DNA of 53,475 bases, taken from Terriglobia bacterium. GTDB taxonomy: Bacteria; Acidobacteriota; Terriglobia; Bryobacterales; Bryobacteraceae. This document shows positions 1 to 53,475 of the stretch, one piece after another. The notes under the pieces are model-generated. The model saw only the letters and a program-made list of their open reading frames with translations. It was not told the DNA's origin and made no database searches. The DNA lies in contig JAIQEX010000031.1 in assembly GCA_020073615.1 (NCBI GenBank), positions 1 to 53,475 of the forward strand, given 5' to 3'. Position 1 is the first letter of the stretch. Every line of letters starts with the position of its first letter. The position numbers and the translations under genes were made by a program.

Positions 1-234
1 CCCGACCCCGATCCCCCCGCCCTCTCCCCGCTTCCCTCCGTCCTCCTCCCCGCGCCCGATCCCCTGCCAAATCAATCGCCGCGCCCCCAAATTGGCTTTG
101 TTCCTGACACTCACCCCGATCCCGCCGCCGGTCCCGTTCCCCTCTCCGCCGCCCCCTCCGTAACTCCCGCGCCCGCCCCGTTCTCCAACGCGCCGCTCTT
201 ATTTGACTTGCTCTCCGCCCCTTCGCTATGCTGA
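1..234 (+). CDS. C-terminal end of a proline-rich protein (partial)
   Basis: The first forward frame is open from the window edge to a TGA at 232-234. It encodes about 77 residues rich in Pro, Ala and Ser, with G/C at most third codon positions like the neighbouring genes. No domain is recognisable. It could be the disordered tail of a protein that starts outside the window, or chance openness of very C-rich DNA. It ends just before the lysine riboswitch, so it would belong to the upstream transcript. Confidence 0.35.
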   Translation, partial: PDPDPPALSPLPSVLLPAPDPLPNQSPRPQIGFVPDTHPDPAAGPVPLSAAPSVTPAPAPFSNAPLLFDLLSAPSLC

Positions 235-235
235 A

Positions 236-425
236 TTCGCGGTAGAGGTGCGGCGGCCATCAGTAGCCGGGCTGGAGTTCCGATTGCGCTTCGGAGGCCT
301 GTGTCAAAGGGGCCGGCGGTTTCCGCCGAAACCGGGACGGGAAGCCCAATCCCTTCCGGTTGGCGAGCCGGGCTAATACCCGCTCGCTGTCACCCGCTTC
401 TCCGGCGGGTGGAGCGCTATCGGGG
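236..425 (+). ncRNA. Lysine riboswitch (L box)
   Basis: The leader carries the characteristic L-box blocks in order: GGTAGAGGTGCGG at 241-253, AGTAG near 262, an AAAGGGG block near 306, CGCCGAAACC near 324, a long paired block ending in GCTGTCAC near 386-393, and GGAGCGCTATC at 411-421. GGTAG at 241 can pair with CTATC at 417-421 to close the P1 stem. The aptamer lies directly upstream of a lysine/DAP operon, which is its known context. I see no clear intrinsic terminator between it and the ATG at 489, so control may act on translation of the first gene. Pairing was judged by eye. Confidence 0.92.
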
Positions 426-488
426 ACGAAAACACGCCCGCGGCCCAGGCGCACTTTCCTCCTCTTTGGCTTTCCCCCTAACGACGAT

Positions 489-1508
489 ATGAACGTCTTC
501 GAGCTCACGCGCGCGCTGGTCGATATCGAATCCATCACCAATAACGAGGAGCGCCTCGGCGAATTCCTCTTCGCCACCCTCGCGCCCCTGGCCGCGCGCT
601 TCGACGGCCGCGTCGAGCGCATCCCCGTCGAGCCGCACCGCTCCAACGTCTTCGCCCAGTGGGGCGATCCCCTCGCCGTCACCCTCTCCACCCACATGGA
701 TACCGTCCCGCCCTTCTTCGCCTCCCGCGAGGACGACACGCACATCTGGGGACGCGGCGCCTGCGACACCAAGGGCATCATCGCCGCCATGATCAAGGCC
801 GCCGAAGCCCTCCTCGAAGCGGGCCAGCGTGGCTTCGGCCTGCTCTTCGTCGTGGGCGAGGAGCGCAACAGCGCCGGCGCCTCCCATGCCGCCGCCCACC
901 CCCGCGGCTCGCGCTACATCGTCAATGGCGAGCCCACCGAAAACCGCCTCGCGCTCGGCTCCAAAGGCGCGCTCCGCTATGAGGTCGTGGCCGCCGGCAA
1001 AATGGCCCATTCCGCCTACCCCGAACTGGGCGATTCGGCCATCCACAAACTCATCGACGTCCTCTCCGAGATGCGCCGCCTCCCCCTGCCCGTGGATTCC
1101 CTGCTCGGGCCCAGCACCCTCAACATCGGTACCATCGCCGGAGGCCGCGCCCCCAACATCGTCGCCGATGAGGCCCGCGCCGAAATCATGCTCCGCCTGG
1201 TAGGCGATTCCTCCGCCACCAAAGAGGCCCTCGCCCGCGCCGCCGCCGGACGCGCCGAGCTCCGCGAGGTCATCGAAATCCCCGCGCTCCACCTCAACGC
1301 CGTCGACGGCATCCCGACTACCGTCGTCGCGTACACCACCGACATCCCGGCCTTCTCCGGCCAGTGGGGCGAGCCCTTCCTCATCGGACCCGGCTCCATC
1401 CACGTGGCCCACACCCTCGAAGAGCGTGTCCCCAAAGCGCAGTTGCTCGAGGCCGTCGCAATCTATCAACATATGGTGAGGCTCTTATGCAAACGCGCAT
1501 CGAAGTAG
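489..1508 (+). CDS. dapE: M20-family desuccinylase/deacylase, dapE-like
   Basis: This 339-residue protein is an M20 metallopeptidase-fold amidohydrolase. In the lysine pathway such an enzyme removes succinate from N-succinyl-LL-diaminopimelate. Visible metal and catalytic motifs are H69-x-D71, the ACD93 block, E124-E125, GEP at 147-149, H174 in the lid domain, and a late His in GSIHVAH. It is the first gene after the lysine riboswitch and overlaps asd by 22 bp, which favours DapE over ArgE or LysK. Sequence alone would not separate these. The frame stays open upstream to 360, but that would put the start inside the riboswitch, so the ATG at 489 was chosen. No strong Shine-Dalgarno sequence is visible there. 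Confidence 0.85.
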   Translation: MNVFELTRALVDIESITNNEERLGEFLFATLAPLAARFDGRVERIPVEPHRSNVFAQWGDPLAVTLSTHMDTVPPFFASREDDTHIWGRGACDTKGIIAAMIKAAEALLEAGQRGFGLLFVVGEERNSAGASHAAAHPRGSRYIVNGEPTENRLALGSKGALRYEVVAAGKMAHSAYPELGDSAIHKLIDVLSEMRRLPLPVDSLLGPSTLNIGTIAGGRAPNIVADEARAEIMLRLVGDSSATKEALARAAAGRAELREVIEIPALHLNAVDGIPTTVVAYTTDIPAFSGQWGEPFLIGPGSIHVAHTLEERVPKAQLLEAVAIYQHMVRLLCKRASK

Positions 1509-2536
1509 GTATCCTCGGCGCCACCGGCATGGTGGGCCAGCATTTCGTCCGCTTCCTGGAAGATCACCCCTGGTTCGATCTCAAGTGGCTCGGCGCCAGC
1601 GACCGCTCCACCGGCAAGAAATACCGGGACGCCATGACCTGGCACCTCTCCGGCACCGCCCCCGATTCCGCCGCCTCGCTCGCCGTCGAAGAGTGCACCC
1701 CCGGCAACGCGCCGCACCTGCTCTTCTCCGCCATGGATGCCTCTGTCGCCACCGAAATCGAGCGCGCCTTCGCCCAGGCCGGACACATCGTGGTCTCCAA
1801 CTCCCGCAACCATCGCATGGAGCGCGATGTCCCCCTGCTCGTCCCCGAGATCAATCCCACCCACCTCAGGCTCGTGCCCGCCCAGCAGCGCGCCCGCGGC
1901 TGGAAGGGACAGATCGTCACCAATCCCAACTGCTCCACCATCGTGCTCACCATGGCGCTCGGCCCGCTGAAACCGTTCGGCATCGCCAAGGTGGTCGCCA
2001 CCACCATGCAGGCCATCTCCGGCGCCGGCTACCCCGGCGTGGCCTCCATGGATATCGTGGGCAACGTCATCCCCTTCATCGGCGGCGAGGAAGAGAAGAT
2101 GCAGCAGGAGACCCAGAAGATCCTCGGCGAATTCTGCGGCGACCGCATCGAGCCGCTCCCCGCCAAGGTCAGCGCCCACTGCAATCGCGTCGCTGTAGTC
2201 GATGGCCACACCGTCGCGGTGTCGGTCGAGTTCTCCTCCAAACCGTCGGAGGACGACCTCCGCCATGCCTTCGAGAACTTCACCGCCGTCCCCCAGGAGC
2301 GCCGCCTCCCCAGCGCGCCCGTTCACCCCGTCATCTATATGGAGGAGGCCAACCGCCCGCAGCCGCGCAAGGACGCCGCCCGCGAGCGCGGCATGGCCGC
2401 TTGCGTGGGCCGCCTCCGCCCCTGCCCCGCGCTCGATTTCAAGTTCGTCGCCCTGGGTCACAACACCATTCGCGGCGCCGCCGGCGCGGCCGTCCTCAAT
2501 GCCGAGCTGATGCAATCGGAAGGAATGCTGGACTGA
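1487..2536 (+). CDS. asd: Aspartate-semialdehyde dehydrogenase
   Basis: The 349-residue enzyme reduces aspartyl phosphate to aspartate semialdehyde with NADPH, the second step of the aspartate pathway. The N-terminal dinucleotide motif GATGMVG is at residues 11-17. The catalytic cysteine is C149 in NPNCST, followed by SGAGYPG and the AHCNR segment with the acid/base His. HNTIRGAAG lies near the C terminus. Length and motifs fit the archaeal/yeast-like branch of the family. The ATG at 1487 overlaps dapE by 22 bp, and the stop codon overlaps the lysC start (TGATG), so it is translationally coupled on both sides. Confidence 0.93.
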   Translation: MQTRIEVGILGATGMVGQHFVRFLEDHPWFDLKWLGASDRSTGKKYRDAMTWHLSGTAPDSAASLAVEECTPGNAPHLLFSAMDASVATEIERAFAQAGHIVVSNSRNHRMERDVPLLVPEINPTHLRLVPAQQRARGWKGQIVTNPNCSTIVLTMALGPLKPFGIAKVVATTMQAISGAGYPGVASMDIVGNVIPFIGGEEEKMQQETQKILGEFCGDRIEPLPAKVSAHCNRVAVVDGHTVAVSVEFSSKPSEDDLRHAFENFTAVPQERRLPSAPVHPVIYMEEANRPQPRKDAARERGMAACVGRLRPCPALDFKFVALGHNTIRGAAGAAVLNAELMQSEGMLD

Positions 2537-3927
2537 TGATCGTCATGAAGTTCGGCGGCACTTCGGTCGAATCCGCCGCCGCCATCGAGCGCGTCGCCCG
2601 CATCGTCCACGCGCGCCAGGAGCGCCGCCCCGTGGTGGTCGTCTCCGCCATGGGCAAGACCACCAACAGGCTGCTCGCCATCGCCCAAACCGCCATCGCC
2701 GGCCGCCGCGAGGACTACCTCACCCAGATCCACGACCTGCGCGATTACCACTCCCGCGAAGCCCGCCCCGTAGTCCCTCTCGCGCAGCGCGCCGAGCTCG
2801 ACCGCACCCTCGACGAGCATTTCCAGGAGCTCACCGAGCTGGCCAAGGGCCTCGCCATTCTCGGCGAATTGACCCCCCGCTCCATCGACGCCATCTCCAG
2901 TTACGGCGAGCGGCTCTCCAGCTACATCGTCACCCTGGCCTTCCGCCACTACGGCATGAGCGCCCAGCGCCTCGACGCGCGCGCCCTCATCGTCACCGGC
3001 GCGCAACATACCCACGCCATCCCCGACTACCCCGAAACTTATGCCCGCCTCGCCGCCGCCGTGCCGCCCGTCGCGCAGCATAGCGTGGCCGTCATGGGCG
3101 GCTTCATCGCCGCCACGCGCGATGGCGTCACCACCACGCTCGGCCGCGGCGGCTCCGATTTCACCGCCTCCATCGTCGGCGCCGGCATCGGCGCCGAGGA
3201 AATCCAGATCTGGACCGACGTCGACGGCATGCTCACCGCCGACCCCACCATCCTCCCCGGCGGCCATCGCGTCAAGACCATCTCCTTCGCCGAGGCCGCC
3301 GAGCTCGCCTACTTCGGCGCTAAAGTGCTCCACCCCGCCACCGTCGTCCCCGCCATGGAGAAGAACATCCCCGTGCTCATTCTCAACTCCCGCCGCCCCG
3401 ACGTCTCCGGCACCCGCATCACCGCCGCCGCCGTCCCCTGTGGCAACGTGGTCAAGTCCATCGCCTGCAAACGCCCCATCACCCTGGTCAATATTCACTC
3501 CACCCGCATGCTCATGGCCCACGGCTTCCTCCGCCAGATCTTCGAGGTCTTCGAGCGCTTCGAAACTCCCGTCGATATGGTGGCCACCTCCGAGGTCAGC
3601 GTCTCCCTCACCATCGACAACACCAGGCACGTGGACTCCATACTCGCCGGCCTGCGCGAGTTCGCCGAGGCCGATGTCGAGCACGACCAGGCCATCGTCT
3701 GCCTGGTGGGCGAGAATATCCGCTACACTCCCGGAGTCGCCCGCCGCGTGTTCATGGCCCTCGACGGCATCAACATCCGCATGATTTCCCAGGGCGCCTC
3801 GCTCCTCAACCTCAGCTTCGTCGTGGCCGGCGCCGATCTTCGCCGCACCGTCGAATCCCTGCACGGCGCCTTCTTCGCCCAGCTCGATCCCAATGTCTTC
3901 GAGCGCTATGAGGCCGTCCATGCCTGA
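2536..3927 (+). CDS. lysC: Aspartate kinase, monofunctional with ACT domains
   Basis: The 463-residue kinase phosphorylates aspartate, the committed step of the pathway. The N-terminal kinase signature MKFGGTSV starts at residue 4. SSYGERLSSY and the GRGGSDFTA nucleotide/aspartate segment follow, and FGAKVLHP lies further on. The C-terminal part is the usual pair of ACT domains for amino-acid feedback, with TSEVSVSLTID in the first and FMALDGINIRMISQGAS in the second. The ATG at 2536 overlaps the asd stop; a second in-frame ATG at 2545 is also possible. Which end product inhibits it cannot be read from sequence, though the riboswitch suggests a lysine-devoted isoenzyme. Confidence 0.94.
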   Translation: MIVMKFGGTSVESAAAIERVARIVHARQERRPVVVVSAMGKTTNRLLAIAQTAIAGRREDYLTQIHDLRDYHSREARPVVPLAQRAELDRTLDEHFQELTELAKGLAILGELTPRSIDAISSYGERLSSYIVTLAFRHYGMSAQRLDARALIVTGAQHTHAIPDYPETYARLAAAVPPVAQHSVAVMGGFIAATRDGVTTTLGRGGSDFTASIVGAGIGAEEIQIWTDVDGMLTADPTILPGGHRVKTISFAEAAELAYFGAKVLHPATVVPAMEKNIPVLILNSRRPDVSGTRITAAAVPCGNVVKSIACKRPITLVNIHSTRMLMAHGFLRQIFEVFERFETPVDMVATSEVSVSLTIDNTRHVDSILAGLREFAEADVEHDQAIVCLVGENIRYTPGVARRVFMALDGINIRMISQGASLLNLSFVVAGADLRRTVESLHGAFFAQLDPNVFERYEAVHA

Positions 3928-4642
3928 CCCGCGCCGCCTCGCCATCGTCGGTTACGGCAAGATGGGCCGCCTCGTCGAGCAGCTCGCCCCCGAGTACGGA
4001 TTCGCCGTCGCGCTCAAGCTCGATGAGTTCAACAACGCCCGCGGCGAGGGCCTCACCGCGGAGAATTTTTGCGGCATCGATGTGGCCATCGAGTTTTCCA
4101 TCCCCGCCGCCGTACTTCCCAACGTCGAGGGCATCGCCGCGTGCGGCGTCAACCTCGTGGTCGGTACCACCGGCTGGGGCGAGCACCTCCCCGCCGTGCG
4201 CCAGGCCGTCGAGCGCCATGGCATCGGCCTGGTGTGGAGCCCCAACTTCTCGGCCGGCGTCAACGCCCTCTTCCACCTCGTCGCCGAAGCCGCCCGCCTG
4301 CTCGCCGCGCACCCCGAATATGGCGCCTGGGCCTGGGAGATCCACCACTCCACCAAGAAAGATGCACCGTCCGGTACACTACTGAAGCTGGTGAACGAGA
4401 TGAAGACAGCCGGATACCCGCGGCCCATCGACGTCGCGTCCAACCGCGCCGGCGCGCACCCCGGCACCCACGAGATCGGTTTCGACTCCGCGTCCGACAC
4501 CATCACCATTCGCCACACCGCGCGCAGCCGCGAAGGCTTCGCCCGCGGCGCCCTGAAAGCCGCACAATGGATAATTGGCAGGAAAGGTTTACACGAGTGG
4601 GGCAGGTCCCCCGGCCCGCCCCCTGGAGGTCCTCATGTTTAA
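3920..4642 (+). CDS. dapB: 4-hydroxy-tetrahydrodipicolinate reductase
   Basis: The 240-residue enzyme reduces the dihydrodipicolinate product to tetrahydrodipicolinate with NAD(P)H. The Rossmann motif GYGKMG is at residues 11-16. The substrate-binding signature EIHHSTKKDAPSGT is in the middle, and GTTGW and SPNFSAGVN are the usual nucleotide-loop and interdomain segments. The chosen ATG at 3920 overlaps lysC by 8 bp and places the Rossmann strand at the N terminus; an ATG at 3908 is possible. The protein is somewhat short for the family (about 250-270), with a Pro/Gly-rich tail. Confidence 0.92.
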   Translation: MPDPRRLAIVGYGKMGRLVEQLAPEYGFAVALKLDEFNNARGEGLTAENFCGIDVAIEFSIPAAVLPNVEGIAACGVNLVVGTTGWGEHLPAVRQAVERHGIGLVWSPNFSAGVNALFHLVAEAARLLAAHPEYGAWAWEIHHSTKKDAPSGTLLKLVNEMKTAGYPRPIDVASNRAGAHPGTHEIGFDSASDTITIRHTARSREGFARGALKAAQWIIGRKGLHEWGRSPGPPPGGPHV

Positions 4643-5531
4643 AGGATGCGGCACCGCGCTGGTAACTCCCTTCCGGCGCGACCTTTCGCTCGACGAAGAA
4701 ACCCTGCGCCGCCTGGTCCGCCGCCAGATCGATGCCGGCATCAATTTCCTGGTCCCCTGCGGCACCACCGGCGAAAGCCCCACCCTCACCCGCGCCGAGC
4801 ACCTGCGCGTGGTCGAAATCGCGCTCCAAGAGGCCCACGGCAAGGTCCGCGTGCTGGCCGGCGCCGGCGGCTACAACACCCACGAGGTGATCGAGCTTGC
4901 CCGCGAGCTGCAGCACATGGGCGTCGACGGCATCCTCTCCGTGACGCCCTATTACAACAAGCCCACGCAGGAGGGACTCTTCCGCCACTACCAGGCCATC
5001 GCCGCCGCCGTCCCGCTGCCCATCGTGGTGTACAGTGTGCAGGGCCGCACCGGCGTCAACGTCGAGCCTGCGACCTTGGCGCGCCTCGCCCAAATCGCCA
5101 ACATCGTCGGCGTCAAAGAGGCTTCCGGCAATATCGGCCAGATGGCCAACGTCCTCCATCAGGTGCCCTCGCATTTCACCGTACTCTCGGGCGATGACGC
5201 CGTCACCATCCCGCTCATGGCGCTCGGCGGGCGCGGCGTCGTCTCCGTGGTCGCCAACCAGATTCCCGCCGAGATGACGCGCCTCGCCCAGGCCTGCCTG
5301 CACGGCGATTTCGCCCTCGCCCGCGAAATCCAGGCCCGCTACCTGCCCCTCATGAACGTCAACTTCATCGAGTCCAATCCCATCCCCGTCAAGGCCGCCA
5401 TGGGCCTCATGGGCCTGCTCGATCCCGTCTACCGCCTCCCCATGTGCCCGCCCGACCCGGCCAGCCTCGCCAAGATCGGGAAGGTGCTCGAAGCCGCCGG
5501 CCTCGTCGGGAGCGTGCGCGTTGCAGGCTGA
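4635..5531 (+). CDS. dapA: 4-hydroxy-tetrahydrodipicolinate synthase
   Basis: The 298-residue TIM-barrel aldolase condenses pyruvate with aspartate semialdehyde. The Schiff-base lysine is K161 in GVKEASGN. The catalytic triad residues T44, T45 and Y133 fall at the usual family positions, and R138 is in QGRTG. The barrel motif [10 protein letters not shown] is present. The segment normally read as VYNVPGRT is VYSVQGRT here, a mild deviation next to Y133. A Shine-Dalgarno sequence TGGAGGT at 4624-4630 precedes the ATG at 4635, and the start overlaps dapB by 8 bp. Confidence 0.95.
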
Positions 5532-6357
5532 AATCGAGCGCCTCTTCGACCAGAAGCCCCCCGTCTACACCGAGGAGCACTTCCGCCTCTTCGCCGGATT
5601 CAAAGCCGCCCTCAACGAAGGCCGCGTGCGCGCCGCCGAGCCTTGCCCCGGGACCCCCACCGGTTGGCGCGTCAATGCGTGGGTCAAGAAGGGCATCCTG
5701 CTGGGCTTCCGCATGGGCGGCGTGGTCGATATGTCCATCGACCGCGAACGCCAGCCGTTCTTCGACAAGTCCACTTATCCGGTAAAGTACTTTACCGAGA
5801 AGAGCGGAGTCCGCCTCGTGCCCGGCGGCTCCAGCATCCGCGACGGCTGCTACGTCGGCTCGGGCGTCACTTGCATGCCGCCCATGTTCATCAACGCCGG
5901 CGCCTGGGTGGGCGAGGGCACCATGATCGACTCCCACGCCCTGGTGGGCAGTTGCGCCCAGGTCGGCCGCAACTGCCACATCTCCGCCGCCAGCCAGATC
6001 GGCGGCGTGCTCGAGCCCGTGGGCGCCATGCCCGTGATCGTCGAGGATGAAGTCCTGGTGGGCGGCAACTGCGGAGTCTACGAAGGCACCGTGGTCAAGC
6101 GCCGCGCCGTGCTGGGCACGGGCACCATCCTCAACCGCTCGACCCCGGTCTACGACCTGGTGCGCCGCACCGTCCACCGCGCCACCGGCGGCGAGCCGCT
6201 GGTCATTCCCGAAGAGGCCGTCATCGTGGCCGGCGCGCGCGCCGTCACCAGCGGCCCCGGAAAGGACTGGGGCATCTCGGTCTACACTCCCGTCATCGTG
6301 AAATACCGCGATGCCGCAACCGACGCCAAAATCCAGCTCGAAGATCTTCTCCGATAA
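5521..6357 (+). CDS. dapD: Tetrahydrodipicolinate N-succinyltransferase
   Basis: The 278-residue protein matches the left-handed beta-helix acyltransferase family that succinylates tetrahydrodipicolinate from succinyl-CoA. The hexapeptide-repeat section spans roughly residues 100-205, including [21 protein letters not shown] and [20 protein letters not shown]. The N-terminal helical domain and short C-terminal strand give the usual length of about 275. The start is a TTG at 5521 that overlaps dapA by 11 bp. With the M20 enzyme this fixes the operon as the succinylase branch. The aminotransferase (dapC/argD) and dapF are not in the window. Confidence 0.94.
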
Positions 6358-6731
6358 TGCCCCGCATTCTGCTGGCCGACGACGATCTCACTCAACTCCA
6401 CCTGCAGCAGCAGGTGCTCGAGGCCGCCGGGCACCAGGTCGACGTGGCGCCCACACCATCGCTGACCCTCCGCCACGTGATGCGCTCCGCGCCGGACCTG
6501 GTCATCATGGACCTCCGCTTTCCCGACGGCTCTGCCCTGCCGGACGCCCGCGAGGGCCTGCTGCTCATCCGCCGCATCCGTGAATTGGGCTGCCACGCCC
6601 CCGTGATCGTGCTCTCCGGATGGCCCGACGACCTCCACGGCCAGCCCGAGGAGGGCATGGTGTCGCACGTCATGGTCAAGCCCGTGAAGATGCGCGTCCT
6701 GCTGGCGGCGATCGGCGAACTGGTGGGGTAG
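6357..6731 (+). CDS. Stand-alone response-regulator receiver protein
   Basis: This 124-residue protein is a single CheY-like receiver domain with no output domain. The acidic pocket is D8-D9-D10, the phospho-acceptor is D52 in VIMDLRFPDG, the switch Ser is S87, and the conserved Lys is K108 in VKPVKM. Its ATG shares a base with the dapD stop (TAATG), so it is translationally coupled to the lysine operon. That is an unusual partner for biosynthetic genes. No kinase is adjacent, and its function cannot be assigned. Confidence 0.85.
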   Translation: MPRILLADDDLTQLHLQQQVLEAAGHQVDVAPTPSLTLRHVMRSAPDLVIMDLRFPDGSALPDAREGLLLIRRIRELGCHAPVIVLSGWPDDLHGQPEEGMVSHVMVKPVKMRVLLAAIGELVG

Positions 6732-6761
6732 CCTCCGCCCGGCGCCGGCCAGGCCGGAACC

Positions 6762-8450
6762 CTACTGCTTGCGGATCCAGCTTGCGATCTTCTCCAGCAC
6801 TGCCGGGGAGATGGTCTCCTCGATCTGCTCGTACTCCGGGACCGAGCCCGTGCGGGCCGTCTGGAACAGATGGTTCAGGCCCGGCATTTCGGCGGCTTCA
6901 AAGTGTCTGTTGCCGCCTTCTTCGAGCGCCTTCCGTATGGCCGGCAGGTTCTGCCCGGGCGGCACCTGCGTATCCTTCCCGCCAATAAGAGCCAGCACCG
7001 GACAGGTGACTTTGCGCAACGCCGGCGCGGGATCGTACGTCAGGAAATAGCGGAACCAGGGGGAGGTCAACACCGCGATCTGCGCATCCAGCCGATCCGC
7101 GGCAATCAGCCCGGCCAGTTTCTCGCGCCGTTTCGCGGGGTCTTTCTCATTCTCCAACACGTTGAGGATTTCCCGCTCACCGGCGCCAACCTTCTGCGCG
7201 TCCGCATGGCTCATGCCCGCCGCTTCATTGCCGGCGGCCACCTGCGCCACCAGCACCTCATCGCCGCGCACGCCGGCTCCGGCCAGCATCACGATGAAGG
7301 CGATATCGCGGTTGCGCGCCGCTACCATGGGCGCGATGGTTCCGCCCTCGCTGTGGCCGATGAGGCCGATACGATGCGGGTCCACCTCCGAGCGCGTCTG
7401 GAGATACGCCACGCCGGCTTCAGTGTCAGTGGCGAAGTCGGCGGTGGTGGCGGGGGCGAAGATGCCTCCGGATTTCGCCACGCCGCGATCGTCGGCCCGC
7501 AGCACGGCGATGCCCTGCCGCGTCAGGTAGTCGGCCAGAACCAGGAACGGCTTGTGCCCCTTCAGGCTCTCGTCGCGGTCCTGCGGCCCCGAACCGGTGA
7601 TCAGCAACACCGCGGGAAAAGGTCCTTTGCCCTGCGGGATGGTGAGCGTGGCCGCCAGCCGGATGCCCGCGCGGCCGTTTTCGTAGAACAGCTCCTCCTC
7701 GCGATACGGATACGGCTTCGCCGGGGTCTGCGGGCGCCGTGGCGGGGTTGCCGCCTTCCGTAGCCCGGCCGCATCCACCCGCGCGAGCACCAGCGGCCGC
7801 GGGGTGCCGAACTGCGTAAAGGTGCCCGCTATAGTGGCGCGATCCGGGTCGATCTTGCCTTCGAAGCGCGCGGCCGACGCCTTGAGCTCGATCTTGAGCG
7901 AGGCGCCGTCGCGCGTCACCGAGGTCACCGGCATCCCCTTGGCATCCTGGTCCAGGCTGTCCCACGTGGCCATCAGGCCATCCTCGGTGTTGGTGATGTG
8001 GAATACCAGGCGCAGCGTCTGCACGCCCATATCGAGCGTACCCATCCACGCGCCATCGATGTCGGACGGCTTGGCCGGCTTGTGTTCGGCCGGCCGCGGG
8101 ACCCCGCGTGCCAGGTCCAGCGGCAGCGGCTGGCCCTGCGACCATACGCCCTGGATCGCAGTTCCATCGGCATTGACCTTTCCTTCGTAACTGCCATGGA
8201 CCGCGTCCACGGTGAAGGTCAGTTTCGAATCCTGGAGCACGACGGAGGAGATATTGAATTTGGCGCCCTGGTCGACGCTGTCAAATGTGCCCGTGAGCCT
8301 TCCGTCGCCGCCGTTGGTGAAATGCACCACCAGGCGCAGTTCCGCGCCGCCGGCTTTAATCGTTCCCTGCCAGTCGCCGGCAAGGCTCTGGGCGTGCAAC
8401 GCAAACGCTGCGGCCATGGCCAGAGACGCCGGCATCAGGGTATTTCGCAT
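6762..8450 (-). CDS. Secreted alpha/beta hydrolase with duplicated N-terminal domain
   Basis: The 562-residue protein begins with a Sec signal peptide (hydrophobic stretch to about residue 24). Two similar modules of about 100 residues follow, starting GDWQGTIKAGG and GAWMGTLDMG. Each continues with a LRLVxHxTN strand and an FDS/WDSxDQ motif, so they look like a tandem duplication. The C-terminal half is an alpha/beta hydrolase with the oxyanion segment ITGSGPQDRDE, nucleophile motif GHSEGG, acid-loop region GGKDTQV and a late PGLNHLF histidine. This resembles BAAT/acyl-CoA-thioesterase or dienelactone-hydrolase-like peptidase folds. The substrate is unknown. A GGGAG sequence lies about 9 bases before the ATG. 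Confidence 0.82.
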   Translation of the reverse strand: MRNTLMPASLAMAAAFALHAQSLAGDWQGTIKAGGAELRLVVHFTNGGDGRLTGTFDSVDQGAKFNISSVVLQDSKLTFTVDAVHGSYEGKVNADGTAIQGVWSQGQPLPLDLARGVPRPAEHKPAKPSDIDGAWMGTLDMGVQTLRLVFHITNTEDGLMATWDSLDQDAKGMPVTSVTRDGASLKIELKASAARFEGKIDPDRATIAGTFTQFGTPRPLVLARVDAAGLRKAATPPRRPQTPAKPYPYREEELFYENGRAGIRLAATLTIPQGKGPFPAVLLITGSGPQDRDESLKGHKPFLVLADYLTRQGIAVLRADDRGVAKSGGIFAPATTADFATDTEAGVAYLQTRSEVDPHRIGLIGHSEGGTIAPMVAARNRDIAFIVMLAGAGVRGDEVLVAQVAAGNEAAGMSHADAQKVGAGEREILNVLENEKDPAKRREKLAGLIAADRLDAQIAVLTSPWFRYFLTYDPAPALRKVTCPVLALIGGKDTQVPPGQNLPAIRKALEEGGNRHFEAAEMPGLNHLFQTARTGSVPEYEQIEETISPAVLEKIASWIRKQ

Positions 8451-8515
8451 ATTTCAGATCTCCCGGGCCATTATCGCAGCCCAGAAGGGTTGGGCGGACG
8501 GGGGGGGCAAATCAA

Positions 8516-8543
8516 AGGGCCCCCGAGAACAACTGGGGGCCCT
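8516..8543 (-). terminator. Intrinsic terminator-like hairpin
   Basis: AGGGCCCCC at 8516-8524 pairs perfectly with GGGGGCCCT at 8535-8543 across a 10-base loop. It lies about 90 bases after the stop of the NarL-type regulator (minus strand). On that strand it is followed by CTTTGATTTG, a moderately U-rich tract. It could equally separate this transcript from the hydrolase gene. Confidence 0.6.
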
Positions 8544-8633
8544 GAAGAACAGACTCGAGCAGATGGCGTCGCTCAGCCACTCCATTGCAGCAGGTTTCGC
8601 AACCCGGGAGGGAGTATCTTTCGACCAGTGGTT

Positions 8634-9263
8634 TTAGGCCTCGATCAGGCCCTGGCGGATGGCGTAGCGCACCAACCCGGCGGTTTCGTGGATGGCCAGC
8701 TTTTCCATAATGCGCGCGCGATGCGACTCGCCGGTGCGCACGCTGACGCCGAGCAACTGGGCGACTTCCTTGGTGGTCTTCCCCTCGGCGATCAGTTGCA
8801 GCACCTGCCGCTCCCGCAGCGTGAGCGTATCTTCTTCGGCTTTGTTCTTGTTCTGCATCTCGCGAATCACCGCTCCCGAGATGCCGGGGCTCAAATACAC
8901 ATTTCCCAGGATCACCTCGTGGATGGCCTGCATCAGGTCGCTGGCGGCTTTGGATTTCAGAACGTACCCGACGACGCCGGCGCGGAAGGCGCGCAGCACA
9001 TGCTGCTCTTCGGCATGCATGGTCAGCAGGATGGTGGGGGTGCCCGAATCCTTGCGAATCTCCGCCGCCGCGTCAATGCCGTTCATGATCGGCATGGACA
9101 GATCCATGACGACCACCTGCGGCCGGCAATGGCGCACCAGTTGCACCGCCTGGGCGCCGTTTTCCGCCTCTCCCACTACCGTCAGGTTATGTTTCTCGAG
9201 GAGGATCTTCAGGGCCTCCCGCAGCATCGCGTGATCGTCGACCAGAACCACTCGAACGGCCAT
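8634..9263 (-). CDS. NarL/FixJ-family response regulator
   Basis: The 209-residue regulator has an N-terminal receiver (D9-D10 pocket, phospho-acceptor D54 in VVMDLSMP, T81, K103 in VLKSKAA). Its C-terminal LuxR-type HTH at about residues 143-190 begins LTLRERQVLQLIAEGK. The CAT at 9261-9263 was chosen because AGGAGGG lies about 7 bases upstream. A longer version from 9344 would run through that site and a regulatory repeat. Neighbouring NarX-like proteins on the other strand are the obvious partners, but they lack the phospho-donor histidine. Confidence 0.9.
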   Translation of the reverse strand: MAVRVVLVDDHAMLREALKILLEKHNLTVVGEAENGAQAVQLVRHCRPQVVVMDLSMPIMNGIDAAAEIRKDSGTPTILLTMHAEEQHVLRAFRAGVVGYVLKSKAASDLMQAIHEVILGNVYLSPGISGAVIREMQNKNKAEEDTLTLRERQVLQLIAEGKTTKEVAQLLGVSVRTGESHRARIMEKLAIHETAGLVRYAIRQGLIEA

Positions 9264-9344
9264 TTTGGCTCCCTCCTGGAAAGCGGCCACGCCGCCGTCC
9301 CCTCGCGTTTTAAGTAAGTGTAAATTTGCATCGGAGAAGTTCAC

Positions 9345-9366
9345 ATCCGTAAAATCCGGGGTTCCG
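9345..9366 (-). promoter_or_regulatory. Repeat element, copy a (upstream of NarL-type regulator)
   Basis: ATCCGTAAAATCC is followed by GGTTCCG with 15 bases between the starts of the two halves (plus-strand reading). It lies about 80 bases upstream of the regulator start at 9263. Related copies occur at 10870, 10945 and 11759, each 65-95 bases before a gene of the same signalling block. An operator is inferred. Confidence 0.5.
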
Positions 9367-9410
9367 CGACCCGTGAAATACGCACCATGTTGGGCGCCAG
9401 AGGCTTCCTT

Positions 9411-10778
9411 TCAGAACAGGTAAGCCAATGCCAAGTCGTAATGGTTGTTGATGCGGGTTCCGCGGTTGAGATAGACCGTCCGCAACTGGGTCGCTTCCAG
9501 GCCCAGCAGGACATTGGGCGCCAGGTGGAAGTAGGCGTTGCCGCCGTAAAGCAGGTTCTTGCCGATGTTGCCGGGGCTCAACACGCTATTGCTATCATCC
9601 GTCTGCCCGGTAAAGAAATGGAGGTCCAGGCGCTTCAGCGTGTGAATTGTGATCTGGCCCCACCCGCCCCGGCTCTCCACGATACAGACATCTTCAGGAT
9701 CAATCTGATAGCCCTGGCCGGTGCCGGTACCGAGATGCGCCACGTTCTGCCCGGTGTAGAAAGCGCCGCTGAACTCCACTCGCCGCCAGGGGTTAAAGAA
9801 CCAGTCGAGCGAGAACAGGCTGGAGGGAACCGACATACCCTGCGAGTGGGTAGTGCTGGTGTGAAATCCGGGGGCGATTTCCAGCCGCCGCTCCTCGTCG
9901 AAGCTGTGAAAGAACTCGAAGCGGCCTTCCAGACCGGGCCGCGACGCCTCCGTGATGTCGTTCGATTGCCCGTAGGGCCCGATTTCATGCGTCTGCACGA
10001 CACCCATCACCGCGCGCAGGCCAGTGGATCGGCTGAAATGAAAATCCTGCTCGGCGCGAATCTGCGGCAGCCATTCATAGAGGTTGCCGGCGCCGGTGAG
10101 GGGCGAAATGCCCACTTGTGCCAGCGAGCTGGGCTCGCGTCCATTGAAGATCGGCTTGTCGATGCCCACGGTCACGCTGCGGCTCTGCCAATCGATTCCC
10201 ACCGAGCCGGTCCGCAGGCGCATCTCAGGGTAGGTGGTGCCCGGAAAAAAGTCCATGTAAATGGAGCCATGAACCCGGCCTCCCCAGACGGTGGCCGGAC
10301 CGTGGAACTCCAGGCCAACGATGGTCTGGCGCAAAGTCGCGCCCGAACTCCGCACGCCCGGCTCGGACGCCAGAATGGGGTAATTCACTCCTCCGCTCTG
10401 CTTGGAGTTCAGAAACGCGTTAAACAGCGCCATCCCCGTAATGCGGATCGGGAAACGCTGCGAAGCTTCCACTTTCGTTTGCGCCTGTTCGTCAATGCGC
10501 TGCTGCTGAATATCCAGCTTCTCGTCGACTGTGGCTCCCGGTGCGGGGGTGGCCGCTGCCGAAGGCTGGACGCCCGCCGAATCGCCGGCGCCTTTAGTCA
10601 ACCGGGCAGCGGCCAAGTCGGCGCGCAGCGCCCGGACCTCTTCGGAAAGGGTGCGGTTCTCCTGTTCGAGCCGGTCCAGGCGTTGCAGGATATTGGCCAG
10701 CTCCGGCGCGGTTTGCGCGCCTAGAAAAAGTGGAAACAGTAGTGGCGCCAGCCAGATCAGCGGTCGGGAGCGTCCCAT
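9411..10778 (-). CDS. Outer-membrane beta-barrel (porin-like) protein
   Basis: The 455-residue protein has a signal peptide at the chosen start (MGRSRPLIWLAPLLFPLFLGAQ). A coiled-coil heptad region follows at about residues 30-55 (LANILQRLDRLEQENRTLSE). A Pro/Ala linker leads into a long run of alternating amphipathic strands ending in ALAYLF with a terminal Phe, typical of outer-membrane barrels. The arrangement resembles DcaP/porin-like proteins of Acidobacteria. Substrate unknown. The ATG at 10778 is preceded by GGAGGAA; the longer open frame to 10997 is ignored because it lacks a signal peptide at its start. Confidence 0.75.
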   Translation of the reverse strand: MGRSRPLIWLAPLLFPLFLGAQTAPELANILQRLDRLEQENRTLSEEVRALRADLAAARLTKGAGDSAGVQPSAAATPAPGATVDEKLDIQQQRIDEQAQTKVEASQRFPIRITGMALFNAFLNSKQSGGVNYPILASEPGVRSSGATLRQTIVGLEFHGPATVWGGRVHGSIYMDFFPGTTYPEMRLRTGSVGIDWQSRSVTVGIDKPIFNGREPSSLAQVGISPLTGAGNLYEWLPQIRAEQDFHFSRSTGLRAVMGVVQTHEIGPYGQSNDITEASRPGLEGRFEFFHSFDEERRLEIAPGFHTSTTHSQGMSVPSSLFSLDWFFNPWRRVEFSGAFYTGQNVAHLGTGTGQGYQIDPEDVCIVESRGGWGQITIHTLKRLDLHFFTGQTDDSNSVLSPGNIGKNLLYGGNAYFHLAPNVLLGLEATQLRTVYLNRGTRINNHYDLALAYLF

Positions 10779-10869
10779 AGAGAAGTTCCTCCAATCCCGC
10801 GGCGACAGCGTTCCAGCGCGATCCCCACGGCGTGTAAATGAATTGTATGGTTTTTGTAAACAAACCTGC

Positions 10870-10889
10870 ATCCGTAAAGTTGGGGATTC
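10870..10889 (-). promoter_or_regulatory. Repeat element, copy b (upstream of porin gene)
   Basis: ATCCGTAAAGTTG is followed by GATTC with the same 15-base offset as copy a. It lies about 92 bases upstream of the porin start at 10778, which is transcribed leftwards. An operator shared with copies a, c and d is inferred. Confidence 0.5.
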
Positions 10890-10935
10890 TCGCTCCGTAG
10901 AAGGTGGGAGATGGCCGTTTGTGCGGCTGCGGTTC

Positions 10936-10972
10936 ATCCGCAATATCCGTAATATTCCCCCCGGCGATTCCG
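10936..10972 (+). promoter_or_regulatory. Repeat element, copy c (upstream of first NarX-like gene)
   Basis: ATCCGCAAT and ATCCGTAAT stand in tandem at 10936-10953. TATTCC and then GATTCCG follow, with a 21-base offset from the second ATCCGTA. It lies about 65 bases before the ATG at 11037. The 21-base offset is shared with copy d, and both precede plus-strand genes. Confidence 0.5.
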
Positions 10973-11036
10973 AACTTACCCTCTTCTGGCTTCCCATGGT
11001 GGAGGATTACAGTTGTAAAGGCGGAACGGACGTTCA

Positions 11037-11753
11037 ATGGCTAAGGACAAGACCCGGGCCCCCAGACGCGTGCGCAGGAGTTGTGCGACACGGCGGCCAT
11101 CGAGTGGCGGGCCGGCGGCACCCGAGCATCCCTTCGTTTTGCTGCAGCAACTGAATAAGGCGCTCGAAAAGGACAAGAAGCCGTTCGCCAAGGTGGACGA
11201 CGACTACGGCGCGCAACTGTTGGCGGTAGCTCATCTCCATCTTTCCCTGGCGGCCCAGGACCTGCCGGCCGGATGCGGCCGATGTTTCGCGGAAATGAAT
11301 CGGACCCTGGGGCAAATCCAGGTCCAATTGCCGGCCGTCTCTTACTACGATCCCGATTTCCTTTCGGCCCTCAAAGGTGTGGCTACCGCCGCGCTGCAAG
11401 GGACCAACCTCCCGGTCACCGTCGAGGGCTCGGTGGGGACCCTGCCGCGAGCGTTTCAGGCCTCCATCCTCCGCGTCGCCGAGGAGATCCTGAGGAATGT
11501 AGTCAAACACGCCCACGCCGGCGCTGTGACTGTGCAGGTGTGCGAAGCCGGTGAATTCCGGTGTTCCATTCGGGATGACGGTGTGGGCTTCGAGCCGGAC
11601 GATGTGTGGAGCGGAGAATCCGGTCATGGCGTAGGTCTGCTCGGGATCCGCGAACGCGTGCGGCTCCTGGGGGGCGTACTTTCGGTCTGCTCCGCCCCCG
11701 GCAAGGGAACCGAGGTGGTCATTCAGTTGCCCCAGGTGGACCACGGCTCCTGA
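11037..11753 (+). CDS. NarX-like kinase paralogue lacking the phospho-acceptor His
   Basis: The 238-residue soluble protein has a dimerisation helix resembling HisKA_3 (residues about 47-72) and a HATPase_c domain. The N box is EEILRNVVKHAHA, the G1 box DDGVGF, the G2 box GHGVGLLGIRERV, and GKGTEV is near the end. Where NarX-type kinases read L-H-D-x-x-G-x-Q, this one reads V-D54-D-D-Y-G-A-Q, so the phospho-acceptor His appears replaced by Asp. A CxxC (C80, C83) sits where the dimerisation hairpin turns. It may be a phosphatase, a redox sensor or an allosteric partner of its paralogue rather than a kinase. No signal peptide or membrane segment is visible. Confidence 0.75.
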   Translation: MAKDKTRAPRRVRRSCATRRPSSGGPAAPEHPFVLLQQLNKALEKDKKPFAKVDDDYGAQLLAVAHLHLSLAAQDLPAGCGRCFAEMNRTLGQIQVQLPAVSYYDPDFLSALKGVATAALQGTNLPVTVEGSVGTLPRAFQASILRVAEEILRNVVKHAHAGAVTVQVCEAGEFRCSIRDDGVGFEPDDVWSGESGHGVGLLGIRERVRLLGGVLSVCSAPGKGTEVVIQLPQVDHGS

Positions 11754-11758
11754 CGCGT

Positions 11759-11786
11759 ATCCGTAGTATTCGGTCTGCAGATTCCG
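11759..11786 (+). promoter_or_regulatory. Repeat element, copy d (upstream of second NarX-like gene)
   Basis: ATCCGTAGTATTC is followed by GATTCCG at the same 21-base offset as copy c. It begins just after the stop of the first NarX-like gene and lies about 76 bases before the ATG at 11862. An operator is inferred. Confidence 0.5.
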
Positions 11787-11861
11787 GGCTTTGCACGATT
11801 GGGTTTCCGCCGCGCTGGGGTTACACTTGTTGCAGAGACGGAGGGAACCCGTCGCTCGATC

Positions 11862-12845
11862 ATGCCCGCTCAGCCGTCGGAAACACTCCGCGAGTATCGC
11901 CACACACTCTACGATTACGCCGTGGGAGGCGGGGAGCCGGCATTGCGCCGGGCCCTGGTGTTGCAGCGCCAGGCATCGGCCGAGGGCTGCAATGCGCTCG
12001 AAATGCTGGAAGCTCACCATGCCACGGTGCTGCCGATCCTGATGCCCGCATCCTCGCCGGAAAAGGCCGTCTCGCGCGAGAAATCGGTGCGCCTCTTCTG
12101 CACCAGTTGTCCCAGTTGGGACCCTCAACTCTCCCGGGATTTCGTCGATCGCGACGCGGTGGCGGACTGTCTCCAGCGGCGCGCTCCGGCATCGGCCGAC
12201 CAGCCGGCGCCGCCCGTCGAGCCTTTGATCGTGCTGCGCCATCTGAACCAGGTACTGGGCGAGGAGAAGCGGCCGTTCGCCAGGATCGTCGACAACGAGG
12301 CCGCGCAATTATTGGCGGTGGCCAATCTCCGCCTGTCCATGGCGGCCAGCGATCTGCCGCCGGGCTGCAGCCATTGTTTCATCGAGATCAAGAAGTTCCT
12401 GGAGCAGATCCAGGTGCAACTGCCGCCCGCCATGCTGTACGATCCCGATTTCCTCCCGGCCCTCAAGACGGTGGCTGAGAGCACTCTGCAGGGGACGGGC
12501 ATTGCGGTCACCGTGGAGGGTTCCGCGGGCGCGACGCTGCCGCAAGAAATTCAGGCGGCGATTCTCCGCATTGCCGAAGAAGCCTTGACCAACGTTGTCC
12601 GGCACGCCTATGCGGGGACGGTAAAGGTGCGGGGGGAGGTGCGAGACAACCGCGAATTCTATTGTTCGATCGCCGACGACGGAGTGGGTTTCGCGCCCGC
12701 CGATGTCTTGTCGGGCAAAGCCGGACACGGAGTTGGCCTGCTGGGCATGGAGCGGCGCGTGCAGCTTCTGGGCGGCAAGTTGGCAGTCACTTCGGGCCGC
12801 GGTAAGGGCACGGAGATTGTCGTCCGGCTGCCTTTGGAGCGTTGA
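11862..12845 (+). CDS. RsbU-N / NarX-like kinase paralogue lacking the phospho-acceptor His
   Basis: The 327-residue protein has an N-terminal segment (about residues 5-60, YRHTLYDYAVGGGEPALRRA) like the RsbU N-terminal domain that binds the stressosome-type switch protein RsbT. A HisKA_3-like helix and HATPase_c domain (EEALTNVVRHAYA, DDGVGF, GHGVGLLGMERRV, GKGTEI) follow. The position of the phospho-acceptor His is V143 in I-V-D-N-E-A-A-Q. Like its upstream paralogue it has a CxxC (C169, C172) after the helix. The start at 11862 places the RsbU-like domain at the N terminus; the ribosome site is weak. It is probably a signalling partner of the NarL-type regulator, by a mechanism that does not use the normal His. 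Confidence 0.75.
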   Translation: MPAQPSETLREYRHTLYDYAVGGGEPALRRALVLQRQASAEGCNALEMLEAHHATVLPILMPASSPEKAVSREKSVRLFCTSCPSWDPQLSRDFVDRDAVADCLQRRAPASADQPAPPVEPLIVLRHLNQVLGEEKRPFARIVDNEAAQLLAVANLRLSMAASDLPPGCSHCFIEIKKFLEQIQVQLPPAMLYDPDFLPALKTVAESTLQGTGIAVTVEGSAGATLPQEIQAAILRIAEEALTNVVRHAYAGTVKVRGEVRDNREFYCSIADDGVGFAPADVLSGKAGHGVGLLGMERRVQLLGGKLAVTSGRGKGTEIVVRLPLER

Positions 12846-12895
12846 GGGCGGCAAAGCGGATGCGGCGGGGTCCGGATTCGGCATAAGCTGAAGGT

Positions 12896-13789
12896 ATGGT
12901 AACGGCCGGCCGGCGGAAGTCGATCGCCTTGTTCATCGCGCTCGGCGTCGGCCTCATTTCGGTCATTCTCCTGCTCTATATCGGTTGGGTCCTGCTCAAC
13001 TGGCGTCACGGCCCCCTTCTGTTTCTCGGCGTCCTGCTGCTGGCCATGATCATCAGCGGCGTGGTGCTGAACACCATTTTCCTGGTCCGGGAGATCCGCC
13101 GCAACGAACAGCACGATGCCTTCATCAATGCCGTCACGCACGAGCTGAAAACCCCCGTCGCCAGCCTCCGCCTGTATCTCGAAACCCTGCAAACACGGGA
13201 GCTCGACGAGACCCGGCGCAAGGACTTTTACCGCATCATGCTGGAGGACAGCGACCGCCTGCTGGCCGCCATCGAGCAGATTCTGCGCACCGGGCGCATG
13301 GGCGCGGCCAGCCGCAAGCTCAACCTTTCGCGCATCGACGTGAGCCCCCTGGTGGAGGAATGCCTGACACGCGTGCGGGCGCTGCACGCCATACCGCCCG
13401 AATCACTGGCCTACCATCCGGGCCCGGCGATGGCGGTTCTGGGGGATGCGGACGAAGTGCGGGCCGCGGTTTCGAACCTCATCGACAATGCGGTGAAGTA
13501 TTCTGGAAGAAGCGTCAAGGTGATCGTGGAAACCGCCAAGGTGGACGGGAAATATGTCTCGGTGCGCGTGCGGGATGAAGGAGCGGGCATTCCCAAAGGA
13601 GAGTTGAAGCGGGTGTTCCGGCGTTTTCACCGCGTGCCCGGGCCGCTGGCTTCCCGGGTGAAGGGAACCGGTCTGGGGCTGTACATCGTGCGTTCCGTGG
13701 CCAAGCGCCACGGAGGCCGCGCCTGGGCCGAAAGCGAGGGGCCGGGACGCGGCAGCACCTTCGTTCTGCAACTGCCGATTTCCCCATGA
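12896..13789 (+). CDS. Membrane sensor histidine kinase (HisKA)
   Basis: The 297-residue kinase has two transmembrane helices (about residues 10-33 and 41-63) with almost no periplasmic loop. A HisKA dimerisation domain with H82 in THELKTP and a HATPase_c domain follow, with N box NLIDNAVKYSG, DEGAGIPKGE, GTGLGLYIVRS and GRGSTF. The lack of an extracellular sensor suggests sensing within the membrane or through partners. GAAGG lies shortly before the ATG. The last four bases overlap the next gene, so kinase and regulator form one unit. Confidence 0.92.
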   Translation: MVTAGRRKSIALFIALGVGLISVILLLYIGWVLLNWRHGPLLFLGVLLLAMIISGVVLNTIFLVREIRRNEQHDAFINAVTHELKTPVASLRLYLETLQTRELDETRRKDFYRIMLEDSDRLLAAIEQILRTGRMGAASRKLNLSRIDVSPLVEECLTRVRALHAIPPESLAYHPGPAMAVLGDADEVRAAVSNLIDNAVKYSGRSVKVIVETAKVDGKYVSVRVRDEGAGIPKGELKRVFRRFHRVPGPLASRVKGTGLGLYIVRSVAKRHGGRAWAESEGPGRGSTFVLQLPISP

Positions 13790-14538
13790 GCCGGATACTG
13801 ATCGTGGAAGACGAGGAGCACCTGGCCAACGGGCTGCGGTTCAATCTGGAGGCGGAGGGCTACCAGGTGGAATTAGTGGACACCGGGGAGTCGGCGCTCG
13901 ACCGGCTTCGCGTGGATGCGCCGGCCTTCGACCTGGTGATCCTGGACGTCATGCTGCCCGGCAAGGACGGCTTCACTGTAATGTCGGAGCTGCGCCAGGC
14001 CGGCCAGTTCATTCCCACGCTGATGCTCACTGCGCGCGGCCATCCCGACGATGTGCTGCAAGGCTTCGCCGCGGGCGCCGACGATTACCTCGCCAAGCCC
14101 TTCGAGTTGGCCATCCTGATCGCGCGCATCGGCGGCCTGCTGCGCCGCCGCGAATGGCTGCGCGCCTCGCTCGATCGCTCCGCCACGCCGGAGCCGGATG
14201 CCGTGTTCACCTTCGGCGACAAATCGGTGCATTTCGATCTTCTCGAGCTGCGCGTCCGCAAGCAAGTCTTTCCGCTGACGTTGATGGAAGCCAATGTCCT
14301 GCGCTATCTGATCCAGCACGAAGACCGGCCGGTCTCCCGCAAGGCCATGCTCGAGGAAGTCTGGGGGCTGCACGAAGACACCGACACCCGCGCCATCGAC
14401 AATTTCATGGTGCGCCTGCGCCGCTACATCGAGCAGGACCCCACGCACCCCCGCCACCTGATCACCGTGCGCGGCGTGGGCTACCGCTTCGTTGCGTCGC
14501 CGGACCGATCGGCGGCGGGCCCGGAGGGTGCCTCGTAA
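13786..14538 (+). CDS. OmpR/PhoB-family response regulator
   Basis: The 250-residue regulator has a receiver domain (E8-D9-E10 pocket, phospho-acceptor D54 in VILDVMLPGKDG, T82, K104 in AKPFE). Its C-terminal winged-helix DNA-binding domain is at about residues 140-238 (LTLMEANVLRYLIQ, DNFMVRLRRYIE, VRGVGYRF). Its ATG overlaps the stop of the kinase (ATGA). Targets cannot be read from the sequence; the decayed genes downstream are unlikely to be its targets. Confidence 0.93.
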   Translation: MSRILIVEDEEHLANGLRFNLEAEGYQVELVDTGESALDRLRVDAPAFDLVILDVMLPGKDGFTVMSELRQAGQFIPTLMLTARGHPDDVLQGFAAGADDYLAKPFELAILIARIGGLLRRREWLRASLDRSATPEPDAVFTFGDKSVHFDLLELRVRKQVFPLTLMEANVLRYLIQHEDRPVSRKAMLEEVWGLHEDTDTRAIDNFMVRLRRYIEQDPTHPRHLITVRGVGYRFVASPDRSAAGPEGAS

Positions 14539-14647
14539 GGGGAGCGGGTTGTTCGACGTGACGCACGGGCGGCTTGCCCATACCGCGTACGCAATGCCAG
14601 TCGTAAAAGCGCGCCGGAGTTTGACCGGCAGGTACCCTTTGGCGAAG

Positions 14648-14882
14648 ATGGCCACGGCCATAAACCTCCTTGCCTCGCGGGTGCTCGCGAAATCGACATG
14701 GAAGGCGGTGCGTCCGGGAGAATACTTTCCGTTCGCGACCGGGCCACAAGAGCGCAGTGGAAAAGGACATAGCGGATCGGGAGCGCGAAGAGGAGGAGGT
14801 CACGAAGACCCATCCGACGCCTCCCGGCGTCAACGAGAAGTTCGAGCGTATGCCGCGGCACATGCTGGCGCGACGAAGCTGA
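14648..14882 (+). pseudogene. Decayed DUF433-family antitoxin
   Basis: The DNA retains the start (MATAINLLASR) and the end (VEKDIADREREEEEVTKTHP) of a DUF433 antitoxin, but in different frames. The first 11 residues read from the ATG at 14648. Then REIDMEGGASGRI reads in another frame, and the conserved tail runs to a TGA at 14880-14882 in the frame of 14670. The central HTH part of the domain seems missing. It ends 3 bases before the DUF5615 start, the usual antitoxin-toxin order. Confidence 0.65.
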
Positions 14883-14885
14883 AGG

Positions 14886-15240
14886 ATGGTTCGTTTCCTG
14901 GCGGATGCCAGCCTCCGCGATGCGATCGTCAGCGGTTGCTTACGCCGCGAACCAACCATCGATTTTCTCTCCGCCAACGGTGCAAACTGGCGGAAGCTCC
15001 CGACCCCGAGGTGCTGGCACTCGCCGCCGCAGAAGGCCGAATTCTGGTCACTTCCGATCTGAAGACGATGCCGCGGCATTTCGGCGAGTTCCTTGAGGCC
15101 GCGGGTTCCCATGCAGGCGTGTTCCTGGTGAAGCAACATACACCGGTAGCGGACGTAGTTGAGGCCCGTTACGGCTCCGGAATCTCCAGGATCCGGTTCT
15201 TCCATTCGTCCGCGTCCGAAGCCGCCCAAACCAGCAGCAG
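14886..15240 (+). pseudogene. DUF5615 (PIN-like) toxin, frameshifted and partly inverted
   Basis: The ATG at 14886 begins MVRFLADASLRDAIVSGCL, the typical start of a DUF5615 protein. Near 14987 one base is missing, after which DPEVLALAAAEGRILVTSD and KTMPRHFGEFLEA continue in another frame to ...VADVVEA at 15166. The expected C terminus (LLLVWAASDADEW, KNRILEIPEP, stop) is found on the opposite strand at 15240 down to 15169 and would join in frame if flipped. The gene is therefore doubly broken. With the DUF433 remnant it was a toxin-antitoxin pair. Confidence 0.75.
15167..15240. other. 74-bp inversion scar
   Basis: The reverse complement of this segment encodes the C-terminal 23 codons plus stop of the preceding DUF5615 gene. 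It joins exactly after the GCC codon at 15164-15166. The right breakpoint abuts the archaemetzincin remnant. I see no long inverted repeat at the two breakpoints. Confidence 0.7.
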
Positions 15241-15590
15241 GTCGAACGTGTGGCCGAACTCGTGGGTGCCCTCTTTGACCAGGCGTTCCCGCAGCAGGCC
15301 GCCCCGCGCCGGGCATGCCGTAGAACTCCTCGTGCAGCAGGCGCCGTCGAGTTGGGCCTCGCCGAACACGAAGGTCAGGGCGGGCACGTAGAGGTCGCCG
15401 GGGGTGACGCCGAGCACGCGTACGTCGGACCGGCGGCGCGTTCCAGCTTCTGGATGCCTCCGGGCGGATGCCGCAGAGAGTGCGGAAGATACGGGCCAGC
15501 GCCACCGCCAGGTGCTCCGGCACGCCGAGCACCTGCCTCCGCTTCGGGGTCCTTCACGCTGCTTGACAGACCAAGGGGCGTGGAATAACA
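15241..15590 (-). pseudogene. Archaemetzincin remnant
   Basis: On the minus strand LGVTPGDLYVPALTFVFGEA and RERLVKEGTHEFGHTFDL match the core of archaemetzincin zinc peptidases, whose signature is HExxHxxGxxH. Between them an EFYGMP segment appears in a different frame, so there is at least one frameshift and probably a small deletion. The protein is cut right after HEFGHTFDL. The third His and the downstream zinc-finger cysteines are absent, and the frame runs into the inverted DUF5615 tail. The upstream part is also out of frame. Nonfunctional. Confidence 0.6.
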
Positions 15591-15818
15591 AACTCCCAGG
15601 GAGTCGTCATCCCCAAACCAATACTTGCGCAACTGGGTATGGACGCAAAGGCGGGAGTGGAAATGACGATTGAGGATGGCGCTCTGGTGCTGCGCAGGCC
15701 CGCGAGCCCGGCCCGCACAGGATGGGCTGCGGCCGCCAGGAGTATCGCGGAAGCTGGCGGCGACGAACTCGTGATGGGCGAATTTGGTAATGCGGGGGAT
15801 GCGGAGTTGGTCTGGTGA
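15567..15818 (+). pseudogene. mazE: Decayed MazE/AbrB-type antitoxin
   Basis: The frame encodes NSQGVVIPKPILAQLGM, the swapped-hairpin DNA-binding core of MazE antitoxins. An acidic Ala/Gly tail follows to TGA at 15816-15818. No ATG, GTG or TTG lies between the upstream stop at 15564 and this core. The first ATG at 15639 would remove the DNA-binding part, so the 5' end appears lost. The stop overlaps the mazF start (GTGA). Confidence 0.6.
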
Positions 15819-16131
15819 CGCGGGGAGAGATTTGGCTGGTGGTTCTTGATCCTACCGTCGGGAGCGAAATCAGGAAGACACGCCCGTGCGTCGTGGTGTC
15901 CCCGTCCGAAATGCACGATCATCTGCGCACAGTACTCGTCGCCCCCATGACCACGGCGGGCCGCGGGGCGCCGTTTCGGATCGGTGTCAAGCATGGCGGC
16001 CGGAAGGGTTTGATCCTGCTCGATCAGGTTCGATCCGTGGACAAGACCCGGTGGCGAAGAAACGGGGAGTAGTCTCGGCAAAGACGCTCACCGTCACGTT
16101 GCGGACGCTGCAGGAGGGATTCGCGGAATGA
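15815..16131 (+). pseudogene. mazF: MazF/PemK-type toxin with C-terminal frameshift
   Basis: From the GTG at 15815 the protein begins TRGEIWLVVLDPTVGSEI and KTRPCVVVSP, the MazF endoribonuclease start. It continues through TVLVAPMTT and GLILLDQVRSVDKTR. The frame then ends early at 16072. A one-base shift near 16051 restores the family C terminus VAKKRGVVSA and TLRTLQEGFAE, ending at 16131. The intact frame would give about 86 residues instead of about 105. As MazE is also broken, the pair is decayed. Confidence 0.7.
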
Positions 16132-16217
16132 GACTCGCGAATCGAGGACCTCACAGACGGCGTCGCGTGAGGACTCGCTCAATTTCCCGTTGCATTGTCA
16201 ACGCCGGGCTAACTAGC

Positions 16218-16252
16218 CAAGGGCTGCGCCCTTGATATCCCCATGGGATATG
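16218..16252. terminator. Two adjacent hairpins between convergent genes
   Basis: CAAGGGC-TGC-GCCCTTG at 16218-16234 and ATATCCC-CAT-GGGATAT at about 16235-16251 are perfect 7-bp stems with 3-base loops. They sit just after the stop of the minus-strand S23 gene and after the mazF relic on the plus strand. They could end transcription from both sides. No long U tract is present. Confidence 0.45.
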
Positions 16253-16256
16253 GAAG

Positions 16257-16637
16257 TCAGGAGGCAGAAGACGAGGAAGTCAGAATGGCGGCCGCGTAGG
16301 CGCTGAGCAAGCGGCTGACTTCTTCGGCCGCGCCGGCCAGTTTTGAAGGGTCGCCATAATCCAGGTCCTGAGCCAGGATCAGGTAATAGCGGCACTCTTC
16401 CAACGAGCCCTCCGCCAAGTTCATGAAACGGGCCTTGTCAACCTTGCCGCGCCGGCGAAAGCCCTCAGCGATGTTGGCCGGAATGGAGACAGCGGCCCGC
16501 CGCATTTGCGCCGCCAAACCGTAGGTTTCCTGTCTCGGGAAGGCTGCGGTGAAGCCATAGATTGCCAGTACGAACTCGTGCGCTTTGCGCCACACCAGCA
16601 GGTCGCGAAAACTTCTGGCTGCGGGTCTCGACGGCAT
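16257..16637 (-). CDS. Four-helix bundle protein (S23/23S rRNA IVP family)
   Basis: The 126-residue protein matches the S23 four-helix bundle family: FRDLLVWRKAHEF at the start, YGLAAQMRRAAVSIPANIAEGFRRRG in the middle, and EECRYYLILAQDL near the end. Such genes occur within 23S rRNA intervening sequences and also free-standing; no rRNA is nearby here. The ATG at 16637 matches the usual family start. A longer frame to 16700 is possible but would overlap the start of the divergent gene. Function unknown. Confidence 0.85.
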   Translation of the reverse strand: MPSRPAARSFRDLLVWRKAHEFVLAIYGFTAAFPRQETYGLAAQMRRAAVSIPANIAEGFRRRGKVDKARFMNLAEGSLEECRYYLILAQDLDYGDPSKLAGAAEEVSRLLSAYAAAILTSSSSAS

Positions 16638-16698
16638 ACGCAAGGGGAGGGCGTCCACGGGGGTAAGCTTCAGGTATCTGACCACACTGGAGGTCCCC

Positions 16699-18330
16699 AT
16701 GAACGCCTTTTACGAACATCACCACGATAACATTCGTTTCGGCTACCGGTGCTTCGACCGGCTTCTGCTCAACGGCTTGATCCAACCGTTTCAGCAACCG
16801 GAACGAGTGATCGGGTTCTTCAACACGTATCGCCAGCAATACCCTGTGAGCCGGGATGTGCTGCGCGAAATCGCCAGCCAGTTCCAGAACTGGGTAGTAA
16901 ACCGGTCACAAAAGGGGAACGTTCCCATCCTCGAAGCGCCCGAAGACCGCCGCGACAAGTTCCTCGATCCATACTTCCGGAAGGCGAAGCCCAATCAGGT
17001 AGTTGCGATCGTGAAGGGCCGTGAACCGGCCCGCATCATGATCGCCATCGGGAACAAGAAGGACAATCGCTGGCATCTGCAGATCGCGCAACGCTGGGTC
17101 GTGCAATACAACTTCTACGTCCACGACGAGCACTGGGGCCGCATGTTCGTCCGCATGTGTCCCTACCTGCCGTTTTCAGTGCGCGTCTGCCTCAATCAGC
17201 ATCACTGGCTGGCTATTCGCATGTGCGAAGAGGGCATCGACTTTCAGCAATGCACCAACGCTTTTCTGAAATGCTCCAACCCCGCCCGATTGCAGGAACT
17301 GGCCGATTCTCTCACGACGCGCGACCTGCTGAACTGCGGTCAGAAGTGGCTGGCCACCTTCACTCCTTTCTTCACCGAACGGGAACGTAAACAAGCCGGT
17401 TGCCAGCACCGCCTGTTTTTCGCTCAGGTCGAACTTTGCGATAACCTCATTTTCCGCCGCCGCGCGGCGCTGGACCAGATGGGAGAACGTCTACTGGATG
17501 CCAATCGAGGGGTACCCTCTGGGTCCGGCCAGCCCAACAAGATCACCGTCATCTTCGGCCGAAAAATCACCCGGCAATACCGCGGGAAACTACAGACCGT
17601 CATCGAGGACATGAATCTGCCCAACCCCGTGATCCGCAGCCACTACGGGAATGGCTTCGTGAAACAGTATGTCCGCGATCACGTCCTGCTCCGCACCGAG
17701 CCGGCTTCCAACAACGTCAACGACTATGGATGCAAAAAAGCCGTCGAGAATCTTCCCCCACTGCGCGAGAAGATGTCCTCGGTGATCGATAATTATCACA
17801 ATGTCCAGCAGGACATCCTGGAGACGTTCGTCGATCGCGGGCAACTGCGCAAGCTGGCCGAACCCACGGTTTTACCGAATGGCAAACGCATCCCTGGCCT
17901 CAAGCTGGATCATCCCCGGCAACTGGCCCTGATGCACGCTCTGGTCCGCTTCAGCCACATCGCCGCTCAGAATACCTTCACGACTTCGGAGATCTACGCC
18001 GACACCCTGGCGGTCCTGGAGGTCTCCCCCAAAGACTACAGCTTGGCTTCACTCCGCTACGACCTTTCCAAGCTTCGGGCCAAGAGGCTGGTGGAGAGAG
18101 TTCCACGCTCGCGTCGCTACCGCCTGCACCGCGATGGCTACTCGATCTGCCTCGTGTTCCTAAAGCTGTTCGAACGGATTTACGCGCCTCTCACCGCCGG
18201 TCTGCTGCGCCCCTTCTCGGGCGACACGAAACTGCAACAGCAGAAGTGTACCCAACTCGATCGGCTGTATCAGCGTGTCGTCGATGATCTCGATAAGCTC
18301 ATGGACGCCGTCGGCCTGAAGGCTGCCTGA
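16699..18330 (+). CDS. Orphan 543-residue protein, unknown family
   Basis: A well-formed open frame starts at ATG 16699, with GGAGGT at 16689-16694. The protein is basic and aromatic-rich, starting MNAFYEHHHDNIRFGYRCFD. The centre includes KITVIFGRKITRQYRGKLQT and IRSHYGNGFVKQYVRDHVLLRTEP. The C-terminal part (about 430-490) contains SLRYDLSKLRAKRLVERVP and RRYRLHRDGYSICLVF, which reads like a winged-helix DNA-binding unit. No signal peptide, transmembrane segment or catalytic motif is recognised. I have the impression that near-identical proteins occur in unrelated soil bacteria, which would fit a mobile or selfish gene, but this was not checked. It is the only large intact gene in the decayed island. 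Confidence 0.8.
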   Translation: MNAFYEHHHDNIRFGYRCFDRLLLNGLIQPFQQPERVIGFFNTYRQQYPVSRDVLREIASQFQNWVVNRSQKGNVPILEAPEDRRDKFLDPYFRKAKPNQVVAIVKGREPARIMIAIGNKKDNRWHLQIAQRWVVQYNFYVHDEHWGRMFVRMCPYLPFSVRVCLNQHHWLAIRMCEEGIDFQQCTNAFLKCSNPARLQELADSLTTRDLLNCGQKWLATFTPFFTERERKQAGCQHRLFFAQVELCDNLIFRRRAALDQMGERLLDANRGVPSGSGQPNKITVIFGRKITRQYRGKLQTVIEDMNLPNPVIRSHYGNGFVKQYVRDHVLLRTEPASNNVNDYGCKKAVENLPPLREKMSSVIDNYHNVQQDILETFVDRGQLRKLAEPTVLPNGKRIPGLKLDHPRQLALMHALVRFSHIAAQNTFTTSEIYADTLAVLEVSPKDYSLASLRYDLSKLRAKRLVERVPRSRRYRLHRDGYSICLVFLKLFERIYAPLTAGLLRPFSGDTKLQQQKCTQLDRLYQRVVDDLDKLMDAVGLKAA

Positions 18331-18341
18331 AGTCACCGCAC

Positions 18342-18362
18342 AACGAGAACAAAATTCTCGTT
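18342..18362 (+). terminator. Hairpin after the orphan gene
   Basis: AACGAGAA and TTCTCGTT form a perfect 8-bp stem around the loop CAAAA, 11 bases after the stop at 18330. No T-run follows, so termination is inferred from position and stem. It could also be the end of a mobile unit. Confidence 0.5.
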
Positions 18363-19203
18363 ACGCTTCGCATAACGGGTTAAAGCAGTATTCAGCAGTA
18401 AGCAGTACTCCATGGCTATTAAGTCAATAACTTAGGCCATCGGCTATGCCGCCAGATCCCCCCATTTCCCCTCCCGTCTAGCACAAAATCTAGCACACGA
18501 GAAATATAGGGTTGGCCTTTCGCGCCGCGTCCGGCTGCGGACCAAGTCTGCGAAAGGCAGCGCGTGGCGGAGCTTCGACCTGAAGAAGGCGCCGCAGATC
18601 TGGCAGGCGGCGCGAGGCTCCGGCGCCAAGCCTGAGGAGTCTCTCTGATGGCGGGAGGAAAAGGCAAAAGGAAAGCCGGGCAAAACCGGTCCGGCAACCT
18701 CGCGTTTTATATATCCAAAGGCCCTCCGCTCCGAGACTTCACCACTGCAGTTGGTGTCCCCAAAACCAAAACCGCCCAGAACGGGCACAGAAGGCCCGGT
18801 TTGACTGGGGGCTTGGTGCCGTCAGGAACGCGACCTCCCAAAGAATCGAATCCACCCTACCACGCACCCTCCAGTCGAACCGTCAAAACAGGACATTTCT
18901 ACTTGCGTTGACACTTCCGCGATCTCGCCGGCAAGATCATCGAGCGACAAGTCAACCGGTTCTCTGCGTGCCCGGCTGCTCGGTGCACGAACCCAAAGGG
19001 CAATCCGAAATGCGTGAACCCGGTGCGGAACGCGCACTCGCGGCTGAAGCCGGCGCTCTTCGTTCCATACCACCATCTGCGTGCTCGAGGGACTGCTCGA
19101 ATACGAACGAGCAGGGCGCAAGTCGGCGGCCGTCCTCGGTACGCACTTGATCGACGTGTACGGACAATAAGTCGGAATTAGAGACCGGCGGCAGCGACGG
19201 CGG
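18363..19203. other. Non-coding / unassignable stretch
   Basis: No convincing gene. Visible items are a short direct repeat TCTAGCACA at 18477-18485 and 18489-18497, and an inverted repeat GCCTTTCGC / GCGAAAGGC at 18515-18523 and 18550-18558. There are short open frames of low complexity without family resemblance. Given the broken genes on both sides, it is probably decayed mobile or plasmid-like DNA. Confidence 0.5.
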
Positions 19204-19618
19204 ATGGGCAGACTGCACTTTGGTGACGAGTTCTTGGAGTTCGGGATGTGGCGACTGGACCGCTGGGGCCGGTCGGTCACGGACCTGCTGGCAACCCTTC
19301 AGGAACTGGAGCATCTCGGCGTGGGCTTCGTGTCGCTGACCGAGGCGCTGGACCTGACCACGCCGGCTGGCCGAGCGATGGCCTGCCTACTTGCTATATT
19401 CGCCGAGTTCGAAAGGGAAATTCTGCGGGAACGAACTCGGGCCGGCCTGGCCCAGGCCCGGCTGAATGGCAAACGACTAGGTCGGCCGGAGACGGCGAGA
19501 CTCCAGGCTGAACAGGTGCGGAAACTGCCGCATCGGCGTCAGCAAATCGGAAATCGCCCGCCGGCTGAACATTGGGCGAACTTCTGTCCGCCGCATTCTG
19601 GCGACGAGTAAGATGTAA
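19204..19618 (+). pseudogene. Serine recombinase (resolvase/invertase) remnant
   Basis: From about 19246 the DNA encodes WRLDRWGRSVTDLLATLQEL, LTTPAGRAMACLLAIFAEFE and REILRERTRAGLAQARLNGK, the second half of the catalytic domain and the long E helix of a small serine recombinase. The N-terminal part with the catalytic Ser is absent. Near 19530 a frameshift separates this from the HTH, which continues as IGVSKSEIARRLNIGRTSVR and RIL to a stop at 19616-19618. The gene is 5'-truncated and frameshifted, so inactive. Confidence 0.8.
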
Positions 19619-19620
19619 TC

Positions 19621-19818
19621 GTGGCGAAAAATCGAGCCCCGTATCAATTAAAGATAACGTTGCGGGACATTCAGCCGCCCATCTGGCGGCGCATTCAAGT
19701 GTGGGAAGACGCTACCCTGGCCCAACTGCACACCATATTGCAGATCGTCATGGGATGGGAGGACTACCATCTCCACGAGTTCGCAATCGGCCGCCGTCAT
19801 TACTTGGATCCGGCGTGA
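19621..19818 (+). pseudogene. pRiA4b ORF-3-like protein, 3'-truncated
   Basis: The GTG at 19621 starts a protein reading YQLKITLRDIQPPIWRRIQV and LAQLHTILQIVMGWEDYHLH, the N terminus of the plasmid pRiA4b ORF-3 family. It stops after 65 residues, where the family usually runs to about 180 or more. The following DNA belongs to an unrelated minus-strand fragment, so the gene was cut there. Function of the family is unknown. Confidence 0.7.
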
Positions 19819-19828
19819 AAACGCGGTT

Positions 19829-20085
19829 TCAGGGCTGAAGCGGCTTCAATCTGGCGGCTCTGGCGAGTATCGTTTCTGCGAGGCTTTCTATCATCGGTGA
19901 AGGCCGGAGTCTGAGCACCGGGCGATTTTGTGGGCGCGTCAGTTCGCCGGGAATGAGAAACAGCCTATAGCGCAACTTCTGCAAGGTGAGGTATTGCCAG
20001 GATTCATCCAAACAGTGGCGCTGAAACGCAGTCACCAGATTGTACACGAGGCGCACGATCTCCAGGTAGAGCGCGTTGGCGGGGA
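19829..20085 (-). pseudogene. C-terminal remnant of a DDE transposase (IS1380/IS4-like)
   Basis: The minus strand reads LYLEIVRLVYNLVTAFQRHC, then SWQYLTLQKLRYRLFLIPGE and RPQNRPVLRLRPSP, to a stop at 19829. This is the tail I recognise from IS1380-type DDE transposases. It lacks the catalytic core and is joined in frame to a primase remnant. An 11-bp repeat CGCGTTGGCGG at 20072-20082 and 20087-20097 lies at the junction. Confidence 0.6.
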
Positions 20086-20811
20086 GCGCGTTGGCGGCGA
20101 ACGACGCGGTGGGAAGCCCGGCCTGCCAGAGGACGGCCGGATCGAACAGCCCTTCCACGAGTATCACGGGGGACGAGTGCCCTATGGCGTCCCATGCAAC
20201 GAGGCCACCTTTGGAACGTGGCAACAAGCGGTGCGGAAAAGCAGTTCCGATACTGCGTCCATACAGGTTGACGATCTGGCCGTACTGCCGGCATGTGAAG
20301 ATCACACTCCGGCAAAAGGCGTCGCGGCCCTGCTGGTTGATCAAACCAATGTCGAGCAGAACCTCGAACGAGTAGCCGAGAGTGGCCAGATGGCCACGCA
20401 GGTTTCCTCCCGGAGCGTAGCCGATGCCCAGCTCTTCGATGATGACGGGATCGTGCAGCCCACGCTGTTCCAGATACCGGGCCCCTTCCGAATAGCGCTG
20501 CAGTTGCAGTTGGTAGAAAGCAACCGTTTGCTCCAACAACTGGGAAACAGAAGCGGGCGCCAGTTCCTGCTGCAGGTGCGCGATGCTTTGGCGGAATGGC
20601 AGATTCAGAAAAAGCTCTACGAGCGGATCAGATCGCCGCCGCGCCCACATCCGTGACAGTAGAACAGATTCTTGCAGGGATTGACATAGAAAGAAGGACG
20701 GCCTTCGCCGAGCAGTCCGGTGGCGGCTTTTTCCACTGCGGAATCGCGGCGCACGACGCGGCGAGCCGCTGCATCGTAGAACCCCCTGGTGGGTTCGTCG
20801 GCGGATACCAC
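20086..20811 (-). pseudogene. CHC2/Toprim DNA-primase-like remnant
   Basis: The minus strand reads RPSFYVNPCKNLFYCHGCGR and GGDLIR (CHC2 zinc finger). After a frameshift near 20625 it continues LPFRQSIAHLQQEL, YLEQRGLHDPVIIEELGIGY and VILVEGLFDPAVLWQAG, which resemble the primase core and the first Toprim motif. The first zinc-ligand pair (usually CPLH) is not present, and the Toprim domain ends before its DxD motif. It is therefore a broken primase, probably of plasmid or transposon origin. Confidence 0.65.
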
Positions 20812-20843
20812 CTGTCCTTCGCTTCACCCAAAGGTTTGCACGG

Positions 20844-20989
20844 CTGGAAGCATAGGTTTGCAGCAAATGCGCCCGCTGACGGATGGCGGCGCGATCCCCG
20901 GTGGGCTGAGACTGGAAGCATAGGTTTGCACGAAGTTCCGTTTGGAAGCATAGTCTTGCAAAAAACATTTGGAAGTGGCTACTTTTGAA
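20844..20989 (+). repeat. Array of about 20-bp direct repeats (end-like binding sites)
   Basis: CTGGAAGCATAGGTTTGCA occurs at 20844-20862 and 20912-20930, with a variant TTGGAAGCATAGTCTTGCA at 20942-20960. A weaker fourth copy, TTGGAAGTGGCTACTTTTGAA, follows at about 20969-20989. Spacing is irregular (68, 30 and 27 bases between starts), unlike CRISPR. Irregular arrays of about 20-bp sites are typical of Tn7/Mu-type transposon ends, and a TnsA-TnsB remnant lies just to the right. Confidence 0.55.
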
Positions 20990-21461
20990 CGACGCAGAAG
21001 TGACTGCGTATCAACAGAGTAGGAGGGAAAGGCGGTTGTGGGGTGGACACAAAAAGGCGGGATATGAGAATATCCCCGGTTTTCGTTTGTCAGGATCACA
21101 AGCTGGCGTACGCCATGAAACTGCACGGCGTCCGGCGGTTTGCAGTATCGTCCATCAACATCCTGAATGCCACAATTCCATCAGTATGTTGTTTTAAACA
21201 TTTCTGCTGCTCCATGTCGGAGCTGGTCATGACCGGCGGACTGCGGTTTAGTGTGGTTCGATCGCTTGGTTGGCATCCAGACGTCCGATATGGCTCCAGC
21301 ACACGGCGAGAGGGGCCGCAGGCTCTATGAACCGGGAGGGTCAAATTCAACGCTGGGGTCGTGAGCCAACGGCGGCTGGCGAACCGCCTGAATCGCATAA
21401 TTCCGTCGTCCACTTGGTTGTCGCCATTGCGAAGACCTGTCAGCCGTCCGTGGATCAGCAG

Positions 21462-21490
21462 ATCGCCCGTCGTCCTAAAGTAGCCACACC
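21462..21490 (-). repeat. Inverted copy of the end-like repeat
   Basis: CGTCGTCCTAAAGTAGCCAC followed by ACCCAAAA is an imperfect inverted copy of the sequence at about 20966-20993 (CGTCGTTCAAAAGTAGCCAC, then TTCCAAA, in reverse complement). The two copies face each other across about 470 bp and may be two transposon ends. The bases between them (20994-21461) contain no recognisable gene. Confidence 0.5.
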
Positions 21491-21557
21491 CAAAACATTT
21501 CTGCGGTAAAATGTTTCAAAACGCTGCTTCCTTGGTATTGGATCGAAGAGGCATGGG

Positions 21558-22640
21558 ATGCTGGACGAACAACGCTACCAGAGTTGGTGTCGGAGTCTCG
21601 GTTTCAAGCAGGAGACCAAGGAACTTCTCGACCGGATTCGGTCCTCGCCGCCCGCAGGCCGGGTCGGTGGAGGCAAAAAGAACGTGGCCGGGAGGTACCC
21701 GAGTCGCAAGATGGGAGTGACCATCCAGTTCGAGAGCCACGCCAATGAACTTGCCGCAGTTCTCGATCATGAGAACGATCCCGATTGCCTGGAGTTCTAT
21801 GACCAGCCTCAGCCGTCCATCCCGCTGGAGTACGTGGCGAAGAATCGTAGACGGCTTCACGTCTTGCACGCCGCGGACTTTTTCGTTTTGCGGACTGCAT
21901 CAGCGGGCTGGGTGGAATGCAAGACAGACCACGATCTCGCGACCCCGACCGAACAAAGCCCGGAGCGCTCTCGAAAGGCCGAGGATGGTACAGGGCATTG
22001 CCCGCCGGGAGAAGATTACGCGAGCCGACTCGGGCATCGTTATCACCTCCGGTCGTCGGATGCGGCGCGCACAACCATCCTTGCGGTGGTTAGAGCGAAG
22101 CCGGCCATAACGATGGCAGAACTGATCCAGGTCACGGATCCGTTTGGACCGGACGACATCTATGGTTTGATCGCCGCCGCAGATCTGTACGTAGATTTGC
22201 GCGCTGCCCCCTTGACAGACGCAGCACGAGTTCCCGTCTTCTGCAGCATGGAGGAGGCCCATGCTCACTCCACCGTGACGAGATTATCTCCACCCGTCAC
22301 GATGGATAGGAAGCCTTTCGTTTCGGTAGCGGCCGGCAGGCGGTTTCATGGGACGGAAAGCGATGGGAGATCGTCAACATTGGAACCAGCAAGACAGGTC
22401 TTTTGGCGAGCGACGGATCTCTTGTCGAGATGCCGCATTCAACATTCGAGGAACTGGCCCGGGCTGGAGGGATCACCGGGATCGTGCAAGCGCCCGCTGG
22501 TCTGGACACAAGAACACGGAATAGGATCGAGAGCGCCAGCCCTCGCCAGCTTCAAGAGGCCAACCGCCGGTATGGGATTATCATCCGGTCGGCCCACCGG
22601 CAGGCGGACGAGGGCGTCCGCAGCGGTCCAGGTGGGGGCG
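21558..22640 (+). pseudogene. Tn7-like TnsA-TnsB fusion transposase, broken and truncated
   Basis: From ATG 21558 the protein reads RRVGGG-like PPAGRVGGGKKNVAGRYPSR, MGVTIQFESHANELA, LEFYDQPQPSIPLEY, ADFFVLR and WVECKT. This is the N-terminal nuclease domain of TnsA with its E/D/K-type site. A winged-helix-like region follows (ITMAELIQV, DDIYGLIAAADLYVDLRAAP). Near 22345 a frameshift leads to WDGKRWEIVNIGTSKTGLLA, LVEMPHSTFEELARAGGITG and SPRQLQEANRRYGIIIR, the start of a TnsB-like part. The gene stops before the DDE domain, at the boundary of the hydrogenase locus. The segment linking CPPGEDYA to the winged helix also looks shortened. Confidence 0.7.
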
Positions 22641-22647
22641 CCCCACC
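22631..22647 (-). terminator. Hairpin at the end of the hydrogenase operon
   Basis: GGTGGGG-GCG-CCCCACC is a perfect 7-bp GC-rich stem 19 bases beyond the hoxW stop. A U-tract is not evident on the minus strand. It marks the border between the operon and the transposon remnant. Confidence 0.45.
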
Positions 22648-22665
22648 AAATACCCCCGATCCTGG

Positions 22666-23124
22666 CTACCCAGCGCCGCGCTCCGCGCCTCGCACTACCT
22701 CCGCCACCGCCTTCGCTACGCCCCGTTTCGCGCGTGCCGACATCGGCTCGCCCAGCTCGAACCGCTCTCCGCCCACCGAAATCAACTTCGCCGCGGGCGT
22801 CGCGCCGTACACGTCGCGCGCCAGGAGCAGCAGGCCGGCCGGGCTGGCGTGGTGCTCCAGCACGCTCGGCGCTGCTTCGCCCGGATACACCGGCTCGACC
22901 GCAATGCTGCCCGGCGCCACTTCCGCACTGGCGTCGATGAAGATCACTTCGCGCGCCGCCGCCACGCGCTCCGCCAGCTCCGGCGTAAGCTGGTGGACGG
23001 CGATGGCGTCGAAGCCCCGCTTCGCCAGACGCCCGGCGGCGCGCTGGCCCGCGGCATCGTCGCCGCGCAGCTGGTTGCCGTAGCCGATGATCAGCAGGCC
23101 CTCACGCGCCCGCGGCGAGCTCAT
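22666..23124 (-). CDS. hoxW: [NiFe]-hydrogenase maturation protease
   Basis: The 152-residue protein matches the HyaD/HoxW endopeptidase family that cleaves the C-terminal extension of the large subunit after nickel insertion. The N-terminal motif is IIGYGNQLRGDDAAG with the nickel-sensing acidic residue. FIDASAEVAPG and an EHHASPAGLL block follow. The CAT at 23122-23124 gives the usual start just before the glycine-rich strand and overlaps hoxH by 23 bp. It is the last gene of the operon. Nickel-insertion (hyp) genes are not in the window. Confidence 0.9.
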   Translation of the reverse strand: MSSPRAREGLLIIGYGNQLRGDDAAGQRAAGRLAKRGFDAIAVHQLTPELAERVAAAREVIFIDASAEVAPGSIAVEPVYPGEAAPSVLEHHASPAGLLLLARDVYGATPAAKLISVGGERFELGEPMSARAKRGVAKAVAEVVRGAERGAG

Positions 23125-24523
23125 CGAGCACCGCTCCATCCGCGCCGACAAGCTGAATGCGCATGGGAGCCAAACCGCCCGCATGGGTGGAACAGCTCAG
23201 GCACGGGTCGTAGGCGCGCACCACCGCCGACACGCGGTTCAGCATGCCCTCTTCCATCCGCTCGCCGTGCACGTAGTGCTTGCTCACCTGCTCGATGCTG
23301 CGGTTCAACGCCAGGTTGTTGTGGCCGGTGGCGATGATCATGTTGGCCCACTTCATGGCGCCGCGCTCGTCCACGCGGTAATGGTGGATCAGGATGCCGC
23401 GCGGCGCTTCCGCCACCCCAATGCCTTCGAGCGCGTTCACCGCGGCGTGGGCGCGCACGTGCCGGTCCAGGATCAGCGGCGAATTGAGCAGCGCCTCAAG
23501 CCGCTCCAGCCCATACACAATCTCGATGAGGCGCGCGTAATGGTAGTGGAACGAGCTCTCCGCGATCGCACCGCAGCGCTGGCGAAATTCGCCCAGCTCG
23601 ATATCGGCGGCGGGAGTGCCGCAGCGGTCGGCCACGTTCAGCCGCGCCAGCGGGCCCACGCGGTAAATGCCGTCGGGGTAGCCGAGCGGCAAAAAGTAGG
23701 GCGCTTTCAAATAGGAATCGGCCAGCGAAGCTTCCCCGATATAGTTGTTGTAGCGCGCCGCGTCGATCTGCGCCACAATCCCGCCGGTGGCGCTCTTGAA
23801 GCGGATCTGGCCGTCGTAGAGCTGCAGCGCGCCCGCGGCGTCCACCAGGCCCGCATACATGGTCGGCATCCGGCCGAAGTGCTCGATTTCGCCGCGGAAG
23901 CCGTCCAGGATGGTCTTGAACAGCTCCAGCGTGCGCCGGGCAATCGCCACCGCCTCCGGCAATTCCTGCAGGATCGCGTCGCGGCCGGCCGCCGCCAGCG
24001 GAGCGGCCACGCCGCCGGGCACGATCCCGGAGGGATGAATCCGCTCGCCCGCGATGCGCTCGATCACGCGCTGCCCGAATTTGCGCAGGGCGATGCCGTC
24101 GCGCGCCAGCGCGGGATGCTGTTCCGCGAGGCCCAGGATGTTGCGCCGCGCCGGGTCCGAATCCATGCCCAGCAGCAGGTCCGGCGCCGAGAGGTGGAAG
24201 AAGCTGAGGGCGTGCGATTGCACGATCTGCCCGCAGTGGATCGCTTCGCGCAGCAGGGCTGCCACCGGCGGGATGCGCACCGCCATGATGGCGTCGCACG
24301 CCTTGGCCGAGGCCAGCAGGTGGCTGAGGGGGCAGATGCCGCAGATGCGCGCGGTGATGCCCGGCATCTCGTAATACGGCCGGCCCTCGGTGAACTTCTC
24401 GAAGCCGCGCACCTGCGTCACGTGAAACTGGGTCCGCGCCACTTGGCCATCGTCACCAAGGTGGATGGTGATTTTGGCATGTCCTTCGATGCGCGTCACG
24501 GGGTCGATGGTTATTTTTCGCAT
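23102..24523 (-). CDS. hoxH: NAD-linked [NiFe]-hydrogenase large subunit
   Basis: The 473-residue subunit carries the NiFe active site. The N-terminal ligand motif is RICGIC (C61, C64), and the C-terminal motif is DPCLSCSTH (C441, C444, H447). The 26 residues after that His would be removed by HoxW. RIEGH at the N terminus and the overall length fit group 3 (bidirectional, HoxH-type) enzymes. In the operon it follows hoxY and precedes hoxW, and it would work with HoxY as the hydrogen-activating half. Confidence 0.94.
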
Positions 24524-24533
24524 GGCGGGGCTC

Positions 24534-25061
24534 CTATCCGAATTTCACCGCGGGAAGTTTCGGCGCGCGCCCCTCCAAAACCGCGCTCAGCAAGGCCAGG
24601 ATGGCATCGGGCCGCGGCGGGCAGCCGGGCAGGTGGAAATCCACTTTGACGTAATCGTGCAGCGGCCGGGCTTGAGGCAGCAGGGCCGGCACTCCCTGGG
24701 TGGGCACGGCCGGATTCACGTCCGCGCCGGCCACGTAAATAAACTGGAGGAGTTTCTGCACGGGGATGGTATTGCGCATGGACGGCACATTGGCCGTCAC
24801 CGCGCAATCGCCCAGCGACACCAGCAGGCGCGTGCGCGCGCGGATGGTCTGCAGTTTGCTCAGATCTTCCTGCGAAGATACCGCGCCCTCCACCAGCGTC
24901 ACATCCACCCCGGCGGGGAATTCGGTGGCATCCACCAGGGGCGAATAGACCAGGTCGGCCTGCTGCGCCACCGTGAGAATGCCTTCGTCCAGGTCGAGCA
25001 GCGACATGTGGCACCCGGAGCAGCCGTCCAACCACACCGTCGCCAGCTTCAGCTTGCTCAT
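24534..25061 (-). CDS. hoxY: NAD-linked [NiFe]-hydrogenase small subunit
   Basis: The 175-residue subunit holds the proximal [4Fe-4S] cluster. Its four ligands are C14 and C17 (LDGCSGCHM), C86 (GDCAV) and C147 (LPGCPPRPD). The short length without medial or distal cluster domains is typical of group 3d HoxY. The ATG at 25061 overlaps the hoxU stop by 4 bp; the hoxH start follows 10 bp after its stop. Confidence 0.94.
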   Translation of the reverse strand: MSKLKLATVWLDGCSGCHMSLLDLDEGILTVAQQADLVYSPLVDATEFPAGVDVTLVEGAVSSQEDLSKLQTIRARTRLLVSLGDCAVTANVPSMRNTIPVQKLLQFIYVAGADVNPAVPTQGVPALLPQARPLHDYVKVDFHLPGCPPRPDAILALLSAVLEGRAPKLPAVKFG

Positions 25062-25768
25062 AATGAAACGCCTTTCCGGACGGCCGCGCCCGCCACCTGG
25101 GCGGTGCGTTTGACCATCTCCTCCACGGCCCAGCCCTTTTCGGCCATGGCCCCCGTGGGGCAGGCCTGCACGCACTTTCCGCAATTGGTGCAGGTCGATG
25201 CTTCGCCCCACGGCTGGTCGAGCTCGCTGATCACGCGCGAATGAATGCCGCGCCCCATCATGTCCCAGACGTGCGCGCCTTCCACCTCCGCGCACACGCG
25301 GATGCAGCGCGAGCACAGAATGCAGCGGTTGTGATCGAGCACGAACCGCTCCTGGGAAAGGTCCAGCGGCAGGCTGGGATAGCGGTAGCGAAAGCGCACG
25401 CTGGTCACTCCCAGCGACGTGGCCAGCGATTGCAGCTCGCAGTGGCCGTTGGAAACGCACACCGAGCACACGTGGTTGCGCTCCACCAGCAGCAGCTCGA
25501 CGATCATGCGCCGGTACGCCGCAATCTCGGGCGAGTTGGTGGTCACCGCGAGGCCCTCCTGCACGGGGGTGGTGCAGGCCGGCACCAGGCGGCCGCCGTT
25601 GAGGGCCACGATGCACAGGCGGCACGCGCCCACATCCTTCAAGCCATCCATATGGCACAGGCTGGGTATGCGGCGCCCGGCGCCGCGGGCCACTTCGAGG
25701 ATGGTCTTTCCCTCAAGCGCGGGCACCAGCTCGCCGTCGATTCGTATGGAGATTTTCTTTTGCGCCAT
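25058..25768 (-). CDS. hoxU: Hydrogenase diaphorase subunit, NuoG-N-like ferredoxin
   Basis: The 236-residue subunit passes electrons between the hydrogenase and diaphorase halves. It has an N-terminal plant-type [2Fe-2S] domain (C38, C49, C52, C65) and the His/Cys segment NHVCSVCVSNGHC. Two [4Fe-4S] motifs follow, CILCSRCIRVC and CTNCGKCVQACPTGA. Length and motif order fit HoxU, the N-terminal part of NuoG. It lies 21 bp after hoxF and overlaps hoxY. Confidence 0.93.
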   Translation of the reverse strand: MAQKKISIRIDGELVPALEGKTILEVARGAGRRIPSLCHMDGLKDVGACRLCIVALNGGRLVPACTTPVQEGLAVTTNSPEIAAYRRMIVELLLVERNHVCSVCVSNGHCELQSLATSLGVTSVRFRYRYPSLPLDLSQERFVLDHNRCILCSRCIRVCAEVEGAHVWDMMGRGIHSRVISELDQPWGEASTCTNCGKCVQACPTGAMAEKGWAVEEMVKRTAQVAGAAVRKGVSL

Positions 25769-25789
25769 AGTTTGTTTCCTCGCGTTCCG

Positions 25790-28700
25790 TCAACCCCGAA
25801 TGTCGCACCGCAGGCAGCGGCAGGACTCGTCGCCCGCTTCCGCGTCCGTGAGGCCCACCATCACTTCGTCTTCGCCCGCGACGCGCACCGCCGGTTTCAG
25901 CTCGGCGGAGCGGTGCCGCGGGCTGGTGCTGGTGGTCTCCGGCGGCTCCATGGAGTATTGGAACCCGCCGGCCAGGCCCGCGAAACGCTTCGCGCCCATC
26001 AGCCGCTCGTCGATCTTGCGCGCGGCCTTCTTGCCGAAGCCCATGGCATTGGACACATTGGACGCTCCGCTGATCGCGTCGCCGCCGGCAAAGAAGTTGG
26101 GCCGGCTGGTTTCGAGCGTGAAGCGGTCCACTACGAAAGTGCCGGCCTCGCGCAAGGTCAGCCCGGAGGCGCGCGCGAAATCCAGGTCCACGGTCTCGCC
26201 CACGGCCAGCACCACGGCGTCGCAATCGAGGCGGACGATTTCCGCGGTCACCACCGGTTTGCGCCGCCCCGAGGAGTCGTATTGGCCCAGCCGCGTCTTG
26301 GCGATTTCGAGCGCCCTCACATTGCCGCGGGCGTCGCCCACGATGCGGTGCGGCGCCGCCAGAAACAGGAATTTCACGCCTTCCTGCTCGGCCGCGTCCA
26401 CCTCTTCCTTGATGGCCGGCATGTCTTTCCGCTCGCGGCGATAGACGATGGTGGCGTCCACGCCCATACGCACCGCGGTGCGCGCCGAATCCACCGCCGC
26501 ATTGCCGCCGCCGATCACCGTCATCTTCCGCCCGAGTGCCGGATTGGTGCCCGTGGCCACCGACTCGAGGAACGGCAGCGCGGGCAGCACCCCCTTCAGC
26601 TCCGTGCCCGGAAGGTTTACCCACGATTCCTTCCAGGTGCCGATCGCCAGAAAGACGGCGTCGAACCCTTCGTCGAGCTCGTTCAGCGTGATCGCGGAGC
26701 CGACCCCGGCCCCGAACTGGAACTTCACTCCCAGGCGCCGGATCAGCTCCACTTCCTGCGCCAGCACGCGCTTGGGGAGCCGGTACTCGGGGATGGCGTA
26801 GCGCAGCATGCCGCCGGCTTCCGCCTTGTTCTCGAATACCGTGACGTCGTGGCCTACCAGGGCCAGGTAAAACGCGGCGGTCAGGCCGGCGGGACCGGCT
26901 CCCACCACTGCCACGCTCTTGCCCGTAGGCGCTTTCTTCCGCGCCGCGATGCGCGCCGCCAGAGGCTCGAAGCGATCCGTCAGCAGCACCGCATCGGCGA
27001 TGAAGCGGTGCACCTCGCGCATGTTCACGGGCGAATCCACTGTCTGGCGCCGGCAGCGGTCGTCGCAGGGATGCTGGCAGACGCGGCCGGTGGAGGCGGG
27101 CAGCGGGTTGTCGAGAAACACCGCCTCGAAGGCGTCGTCCGCGCGCCCCTCCTTCAGCAGGTCCAGGAAGCGCGGGATGTTCATGTGCAGCGGACAACTG
27201 TTCTCGCAAGGGGAGAGCGCCAGGCTGTGGCACACCCCCGCGCGGCAGCGCTTGGCGATGATGTGGTCGTCGAATTCGTGGCGGAAATGCCGCATGGTGG
27301 TGAGCACCGGGTTGGGCGCGGTCTGCCCCAGCCCGCACAAGGAGGTGTCGCGGATCATGCGGCCCAGCTCGTTGAGCAGGGTAAGCTGCGCCGCCGTGCC
27401 GGTGCCTTTGGTGAAGCCGTTGAGGATCTCCAGCGCCTGGTCCAGCCCCACGCGGCAGGGGACGCACTTGCCGCACGATTCCGAGTGGGTGAATTCGATG
27501 AAGTAGCGGGCGATGTCCACCATGCAGTTGTCTTCATCCATCACCACCATGCCGCCCGATCCCATGATGGAACCGAGCTGCGCGAGCGTTTCGTAGTCCA
27601 CCGCGGTATCGAACATTTCGTGCGGGATGCATCCGCCCGACGGTCCGCCGGTCTGCACCGCTTTGACCGTCCGGCCGGCGGCCGCGCCGCCGCCGATGTC
27701 GTACACGAACTTGGTCAGCGGCGTGCCCAGCGGCATCTCCACCAGCCCGGTGTTCTGCACCTTGCCCACCAGCGAAAAAACTTTGGTGCCGGCGCTCTTG
27801 GTGCTACCGATTTCGGTGAACCACGCCGGCCCCTTCAGCACGATGGGCGCGATGTTGTACCAGGTTTCGACGTTGTTGATGTTGGTCGGCTTGCCCTGCA
27901 GGCCCTTTTGCGCCGGGTACGGAGGCCGCGGGCGGGGCCGGCCGGAGAAGCCTTCGAGCGACGCAATCAGCGCCGTCTCTTCGCCGCACACAAACGCGCC
28001 CGCCCCCTCTACCATCTCGATATCGAAGTGGAACGGGCGGCCCAGAATATTCGCGCCCAGGATGCCGTATTCCCGGGCCTGGTCGATGGCGCGCGCCAGG
28101 TGGTGGACCGCCAGCGGGTACTCGGCGCGCACATAAACGATGCCCTGCGAAGCGCCGGTGACGTACCCGCCGATGATCATGCCCTCGAGCAGCCCGTGGG
28201 GGTCGCTTTCGATCTCGTTGCGGTTCATGTAGGCGCCGGGATCGCCCTCGTCGGCATTGCAGATGATGTACTTGCGGTCGTCCTTGGCTTTGGCCAGGAA
28301 TTCCCACTTGATGCCCGTGGCGTAGCCCGCGCCGCCGCGCCCTCGCAGCTTGGAGGCCTTGATCTGCTCGATCACCGATTCCGGCTTGCCGTCAATCAGC
28401 ACTTTGTAGAGCGCCTGGTAGCCGCCCACGGCGATGTACTCGTCGATATCGTCGGGCGCGATCAGGCCGCAGTTGCGCAGCACGATCTTCTTCTGCCCGC
28501 TGAAAAAGGGCAGCTCGCTCCACAGCGGCAGCTCGGGAAAGCCTTGTCCGTAGCGCAGATGCGCGGTGATGTGGTCCCACTCCTCGATCTTGCACCACGC
28601 CAGGTCGGGGGTGATGCGTCCCCGGCTGAGGTCGTTGAGAATACGCTCCACATCGGAGGCCTGCACCCGCCGCAGGATCACCAGCGGCTGGCCCGGCAGC

Positions 28701-28936
28701 CACACGCTGACCAGCGGCTCTTCCGAGCAGGCGCCGAAACAGCCCACCGCCGCCAGCCGTATGTCCAGCCCGTCGCGGTCAATGGCGTGCGACAGCGCCT
28801 GGTACACGCCTTCCGCCCCATTGCCGCGGCCGCAGGTGCCCATGCCCACCGCAATCCGCGGCATCGCCGGAAGCACTTTCGCCAGCCCCTCTTCACGCAT
28901 CGCGTTGAAGATGCCGATGTCCTCGATGCGGCTCAT
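25790..28936 (-). CDS. hoxF: HoxF (NuoF-type diaphorase) fused to GltD-like flavoprotein
   Basis: The 1048-residue protein has two halves. Residues 1 to about 555 are NuoF/HoxF. They contain a thioredoxin-like [2Fe-2S] region (C35, C66, C70), the NADH/FMN-binding GRGGAGYATG at 199-208, and a [4Fe-4S] site C488, C491, C494, C534. Residues about 560-1048 resemble the small subunit of glutamate synthase. They have Cys clusters at C564, C569, C577, C581 and C620, C624, C628, FAD-binding AVVGAGPAGLTAAF near 676, a second dinucleotide motif VIGGGNAAVDSA, and a final CRCLRC. A HoxF normally ends after the first half. The second half may add a second FAD and an NAD(P)H site. The TGs at the ends overlap hoxE by 4 bp. 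Confidence 0.92.
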   Translation of the reverse strand: MSRIEDIGIFNAMREEGLAKVLPAMPRIAVGMGTCGRGNGAEGVYQALSHAIDRDGLDIRLAAVGCFGACSEEPLVSVWLPGQPLVILRRVQASDVERILNDLSRGRITPDLAWCKIEEWDHITAHLRYGQGFPELPLWSELPFFSGQKKIVLRNCGLIAPDDIDEYIAVGGYQALYKVLIDGKPESVIEQIKASKLRGRGGAGYATGIKWEFLAKAKDDRKYIICNADEGDPGAYMNRNEIESDPHGLLEGMIIGGYVTGASQGIVYVRAEYPLAVHHLARAIDQAREYGILGANILGRPFHFDIEMVEGAGAFVCGEETALIASLEGFSGRPRPRPPYPAQKGLQGKPTNINNVETWYNIAPIVLKGPAWFTEIGSTKSAGTKVFSLVGKVQNTGLVEMPLGTPLTKFVYDIGGGAAAGRTVKAVQTGGPSGGCIPHEMFDTAVDYETLAQLGSIMGSGGMVVMDEDNCMVDIARYFIEFTHSESCGKCVPCRVGLDQALEILNGFTKGTGTAAQLTLLNELGRMIRDTSLCGLGQTAPNPVLTTMRHFRHEFDDHIIAKRCRAGVCHSLALSPCENSCPLHMNIPRFLDLLKEGRADDAFEAVFLDNPLPASTGRVCQHPCDDRCRRQTVDSPVNMREVHRFIADAVLLTDRFEPLAARIAARKKAPTGKSVAVVGAGPAGLTAAFYLALVGHDVTVFENKAEAGGMLRYAIPEYRLPKRVLAQEVELIRRLGVKFQFGAGVGSAITLNELDEGFDAVFLAIGTWKESWVNLPGTELKGVLPALPFLESVATGTNPALGRKMTVIGGGNAAVDSARTAVRMGVDATIVYRRERKDMPAIKEEVDAAEQEGVKFLFLAAPHRIVGDARGNVRALEIAKTRLGQYDSSGRRKPVVTAEIVRLDCDAVVLAVGETVDLDFARASGLTLREAGTFVVDRFTLETSRPNFFAGGDAISGASNVSNAMGFGKKAARKIDERLMGAKRFAGLAGGFQYSMEPPETTSTSPRHRSAELKPAVRVAGEDEVMVGLTDAEAGDESCRCLRCDIRG

Positions 28937-29517
28937 TCGTGTCGCTCCTGTCCCAGGGCATCGACCTCGCGCGCCAGCGCCCGCTCATTCATGTGCCCGC
29001 AGATCCGATGGTCCAGCTCCACCACCGGCGCCAAGGCGCACTGGCCGAAACACGCCACCGTGCGGATGGTGAACTTGCCGTCGGGCGTGGTCAGCGTCAG
29101 CTTATCGGCGCCGGCCTGGCCGGGAGCCTCCTCCATGCCGAGTTCCAGGCGCAGACTCTCCAGCAGCGTGCGCGAGCCGCGCGTGTGGCACGCCGTTCCC
29201 CGGCAGATGCAGATGGTGTGGTCCCCCTGGGGCTCGCGGTTGAACAGCGCGTAGAAGGTGACCACGCTGAAGATCTGCGAGAGCGGGATGTTGGTTTTTG
29301 CCGCAATATAGCTCAACTCATCGGCGCACAGGTACTTGCGCGGATTGCGCTCCTGGACCGCTTCCAGGATGCCGAGCAGAGCGCCGGGACGGCCGTCGAC
29401 GCGGGCAATCACCTCGTTGATGAAGGCGTATTTGGCGGCGTCCGGCGGATTGCCGGCGGCAGCAGTCTCGCCAGTGCGGGCAGATGGGTTGCGAAGGCTG
29501 GGTTCAGGGTGATTCAT
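28933..29517 (-). CDS. hoxE: Hydrogenase diaphorase subunit, NuoE-like
   Basis: The 194-residue subunit is a thioredoxin-fold [2Fe-2S] protein of the NuoE/HoxE family. Ligands are in CICRGTACHTRG and VACFGQCALAP. The helical N-terminal part with YLCADELSYIA is typical, and the first 25 residues are a low-complexity extension. It is the first gene of the operon, 17 bp downstream of a palindrome that overlaps its promoter. It overlaps hoxF by 4 bp. Confidence 0.92.
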   Translation of the reverse strand: MNHPEPSLRNPSARTGETAAAGNPPDAAKYAFINEVIARVDGRPGALLGILEAVQERNPRKYLCADELSYIAAKTNIPLSQIFSVVTFYALFNREPQGDHTICICRGTACHTRGSRTLLESLRLELGMEEAPGQAGADKLTLTTPDGKFTIRTVACFGQCALAPVVELDHRICGHMNERALAREVDALGQERHE

Positions 29518-29533
29518 AGCAGACTTTAGGACC

Positions 29534-29552
29534 TGTATAGCTCAATTATACA
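29534..29552 (-). promoter_or_regulatory. Palindromic operator over the hox -10 box
   Basis: TGTATA and TATACA form a perfect 6-bp inverted repeat with a 7-base spacer at 29534-29552. On the minus strand the palindrome contains TATAAT (29545-29550), a consensus -10 box about 28 bases before the hoxE start. A divergent Rrf2-type regulator gene lies about 200 bp away. Binding by that regulator is inferred. Confidence 0.6.
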
Positions 29553-29616
29553 ACATCGGAACATCGGTCCGGCAGCTATAGGGGCTTCGGCCGTCGAATA
29601 ATTCTACAGGCAATTT

Positions 29617-29630
29617 CACCCAGTTGGGTG
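29617..29630. promoter_or_regulatory. Second inverted repeat in the hox-rrf2 intergenic region
   Basis: CACCCA-GT-TGGGTG is a perfect 6-bp inverted repeat. It lies between the hox promoter and the rrf2 start. It may be another operator or an mRNA hairpin; there is no further evidence. Confidence 0.3.
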
Positions 29631-29749
29631 CGCGAAAAACTCCTATCCGGCTCATTCCGACCTCCACACTCCATATAAAACCCGCCTTTTGAATGTGGCA
29701 CTTAGAATGCACTGCGATAGCGGGCAAAAGGACCCGCACGGTCTCCGCT

Positions 29750-30202
29750 ATGCAACTGACACGAGCAGCAGACTACGCCATCCGGGTGATGATCCACCTG
29801 GCCGGCTTGCCGCAGGGAGCGCGTGCCAGCCGCGCGGAACTGGCCGGAGTGGCCGAGTGTCCCGAACAATTCCTATCCAAGGTGCTGCAAAGCCTGACTC
29901 GGTCGGGGCTGGTGAACTCCCACCGCGGCAACACCGGCGGCTTTGAGCTGCCGCGCATCCACCGTACGGCGTCGCTGCTGCAGGTGGTCGAGGCCATCGA
30001 GGGCCCCATCCGCCTGAATATCTGTCTGGACTCGGAGCGCTCCTGCCAGCGCCAGGACAACTGCCCGTCGTTTCCCATCTGGGCTGAAGCGCAGCAAGCG
30101 TTGGTGAACGTGCTAAAGAGCGCCACCATTGGCGAGCTGGCGGAACGGATGGCGCCCGCCGGCAAGGATGGCACGGTGGTCGAAATCCCCAAGTGGAACT
30201 AG
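29750..30202 (+). CDS. Rrf2-family transcriptional regulator
   Basis: The 150-residue protein has the Rrf2/IscR winged helix at the N terminus (MQLTRAADYAIRVMIHLA; FLSKVLQSLTRSGLVNSHRG, then GGFEL). Three cysteines, C92, C99 and C105, lie in the loop that holds the Fe-S cluster in IscR, NsrR and related sensors. It is divergent from the hydrogenase operon, so it probably controls hox in response to oxygen, NO or Fe-S status. The ATG at 29750 places the HTH at the start as in the family; the frame stays open to 29693. Confidence 0.9.
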   Translation: MQLTRAADYAIRVMIHLAGLPQGARASRAELAGVAECPEQFLSKVLQSLTRSGLVNSHRGNTGGFELPRIHRTASLLQVVEAIEGPIRLNICLDSERSCQRQDNCPSFPIWAEAQQALVNVLKSATIGELAERMAPAGKDGTVVEIPKWN

Positions 30203-30300
30203 CGGGGCTGCGCCGCGGACCGGCCAGCAATCCCGGCACGCCCACTCGACGCGAAGCCGGGGAGGGCGCAGCGCAGCAGAGCCGCCAGGGCATCGCCTCG

Positions 30301-31068
30301 TCAGGGGTTGGTGAAACCCGTCACGGAATCGATTCTCCCGTCTGGCCGGAACACGAAGACGCTGGTGCCGGCCATCCGTTCTTTCCCGTCGCCCGCCACC
30401 GCAATCCAGTCGGCAAGCACGGTGCCCTGGCATTGCCGGACCGTCCCTTTCCGCTCGAGCCGGATGCCCGGCATGAACCGCTGTGCGGCGCCTGTGTGAG
30501 CCGTCAGGTCCGCCAACCCGTCGAGCACGCTGAACCGGTCGCGAAAGAGAATCCCCGGCGCCGCAATCCCGGCAAACGTCTCCGCGCGCGCGGTATCGCC
30601 GGCAATGCTCCACGCGCCAAACCAGATATCGACTGCGCTGGCCGCGTCCGCGTACACTTCGTTCGCCACCGCGTTGGCGAACAGCGAGAGCTGAAACCGC
30701 CAGCCTTGCACGTGTTCGTCGCGCGGGCCCGCTTCGGCGAATTCGTGCCGCAGGTGTAAGCGCGTGCCCGCTTCGTCCGGCTCCAGGCGGATGGTCACCC
30801 GCGAGCCTCCGGGCGGTACCGGTTTCCCGGCGGCAAAGCCGTAGGTAAACACGATCCGCTCGGGAGGGCGCACTTCCAACACCTCACCCAGAGATTCCAC
30901 GCCGTTGGCATGGCGTATGTACACCTTGCCTCCCGGCGTGGCCTCGATGGTCGAGCCGGCCCCCCACCAGGCGGCCCATCGCGGGCTGTCGGTGAAGAAT
31001 CGAAAGACGGTTTCCGGCGTCGCGCGAATCACCACGCTTCGGTCCAGATGGTATGGCAGTTCCGGCAT
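30301..31068 (-). CDS. SRPBCC/AHSA1-domain protein with C-terminal NTF2-like part
   Basis: The 255-residue protein has an N-terminal AHSA1-like SRPBCC domain (residues about 8-140). It starts with VVIRATPETVFRFFTDSPRW and continues with WWG and the PPERIVFTYGF strand. The C-terminal 110 residues (IWFGAWSIAGDTARAETFAG to VFRPDGRIDSVTGF) look like a SnoaL/NTF2-like fold. The ArsR-family regulator gene lies 6 bp upstream in the same direction. Such ArsR-SRPBCC pairs are common, but their ligand is generally unknown. Confidence 0.82.
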   Translation of the reverse strand: MPELPYHLDRSVVIRATPETVFRFFTDSPRWAAWWGAGSTIEATPGGKVYIRHANGVESLGEVLEVRPPERIVFTYGFAAGKPVPPGGSRVTIRLEPDEAGTRLHLRHEFAEAGPRDEHVQGWRFQLSLFANAVANEVYADAASAVDIWFGAWSIAGDTARAETFAGIAAPGILFRDRFSVLDGLADLTAHTGAAQRFMPGIRLERKGTVRQCQGTVLADWIAVAGDGKERMAGTSVFVFRPDGRIDSVTGFTNP

Positions 31069-31074
31069 AAGTCC

Positions 31075-31425
31075 TCACAGTCCTGGTTTCTTCTTACGGC
31101 GGCGGGGCTTGGGGCCCCGGCGCGTTTCCTCCAACTCGGCGGCCAGCTTGAGCTTCCAGAGCGCGTCATCCCACATGCGCTCGAGGATCTCCGCGACCGG
31201 GCCCAGCGCCTCCCGGCGCGCCCGGTAGAAGCGGTTGCGCTGCGCCGTGCGGGCCTCCACCAGACCGGCCTCCACGAGCGTCCGCAACTGCAGGGAGACC
31301 GCTCCGAAGGTAACGTCCGGCATGGCCCGGTGAATCGCCCCCGCGGTCTGCTCCTGGTTCCAGACCAGGCGCAGAATCTCGCGGCGGCGCGGCGAAGCGA
31401 TGGCGTTGAGCGCGGCGGGCCCCAT
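31075..31425 (-). CDS. ArsR-family transcriptional regulator
   Basis: The 116-residue protein is a winged-helix regulator with AIASPRRREILRLVW and TFGAVSLQLRTLVEAGLVEA, followed by the RFYRARREAL wing. No cysteine-rich metal site is visible, so it is more like the ArsR proteins paired with SRPBCC genes than metal sensors. A perfect 22-bp palindrome lies 7 bp upstream of its start, which fits autoregulation of the two-gene operon. The tail is Lys/Arg-rich. Confidence 0.9.
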   Translation of the reverse strand: MGPAALNAIASPRRREILRLVWNQEQTAGAIHRAMPDVTFGAVSLQLRTLVEAGLVEARTAQRNRFYRARREALGPVAEILERMWDDALWKLKLAAELEETRRGPKPRRRKKKPGL

Positions 31426-31431
31426 GCGATG

Positions 31432-31453
31432 TAATTTAGTTTAAACTAAATTA
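31432..31453 (-). promoter_or_regulatory. 22-bp perfect palindrome, probable ArsR operator
   Basis: The half-site TAATTTAGTTT is followed directly by its exact reverse complement AAACTAAATTA. It is AT-rich in a GC-rich neighbourhood and ends 7 bp before the ArsR start codon. Autorepression by the ArsR protein is inferred from position and symmetry. Confidence 0.75.
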
Positions 31454-31647
31454 TATGTCAAGAGGTAATTGTGTAATTGTGCCACACGGGGCCCACCACC
31501 GGGCTTCTCCAGCCGCGCCCAATAAAGGCAGAATCGAAGCCTGGCCTACAAACGGCGAGCTGTTGGACGCTGCCGAAAAGGCGCGGTTCGACATCCTGCT
31601 AACCCGTGCCCGGCCTCAGTGTGGTGCGCGCTTGACGGCGCTCAGTC

Positions 31648-34600
31648 TCACCGGCTCGCCAGTTTCCTCCCCGCGTCCAGGCTGTCGAAATTCAGAATGG
31701 CGTTGAACACCAGGAAGTAACTGCCCTTGGTCTCCGCCCTCCAAAAAGGGTTATTCGAGAACAGCACCACGTGCCCCTGGCCATAGGGCGCGTCGATCAC
31801 GGCGGCGTGCTGCGCCAGTTCTCCGCCGTTGTCGAGCAGACCCGAGACCAGCAGTTCATTGGCATTGGCATAGCGCAGAACCACGCGCGGGCGCGCCGCC
31901 GGCGGGATCACGTTCACCGGGTTGCGAAGCTGCTCGTCGGTCAGGGGCAAGGCCTCCCAGGCTTCCGCGTGCGGTTCTTCGGGGGGTTCTACGGGCGACC
32001 GCGCCTGGGGAAGATCGGGATCGTCGGCCGTGCCTCGTCCCGTAGGCCGCTCGCGTTCCTCGGGGCCGCGCCGGCCGCCGCCGCCGCCCGCCATGTTCGT
32101 CAGGTTGAACACCGGGGGATTGGAAGCGAAAATGGCGAGGTTGTCGGCATACCCGTAGACGATCGGACTGGCGGCATCCACGGTCTTCGAGCGCAGGGCC
32201 GAACCGGTCACCTTCAGCCGCGCCGCCGGCGCGATGCCGACGCCCGGCGCGAATCCGAACGACACGGCGAAATTGGCGGTGTCGTTGGCGGTGATCAGCA
32301 GGCCACCCTTGCGGACGAACTCCTGCAAATGCTCGAGGCCGCCCCAGCCGAGCCCGGGGCGCATGTCGTCGGTCTCATCGATCTTCCCCAGGTTCGGGGT
32401 CAGCGCGGTGACTTTCCACGGCAGCGGATTCCCGAACATAGGCATGCCGCTGACGATCGCCTGCGGATTGCCGCGCACGCCGGGCGCAAACACGATCGCG
32501 TCGTACCTGGCGCGCAGGTCGCCCTCGCGCGCCACCGTTTGCGTGCTGATGTAGTCGTACGGTATTTTCAGGCGGTCGAACTCCAGGCGCCACCAGCCTT
32601 CGGCCTGCGTGCCCAGCCAGGTGTGCATGAGCGCGATGCGCGCCGCGCGCAGGGGATGGGTTTTCACTTCCGGCGCGGCGGCCACGGCATAAGCGCGCAC
32701 GCCCAGTTCCGCGCCGGCCTTGTTCAGTTCGCCCGCGGCGATATTGCGGAGAACGAACGAGCCGCGGTTGAACTTCCGTCCGGCCGCTTCAAACGGCTCC
32801 TCGGCCGCCTCGAAGGACGCATTCGGAAAGCGGTACCGCAGGGTGATCAGAGCGCTGTCGGCGTTGTGATTGATAAGGAAGATCTCACCCGAGTTCTCCA
32901 CGCCGCCGGGCGCTTCGACGCGGCCCTCGCCGCGAGTCATGCTGGCGTCCAGCACCTTCAGATCGGTCACCCGCGCCACCTGCACGTTGCCTAACTCGCC
33001 GAAGGTCCACCCGGTGTCGTCGTAGATGCTCTTCTGCGGATCGTTGACCGCCCAGTACTGGTAGTCCAGCAGGGCATCGGCGATGCGGCTGTAGGGCTGA
33101 TCCATACGCAGCACATAACTGCCGGCGGGGAAGGTGCGCGGCTCGGGCTTGGGTTTTTCGGCGGGCTTGCGCTCGCTGCCGTCGGCGGCAGCCTCGTCGG
33201 TTGCACCCGCCCCGCCAGCGCCGCCGGCGGCCCCGGAGCCACTGCGTCCGCCGCGGCCTCCGCGCGGCGCCTTCTTCCCCGGCATCATCACGATGAAGGG
33301 CGCGCTCACCCGGGAGATTTCGCAGCCCTGATCCTGGAACATGCGCAGCAGGTCGGCCTGCGCCCCGAGCCGCGGATCGTCCGCCGGAAACACGTAGGCG
33401 GCCGGCCCCTCGGTGCGCGGCTTCTCGATGGAGCGCTTCGCCTTGGCATAGAAGTTGCGCAGGAACAGCTTGTTGTTGGAAGCAAAGTATTCGAGCGCGG
33501 TCAGAATCCCGGTCTGTTCGTAGTTGTTGTTGTTGCGCTGCGACCACTTCGTCTTGGGAAGCGGCGGATTCTGCTTGTACCAGGTGCGCGCGTACTCGTT
33601 CGGGCGGAGCGTGCGCTCCTCGGTATCGGCGCCGCCGTTGCCGAAAGTCTCGTAGAGGCGGCTGATGCCGTTATGCATCGCGGCAATGAACATCAGGTAG
33701 CTGGGAGACCAGGTGTCGAAGGTGCCGTGGGTGAAGACGCCGGGCATTCCCAGGCGGGTCATCTCGGAGACGTTGTTCCAGCCCAGCATCTGCCATTCGC
33801 CCGCCAGAATGGGATCGATCCACGCGTTGTACGGGCCATCGCCCACGGTGTTGTCGTAAAGGTAAGGCACAGATTCATGCAGATCGTGCAGCACTTGCGC
33901 CTTCCACCCCACGAAGGTCTTGAGGACGTTGCGCGTGAGCTGCAAGGTGAGCCCCATGGAGTCGCGGTTGTTGTCGTGGGCGACGTAGTGGCCCCAATAG
34001 ACCAGCGGCGGCCACTGCTTGCCGGGATTCTCGCGGTGCCAGCGATAGATGTCCACCATGCGGTCGCGCCCGTCCACCTCCACCACGGGCGTGATCAGCG
34101 TGATCACGTTTTCGCGGATGTGGCGGATGTACGGACTCTCGTCCACGGCCAGGCGGTAGGCCAGCTCCATGAGAGCGGTGGGCGCTCCGGTCTCGGGCGA
34201 GTGGATGGTGCCGGTGATGTAGTAGACCGGCGTGGACGCGGCCACCAGTTTCTCGGCCTCGGCATCGTCCAGGTTGATGGTGCGCGGGTCGGCCAGCTTG
34301 GCCAGGCGGGCGCGGTTCTCATCGAGGGAGGCCAGCAGCCGCTCGGCGGCAACCGCGACCGCGATCATCTCGCGGCCCTCTTCGGTCTTCCCTATGCTGA
34401 AGACCTTCACGCGCGGGCTGGCCTTCTCCAGCATGCGCATGTAGCGATAGACCTCCTCGGCGTAAGGCAGGATGCCGGGCGCGCCCGCCACGTCGCCAAG
34501 AACCGCCTTGGGCGTAGGCACGTTCTTCGAGGCGGGCAGATAATCGGTCAGCGGCGAGTTGAAGAACTTCTCGGTGGTGTACTCCCGGATCTTCCTGGTG

Positions 34601-34719
34601 TACTCCTCGTCGACGGGCTGGCTCGCATCGCGCCCCGGCTTGAGGGCAACGCTGCCGGTGGGCTGGCCGAAGAGGGGAAGGGAAAGGACTACCGAAGCAA
34701 GGCACCAACTCAATCTCAT
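31648..34719 (-). CDS. Large secreted M14-family zinc carboxypeptidase-like protein
   Basis: The 1023-residue protein begins with a signal peptide (MRLSWCLASVVLSLPLFGQ). The N-terminal third is an M14 metallopeptidase domain, with zinc-ligand pair in IHSPETG (HxxE), VVEVDGRDR, HDNNRDSMGLTLQLTRN and a further His in VLHDLHESVPYLYD. A Gly/Ala/Glu-rich linker lies near the middle. The C-terminal part carries strand-rich and GATase-like segments (LITANDTANFAV, GQGHVVLFSNNPFWRAE). Such large peptidases are common in Solibacter-type genomes. The CAT at 34717-34719 is chosen for the signal peptide; the frame stays open to 34803. Confidence 0.85.
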   Translation of the reverse strand: MRLSWCLASVVLSLPLFGQPTGSVALKPGRDASQPVDEEYTRKIREYTTEKFFNSPLTDYLPASKNVPTPKAVLGDVAGAPGILPYAEEVYRYMRMLEKASPRVKVFSIGKTEEGREMIAVAVAAERLLASLDENRARLAKLADPRTINLDDAEAEKLVAASTPVYYITGTIHSPETGAPTALMELAYRLAVDESPYIRHIRENVITLITPVVEVDGRDRMVDIYRWHRENPGKQWPPLVYWGHYVAHDNNRDSMGLTLQLTRNVLKTFVGWKAQVLHDLHESVPYLYDNTVGDGPYNAWIDPILAGEWQMLGWNNVSEMTRLGMPGVFTHGTFDTWSPSYLMFIAAMHNGISRLYETFGNGGADTEERTLRPNEYARTWYKQNPPLPKTKWSQRNNNNYEQTGILTALEYFASNNKLFLRNFYAKAKRSIEKPRTEGPAAYVFPADDPRLGAQADLLRMFQDQGCEISRVSAPFIVMMPGKKAPRGGRGGRSGSGAAGGAGGAGATDEAAADGSERKPAEKPKPEPRTFPAGSYVLRMDQPYSRIADALLDYQYWAVNDPQKSIYDDTGWTFGELGNVQVARVTDLKVLDASMTRGEGRVEAPGGVENSGEIFLINHNADSALITLRYRFPNASFEAAEEPFEAAGRKFNRGSFVLRNIAAGELNKAGAELGVRAYAVAAAPEVKTHPLRAARIALMHTWLGTQAEGWWRLEFDRLKIPYDYISTQTVAREGDLRARYDAIVFAPGVRGNPQAIVSGMPMFGNPLPWKVTALTPNLGKIDETDDMRPGLGWGGLEHLQEFVRKGGLLITANDTANFAVSFGFAPGVGIAPAARLKVTGSALRSKTVDAASPIVYGYADNLAIFASNPPVFNLTNMAGGGGGRRGPEERERPTGRGTADDPDLPQARSPVEPPEEPHAEAWEALPLTDEQLRNPVNVIPPAARPRVVLRYANANELLVSGLLDNGGELAQHAAVIDAPYGQGHVVLFSNNPFWRAETKGSYFLVFNAILNFDSLDAGRKLASR

Positions 34720-34836
34720 TCCACAGACTATACCGCAATGCGCGTGGGGGAGGACTCCGGGAAGAGGGCTCCGCGCCTGCCCGGTTGAATCTTTCGTGTA
34801 CACTGTAAGCCATCAAAGGTCCAGAGGAACAAATTC

Positions 34837-37800
34837 ATGCGCCAACGGCTCGGTCTACTCGCGCTCATTCTCGCGTCGGCGGCGTTTGCCCAACCGCTCC
34901 AACCGCCGCTGAAAGGCCTGCAATATCGCCAGGTGGGCCCGTTTCGCGGCGGGCGAGTGCTGGCCGTCACGGGCATCGCGGGCGACTCCGGCACGTACTA
35001 TTTCGGCGCCGTGTCCGGCGGAGTCTGGAAGACCACCGACGGCGGCGCCAACTGGAAGCCGCTGTTCGACAAGGAGGCGGTGTCATCCATCGGCGCCCTC
35101 GCCGTGGCGCCGTCCGACGCAAATGTCATTTACGTGGGAACCGGCGAGGCTTGTCTGCGCGGCAACATCTCTTATGGCGACGGCGTCTACAAGTCCACCG
35201 ACGCGGGCAAGACCTGGCGCAACCTGGGACTGCGCGATTCGCGGCACATCGGGCGCGTGATCGTCCATCCGCGCAATCCCGACGTGGCCCTGGTGGCGGC
35301 CATGGGTCACGCATTCGGCCCCAATGCGGAGCGCGGCATTTTCCGGACGGCGGATGGCGGCCAGTCGTGGAGCAAAGTGCTCTACGTGGACGACCGGACC
35401 GGCGGCATCGACGTCGAGTTCGACCCCAACAACCCTAACATCGCGTTCGCTTCCATGTACCAGGCCGTGCGCAAGCCGTGGACGTTCGAAAGCGGCGGGC
35501 CGGGGAGCGGCCTGTACCGCTCCGACGACGGCGGCGCAACCTGGAAGCGCGTGGCGGGCAACGGGTTTCCCGAAGGCCTGCTGGGCCGCATCACCATTGC
35601 GATTTCCGCGGCCGACTCCACTCGCGTGTACGCCATGATCGAGGCTGAAAAGGGCGGCCTGTACCGCTCCGACGACGGCGGCGAGAAGTGGGAGCTGGTC
35701 AACGACGATCAGAAATACCGCCAGCGTGCCTGGTATTTCAGCCACATCTTCGCCGATCCGAAGAACCCCGACGCGGTGTACGCGCTCAATACCGGCATGT
35801 TCCGCTCCACCGACGCCGGCAAGATCTTCACCCTGCTGCCGGCGCCGCACGGCGATCATCACGGCCTGTGGATCGACCCGGCCAACCCGCTGCGGCTCAT
35901 CAACGGCAACGATGGCGGCGCCACCATCAGCGTGGATGGCGGCAAGACGTGGAGCTCGCAAACCAACCAGCCCACCGCGCAGTTCTACCACGTGGCCACG
36001 GACAACCGTTTTCCGTATTACCTCTACGGCGCGCAGCAGGACAACAGTTCGGTCGCCATCGCAAGCTGGGGCGACAGCGGCGTGATCACCATGCGCAACT
36101 GGTACGAGGTGGCCGGCGGCGAGAGCGCGTACCTGGCGCCGGACCCGCGCAACGACGCCATTCTCTACGCGGCCGGCCAGGGCGTCACGCGCTTCGATAA
36201 ACGCAGCGAGCAGGCGTTCGACATTTCGCCCATGCCCCTCAACACCTCCGGCCACGGCGCGGGCGATTTCGCGCATCGCTTCCAGTGGACCGAGCCGATT
36301 CTGTTTTCGCCGCACGACCCCGGCGTCATCTACACCGCGGGCGAAGTGGTGTTCAAGTCCTCCGACCAGGGCAAGACGTGGAGCATTATCAGCCCCGACC
36401 TGACGCGCAACGACAAGTCCAAACAGCAGGCTTCGGGCGGGCCCATCACCAAGGACAACACCAGCGTGGAGTACTATAACACCATCTTCACGCTGGCCGA
36501 ATCCCCCGTCGAGAAAGGCGTGCTGTGGGCGGGCAGCGACGACGGTCTGGTCCACGTCACGCGGAACGGCGGCAAGAGCTGGGACAACGTCACCCCGGCC
36601 GGCCTGCCGGAGTGGAGCATGTTCAGCCTGATCGAAGCGTCACCGCACGCCGGCGGCGCCGCTTACGCCGCGGTGGACCGGCACAAGCTGGACGACTTTC
36701 GCCCGTACATCTACAAGACCAGCGATTACGGGAAGAGCTGGACCGCCATCGCCGACGGCATCCCCGCCGGCGCCTACGTGCACGCCGTGCGCGAGGACCC
36801 CAAGCGCAAAGGCCTGCTCTACGCCGGGACCGAGACCGGCGTATGGGTTTCGTTCGACGACGCCGCGCACTGGCAGTCCCTGCAACTGAATCTGCCCACC
36901 GTGCCGGTGCACGACCTGGCGATCAAGAACGACGACCTGGTGGTGGCCACGCACGGCCGCTCGTTCTGGATTCTGGATGACGTCAGCCCGCTGCGCCAGT
37001 GGACCGCCGCCACCGCGGCATCGGAAACCGTGCTGTTCCAGCCGCGTTCCGCGTTCCGCGTGCGCTTCCCCGACGAGGTCAACAAGCGGCAGCCGGTGGG
37101 CGAAAATCCGCCGGCGGGCGCGATTCTGTATTACTACTTGAAGGCCGCGCCGGCCGGGGAAATCAAACTGGAGATTCTGGACGCGCAGGGGCAGCCGGTC
37201 AAGACGTATACCAGCCTGAAGAAGGCGGAGGAAGGCCCCGCGGAATGGCCCGACGTGCAGAAACTCGACGAGACGCTTCCCACCGTAGCCGGGCTCAACC
37301 GCTTTGTCTGGAACCTGCGCTACGAAGATCCGGAGAAAATCCCGGGCGCGTTCTACGAAAGCGACACGGCTCCCAAGGGTGCCATGGCGCTGCCAGGCGT
37401 CTACCGGGCGAAGCTTACCGTGGCCGGCCAAAGCCAGACGGTTTCGGTGGAGGTCAAGCCGGACCCGCGCGCCGTGGTTTCCTCCGGCGATCTGGAAAAG
37501 CAGTTCGACCTGAAGCAGAAGATCAGCCGCCGCCTGACGGTGCTGCACAAGACCGTCATACAACTGCGCGATCTGCGCGCGCAGGTGCAGGCGCTCGGCC
37601 ATAAATATGCCGGCACGGCGATGTGGGAACCGCTCGCCTCGGGCGCCGCGGGACTGATCGCGAAGCTCACCGCGCTCGAAGAATTGCTCGTGCAGACCAA
37701 AATCAGAAGCACCGAGGGGGACCTGAATTTCCCCACCATGCTGGACGAGCAGATGACGTACCTGAGCTTCGCGGTGGACGCCGGCGACGCGGCTCCCACC

Positions 37801-37953
37801 GCAGCCCAGAGCGAAACGTTCGATTTGCTGAGCCGCCGGATCGAAGAGCAGTTGGGCAAGTGGGACAACATCCTCAGCCAGGACCTGGCGAACCTCAACC
37901 GCCTGGCCGAAAAGCAAAGGCTGCCGCTGCTCGACGCGCGTTCCAGCCGGTAG
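34837..37953 (+). CDS. Secreted BNR/VPS10-like beta-propeller protein
   Basis: The 1038-residue protein has a signal peptide ending near AFAQ at residue 19. Repeated BNR/sortilin-like motifs follow: GVWKTTDGGANWKPL, GVYKSTDAGKTWRNL, GLYRSDDGGATWKRV, GLYRSDDGGEKWELV, FKSSDQGKTWSII and YKTSDYGKSWTAI. They form a large propeller over roughly residues 25-715. The C-terminal 300 residues hold a FlgD-like strand region and a helical tail. Family members are often labelled glycosyl hydrolase, but no catalytic residues can be named. AGAGGAAC precedes the ATG. It is divergent from the M14 gene across 117 bp. Confidence 0.88.
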   Translation: MRQRLGLLALILASAAFAQPLQPPLKGLQYRQVGPFRGGRVLAVTGIAGDSGTYYFGAVSGGVWKTTDGGANWKPLFDKEAVSSIGALAVAPSDANVIYVGTGEACLRGNISYGDGVYKSTDAGKTWRNLGLRDSRHIGRVIVHPRNPDVALVAAMGHAFGPNAERGIFRTADGGQSWSKVLYVDDRTGGIDVEFDPNNPNIAFASMYQAVRKPWTFESGGPGSGLYRSDDGGATWKRVAGNGFPEGLLGRITIAISAADSTRVYAMIEAEKGGLYRSDDGGEKWELVNDDQKYRQRAWYFSHIFADPKNPDAVYALNTGMFRSTDAGKIFTLLPAPHGDHHGLWIDPANPLRLINGNDGGATISVDGGKTWSSQTNQPTAQFYHVATDNRFPYYLYGAQQDNSSVAIASWGDSGVITMRNWYEVAGGESAYLAPDPRNDAILYAAGQGVTRFDKRSEQAFDISPMPLNTSGHGAGDFAHRFQWTEPILFSPHDPGVIYTAGEVVFKSSDQGKTWSIISPDLTRNDKSKQQASGGPITKDNTSVEYYNTIFTLAESPVEKGVLWAGSDDGLVHVTRNGGKSWDNVTPAGLPEWSMFSLIEASPHAGGAAYAAVDRHKLDDFRPYIYKTSDYGKSWTAIADGIPAGAYVHAVREDPKRKGLLYAGTETGVWVSFDDAAHWQSLQLNLPTVPVHDLAIKNDDLVVATHGRSFWILDDVSPLRQWTAATAASETVLFQPRSAFRVRFPDEVNKRQPVGENPPAGAILYYYLKAAPAGEIKLEILDAQGQPVKTYTSLKKAEEGPAEWPDVQKLDETLPTVAGLNRFVWNLRYEDPEKIPGAFYESDTAPKGAMALPGVYRAKLTVAGQSQTVSVEVKPDPRAVVSSGDLEKQFDLKQKISRRLTVLHKTVIQLRDLRAQVQALGHKYAGTAMWEPLASGAAGLIAKLTALEELLVQTKIRSTEGDLNFPTMLDEQMTYLSFAVDAGDAAPTAAQSETFDLLSRRIEEQLGKWDNILSQDLANLNRLAEKQRLPLLDARSSR

Positions 37954-38017
37954 GGCCTGAGCCCGCGCCCTCGCGCGTGCGCCAATTCAGATGGAAGGCC
38001 CGCCCCACTCCTGTAAA

Positions 38018-39742
38018 ATGATGGCAATGGTGTTTACTCGCCGGGGGTTCATTCGTTCCATCTGCGGGGCAGCAAGCGTCTTTACCCTCGACCAACTGGC
38101 CGGCGCGCTGCCGCTCGGGGTGCAGTTCGTCAACGTGGCGCGCGAGGCGGGCCTGCGCTCGAAGACTGTTTTCGGCAGTGAGAAGAAGAACAAGTTTCTG
38201 CTCGAAACTACCGGCTGCGGGGCCGCGTTCTTCGACTACGATAACGACGGCTGGCTCGATATCTTCCTGGTGAATGGCACGCGCTTCGAGGCGCAATACG
38301 CCAAGGGCGAAGCGCCGACCAATCGTCTCTACAAGAACAACCGCGACGGCACCTTCACCGATGTGACCGCCGCCGCCGGTTTGCTGCGCACGGGGTGGGG
38401 CCAGGGCGTGTGCGTGGGCGACTACGATAACGACGGCTACGACGATCTGTTTGTGACCTACTGGGGAGATTGCGCGCTCTATCACAACAACGGCGACGGC
38501 ACGTTCACCGATGTGGCCGCCAAAGCCGGCGTGACCACGCGCACGCCGAGCGGCCTGAAGCGCTGGAATACGGGCTGCGCGTTTGTGGACTACGATCGCG
38601 ACGGCCACCTGGATCTGTTCGTGGCCAACTACATCGACTTCGATCCCAAAACGGCGCCGCTGCCGGAATCCGGACCGTGCCTCTACAAGGGCCTCATGGT
38701 GGCCTGCGGCCCGCCGGGCTTGCAGGGCGGGAAGAACATTCTGTTTCACAACCAGGGCGATGGGACTTTTGCCGACGTGTCGGCGGCATCGGGAGTCCTG
38801 AAAACGGCGGGCACCTACGGTCTCGGAGTGCTGGCCGCCGATTTCGACAACGACGGCTGGCCGGACATCTACGTGGCCAACGACTCCACCTCGTCGGCGC
38901 TATACAAGAACAACCACGACGGCACGTTCACCGATGTCGCCATTGAAGCGGGCGTGGCCTACAGCGCGGACGGAAAGCCGCAGGCGGGCATGGGCGTCGC
39001 GGCGATCGATTACGACGGCGACGGCAATCTGGATGTGGTCAAGACGAATTTCGCGGGCGACACCTCGAGCCTGTACCACAACCAGGGCAACCTGTTTTTC
39101 GAAGACCAGACGTTCCAGGCCGGGCTGGGCAAGAACACGCGATTCCTGGGGTGGGGCGTCGGCTTCCTGGATTTCGACAACGACGGCTGGCCCGATATCT
39201 TCGTCTGCAACGGCCACGTGTATCCCGAGGTGGGCGAGACCGATCTCGAATCGGGCTACCGCGAGCGCAAGGTCCTGTACCGCAACCTGGGCAACGGGAA
39301 GTTCGCCGATGTGTCCATGGACGGCGGCCCGGGCATTCTCGAGAAAGTGCCGGGCCGCGGCTGTGCGTTTGGCGATTTCGATAACGACGGCGACATCGAC
39401 GTGCTGGTGAACTGCGTGAACGACGTGCCGCAACTGCTGCGCTGCGATCAGGCGGCCCGGACCAACTGGCTCAAGGTGAAGACCGTCGGTGTGAAGTCCA
39501 ACCGCTCCGGCATTGGCGCGCGCATCTATTGCGCGACGGAAGGCCACCGGCAGATGGACGAGGTGCGCAGCGGCGGCGGCTACCTCTCGCAGAACGATCT
39601 CCGCGTGCACTTCGGGCTGGGCCGGGCGGAGACGGCCGATCTGGAAATTCACTGGCCCAGCGGGCAGGTGGACAAGCTTCCGTCGCTCGCCGCAAACCAT
39701 ATCTACACCGTGGTTGAGGGCAAGGGCCTCAAAGGGAAATGA
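38018..39742 (+). CDS. CRTAC1-family protein (FG-GAP repeats, ASPIC/UnbV), Tat-exported
   Basis: The 574-residue protein starts with a twin-arginine-like signal (TRRGFIRSICGAASVFTL). Seven or so FG-GAP/VCBS-type calcium-binding repeats follow: [68 protein letters not shown] and DFDNDGDIDVL. The C-terminal ASPIC/UnbV domain has WLKVKTVGVKSNRSGIGAR and LRVHFGLG. ATG codons at 38018, 38021 and 38027 are alternatives. It overlaps the next gene by 4 bp. Biochemical role unknown. Confidence 0.9.
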   Translation: MMAMVFTRRGFIRSICGAASVFTLDQLAGALPLGVQFVNVAREAGLRSKTVFGSEKKNKFLLETTGCGAAFFDYDNDGWLDIFLVNGTRFEAQYAKGEAPTNRLYKNNRDGTFTDVTAAAGLLRTGWGQGVCVGDYDNDGYDDLFVTYWGDCALYHNNGDGTFTDVAAKAGVTTRTPSGLKRWNTGCAFVDYDRDGHLDLFVANYIDFDPKTAPLPESGPCLYKGLMVACGPPGLQGGKNILFHNQGDGTFADVSAASGVLKTAGTYGLGVLAADFDNDGWPDIYVANDSTSSALYKNNHDGTFTDVAIEAGVAYSADGKPQAGMGVAAIDYDGDGNLDVVKTNFAGDTSSLYHNQGNLFFEDQTFQAGLGKNTRFLGWGVGFLDFDNDGWPDIFVCNGHVYPEVGETDLESGYRERKVLYRNLGNGKFADVSMDGGPGILEKVPGRGCAFGDFDNDGDIDVLVNCVNDVPQLLRCDQAARTNWLKVKTVGVKSNRSGIGARIYCATEGHRQMDEVRSGGGYLSQNDLRVHFGLGRAETADLEIHWPSGQVDKLPSLAANHIYTVVEGKGLKGK

Positions 39743-41416
39743 ACCGGCGCCGGTTTCTGGGCAGCACGGCCGGGGGCGCATTTTGGGCCGCCGAACTGCG
39801 GCGAGCGAAGGCGGGGGGCGCCAGCCCGTTTCATTTTGTGGACGTGGCGGCGCAGGCGGGGCTGGTGCAACCGGTGGTCTACGGCGGCATCGAGACCAAG
39901 AAGTACATCCTCGAGACTAACGGCTGCGGCATCGCGTTTTTCGACTACGACAACGACGGCTGGCTGGATATTTTCGCTCCCGGAGGATCGCGCATCGAGG
40001 GCGCGCCGCCCGGCGCCACCAACCGGCTGTACAAGAACAACCGCGACGGCACGTTCACCGACGTCACGAAGAAGGCCGGACTGGAGCGCGTGGTCTGGGC
40101 GTCGGGCGTGTGCATCGGCGATTACAATAACGACGGCTACGACGACCTGTTCATCAGTTGTTGGGGGCAGAACATTCTGTATCGCAACAACGGCAACGGC
40201 ACCTTCACGGACGTTACCAGGGAGGCCGGATTGCTGCACGGCAAGCCCGAGTGGGGCGCCGGCTGCACGTTCGTCGACTACAATCGCGACGGCTTCCTGG
40301 ACCTGTTCGTGAGCACGTACCTGAATTTCGATTTCAAGACGGTTCCCGAGCCGGGCGCCACCGCCAATTGCACCTGGAAGGGCATCGCCGTGAATTGCGG
40401 GCCGCGCGGCCTGCCCACGGGCCGCAACTTTCTGTACCGCAACAACGGCGACGGCACCTTCACCGACGTATCCGCGGCCGCGGGCATCGCCAAGGTGGAC
40501 AAGCGCTACGCCATGACCGCGGTGGCGGCCGACTTCGACGACGATGGCTGGCCCGACATCTTCGTGGCCTGCGACTCCACGCCGAGCATTCTGTACAAGA
40601 ACAACCACGACGGCACCTTCACCGATATCGCGCTCGAAGCGGGCGTGGCCTATAACGAAGACGGACGGGAGCAGGCCGGGATGGGGGTGGCCGTGGGCGA
40701 CATGTTCGGCCAGGGGCGCCTGGACATCTTCAAGACCCACTTCGCCGACGACACGCCGATTCTCTACCGCAACAAGGGCAAGGCGCTATTCGAGGACATG
40801 ACCAGCCGCTCCGGGCTGGGCGCCTTCACGCGCTACGTCGGCTGGGGTGCGGGCTTCGCGGATTTCGACAACGACGGTCTGGCGGATCTGCTGTTCGTCA
40901 ATGGCAGCGTGTATCCCGAGGTGGAGAAGATCTTCGCGGAGTTCAAGTATCGCAACCCGCGGATGGCGCTGCGCAACCGCGGCGACGGCGCTTTCGAAAA
41001 TCTCAGCGACGCGAGCGGTCCGGGCATCACCGACCGCCACTCGAGCCGCGGCTGCGCCTTTGGCGATTTCGATAACGACGGCGACGTCGACATTCTGATC
41101 ATGAATATGAACGAGCCGCCTTCGCTGGTCCGCAACGACGCGCGCAACGACAATCGCTGGCTCAAGCTCAAGCTGATCGGCACGAAATCGAATCGCAGCG
41201 CCATCGGCGCCCGTGTACTCGTGACCGCGGGAGAACGCCGCCAGCGCCAGGATGTGCTGAGCCAGTCCAGCTTCTATTCGCAGAGCGATCTGCGCCTGCA
41301 TTTCGGCCTCGGCCAGGCGCAGGAGGCCGACCGGGTGGAGATCCGCTGGCCCTCGGGCATCGTGCAGACGCTGCGCGGCATCAAGGCCGGCCAGATCGCC
41401 ACTATCAAAGAACAGG

Positions 41417-41427
<11 letters not shown>
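39739..41427 (+). CDS. CRTAC1-family protein (FG-GAP repeats, ASPIC/UnbV), Tat-exported, paralogue
   Basis: The 562-residue protein has the same build as its upstream neighbour: a Tat signal ([18 protein letters not shown]), FG-GAP repeats ([67 protein letters not shown]) and a C-terminal ASPIC/UnbV domain ([19 protein letters not shown]). The start overlaps the first paralogue by 4 bp (ATGA), so the two are co-translated and probably arose by duplication. The 3' end overlaps the convergent glucosidase gene by 11 bp. Confidence 0.9.
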
Positions 41428-44101
<2,674 letters not shown>

Positions 44102-44109
44102 GAATTACC

Positions 44110-45129
44110 ATGATAGATCCTATGATTCCAGGCGCTCCCCACCAAGCCCGCTGGGTCCGGCCCGGCACGCGGCGCGCGCCGGAGGCGCCGGCCTTGCAGC
44201 GGATCGTTCACACCGCGTTTCCGGGCTGCCGCGTAGCCGCGGCCCAGCCGCTCGCCGATGGCCTGCGCAACGCGAATTTCAAGCTCCATCTCGACTCGGC
44301 GGGCGGGGTGGCGGTGCTCCGCATCTACCAGCACGATGCGTCACTGTGCCAGAAGGAATTGGACCTGATGCGTCTGGTCGCGGGCTCGGTTCCGGTGCCC
44401 GAAGTGATCCACGCGGAGCCGCGCGGCCTCGACGATGTGCCGCCTTTTGTCCTCATGAGCTATGTAGAAGGCATCAGCTTCCGCGAGTTGAAACGGGGTG
44501 GCGATAGCGATGCGATCGCGCAAGCGGCGTACTCCGCGGGCGCCACGCTGGCGGCCCTGGGGCGCGCCATTTTCGAGCGCTCGGGATGGCTCGGCCCCGG
44601 GCCGGCCGTGGGGGCGCCCCTGTTAGCGGGCGCCGATCCCATGCCGCGCTTCGTGGATCGGTGCCTGGAATCGGCGGACCTCGCGGGGCGGGTGCCGGCG
44701 GAGTTGCGCCGCGCCATCCACTCTCTGGTATGGTCGTTTGCGCCCGAACTCGCTCACGCGAGCGATGAAGCGCGCCTGGTGCATGGCGACTTCAACAAAC
44801 GCAACCTGCTGGTCAAACTCATCGCCGGCCGGTGGCAGGTGGCCGCCGTGCTCGATTGGGAGTTCGCCATTTCCGGCTCTCCGCTGGCAGACGTGGCCAA
44901 CTTCCTGCGCTACGAGCGCGCCCGCCGCCCGCTCGCCGAACCGCACTTCTCGAACGGCTTTTTGGAGGGCGGCGGCACGTTGCCGAGGGAATGGCGGCGC
45001 TTCTCGCGGGTAATCGATCTCATCGCCTTATGCGAGAGCCTGACCCGCGACGAGCTCCCCGATGACGTTGCCGTGGACCTGATGGAGCTGGTGCGCGCCA
45101 CGATCGAGGATCGCGACCTGCGGTTGTAG
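44110..45129 (+). CDS. Phosphotransferase of the APH/choline-kinase type
   Basis: The 339-residue protein has the aminoglycoside phosphotransferase-like kinase fold. The N lobe includes NFKLHLDSAGGVAVLRIYQH. The catalytic loop is HGDFNKRNLLVK, and LDWEFAISGSPLADVANFLR holds the metal-binding Asp. The substrate is unknown; annotation as antibiotic resistance would not be justified. It is divergent from the glucosidase with only 8 bp between starts. The first residues (to about 25) are not domain-like, so a later start is possible. Confidence 0.85.
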   Translation: MIDPMIPGAPHQARWVRPGTRRAPEAPALQRIVHTAFPGCRVAAAQPLADGLRNANFKLHLDSAGGVAVLRIYQHDASLCQKELDLMRLVAGSVPVPEVIHAEPRGLDDVPPFVLMSYVEGISFRELKRGGDSDAIAQAAYSAGATLAALGRAIFERSGWLGPGPAVGAPLLAGADPMPRFVDRCLESADLAGRVPAELRRAIHSLVWSFAPELAHASDEARLVHGDFNKRNLLVKLIAGRWQVAAVLDWEFAISGSPLADVANFLRYERARRPLAEPHFSNGFLEGGGTLPREWRRFSRVIDLIALCESLTRDELPDDVAVDLMELVRATIEDRDLRL

Positions 45130-45140
45130 CGGCACCGGCG

Positions 45141-46802
45141 CTACCGCCGCACGAAGCGTATGCCGGCCACGCGATTGCCCCCCATGGTCAGCGCGGTCAC
45201 CTTGCCCCCGGCATCGCGCACGAACCTCACATCCGGCATGAACCAGGCGGCGCCGCGGAACTGGTCTTTGGCCACCGGAGTGAGGGCGATCTCGCCGTGG
45301 TGTGCGTGGTCGGCCACCAGCTTGCCGTCCCTCAGCACGATGGTGTATTGCGTCTCCAGTTCGTCGCTCCAGTACGTTCCCGGGTACTGGTCGAGGTCCT
45401 TGGGATCGAACCCGGCGAAACCGAACCGCTCGCCATCCACGTTGCCGAGCGGGGTCGCAAGCGTCATGGCCATGCCCTTTGCAGGTTTCGGTGTGAACTC
45501 CAGTTCGGCCTGCATCGGCGCTGCGTAGAAACGCGCCGGCGTCATGGGCTGCAACTCCAGCAGAGCCGCGCCGGGCGGCGCCGCGAGCAGTTTGCCGCCT
45601 TTCTTCACGACCTGGATGACCATGTCGTTCGACAGCCGGTAAAAGCCTTCATACTGGTCGAGCGCAGCGGGCTCGATGGCGATGAAGGTGCGCGCCGGCT
45701 GGGACTTGGAGGGTTCGGACTTGGCGGGTTCCGCAGTCATCTGCTCTTCCAGATAGACCGCAGCCACGCGATTGGCGACGCTTCCGGTGTTGAAGCTCGC
45801 CAGGTTGCTCAGGACCGCGATGCCCAGTTGCTGCTCGGGGTACCACACCACGTAGCTGCGGTATCCCGCGTCGGAGCCGCCATGCGAAATCGTGCGCAAG
45901 CCGCGGCAATTACCGATCGAGACGCCGAGAGCGTAATCGATTTTGGCGCCATCGGCCAGCACCGCCTGCTCCTGCAGGCGCGCCACCGCCGCTCGCCCAC
46001 CCACCTTCGGTTCGCGGAAGTTGTCGAGCCATTTGGCCAGGTCGGGCGCCGTAGTGAACAGGCTGGTGGCGCCCACATTGGCGTAATTCAGCGGCGAAGC
46101 CCGATACCCTCCGGCGGCCGCCTCATAGGAGTACGCGCGATCGTGCACGATGCGCCGATGGTCGTCGTGGAAATGCGTGCGCGTCATACCCAGCGGCCGG
46201 AAAATCTTTTCGTCGCAGAACTCGGGCAGAGGCTTTCCGGACACGCGCGCCACGATTTCGGCCGCCAGCGTGTAGCCTCCGTTGGAATACAGGTGCCTCG
46301 TGCCAGGCGCGAAGTTGAGCTCTTTTTGCCGAAACAGCATCCGCAGGATCTGTTTTTGGGTGATCACGTCGTCGAGGCGCCATCCGGCCAGCCCCAGGGT
46401 CTGCCACTGGTCGCGGATTCCGCTGGTGTGCTGCAAAAGGTTGCGGATGGTGACGGCCTTGCCGTAGTCGGGAAGCTCGGGCAGGTACTTGTGCACGTCG
46501 TCTTCGAGCGAGAGCTTTCCCTCCTGTTCCAGCAGCACGATGGACATGGCGGTGACCTGCTTGGACACGGAGGCCACGTGAAAAACGGTGTCGGGCGTGA
46601 TGGGGACGTCGTACTCCAGATTGGCCGCGCCGTAGCCCTTCTGATATGCCAGTTTGCCGTCACGCACCACGGCCACGGCCGCGCCGGGCGAGCCCGGTTT
46701 ATTCCCCTGCTGAAAAATTTCGTCGATGCGCCGCCCGGCGTCGTCCTGCGCGCACAGGACGCACGCGGCGGCCGCCGTCAGCAAAAGCGAGCGGTGAAGC
46801 AT
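45141..46802 (-). CDS. Secreted class C beta-lactamase-like serine hydrolase
   Basis: The 553-residue protein has a signal peptide (MLHRSLLLTAAAACVLCAQ) and an S12-type serine hydrolase domain. The catalytic SxxK is S78-x-x-K81 (VASVSKQ), YSN is in HLYSNGGY, and the third motif is HGGSDAGY. About 190 further residues (lipocalin-like strands: YEGFYRLSNDMVIQVVKKGG, YPGTYWSDELETQYTIVLRD) follow. This is a common build for acidobacterial esterases or D-aminopeptidase-like enzymes. GGAAGGAGGT precedes the ATG, giving a secure start. Substrate unknown. Confidence 0.88.
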   Translation of the reverse strand: MLHRSLLLTAAAACVLCAQDDAGRRIDEIFQQGNKPGSPGAAVAVVRDGKLAYQKGYGAANLEYDVPITPDTVFHVASVSKQVTAMSIVLLEQEGKLSLEDDVHKYLPELPDYGKAVTIRNLLQHTSGIRDQWQTLGLAGWRLDDVITQKQILRMLFRQKELNFAPGTRHLYSNGGYTLAAEIVARVSGKPLPEFCDEKIFRPLGMTRTHFHDDHRRIVHDRAYSYEAAAGGYRASPLNYANVGATSLFTTAPDLAKWLDNFREPKVGGRAAVARLQEQAVLADGAKIDYALGVSIGNCRGLRTISHGGSDAGYRSYVVWYPEQQLGIAVLSNLASFNTGSVANRVAAVYLEEQMTAEPAKSEPSKSQPARTFIAIEPAALDQYEGFYRLSNDMVIQVVKKGGKLLAAPPGAALLELQPMTPARFYAAPMQAELEFTPKPAKGMAMTLATPLGNVDGERFGFAGFDPKDLDQYPGTYWSDELETQYTIVLRDGKLVADHAHHGEIALTPVAKDQFRGAAWFMPDVRFVRDAGGKVTALTMGGNRVAGIRFVRR

Positions 46803-47047
46803 GACACCTCCTTCCCGGTGGCTACAGTATCACGGCGCGCCGGCTCATAGATACTGAACGCCATTCTCCGAGTCGGGGACGATCCGCCCGAAGCGCAGAT
46901 TCGGAAGCGGGGTTACAATGGAAGAGGAGTGGGTTTTGGCCCCTCGGGGAGTTCCCTCACCAAGAACCCAAGTGCGTTTGTAGCAGCCCGAAAACTTCAA
47001 CAGGCGTTAGCAACAATCTTCGCTCAACTGGAGCACTCAAGGTGACT
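46803..47047. other. Intergenic region with a hairpin
   Basis: No gene is seen. TGGGTTTTGG at 46930-46939 can pair with CCAAGAACCCA at 46960-46970, with a CCCCTCGGGG block in the loop. This may be a structured leader or terminator. From here the sequence is visibly less GC-rich than the preceding 46 kb. Confidence 0.3.
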
Positions 47048-47233
47048 ATGAACAAACTGAAGACAGCACTACGATTCGGCCGCTCGGCATGCGAGTGGCT
47101 GGTTAGCAACGAATGGAAGATCGGCCTGATCTTCTACATCGGACTTGGCTGCATTCACACTTGGGGAGGGACCAAAACCCACTCTTGGCCCGACCAGGCA
47201 GTATCGGATAGACACGGCGCGAAAGTGGCCTGA
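47048..47233 (+). CDS. Small hypothetical protein, doubtful
   Basis: A 61-codon frame from ATG 47048 with AAGG a few bases upstream. It has a hydrophobic stretch IGLIFYIGLGCIHTWG that could be one membrane helix. No family is recognised. It ends 78 bp before the left end of the IS element. It may be chance or a relic. Confidence 0.25.
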   Translation: MNKLKTALRFGRSACEWLVSNEWKIGLIFYIGLGCIHTWGGTKTHSWPDQAVSDRHGAKVA

Positions 47234-47315
47234 GAGTCCCAAGGGCCCGGTCGCATCACTGGCGGCCAACTGCCCTTTTGAGTCAGGCGCCCATCGACAT
47301 CTGCCACCCACATTG

Positions 47316-48868
47316 AGGGTGTGGCTCTCATGCTGGACAAATCTTCGAAAATCTGATAGAACAAGCTGTCGAAGGCTGTCCAAAACGCGGGAGGGGTTAT
47401 GCCCAAATTGGTGATCGAAGTTCCAGAACAGTTTGTTGAGGTGGGAAAGGCGATGGCCGAACACCTGGCTATGCTGCAGCGAACTGTAGATCGGCTGGGT
47501 GGGGGGAAGGCGGTGGATTATGCAGCGGTCGAAGCGGCGATCGCGGAAGGGGCGTCCAGGACAGAATTAGCAGCCCACAGAGCAGTATTGACGAGTCTGG
47601 ACATTGATGTTCCAGCAGTGATGATCGGCGGGGTTCGGTACACGCGAGTGGGACGGTGTGAGGGGGCTTACCACACAATGGTGGGTTCGGTATCGGTGGA
47701 GCGATCGTTGTACCGGCAATCGGGAGAGCGAGGTGGACAGCCTGGGGGCAGGGTGGTGGACGCGGTTAGCTTGCGCGCGGGAGTGGTGGGGGACGGGTGG
47801 TTGCCGCAGACCGCGCGGGCGATGAGCTTTGCCGTTCAGCAAGGTACCTCGCGGGAAGCGGAGAAGACGGCGCAAGAATTTAGACGGCTGCCATATTCGC
47901 GTGCCAGCTTCGAGCGGGTCACGCACGTGGTGGGCGCACTGGCGGTAGCGGATCACCAAGATATCGAGGACGCATTGATCGATGCCGTCGAAGTGCCCGC
48001 GGAGGCATACGCGGTGAGTGTGTCGCTAGACCGGGTCAGTGTGCCGATGGAAGAACCGCCGCCGCGGCCCGTAGGGCGGCCCAAAAAGGGAGCGGCTAAG
48101 AGGCCAGTGGAACGTAATTTCCGCATGGCGTATTGCGGCACGGTGACGCTGCATGACAAGACCGGAGCCGGCCGATATACGATCCGTTATGGATGCATGC
48201 CGGAGGGAGATATCTTGGGCTTGCGCGACCGCATGGTGGCCGATGTGGCGACGCTGCGGAGCAAGCGGCCGGACCTGAAAATCGAGTTGCTGTGCGACGG
48301 GGCCCCCGAGATGTGGAATCTGCTGGAGGAAGGCTTCACGCCCAAATTCGGAAACGACCTCGAGCGTTTTGTAGACTTCTATCACACGACGGAAAAGCTC
48401 AGCGCTGCAGCGCATGTGCTGGAGGAGGCGGCGGCTGCGGCCGGCGAACGGCTGGGAGGCTGGAAGCAAGCCCTACTCCACCGCAGCAGCGCAGCAGCCG
48501 ACATTCTCAAGGAACTGATCGCCTCGGGGCGCGATGAAGGTGTAGGCACGGATCATCCGGTGCATGAGGCGATCACCTACCTACAGAACCATGGCTGCGA
48601 AACGGATCGCATGAATTATGCGCGTGCGCGCCGACTTGGATTGGCGCTCGGAACTGGCAATGTCGAGGCAACCTGTAAGAGTCTGTTTGAAATGCGGATG
48701 AAGCGCTGTGGGGCGCGGTGGAAGGAGGACACAGGCCAGCACATCGTGCAGCTCCGATCTCTCGCACTCAGTGACCGTTGGGAGCCTGCTATAGAATTGA
48801 CACTTCGTCCGCTACGGATGGCTGTTCGCGCAGCTTGAGGTCAATGTCCAGGATGAGAGCCACACCCT
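47316..48868 (+). mobile_element. Intact ISKra4-like insertion sequence with TIRs and TSD
   Basis: The ends are near-perfect 24-bp inverted repeats with one mismatch. The left begins AGGGTGTGGCTCTCAT at 47316, and the right is its reverse complement ending at 48868. Direct ATTG at 47312-47315 and 48869-48872 is the likely 4-bp target duplication. The element of about 1.55 kb holds one transposase gene. Clean ends suggest a recent insertion. Confidence 0.85.
47399..48838 (+). CDS. ISKra4-family-like transposase
   Basis: The 479-residue transposase has an N-terminal helical part and the DDE-type core: VSLDRVSVPMEE with the first Asp, LLCDGAPEMWN with the second, and DFYHTTEKL close behind. The C-terminal part is TGNVEATCKSLFEMRMKRCG and ARWKEDTGQHIVQLR with the Glu. 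This pattern is recalled from ISKra4 elements. It is uninterrupted and flanked by the IS ends, so it may be active. Confidence 0.85.
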   Translation: MPKLVIEVPEQFVEVGKAMAEHLAMLQRTVDRLGGGKAVDYAAVEAAIAEGASRTELAAHRAVLTSLDIDVPAVMIGGVRYTRVGRCEGAYHTMVGSVSVERSLYRQSGERGGQPGGRVVDAVSLRAGVVGDGWLPQTARAMSFAVQQGTSREAEKTAQEFRRLPYSRASFERVTHVVGALAVADHQDIEDALIDAVEVPAEAYAVSVSLDRVSVPMEEPPPRPVGRPKKGAAKRPVERNFRMAYCGTVTLHDKTGAGRYTIRYGCMPEGDILGLRDRMVADVATLRSKRPDLKIELLCDGAPEMWNLLEEGFTPKFGNDLERFVDFYHTTEKLSAAAHVLEEAAAAAGERLGGWKQALLHRSSAAADILKELIASGRDEGVGTDHPVHEAITYLQNHGCETDRMNYARARRLGLALGTGNVEATCKSLFEMRMKRCGARWKEDTGQHIVQLRSLALSDRWEPAIELTLRPLRMAVRAA

Positions 48869-48972
48869 ATTGAGAAGTTCAGGAAAGCACATTTCCTGCT
48901 ATTGCCAACAAATTGTCCTTGCTTTCCAAATAGGGATGCAAGATACTTTGTTAGGTCAACCCAGGAGGGTCT

Positions 48973-49788
48973 ATGAGACTTAGACTATTTATCGTTCTAA
49001 CGACTTATCTCTATGGAATGACAGCCACATCAGTGATTGCACAAACATGTGGTGGCAACTGTGGCTGTTACGACTGTAACGGCAATTGTCTGTTCGACTC
49101 TACAAATGGTTGCTGCAGCATAAGCCCAATCATAGTCGATGTGAGCGGACGCGGATTCTCGCTGACGACCGGTCAGAATGGCGTGGATTTCGATTTCTTC
49201 GGAAATTTGGACAAGATCCGTATTGCATGGACGGCGCAGGGATCTGACAACGCTTGGCTTGTCCTGGATGGGAACCAGAATGGGCTCATCGATAGCGCGA
49301 AGGAGATGTTCGGAAATCTCACGCCGCAGCCGAAATCGACAAATCCCAACGGCTTCTTGGCGCTCGCAGTCTTTGACCGCCCGGAATACGGAGGAAATGC
49401 CGACGGAATAATCGACGCAAGAGATAGCATCTACTCGTCTCTGCGTCTGTGGATCGACAAGAATCACAATGGGATTTCTGAGCCTGGTGAGCTGTTCACG
49501 TTGCCCGAGCTCGATGTCTTGTCTATTTCCCTCGATTACAAATTATCGGAACGAGTCGACGAGTTCGGGAATCGGTTCCGTTACAGGTCCACCATTCGGG
49601 GGATGGCACATTCCCGCATAGATCGAGTCATCTATGACGTGTTCTTGGTTGCAGCGAAAAGTACAGCAGTTACTGCTTCCGCACCCGATCTTTGGCGAAG
49701 AGGGGAACACAATGCCATGGTTGGAAAGGGAACATGTCCGGTGGCTCCGGTGGCAATCTCTGGCCGAGTCCGTCCCGTCGCGCGCTAA
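48973..49788 (+). CDS. Secreted protein with EF-hand-like calcium-binding motifs
   Basis: The 271-residue protein has a signal peptide (residues 1 to about 24, ending VIAQ). A Cys-rich segment follows (C26, C30, C32, C35, C39 and others near CGGNCGCYDCNGNC), then a conserved region SPIIVDVSGRGFSLT. Dx[DN]xNG-type loops follow: LDGNQNGLIDSAKEMFG, NADGIIDARDSIYSSLRLW and DKNHNGISEPGEL. These resemble EF-hand/dockerin calcium sites. The final 45 residues after YDVFLV look unrelated and may be a read-through tail. AGGAGGG precedes the ATG. It lies 69 bp upstream of the mau-like genes and might share their transcript. Confidence 0.75.
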   Translation: MRLRLFIVLTTYLYGMTATSVIAQTCGGNCGCYDCNGNCLFDSTNGCCSISPIIVDVSGRGFSLTTGQNGVDFDFFGNLDKIRIAWTAQGSDNAWLVLDGNQNGLIDSAKEMFGNLTPQPKSTNPNGFLALAVFDRPEYGGNADGIIDARDSIYSSLRLWIDKNHNGISEPGELFTLPELDVLSISLDYKLSERVDEFGNRFRYRSTIRGMAHSRIDRVIYDVFLVAAKSTAVTASAPDLWRRGEHNAMVGKGTCPVAPVAISGRVRPVAR

Positions 49789-49857
49789 ACTGCGGATTCC
49801 GATGCAGGCGTTCGGCGCACGCGCTCGTCTCGTACGGAAAAGGAAATTCGATCCGGC

Positions 49858-50445
49858 ATGTCAAATCTGGTCCATAGCGTGCCTGTCATTATCTATTGCA
49901 GGACCATCGTTGGCTTAATCTTGCTCATTTCTGGCGGACGCAAATTGACTACCCTTTCGGATTTTGTGGAGATCGTTAGGGGCTTTGCGCTCATTCCGGC
50001 AATGCTTACGCGGGCGTTCGCCATCATCCTGCCCTTTTTTGAGTGCGGGACTGGCATTTGCCTCATATCATCAGTCATCGTCGGAGAAGACGTGGCGCGC
50101 TGGGGTGGTGCCATAGCAATGTTCCTGTTTGCGATATTCACTGTCGCGGTGGCGATCAATCTGGCGCGCGGGCGCCGGCACATTTCTTGCGGCTGTGTGG
50201 GCGGCAGAGGCACTAACATAGGTCTTCCGCTGGTGCTGAGGAACTGTGGCCTGATCCTTCTCGCGTATGTTGGGCTACCAGTCGGCGCGGGCCTTTGGCA
50301 GGCAAACGGCGTCGAGCGTTTACCGCAAATTGCCTCTGCAGCGATCGCCTTTTCCACGGTGGTCGTGTGGAAGATCTTGTCCACGATCCGTGGCTTGGCG
50401 GCGTACGGCAGGCCGGCGGAGAGCCAACAGGAGGTTACAGGATAA
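49858..50445 (+). CDS. mauE: MauE/DoxX-family membrane protein
   Basis: The 195-residue protein has four or so transmembrane helices and starts IIYCRTIVGLILLISGGRKL, the usual MauE/DoxX opening. It has a Cys pair in SCGCVGG between helices 3 and 4. In the mau pathway MauE, with MauD, is needed for disulfide formation and stability of the small TTQ subunit. AAAGGAAA lies before the ATG. It is followed after 3 bp by the mauD-like gene. Confidence 0.85.
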   Translation: MSNLVHSVPVIIYCRTIVGLILLISGGRKLTTLSDFVEIVRGFALIPAMLTRAFAIILPFFECGTGICLISSVIVGEDVARWGGAIAMFLFAIFTVAVAINLARGRRHISCGCVGGRGTNIGLPLVLRNCGLILLAYVGLPVGAGLWQANGVERLPQIASAAIAFSTVVVWKILSTIRGLAAYGRPAESQQEVTG

Positions 50446-50448
50446 TTC

Positions 50449-51057
50449 ATGAATTGGCCTTTCGTAGCATCCTACACGGCTTTGTGGATTCTGGTGGTGT
50501 TGTTGGCTGCCGGATTTGTGGCGCTGGCGAGACAGATCGGTCTTTTGTATCGGCGGTTAGGTCAATCGGGAGCCCGGATCGAGAACACCGGCCTCGATCT
50601 TGGCCAAATAGTGGAACCCTTTGTCGCGACCGACCTGTTCGGAAATCGAGTGCGGGTGCCCTGGTTAGGGCCACAACATACGCTGCTGATGTTTGTTGCC
50701 CCGTTCTGTTCCGTATGCGACCAAGTCGCCCCGGCGGTGAAATCGATCTCAGAGACGGAAAAGGGCGTGGTTGTCGTCCTGGTTAGTTTCAATGGCGATG
50801 CCGATAGCAATCGGGCCTATGCGGCGAAGCATGCGATGTCGCGGGTACCGTACGTCCTTTCGCCGGATCTGGCTTTACGCCTTCATGTGTTGGCGACGCC
50901 GTACGCCATTGTCCTGGACAGCACTGGCGTAGTCCGGGCCAAGGGGCTGATCAACAGCAGGGAGCACCTCGACAGCCTCCTCAACGCCATAGAGCTGAAC
51001 TACGACAGCGTACAAACATACCGGAAAATCGTGCTAGACCAAACCGCTTCTGCCTAA
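50449..51057 (+). CDS. mauD: MauD-like membrane-anchored thioredoxin-fold protein
   Basis: The 202-residue protein has an N-terminal membrane anchor (about residues 6-28) and a redoxin/thioredoxin-like domain. The active-site motif CSVC lies in LLMFVAPFCSVCDQVAP, and the cis-Pro is in HVLATPYAIVLDSTGVV. The layout fits MauD, which helps form the six disulfides of the methylamine dehydrogenase light chain. It lies between mauE and mauA, the order known from mau operons. Confidence 0.88.
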   Translation: MNWPFVASYTALWILVVLLAAGFVALARQIGLLYRRLGQSGARIENTGLDLGQIVEPFVATDLFGNRVRVPWLGPQHTLLMFVAPFCSVCDQVAPAVKSISETEKGVVVVLVSFNGDADSNRAYAAKHAMSRVPYVLSPDLALRLHVLATPYAIVLDSTGVVRAKGLINSREHLDSLLNAIELNYDSVQTYRKIVLDQTASA

Positions 51058-51069
51058 AGGAGGGCGAGA

Positions 51070-51582
51070 ATGGGAACCAGCCGACAGAGCGACTCCGGGA
51101 TCGAGAGTTTCATCGCTCGGTACCTTTCTGACTCTTCTCAGCGTGTATCTTCGCGCAGGGGCCTGTTCACATGGATAGGTCGAAACGCATTGCGGCTGTC
51201 CGGCTTGACCTTGATACCTCTATTACCAATCGATCGTCGATCCGTGGCGCTTGCGCAATCAACCTGTTCGGACTGGAGGCTGTGCGGGCAATGCGGCAAC
51301 ATCTGCGCAGCATGTTGTGGTGGATCAGGCGGTGGCGCCAGTTGTCCGAGTTGTCTCGCGAAGGGCCAATTTGGCTGGACGAAATGCTGCTATCCGGATG
51401 CTTGTAGTACCCCCGGTACCGGTACGATGTACGCTTATTGGGACTGTTGCGGGAGCACGTCCGCATGCCATGGGACAGCTTGCACCGCCAACTGCCCGCA
51501 GACCGCCTGGTGCCTCGATTCCAGCGGGGCGTCTCTTGGTACTTATCAATGTACGATCGCGATCCCGGGGGGTAGCTGCTGA
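51070..51582 (+). CDS. mauA: Methylamine-dehydrogenase-like light chain (TTQ type)
   Basis: The 170-residue precursor has a twin-arginine-like leader (SSRRGLFTWIGRNALRLSG) and a mature part packed with cysteines. It aligns by eye with MADH light chains: CSDWRLCGQC for CDWRNCKYC, NICAACCGGS for NLCSCCGGS, YWDCCGSTSAC for YNDCCGKTAC, and TAWCLDSSG for VNWCMANEN. The two tryptophans that form tryptophan tryptophylquinone would be W103 (FGWTKCC) and W147 (AWCLD). The Asp near residue 125 (YWDCC) is kept, but the Asp of the SIDGN segment seems absent (CGQCGN). AAAGGAGGG precedes the ATG. The product would be a periplasmic amine dehydrogenase subunit. Confidence 0.88.
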   Translation: MGTSRQSDSGIESFIARYLSDSSQRVSSRRGLFTWIGRNALRLSGLTLIPLLPIDRRSVALAQSTCSDWRLCGQCGNICAACCGGSGGGASCPSCLAKGQFGWTKCCYPDACSTPGTGTMYAYWDCCGSTSACHGTACTANCPQTAWCLDSSGASLGTYQCTIAIPGGSC

Positions 51583-51584
51583 TT

Positions 51585-51767
51585 ATGGACACGGCACGTA
51601 CCTTGTACGGTGTATCTCCTCCGTCTCGCGGGCGGCGCGCAGTTTGTATTTGTACGACGACGGCAGTAGGCGCCTGGCTCACTTTGTTGTTTGGCCCTTT
51701 ATCGGGATTCTGGTCAATACTTATTCTCTCTGGTGTGGCGGGCATCGCATCGCTTTGGTCACCCTGA
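51585..51767 (+). CDS. Small membrane protein in the mau-like cluster
   Basis: The 60-residue frame starts 3 bp after mauA and ends 9 bp before the next gene. It has one long or two short hydrophobic helices (CICTTTAVGAWLTLLFGPLS, FWSILILSGVAGIASLW). No family is recognised. Tight spacing suggests a real member of the operon. Confidence 0.5.
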   Translation: MDTARTLYGVSPPSRGRRAVCICTTTAVGAWLTLLFGPLSGFWSILILSGVAGIASLWSP

Positions 51768-51776
51768 GGCTTCTCA

Positions 51777-52388
51777 ATGGTATCAACCATAATTCCCATG
51801 GTCGATGGGAAACGCGCATGGCTCCCAAGAGTGCTAGTCGCTCACGCGGCGGGCTGTTTGCTTGGAGGCGTCTGCACCGGTTTGGTTTTGAGCCTTCTGG
51901 CGGAGGCTGTTGCTGGGACCATAGCGGGGAGCGCGTTTCGTTTTCCCCGCGGTCTGGCGGCTGGGGCGTCGGGGGTGGTCGCGATCGCATATGCTCTCCG
52001 GGAGGCGGACCTGGTGAAGCTGCCGGCTCCGCAATCAACGTGGCAGGTACCTCGCTCCTGGCAGGGTTGGGAGAAACGAGCAATTGCGGCAAGCCTGTAC
52101 GGCTTCGGTTTGGGCGCCGGCGTTCTAACCCGCATAACAAGTAGTTTATATCCGGTGATTGTGTGGGTTGCGCTGGCTTCGCGTCCCGCGCAGAGCGCTC
52201 TTGTGATGGGCTGCTTCGGGTTGTTTCGGGCTGTGCCGCTCTGGAGTATCTATGCAGCGTGCGCCAATGCCAACCAGAGGGATGTTTGCACATATGTTCT
52301 TCATGAATGGCATGCGGCTTCGCGCCTGTTGAATTGGATGGCAATGGCGCCGCTCGGTGCTGCACTCTTGCTACGCGGCGTGTTTTGA
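51777..52388 (+). CDS. Polytopic membrane protein in the mau-like cluster
   Basis: The 203-residue protein has about five predicted membrane helices, including AHAAGCLLGGVCTGLVLSLL and YGFGLGAGVLTRITSSLYPV. It occupies the place where a MauF-like or CcdA/DsbD-like protein could be expected, and the GFGLGAGVLTRI segment faintly recalls CcdA. Cysteines are present in helix 1 (AAGC, GGVC), in VMGCFG, in YAACAN and in RDVC. Assignment to any family is not safe. It ends 15 bp before the heavy-chain-like gene. Confidence 0.6.
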   Translation: MVSTIIPMVDGKRAWLPRVLVAHAAGCLLGGVCTGLVLSLLAEAVAGTIAGSAFRFPRGLAAGASGVVAIAYALREADLVKLPAPQSTWQVPRSWQGWEKRAIAASLYGFGLGAGVLTRITSSLYPVIVWVALASRPAQSALVMGCFGLFRAVPLWSIYAACANANQRDVCTYVLHEWHAASRLLNWMAMAPLGAALLLRGVF

Positions 52389-52403
52389 AGGGGGGTATTT
52401 GCC

Positions 52404-53252
52404 GTGAAAAGAAACTGGCGAGTACGTGAGTCTTTATGGATCGTGATTGGGGCCCTGGCAGCGTTCGGGCCGCGCGCAGAGCATGCGCTACGCGCGCAGG
52501 GGCCAGATCCAGGCTACCTCTATGTGCTCGACTCGGCCCGGCGTGGTTTGACCTCGCAGGTGCTGGCGATCGATTTATCAACCAGCAAAGTAGTCAGGAC
52601 CTTCAGAGCTGGTCATATGCCGGACCAAGTCGTTTCTCCCGACGGAAGTCGGTTGTACATCAGCTCATCAACGTGGGACGATTACGCCCACTTGTGGAAG
52701 TCGTCATTAGATACCTACGATACGAGATCCGGAGTGCTCACCGCGCAAGCGGATAATCCCGATGACATGATATACACCGGGGAGGAATACCCCACAAGAA
52801 TGAAAATGTCTCCATCGGGTAAATTTATATTTATCTTGAAGAACCACCAGACCGTCGCCAACGACGAGTACTACATGGCTATCTTCGACACGGCGCTCAA
52901 TGCGTTTCTGCCCTACCGCGTGTCTCTCCCCGGCTGCCGTGCAGCGGTGTTCTCCCCTGCCGATGAGGACCCTGAAGCGGACATTGCCTGCATCGACTAC
53001 CAAGATGTTATTCGAGTGGCTTTGGACGCCGGAAGAACGTCGGCGGTAGAGTCCCGCGTGTTTCTCAGAGCGTCGGGAGAGCCCGATATCCATGTTGGCG
53101 CAATTATCCCCGCTCCAACTGGCGGGCTGCGGCGCTTCATCACGCGAGAAGGAAATGGGCTGGTGCTGACACGGGCAGCCGCTGGCGTGCGGAAGATCAA
53201 TCGAGGGTCAAACCCTGGGCGTTGGGTTAGATTCTTAAATCGGAGATCGTAA
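52404..53252 (+). CDS. mauB: Methylamine-dehydrogenase heavy-chain-like propeller protein, C-terminally short
   Basis: The protein starts at GTG 52404 after AAGGGGGG. It has a signal peptide and beta-propeller blades: GYLYVLDSA, VLAIDLSTSKVVRTFRAGHM, VSPDGSRLYISSS, EYPTRMKMSPSGKFIFILKN, YMAIFDTALN and SLPGCRAAVFSP. These resemble the amine dehydrogenase heavy chain (SLTPDGK, DVPDCYHIFPT). It is 282 residues, about 100 fewer than typical MauB, and its last residues do not look like a propeller blade. Transposase DNA begins shortly downstream, so it was probably truncated by an insertion. Confidence 0.7.
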   Translation: MKRNWRVRESLWIVIGALAAFGPRAEHALRAQGPDPGYLYVLDSARRGLTSQVLAIDLSTSKVVRTFRAGHMPDQVVSPDGSRLYISSSTWDDYAHLWKSSLDTYDTRSGVLTAQADNPDDMIYTGEEYPTRMKMSPSGKFIFILKNHQTVANDEYYMAIFDTALNAFLPYRVSLPGCRAAVFSPADEDPEADIACIDYQDVIRVALDAGRTSAVESRVFLRASGEPDIHVGAIIPAPTGGLRRFITREGNGLVLTRAAAGVRKINRGSNPGRWVRFLNRRS

Positions 53253-53283
53253 ACAAGAATACTTCAACATTTTTGGTGTAACA

Positions 53284-53475
53284 TCACGCTGCAGCAAGCA
53301 GGTCAACGATTTGCTGGATGGCCTTGTCGGCCTTGTGATAGGCAGCTTCGAGTTTGCTCTCGGGCCGGTGAGCGGGGTCGGGCTGGTGGTGGAAGCAACT
53401 GTTGGCAAGTGGACCGCAGAGACGCTTGTGGAAGAACAAGAATAGAAGCGCAACCTGCACGCCCTTGGTGGTGAG
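53284..53475 (-). CDS. Transposase C terminus (partial)
   Basis: The minus strand from the window edge encodes 63 residues, including TTKGVQVALLFLFFHKRLCG and ESKLEAAYHKADKAIQQIVD, ending at 53284. I recognise this as the C terminus of a transposase seen in several copies in Solibacter-like genomes; the IS family was not determined. The N terminus is outside the window. The IS end should lie between about 53195 and 53284. Confidence 0.65.
   Translation of the reverse strand, partial: LTTKGVQVALLFLFFHKRLCGPLANSCFHHQPDPAHRPESKLEAAYHKADKAIQQIVDLLAAA

Follow-up and report, generated by a model that had tools for sequence, protein, structure and literature searches.

A tandem pair of HisKA_3-descended pseudo-histidine kinases in a Terriglobia bacterium and their possible docking on a NarL-type regulator

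The window analyzed here is a stretch of 53,475 nucleotides from a Terriglobia bacterium of the Bryobacteraceae (GenBank assembly GCA_020073615.1, contig JAIQEX010000031.1), whose genome (G000) is assembled in 252 contigs and 6.96 Mb. A sequence-only reading had claimed two tandem kinase-like genes in this window and both are present, P1 with 238 and P2 with 327 residues. Their surroundings are as follows.

8634..9344, minus strand: NarL-type response regulator whose receiver residues are intact, presumably the ancestral partner of the kinase family
9411..10997 as listed, minus strand: porin-like gene (named by eye), between the regulator and P1
10945..10957, plus strand: 13-mer ATCCGTARTATTC, upstream of P1
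11037..11753, plus strand: P1, 238-aa pseudo-histidine kinase (from ATG), with a short tail, a degenerate HisKA_3-type DHp and HATPase_c
11759..11771, plus strand: second genomic copy of the 13-mer ATCCGTARTATTC, upstream of P2
11862..12845, plus strand: P2, 327-aa pseudo-histidine kinase (from ATG), with an RsbU_N-like N-terminus
12896..13789, plus strand: HisKA histidine kinase, starting 50 bases past the end of P2
13786..14538, plus strand: OmpR-type response regulator, overlapping the HisKA kinase gene

The NarL-type regulator lies 1.7 kb from P1 on the opposite strand with the porin-like gene intervening, and on their own strand P1 and P2 have an ordinary HisKA kinase with an OmpR-type regulator as nearest partners. 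The porin-like gene, which has no Pfam match over cut-off, probably starts at about 10779, at the methionine of a signal peptide. In the congener carrying the orthologous pair (G001), the gene order from a hydrolase to the OmpR-type regulator is identical. Regarding the 13-mer, it has exactly two copies in its own genome, and at the G001 locus it stands before P1 only. A TTACA-type motif built from these sites is found before P1 and P2, and similarly in G001, with nine one-mismatch matches elsewhere, fewer than the 18 of the control; we regard a promoter element shared by both genes as a lead.

P1 and P2 were read against canonical relatives, i.e., RsbU_N-HisKA_3-HATPase kinases of other families found by a four-row profile search of the class. 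This comparison set, drawn from loci of the class (L067, L068 and L103-L130), holds 28 distinct rows; most of these kinases share the architecture of P2, with 30-36% identity to it among the 20 aligned. A few of them have PAS inserts, and the kinase of L067/L128 seemingly lacks the N-terminal half in its frame. The alignments, profiles and models place the following features within the pair.

11199..11201, plus strand: P1 acceptor column, Asp55 replacing His (alignment)
11202..11216, plus strand: P1 D56xxxQ60, the HisKA_3 phosphatase motif, kept (alignment; motif as given in the excerpted PMC3510030)
11274..11285, plus strand: P1 CxxC, C80-C83, where DHp helix 2 begins (sequence and model)
11331..11336, plus strand: P1 junction of the seven-residue helix-2 loss (alignment; place uncertain by a few residues)
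11886..12044, plus strand: P2 residues 9-61, RsbU_N-like domain (profile of canonical N-termini)
12099..12110, plus strand: P2 second CxxC, CTSC, residues 80-83, in the linker, retained in the orthologue
12291..12293, plus strand: P2 acceptor column, Asp144 replacing His (alignment)
12294..12308, plus strand: P2 N145xxxQ149, the acid of DxxxQ gone (alignment)
12366..12377, plus strand: P2 CxxC, C169-C172, immediately preceding DHp helix 2 in the model (sequence and model)
12423..12434, plus strand: P2 region of the seven-residue helix-2 loss (alignment)

In the alignment with relatives, the acceptor column holds D55 of P1 and D144 of P2, with Asp in both orthologues as well; the column is fixed because no gap interrupts the stretch between the invariant Gln in HDxxxQ and the CxxC. 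The alignment confirms that the HisKA_3 phospho-acceptor His is absent from both proteins, as had been claimed, but the columns named for it, D54 and V143, each lie one residue early and are ruled out by the ungapped anchor, both replacements being His to Asp. H66 of P1, named in that reading as a candidate acceptor that would refute the loss, is rejected in this role: it lies 11 residues past the acceptor column, and a His at +11 is present alongside the true acceptor in 27 of the 28 canonical rows, and P2 has Asn at the equivalent position. All 28 canonical rows have the acceptor His, and the phospho-acceptor His of the H-box that marks HisKA_3 members is found in neither P1 nor P2.

A second alteration, which the sequence-only reading had missed, concerns the other arm of the hairpin. 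P1, P2 and their two orthologues lack seven residues toward the end of DHp helix 2, ahead of a motif reading RPxxLDDLGL in canonical kinases, and the 28 canonical rows are ungapped at this site; a full-length two-helix DHp hairpin is therefore absent from both proteins. Since MAFFT places the gap in the same columns of P1 and P2, whereas the profile alignment puts that of P1 a few columns later, the exact place of the deletion is uncertain. The AlphaFold models appear to fit an altered hairpin, with helix 1 starting just after the acceptor (residue 57 in P1, 146 in P2), helix 2 predicted at residues 81-103 of P1 and 171-186 of P2, and pLDDT below 50 at residues 47-55 and 87-144, respectively. 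The arrangement of the domains in these models is not to be trusted, given pTM values of 0.61 (P1) and 0.48 (P2). The CA part of the P2 model has a match in ADP-bound VraS (Z 20.0, rmsd 2.0, 133 residues), and for the model of P1 the top Foldseek hit is EL346, with VraS in third and DesK H188V in fifth place.

The ATP-binding half of both proteins is well preserved. HATPase_c (Pfam) is matched at 61.5 bits by P1 and 60.1 bits by P2 for a cut-off of 26.4, and the alignment shows the N, G1 and G2 boxes to be intact, so that the claim of complete ATP-binding boxes stands. HisKA_3 (PF07730) was reported for neither protein at E<=1, and the search of their own genome with this model omits both; however, it also fails to report a His-bearing CxxC paralogue on contig C59, and the missing match hence counts for little. 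PAS likewise gave no Pfam match in P1 or P2 at E<=1. Among named models, the best are UhpB for P1 (63 bits) and MctS (70.9 bits) and UhpB (69.1 bits) for P2; NarX (NCBIfam) reaches 33.8 bits in P1 and 38.4 bits in P2, and NarQ (NCBIfam) 47.4 and 51.4 bits against a cut-off of 553. The UhpB, MctS and NarX scores are far under the curated cut-offs (408 and 700; 578 for NarX), and P1 and P2 differ from these sensor kinases in having no acceptor. Because acceptor, full hairpin and Pfam score all fail, the two proteins are not filed as HisKA_3 histidine kinases, and we rate them as descendants of HisKA_3 kinases without these defining features of that family.

Regarding the N-terminus of P2, RsbU_N (PF08673) gave no Pfam match in this protein at E<=1, and the two canonical relatives tested match the same model at 3e-11 and 1e-10. 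A profile of seven canonical N-termini aligns to residues 9-61 of P2 with 36.3 bits, compared with 6.6 bits for the best of 200 shuffles; the RsbU-like domain announced for P2 is thus, by profile, a diverged RsbU_N domain.

The loss of the acceptor is rare among the relatives gathered. The profile matched 155 open reading frames of the gathered loci, leaving 120 rows after removal of repeats and, with 12 rows set aside for an uncovered DHp, 108 distinct relatives, a non-random set since similarity to P1 and P2 was the basis for collecting it. The acceptor His is kept in 101 of these 108 rows, including 80/80 of those from outside G000 and G001, and the seven rows without it all belong to these two genomes, comprising P1, P2 and the orthologue of each, a kinase with a His-to-Tyr replacement, and the orthologous pair of a transporter-fused kinase. 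Besides Asp, Glu occurs at the acceptor in both genomes and Tyr in one. In the transporter (NRAMP)-fused kinase, Glu was read by eye against cousins with REVHDIAQ, the Val first assigned there being an artefact of the profile column. PF07730 domains over cut-off number 21 in G000 and 19 in G001, and the acceptor His is found in 19 and 18 of them, as read in the printed segments.

Matches at the level of the pair itself are confined to the genus in the samples searched, the five best candidates per genome being scored in those of the class and the phylum. They occur in two of 101 relatives and in two of 399 genomes of the class, the weakest of the four proteins at 1.3e-135 and the next best outside the genus at 7.3e-47. 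In the phylum sample, from which G001 had not been drawn, the own genome is the only one of 396 with such a match, and a match in G570 (3.6e-43) retains its His. A contig scan of genomes, in a set that may omit near ones, gave distant kinases only. In the open-access literature, we found no report of HisKA_3 pseudokinases, of a His-lacking kinase with NarL, of a CXXC in a DHp domain or of a Solibacter kinase duplication.

The CxxC claimed for the turn of the hairpin was located at residues 80-83 of P1 and 169-172 of P2, and it is present in 4/4 of the paralogues and orthologues. Unlike P1 and P2, canonical kinases combine the acceptor His and a full helix 2 (28/28) with no CxxC (0/28). Five of the 108 rows have the motif, i.e., these four and the G000 paralogue on contig C59, which retains its acceptor His (VHSEAGQ). 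As a His-bearing protein has the same motif, the CxxC and the loss of the His are not bound together, and the idea of the CxxC as a necessary part of that loss was dropped. In a tree keeping the columns of the CxxC and leaving out that of the acceptor and the seven of the deletion, the support bearing on a possible common descent of the CxxC in the C59 paralogue and P1/P2 is 79/23, and 64/77 with C107-type kinases.

Despite these losses, the genes appear to be maintained. Pairwise Nei-Gojobori dN/dS values between G000 and G001, which are two-sequence estimates from one genome pair, are 0.26 for P1 and 0.33 for P2; for comparison, the NarL-type regulator gives 0.24, the porin-like gene 0.30 and the adjoining kinase 0.15. 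The most conserved part of P1 is its DHp (0.09 over 69 codons), its CA giving 0.45; within P2, the values are 0.17 for the N-terminus, 0.70 for the linker, 0.28 for the DHp, which is not its most conserved part, and 0.37 for CA. These values indicate that purifying selection has kept P1 and P2, a conservation that rests on one divergence since the pair is known from two genomes. Both proteins thereby show, for this one genome pair, one mark of a DivL-like pseudo-histidine kinase, namely a replaced acceptor in a gene under selection; a second mark, binding to a response regulator that is not phosphorylated by it, is approached below through the docking residues. A tree of 58 rows, computed after exclusion of the acceptor column and the seven columns of the deletion, leaves 20 of its 55 inner branches open and has several long rows; it unites P1 and P2 in one clade (100/100) and recovers the orthologous pairs at 100/98 and 100/95. 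Because both paralogues share the Asp, the deletion and the CxxC, the loss would precede the duplication, and the simplest history suggested by the sequences would be loss of acceptor and helix segment first, then duplication, then the split of the two species.

Which regulator could such proteins act upon? Neighborhoods were read at the best 28 canonical-kinase matches (L103-L130), in which L122 and L128 repeat proteins already counted. A NarL-type regulator, 45-59% identical to the one of the window, adjoins the kinase in 27 of these 28 loci; at L109 none stands beside the kinase, and at L112 the regulator is cut by the contig end. Of the two features to be checked in homologues, canonical kinases thus show the regulator neighbor and not the CxxC. 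The receiver residues DD, D, T and K are kept in the regulator of the window and in 15 aligned relatives. With relatives beside nearly all canonical kinases and an intact receiver, the NarL-type regulator of the window looks like the ancestral partner. This type of regulator has multiplied, with ten matches each in G000 and G001 at E<=1e-45, distant ones of 42-47% identity included. Regulators at least 82% identical to that of the window stand, in G000, once by P1/P2 and twice by the His-to-Tyr kinase (contig C149), and in seven stretches with eight such regulators, short and some of them contig-ended, the profile found no kinase of the P1/P2 family.

The closest guide to the contacts involved is DesK from Bacillus subtilis, by sequence the nearest solved kinase with a HisKA_3-type DHp. 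According to the excerpted account of the DesK-DesR complex, the main contact is a face of DHp helix 1 that presents Leu200 at its center along with Gln193 and Ser196, Asp189 binds the regulator, Gln193 positions a water, helix 2 of the other subunit gives minor contacts, and Arg235 forms a salt bridge with the regulator (PMC5231405). In P1, P2 and their orthologues, the positions of Gln193 and Leu200 are Gln and Leu and that of Ser196 is Ala, the canonical rows having Gln in 28/28 and Leu in 21/28. Arg235 corresponds to the Arg of an ELRP motif (HMMER, canonical relative against DesK) located in the altered region, and read in the alignment this Arg is not kept in P1 or P2. From the same source, DesK H188V retains normal phosphatase activity and H188E is phosphomimetic (PMC5231405, in excerpt), and the phosphatase activity of NarX requires DxxxQ (PMC3510030, in excerpt).

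On these grounds, the sequence-only observation was largely correct and its suggestion of a non-canonical switch is supported, as acceptor and part of a helix are lost while the ATP boxes are kept and dN/dS is well below 1. The reading that we prefer, and judge evenly balanced between right and wrong, is that P1 and P2 are pseudo-histidine kinases that would dock in an ATP-dependent manner on the NarL-type regulator or its paralogues, P1 being a possible phosphatase. Docking without phosphotransfer is favored because of the kept docking residues, the lost acceptor and the comparisons with DesK and NarX. In the proposed course of events, a soluble-looking RsbU_N-HisKA_3-HATPase kinase would have been encoded beside a NarL-type regulator; the common ancestor of P1 and P2 would have lost the acceptor His to Asp together with the seven helix-2 residues and then duplicated, and P1, as tree and shared traits suggest, would have parted with the RsbU_N region. 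The present proteins would not autophosphorylate and, with their intact boxes, should still bind ATP. Depending on the nucleotide, helix 1 may dock on the NarL-type regulator, on its close paralogues or on both, and the docked regulator would be held or, by P1, helped to dephosphorylate, its input being presumably set by other kinases or small phosphodonors. P1 may pair with P2, or either of them with small His-bearing kinases of the genome, and, more speculatively, the CxxC near the start of helix 2 could tune the bundle through a disulfide or a metal. Judged by the motifs, a phosphatase role is possible for P1 (D56xxxQ60) and less likely for P2 (N145xxxQ149).

The claim of action on the nearby NarL regulator is strengthened by the canonical neighbors and the two docking residues kept; against the preferred reading, the regulator stands outside the operon of P1, whose same-strand downstream pair is of the HisKA/OmpR type. 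Also against this reading, the helix-2 level, a minor contact in DesK (PMC5231405, in excerpt), is altered here, the acceptor regions are weakly modelled, the phosphatase acid of P2 is an Asn, and selection looks weaker on the CA of P1 and the linker of P2.

An unlikely alternative is that P1 and P2 are phosphatases only, natural counterparts of DesK H188V able to dephosphorylate the NarL-type regulator and unable to charge it. The DxxxQ of P1 (D56, Q60) is kept in both genomes, and the activity retained by DesK H188V (PMC5231405, in excerpt) as well as the need of NarX for this motif (PMC3510030, in excerpt) point the same way; however, P2 has NxxxQ, both models show little order in the motif region and part of the adjoining helix 2 is missing. 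More doubtful is a role as subunits rather than regulator binders, in which P1 and P2 would pair with each other or with C59/C107 paralogues and lend or withhold their CA. Intact ATP boxes, a DHp that is the most constrained part of P1 and four small His-bearing paralogues in the own genome (contigs C59 and C107) would suit it, and in the excerpted study of ChrS the dead kinase raises output via HrrS, native ChrS-HrrS heterodimers being seen by two-hybrid (PMC9491836). Yet the deletion should leave CA misaligned relative to a normal partner, the G001 matches include no close counterpart of the two C59 paralogues, and truncated ChrS, in the results excerpted from the same study, showed no significant heterodimerization (PMC9491836).

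A bolder and rather improbable proposal is that the genus has rebuilt its NarL-type circuit on natural mimics of phospho-His, Asp in P1/P2 and Glu in the transporter-fused kinase, while the regulators multiplied. P1 and P2 would then be constitutive traps, gated by ATP and cysteines, holding regulators docked as in phosphotransfer and reversing the flow from kinase to regulator; the natural Asp and Glu acceptors are here likened to the laboratory phosphomimetic DesK H188E. Still harder to credit is a CxxC-gated redox or metal switch, as the sequence-only reading had proposed, in which the hairpin motifs of the dimer would bind Zn or Fe or form disulfides and thereby change the bundle: the motif is invariant in the four proteins, lies at the start of helix 2 in P1 (C80/C83), is accompanied by a further conserved CxxC in P2 and has one other bearer among the 108 rows, but as this own-genome paralogue retains its acceptor His, the motif is not bound to the pseudokinase trait. 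Finally, decaying genes without present function, although evoked by the lost acceptor and helix segment, the confinement to one genus in the samples searched and the relaxed dN/dS of the P1 CA and P2 linker, are highly improbable given whole-gene dN/dS well below 1, frames open in both genomes, the same losses in four sequences and the same gene order in the congener.

Under the preferred reading of ATP-dependent docking, P1 and P2 probably steer their partner regulator by binding and not by phosphorylating it, so far as residues and neighborhoods can tell. A tandem, naturally His-less pair descended from HisKA_3 kinases, with an intact regulator, the main docking residues and an altered acceptor layer, would offer a compact way to test whether regulators can be controlled by kinase-shaped proteins through docking or dephosphorylation alone. 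Moreover, with further acceptor-less forms (Glu, Tyr) in the same two genomes, this lineage contains several parallel natural experiments.

To our knowledge, few cases of pseudo-histidine kinases are known, mainly DivL. In DivL from Caulobacter, as described in the excerpted source, the acceptor His is likewise replaced, by Tyr550, with the other boxes kept (PMC4211667). DivL has PAS domains together with its Tyr (PMC4211667, in excerpt), whereas P1 and P2 have Asp, derive from HisKA_3, bear a helix-2 deletion and form a tandem pair; with an Asp acceptor and PAS absent, they fall outside the DivL family proper, defined by Tyr and PAS. DesK, in the excerpted account, is a full kinase/phosphatase without the deletion, and its H188V and H188E forms are laboratory mutants (PMC5231405), whereas the Asp of P1 and P2 is natural. 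ChrS from Corynebacterium is, in its excerpted description, a catalytically dead kinase that alters the signaling of a paralogous system, its CA having been truncated by a frameshift in laboratory evolution (PMC9491836), whereas P1 and P2 have an intact CA and lost their acceptor naturally. Neither DivL nor ChrS belongs to the family of P1 and P2, but DivL is the precedent for the way of working proposed here (PMC4211667, in excerpt).

Two repeated sequences are found upstream of the tandem pseudo-histidine kinase genes P1 and P2, at the following window positions:

10945-10957, 13-mer ATCCGTARTATTC, upstream of P1
11759-11771, 13-mer ATCCGTARTATTC, upstream of P2
11005-11018, GRTTACASTTGTWR, just 5' of P1
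11819-11832, GRTTACASTTGTWR, just 5' of P2

Genome-wide, ATCCGTARTATTC has two exact copies, one upstream of each of these genes, and at the corresponding locus of the congener G001 it is located upstream of the P1 orthologue only. Regarding GRTTACASTTGTWR, a similar sequence precedes both G001 orthologues; in a rarity check, it proved elsewhere not rarer than its control.

Within the window's own genome (G000), further kinases with differing residues at the acceptor position were observed:

L096 (contig C59), 1523-2182, 219-aa kinase with both acceptor His and CxxC
L097 (contig C107), 4486-7143, 885-aa fusion of an NRAMP-like transporter (named by eye, without family search) with PAS-like, HisKA_3-type and HATPase parts
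L098 (contig C149), 3072-4184, RsbU_N-HisKA_3 kinase with Tyr at the acceptor position (RELYDESMQ)

In the 219-aa kinase, which adjoins a NarL-type regulator and lies close to multicopper-oxidase-like and SCO1-like genes (labels by eye), the phosphatase acid is replaced by Ser (HSEAGQ). The transporter fusion, which has Glu at the acceptor position (REVENIGQ), is flanked on either side by small His-bearing kinases and has an orthologue on G001 contig C146. No close orthologue of the Tyr-bearing kinase was found in G001; 3' of its gene are two NarL-type regulators, each 82% identical to the window's.

NarL-type regulators are multiplied in both genomes (58-84% identity to the window's), on these contigs:

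G000: C149, C180, C200
G001: C86, C187, C262, C384, C502

In the seven examined stretches carrying them (all contigs except C149), a P1/P2-family kinase was not found.

Finally, P2 contains an additional CxxC (CTSC, window 12099-12110), a motif kept in its orthologue, within a linker region corresponding to the FxxExxSPxEM-like linker of the canonical, His-bearing relatives.
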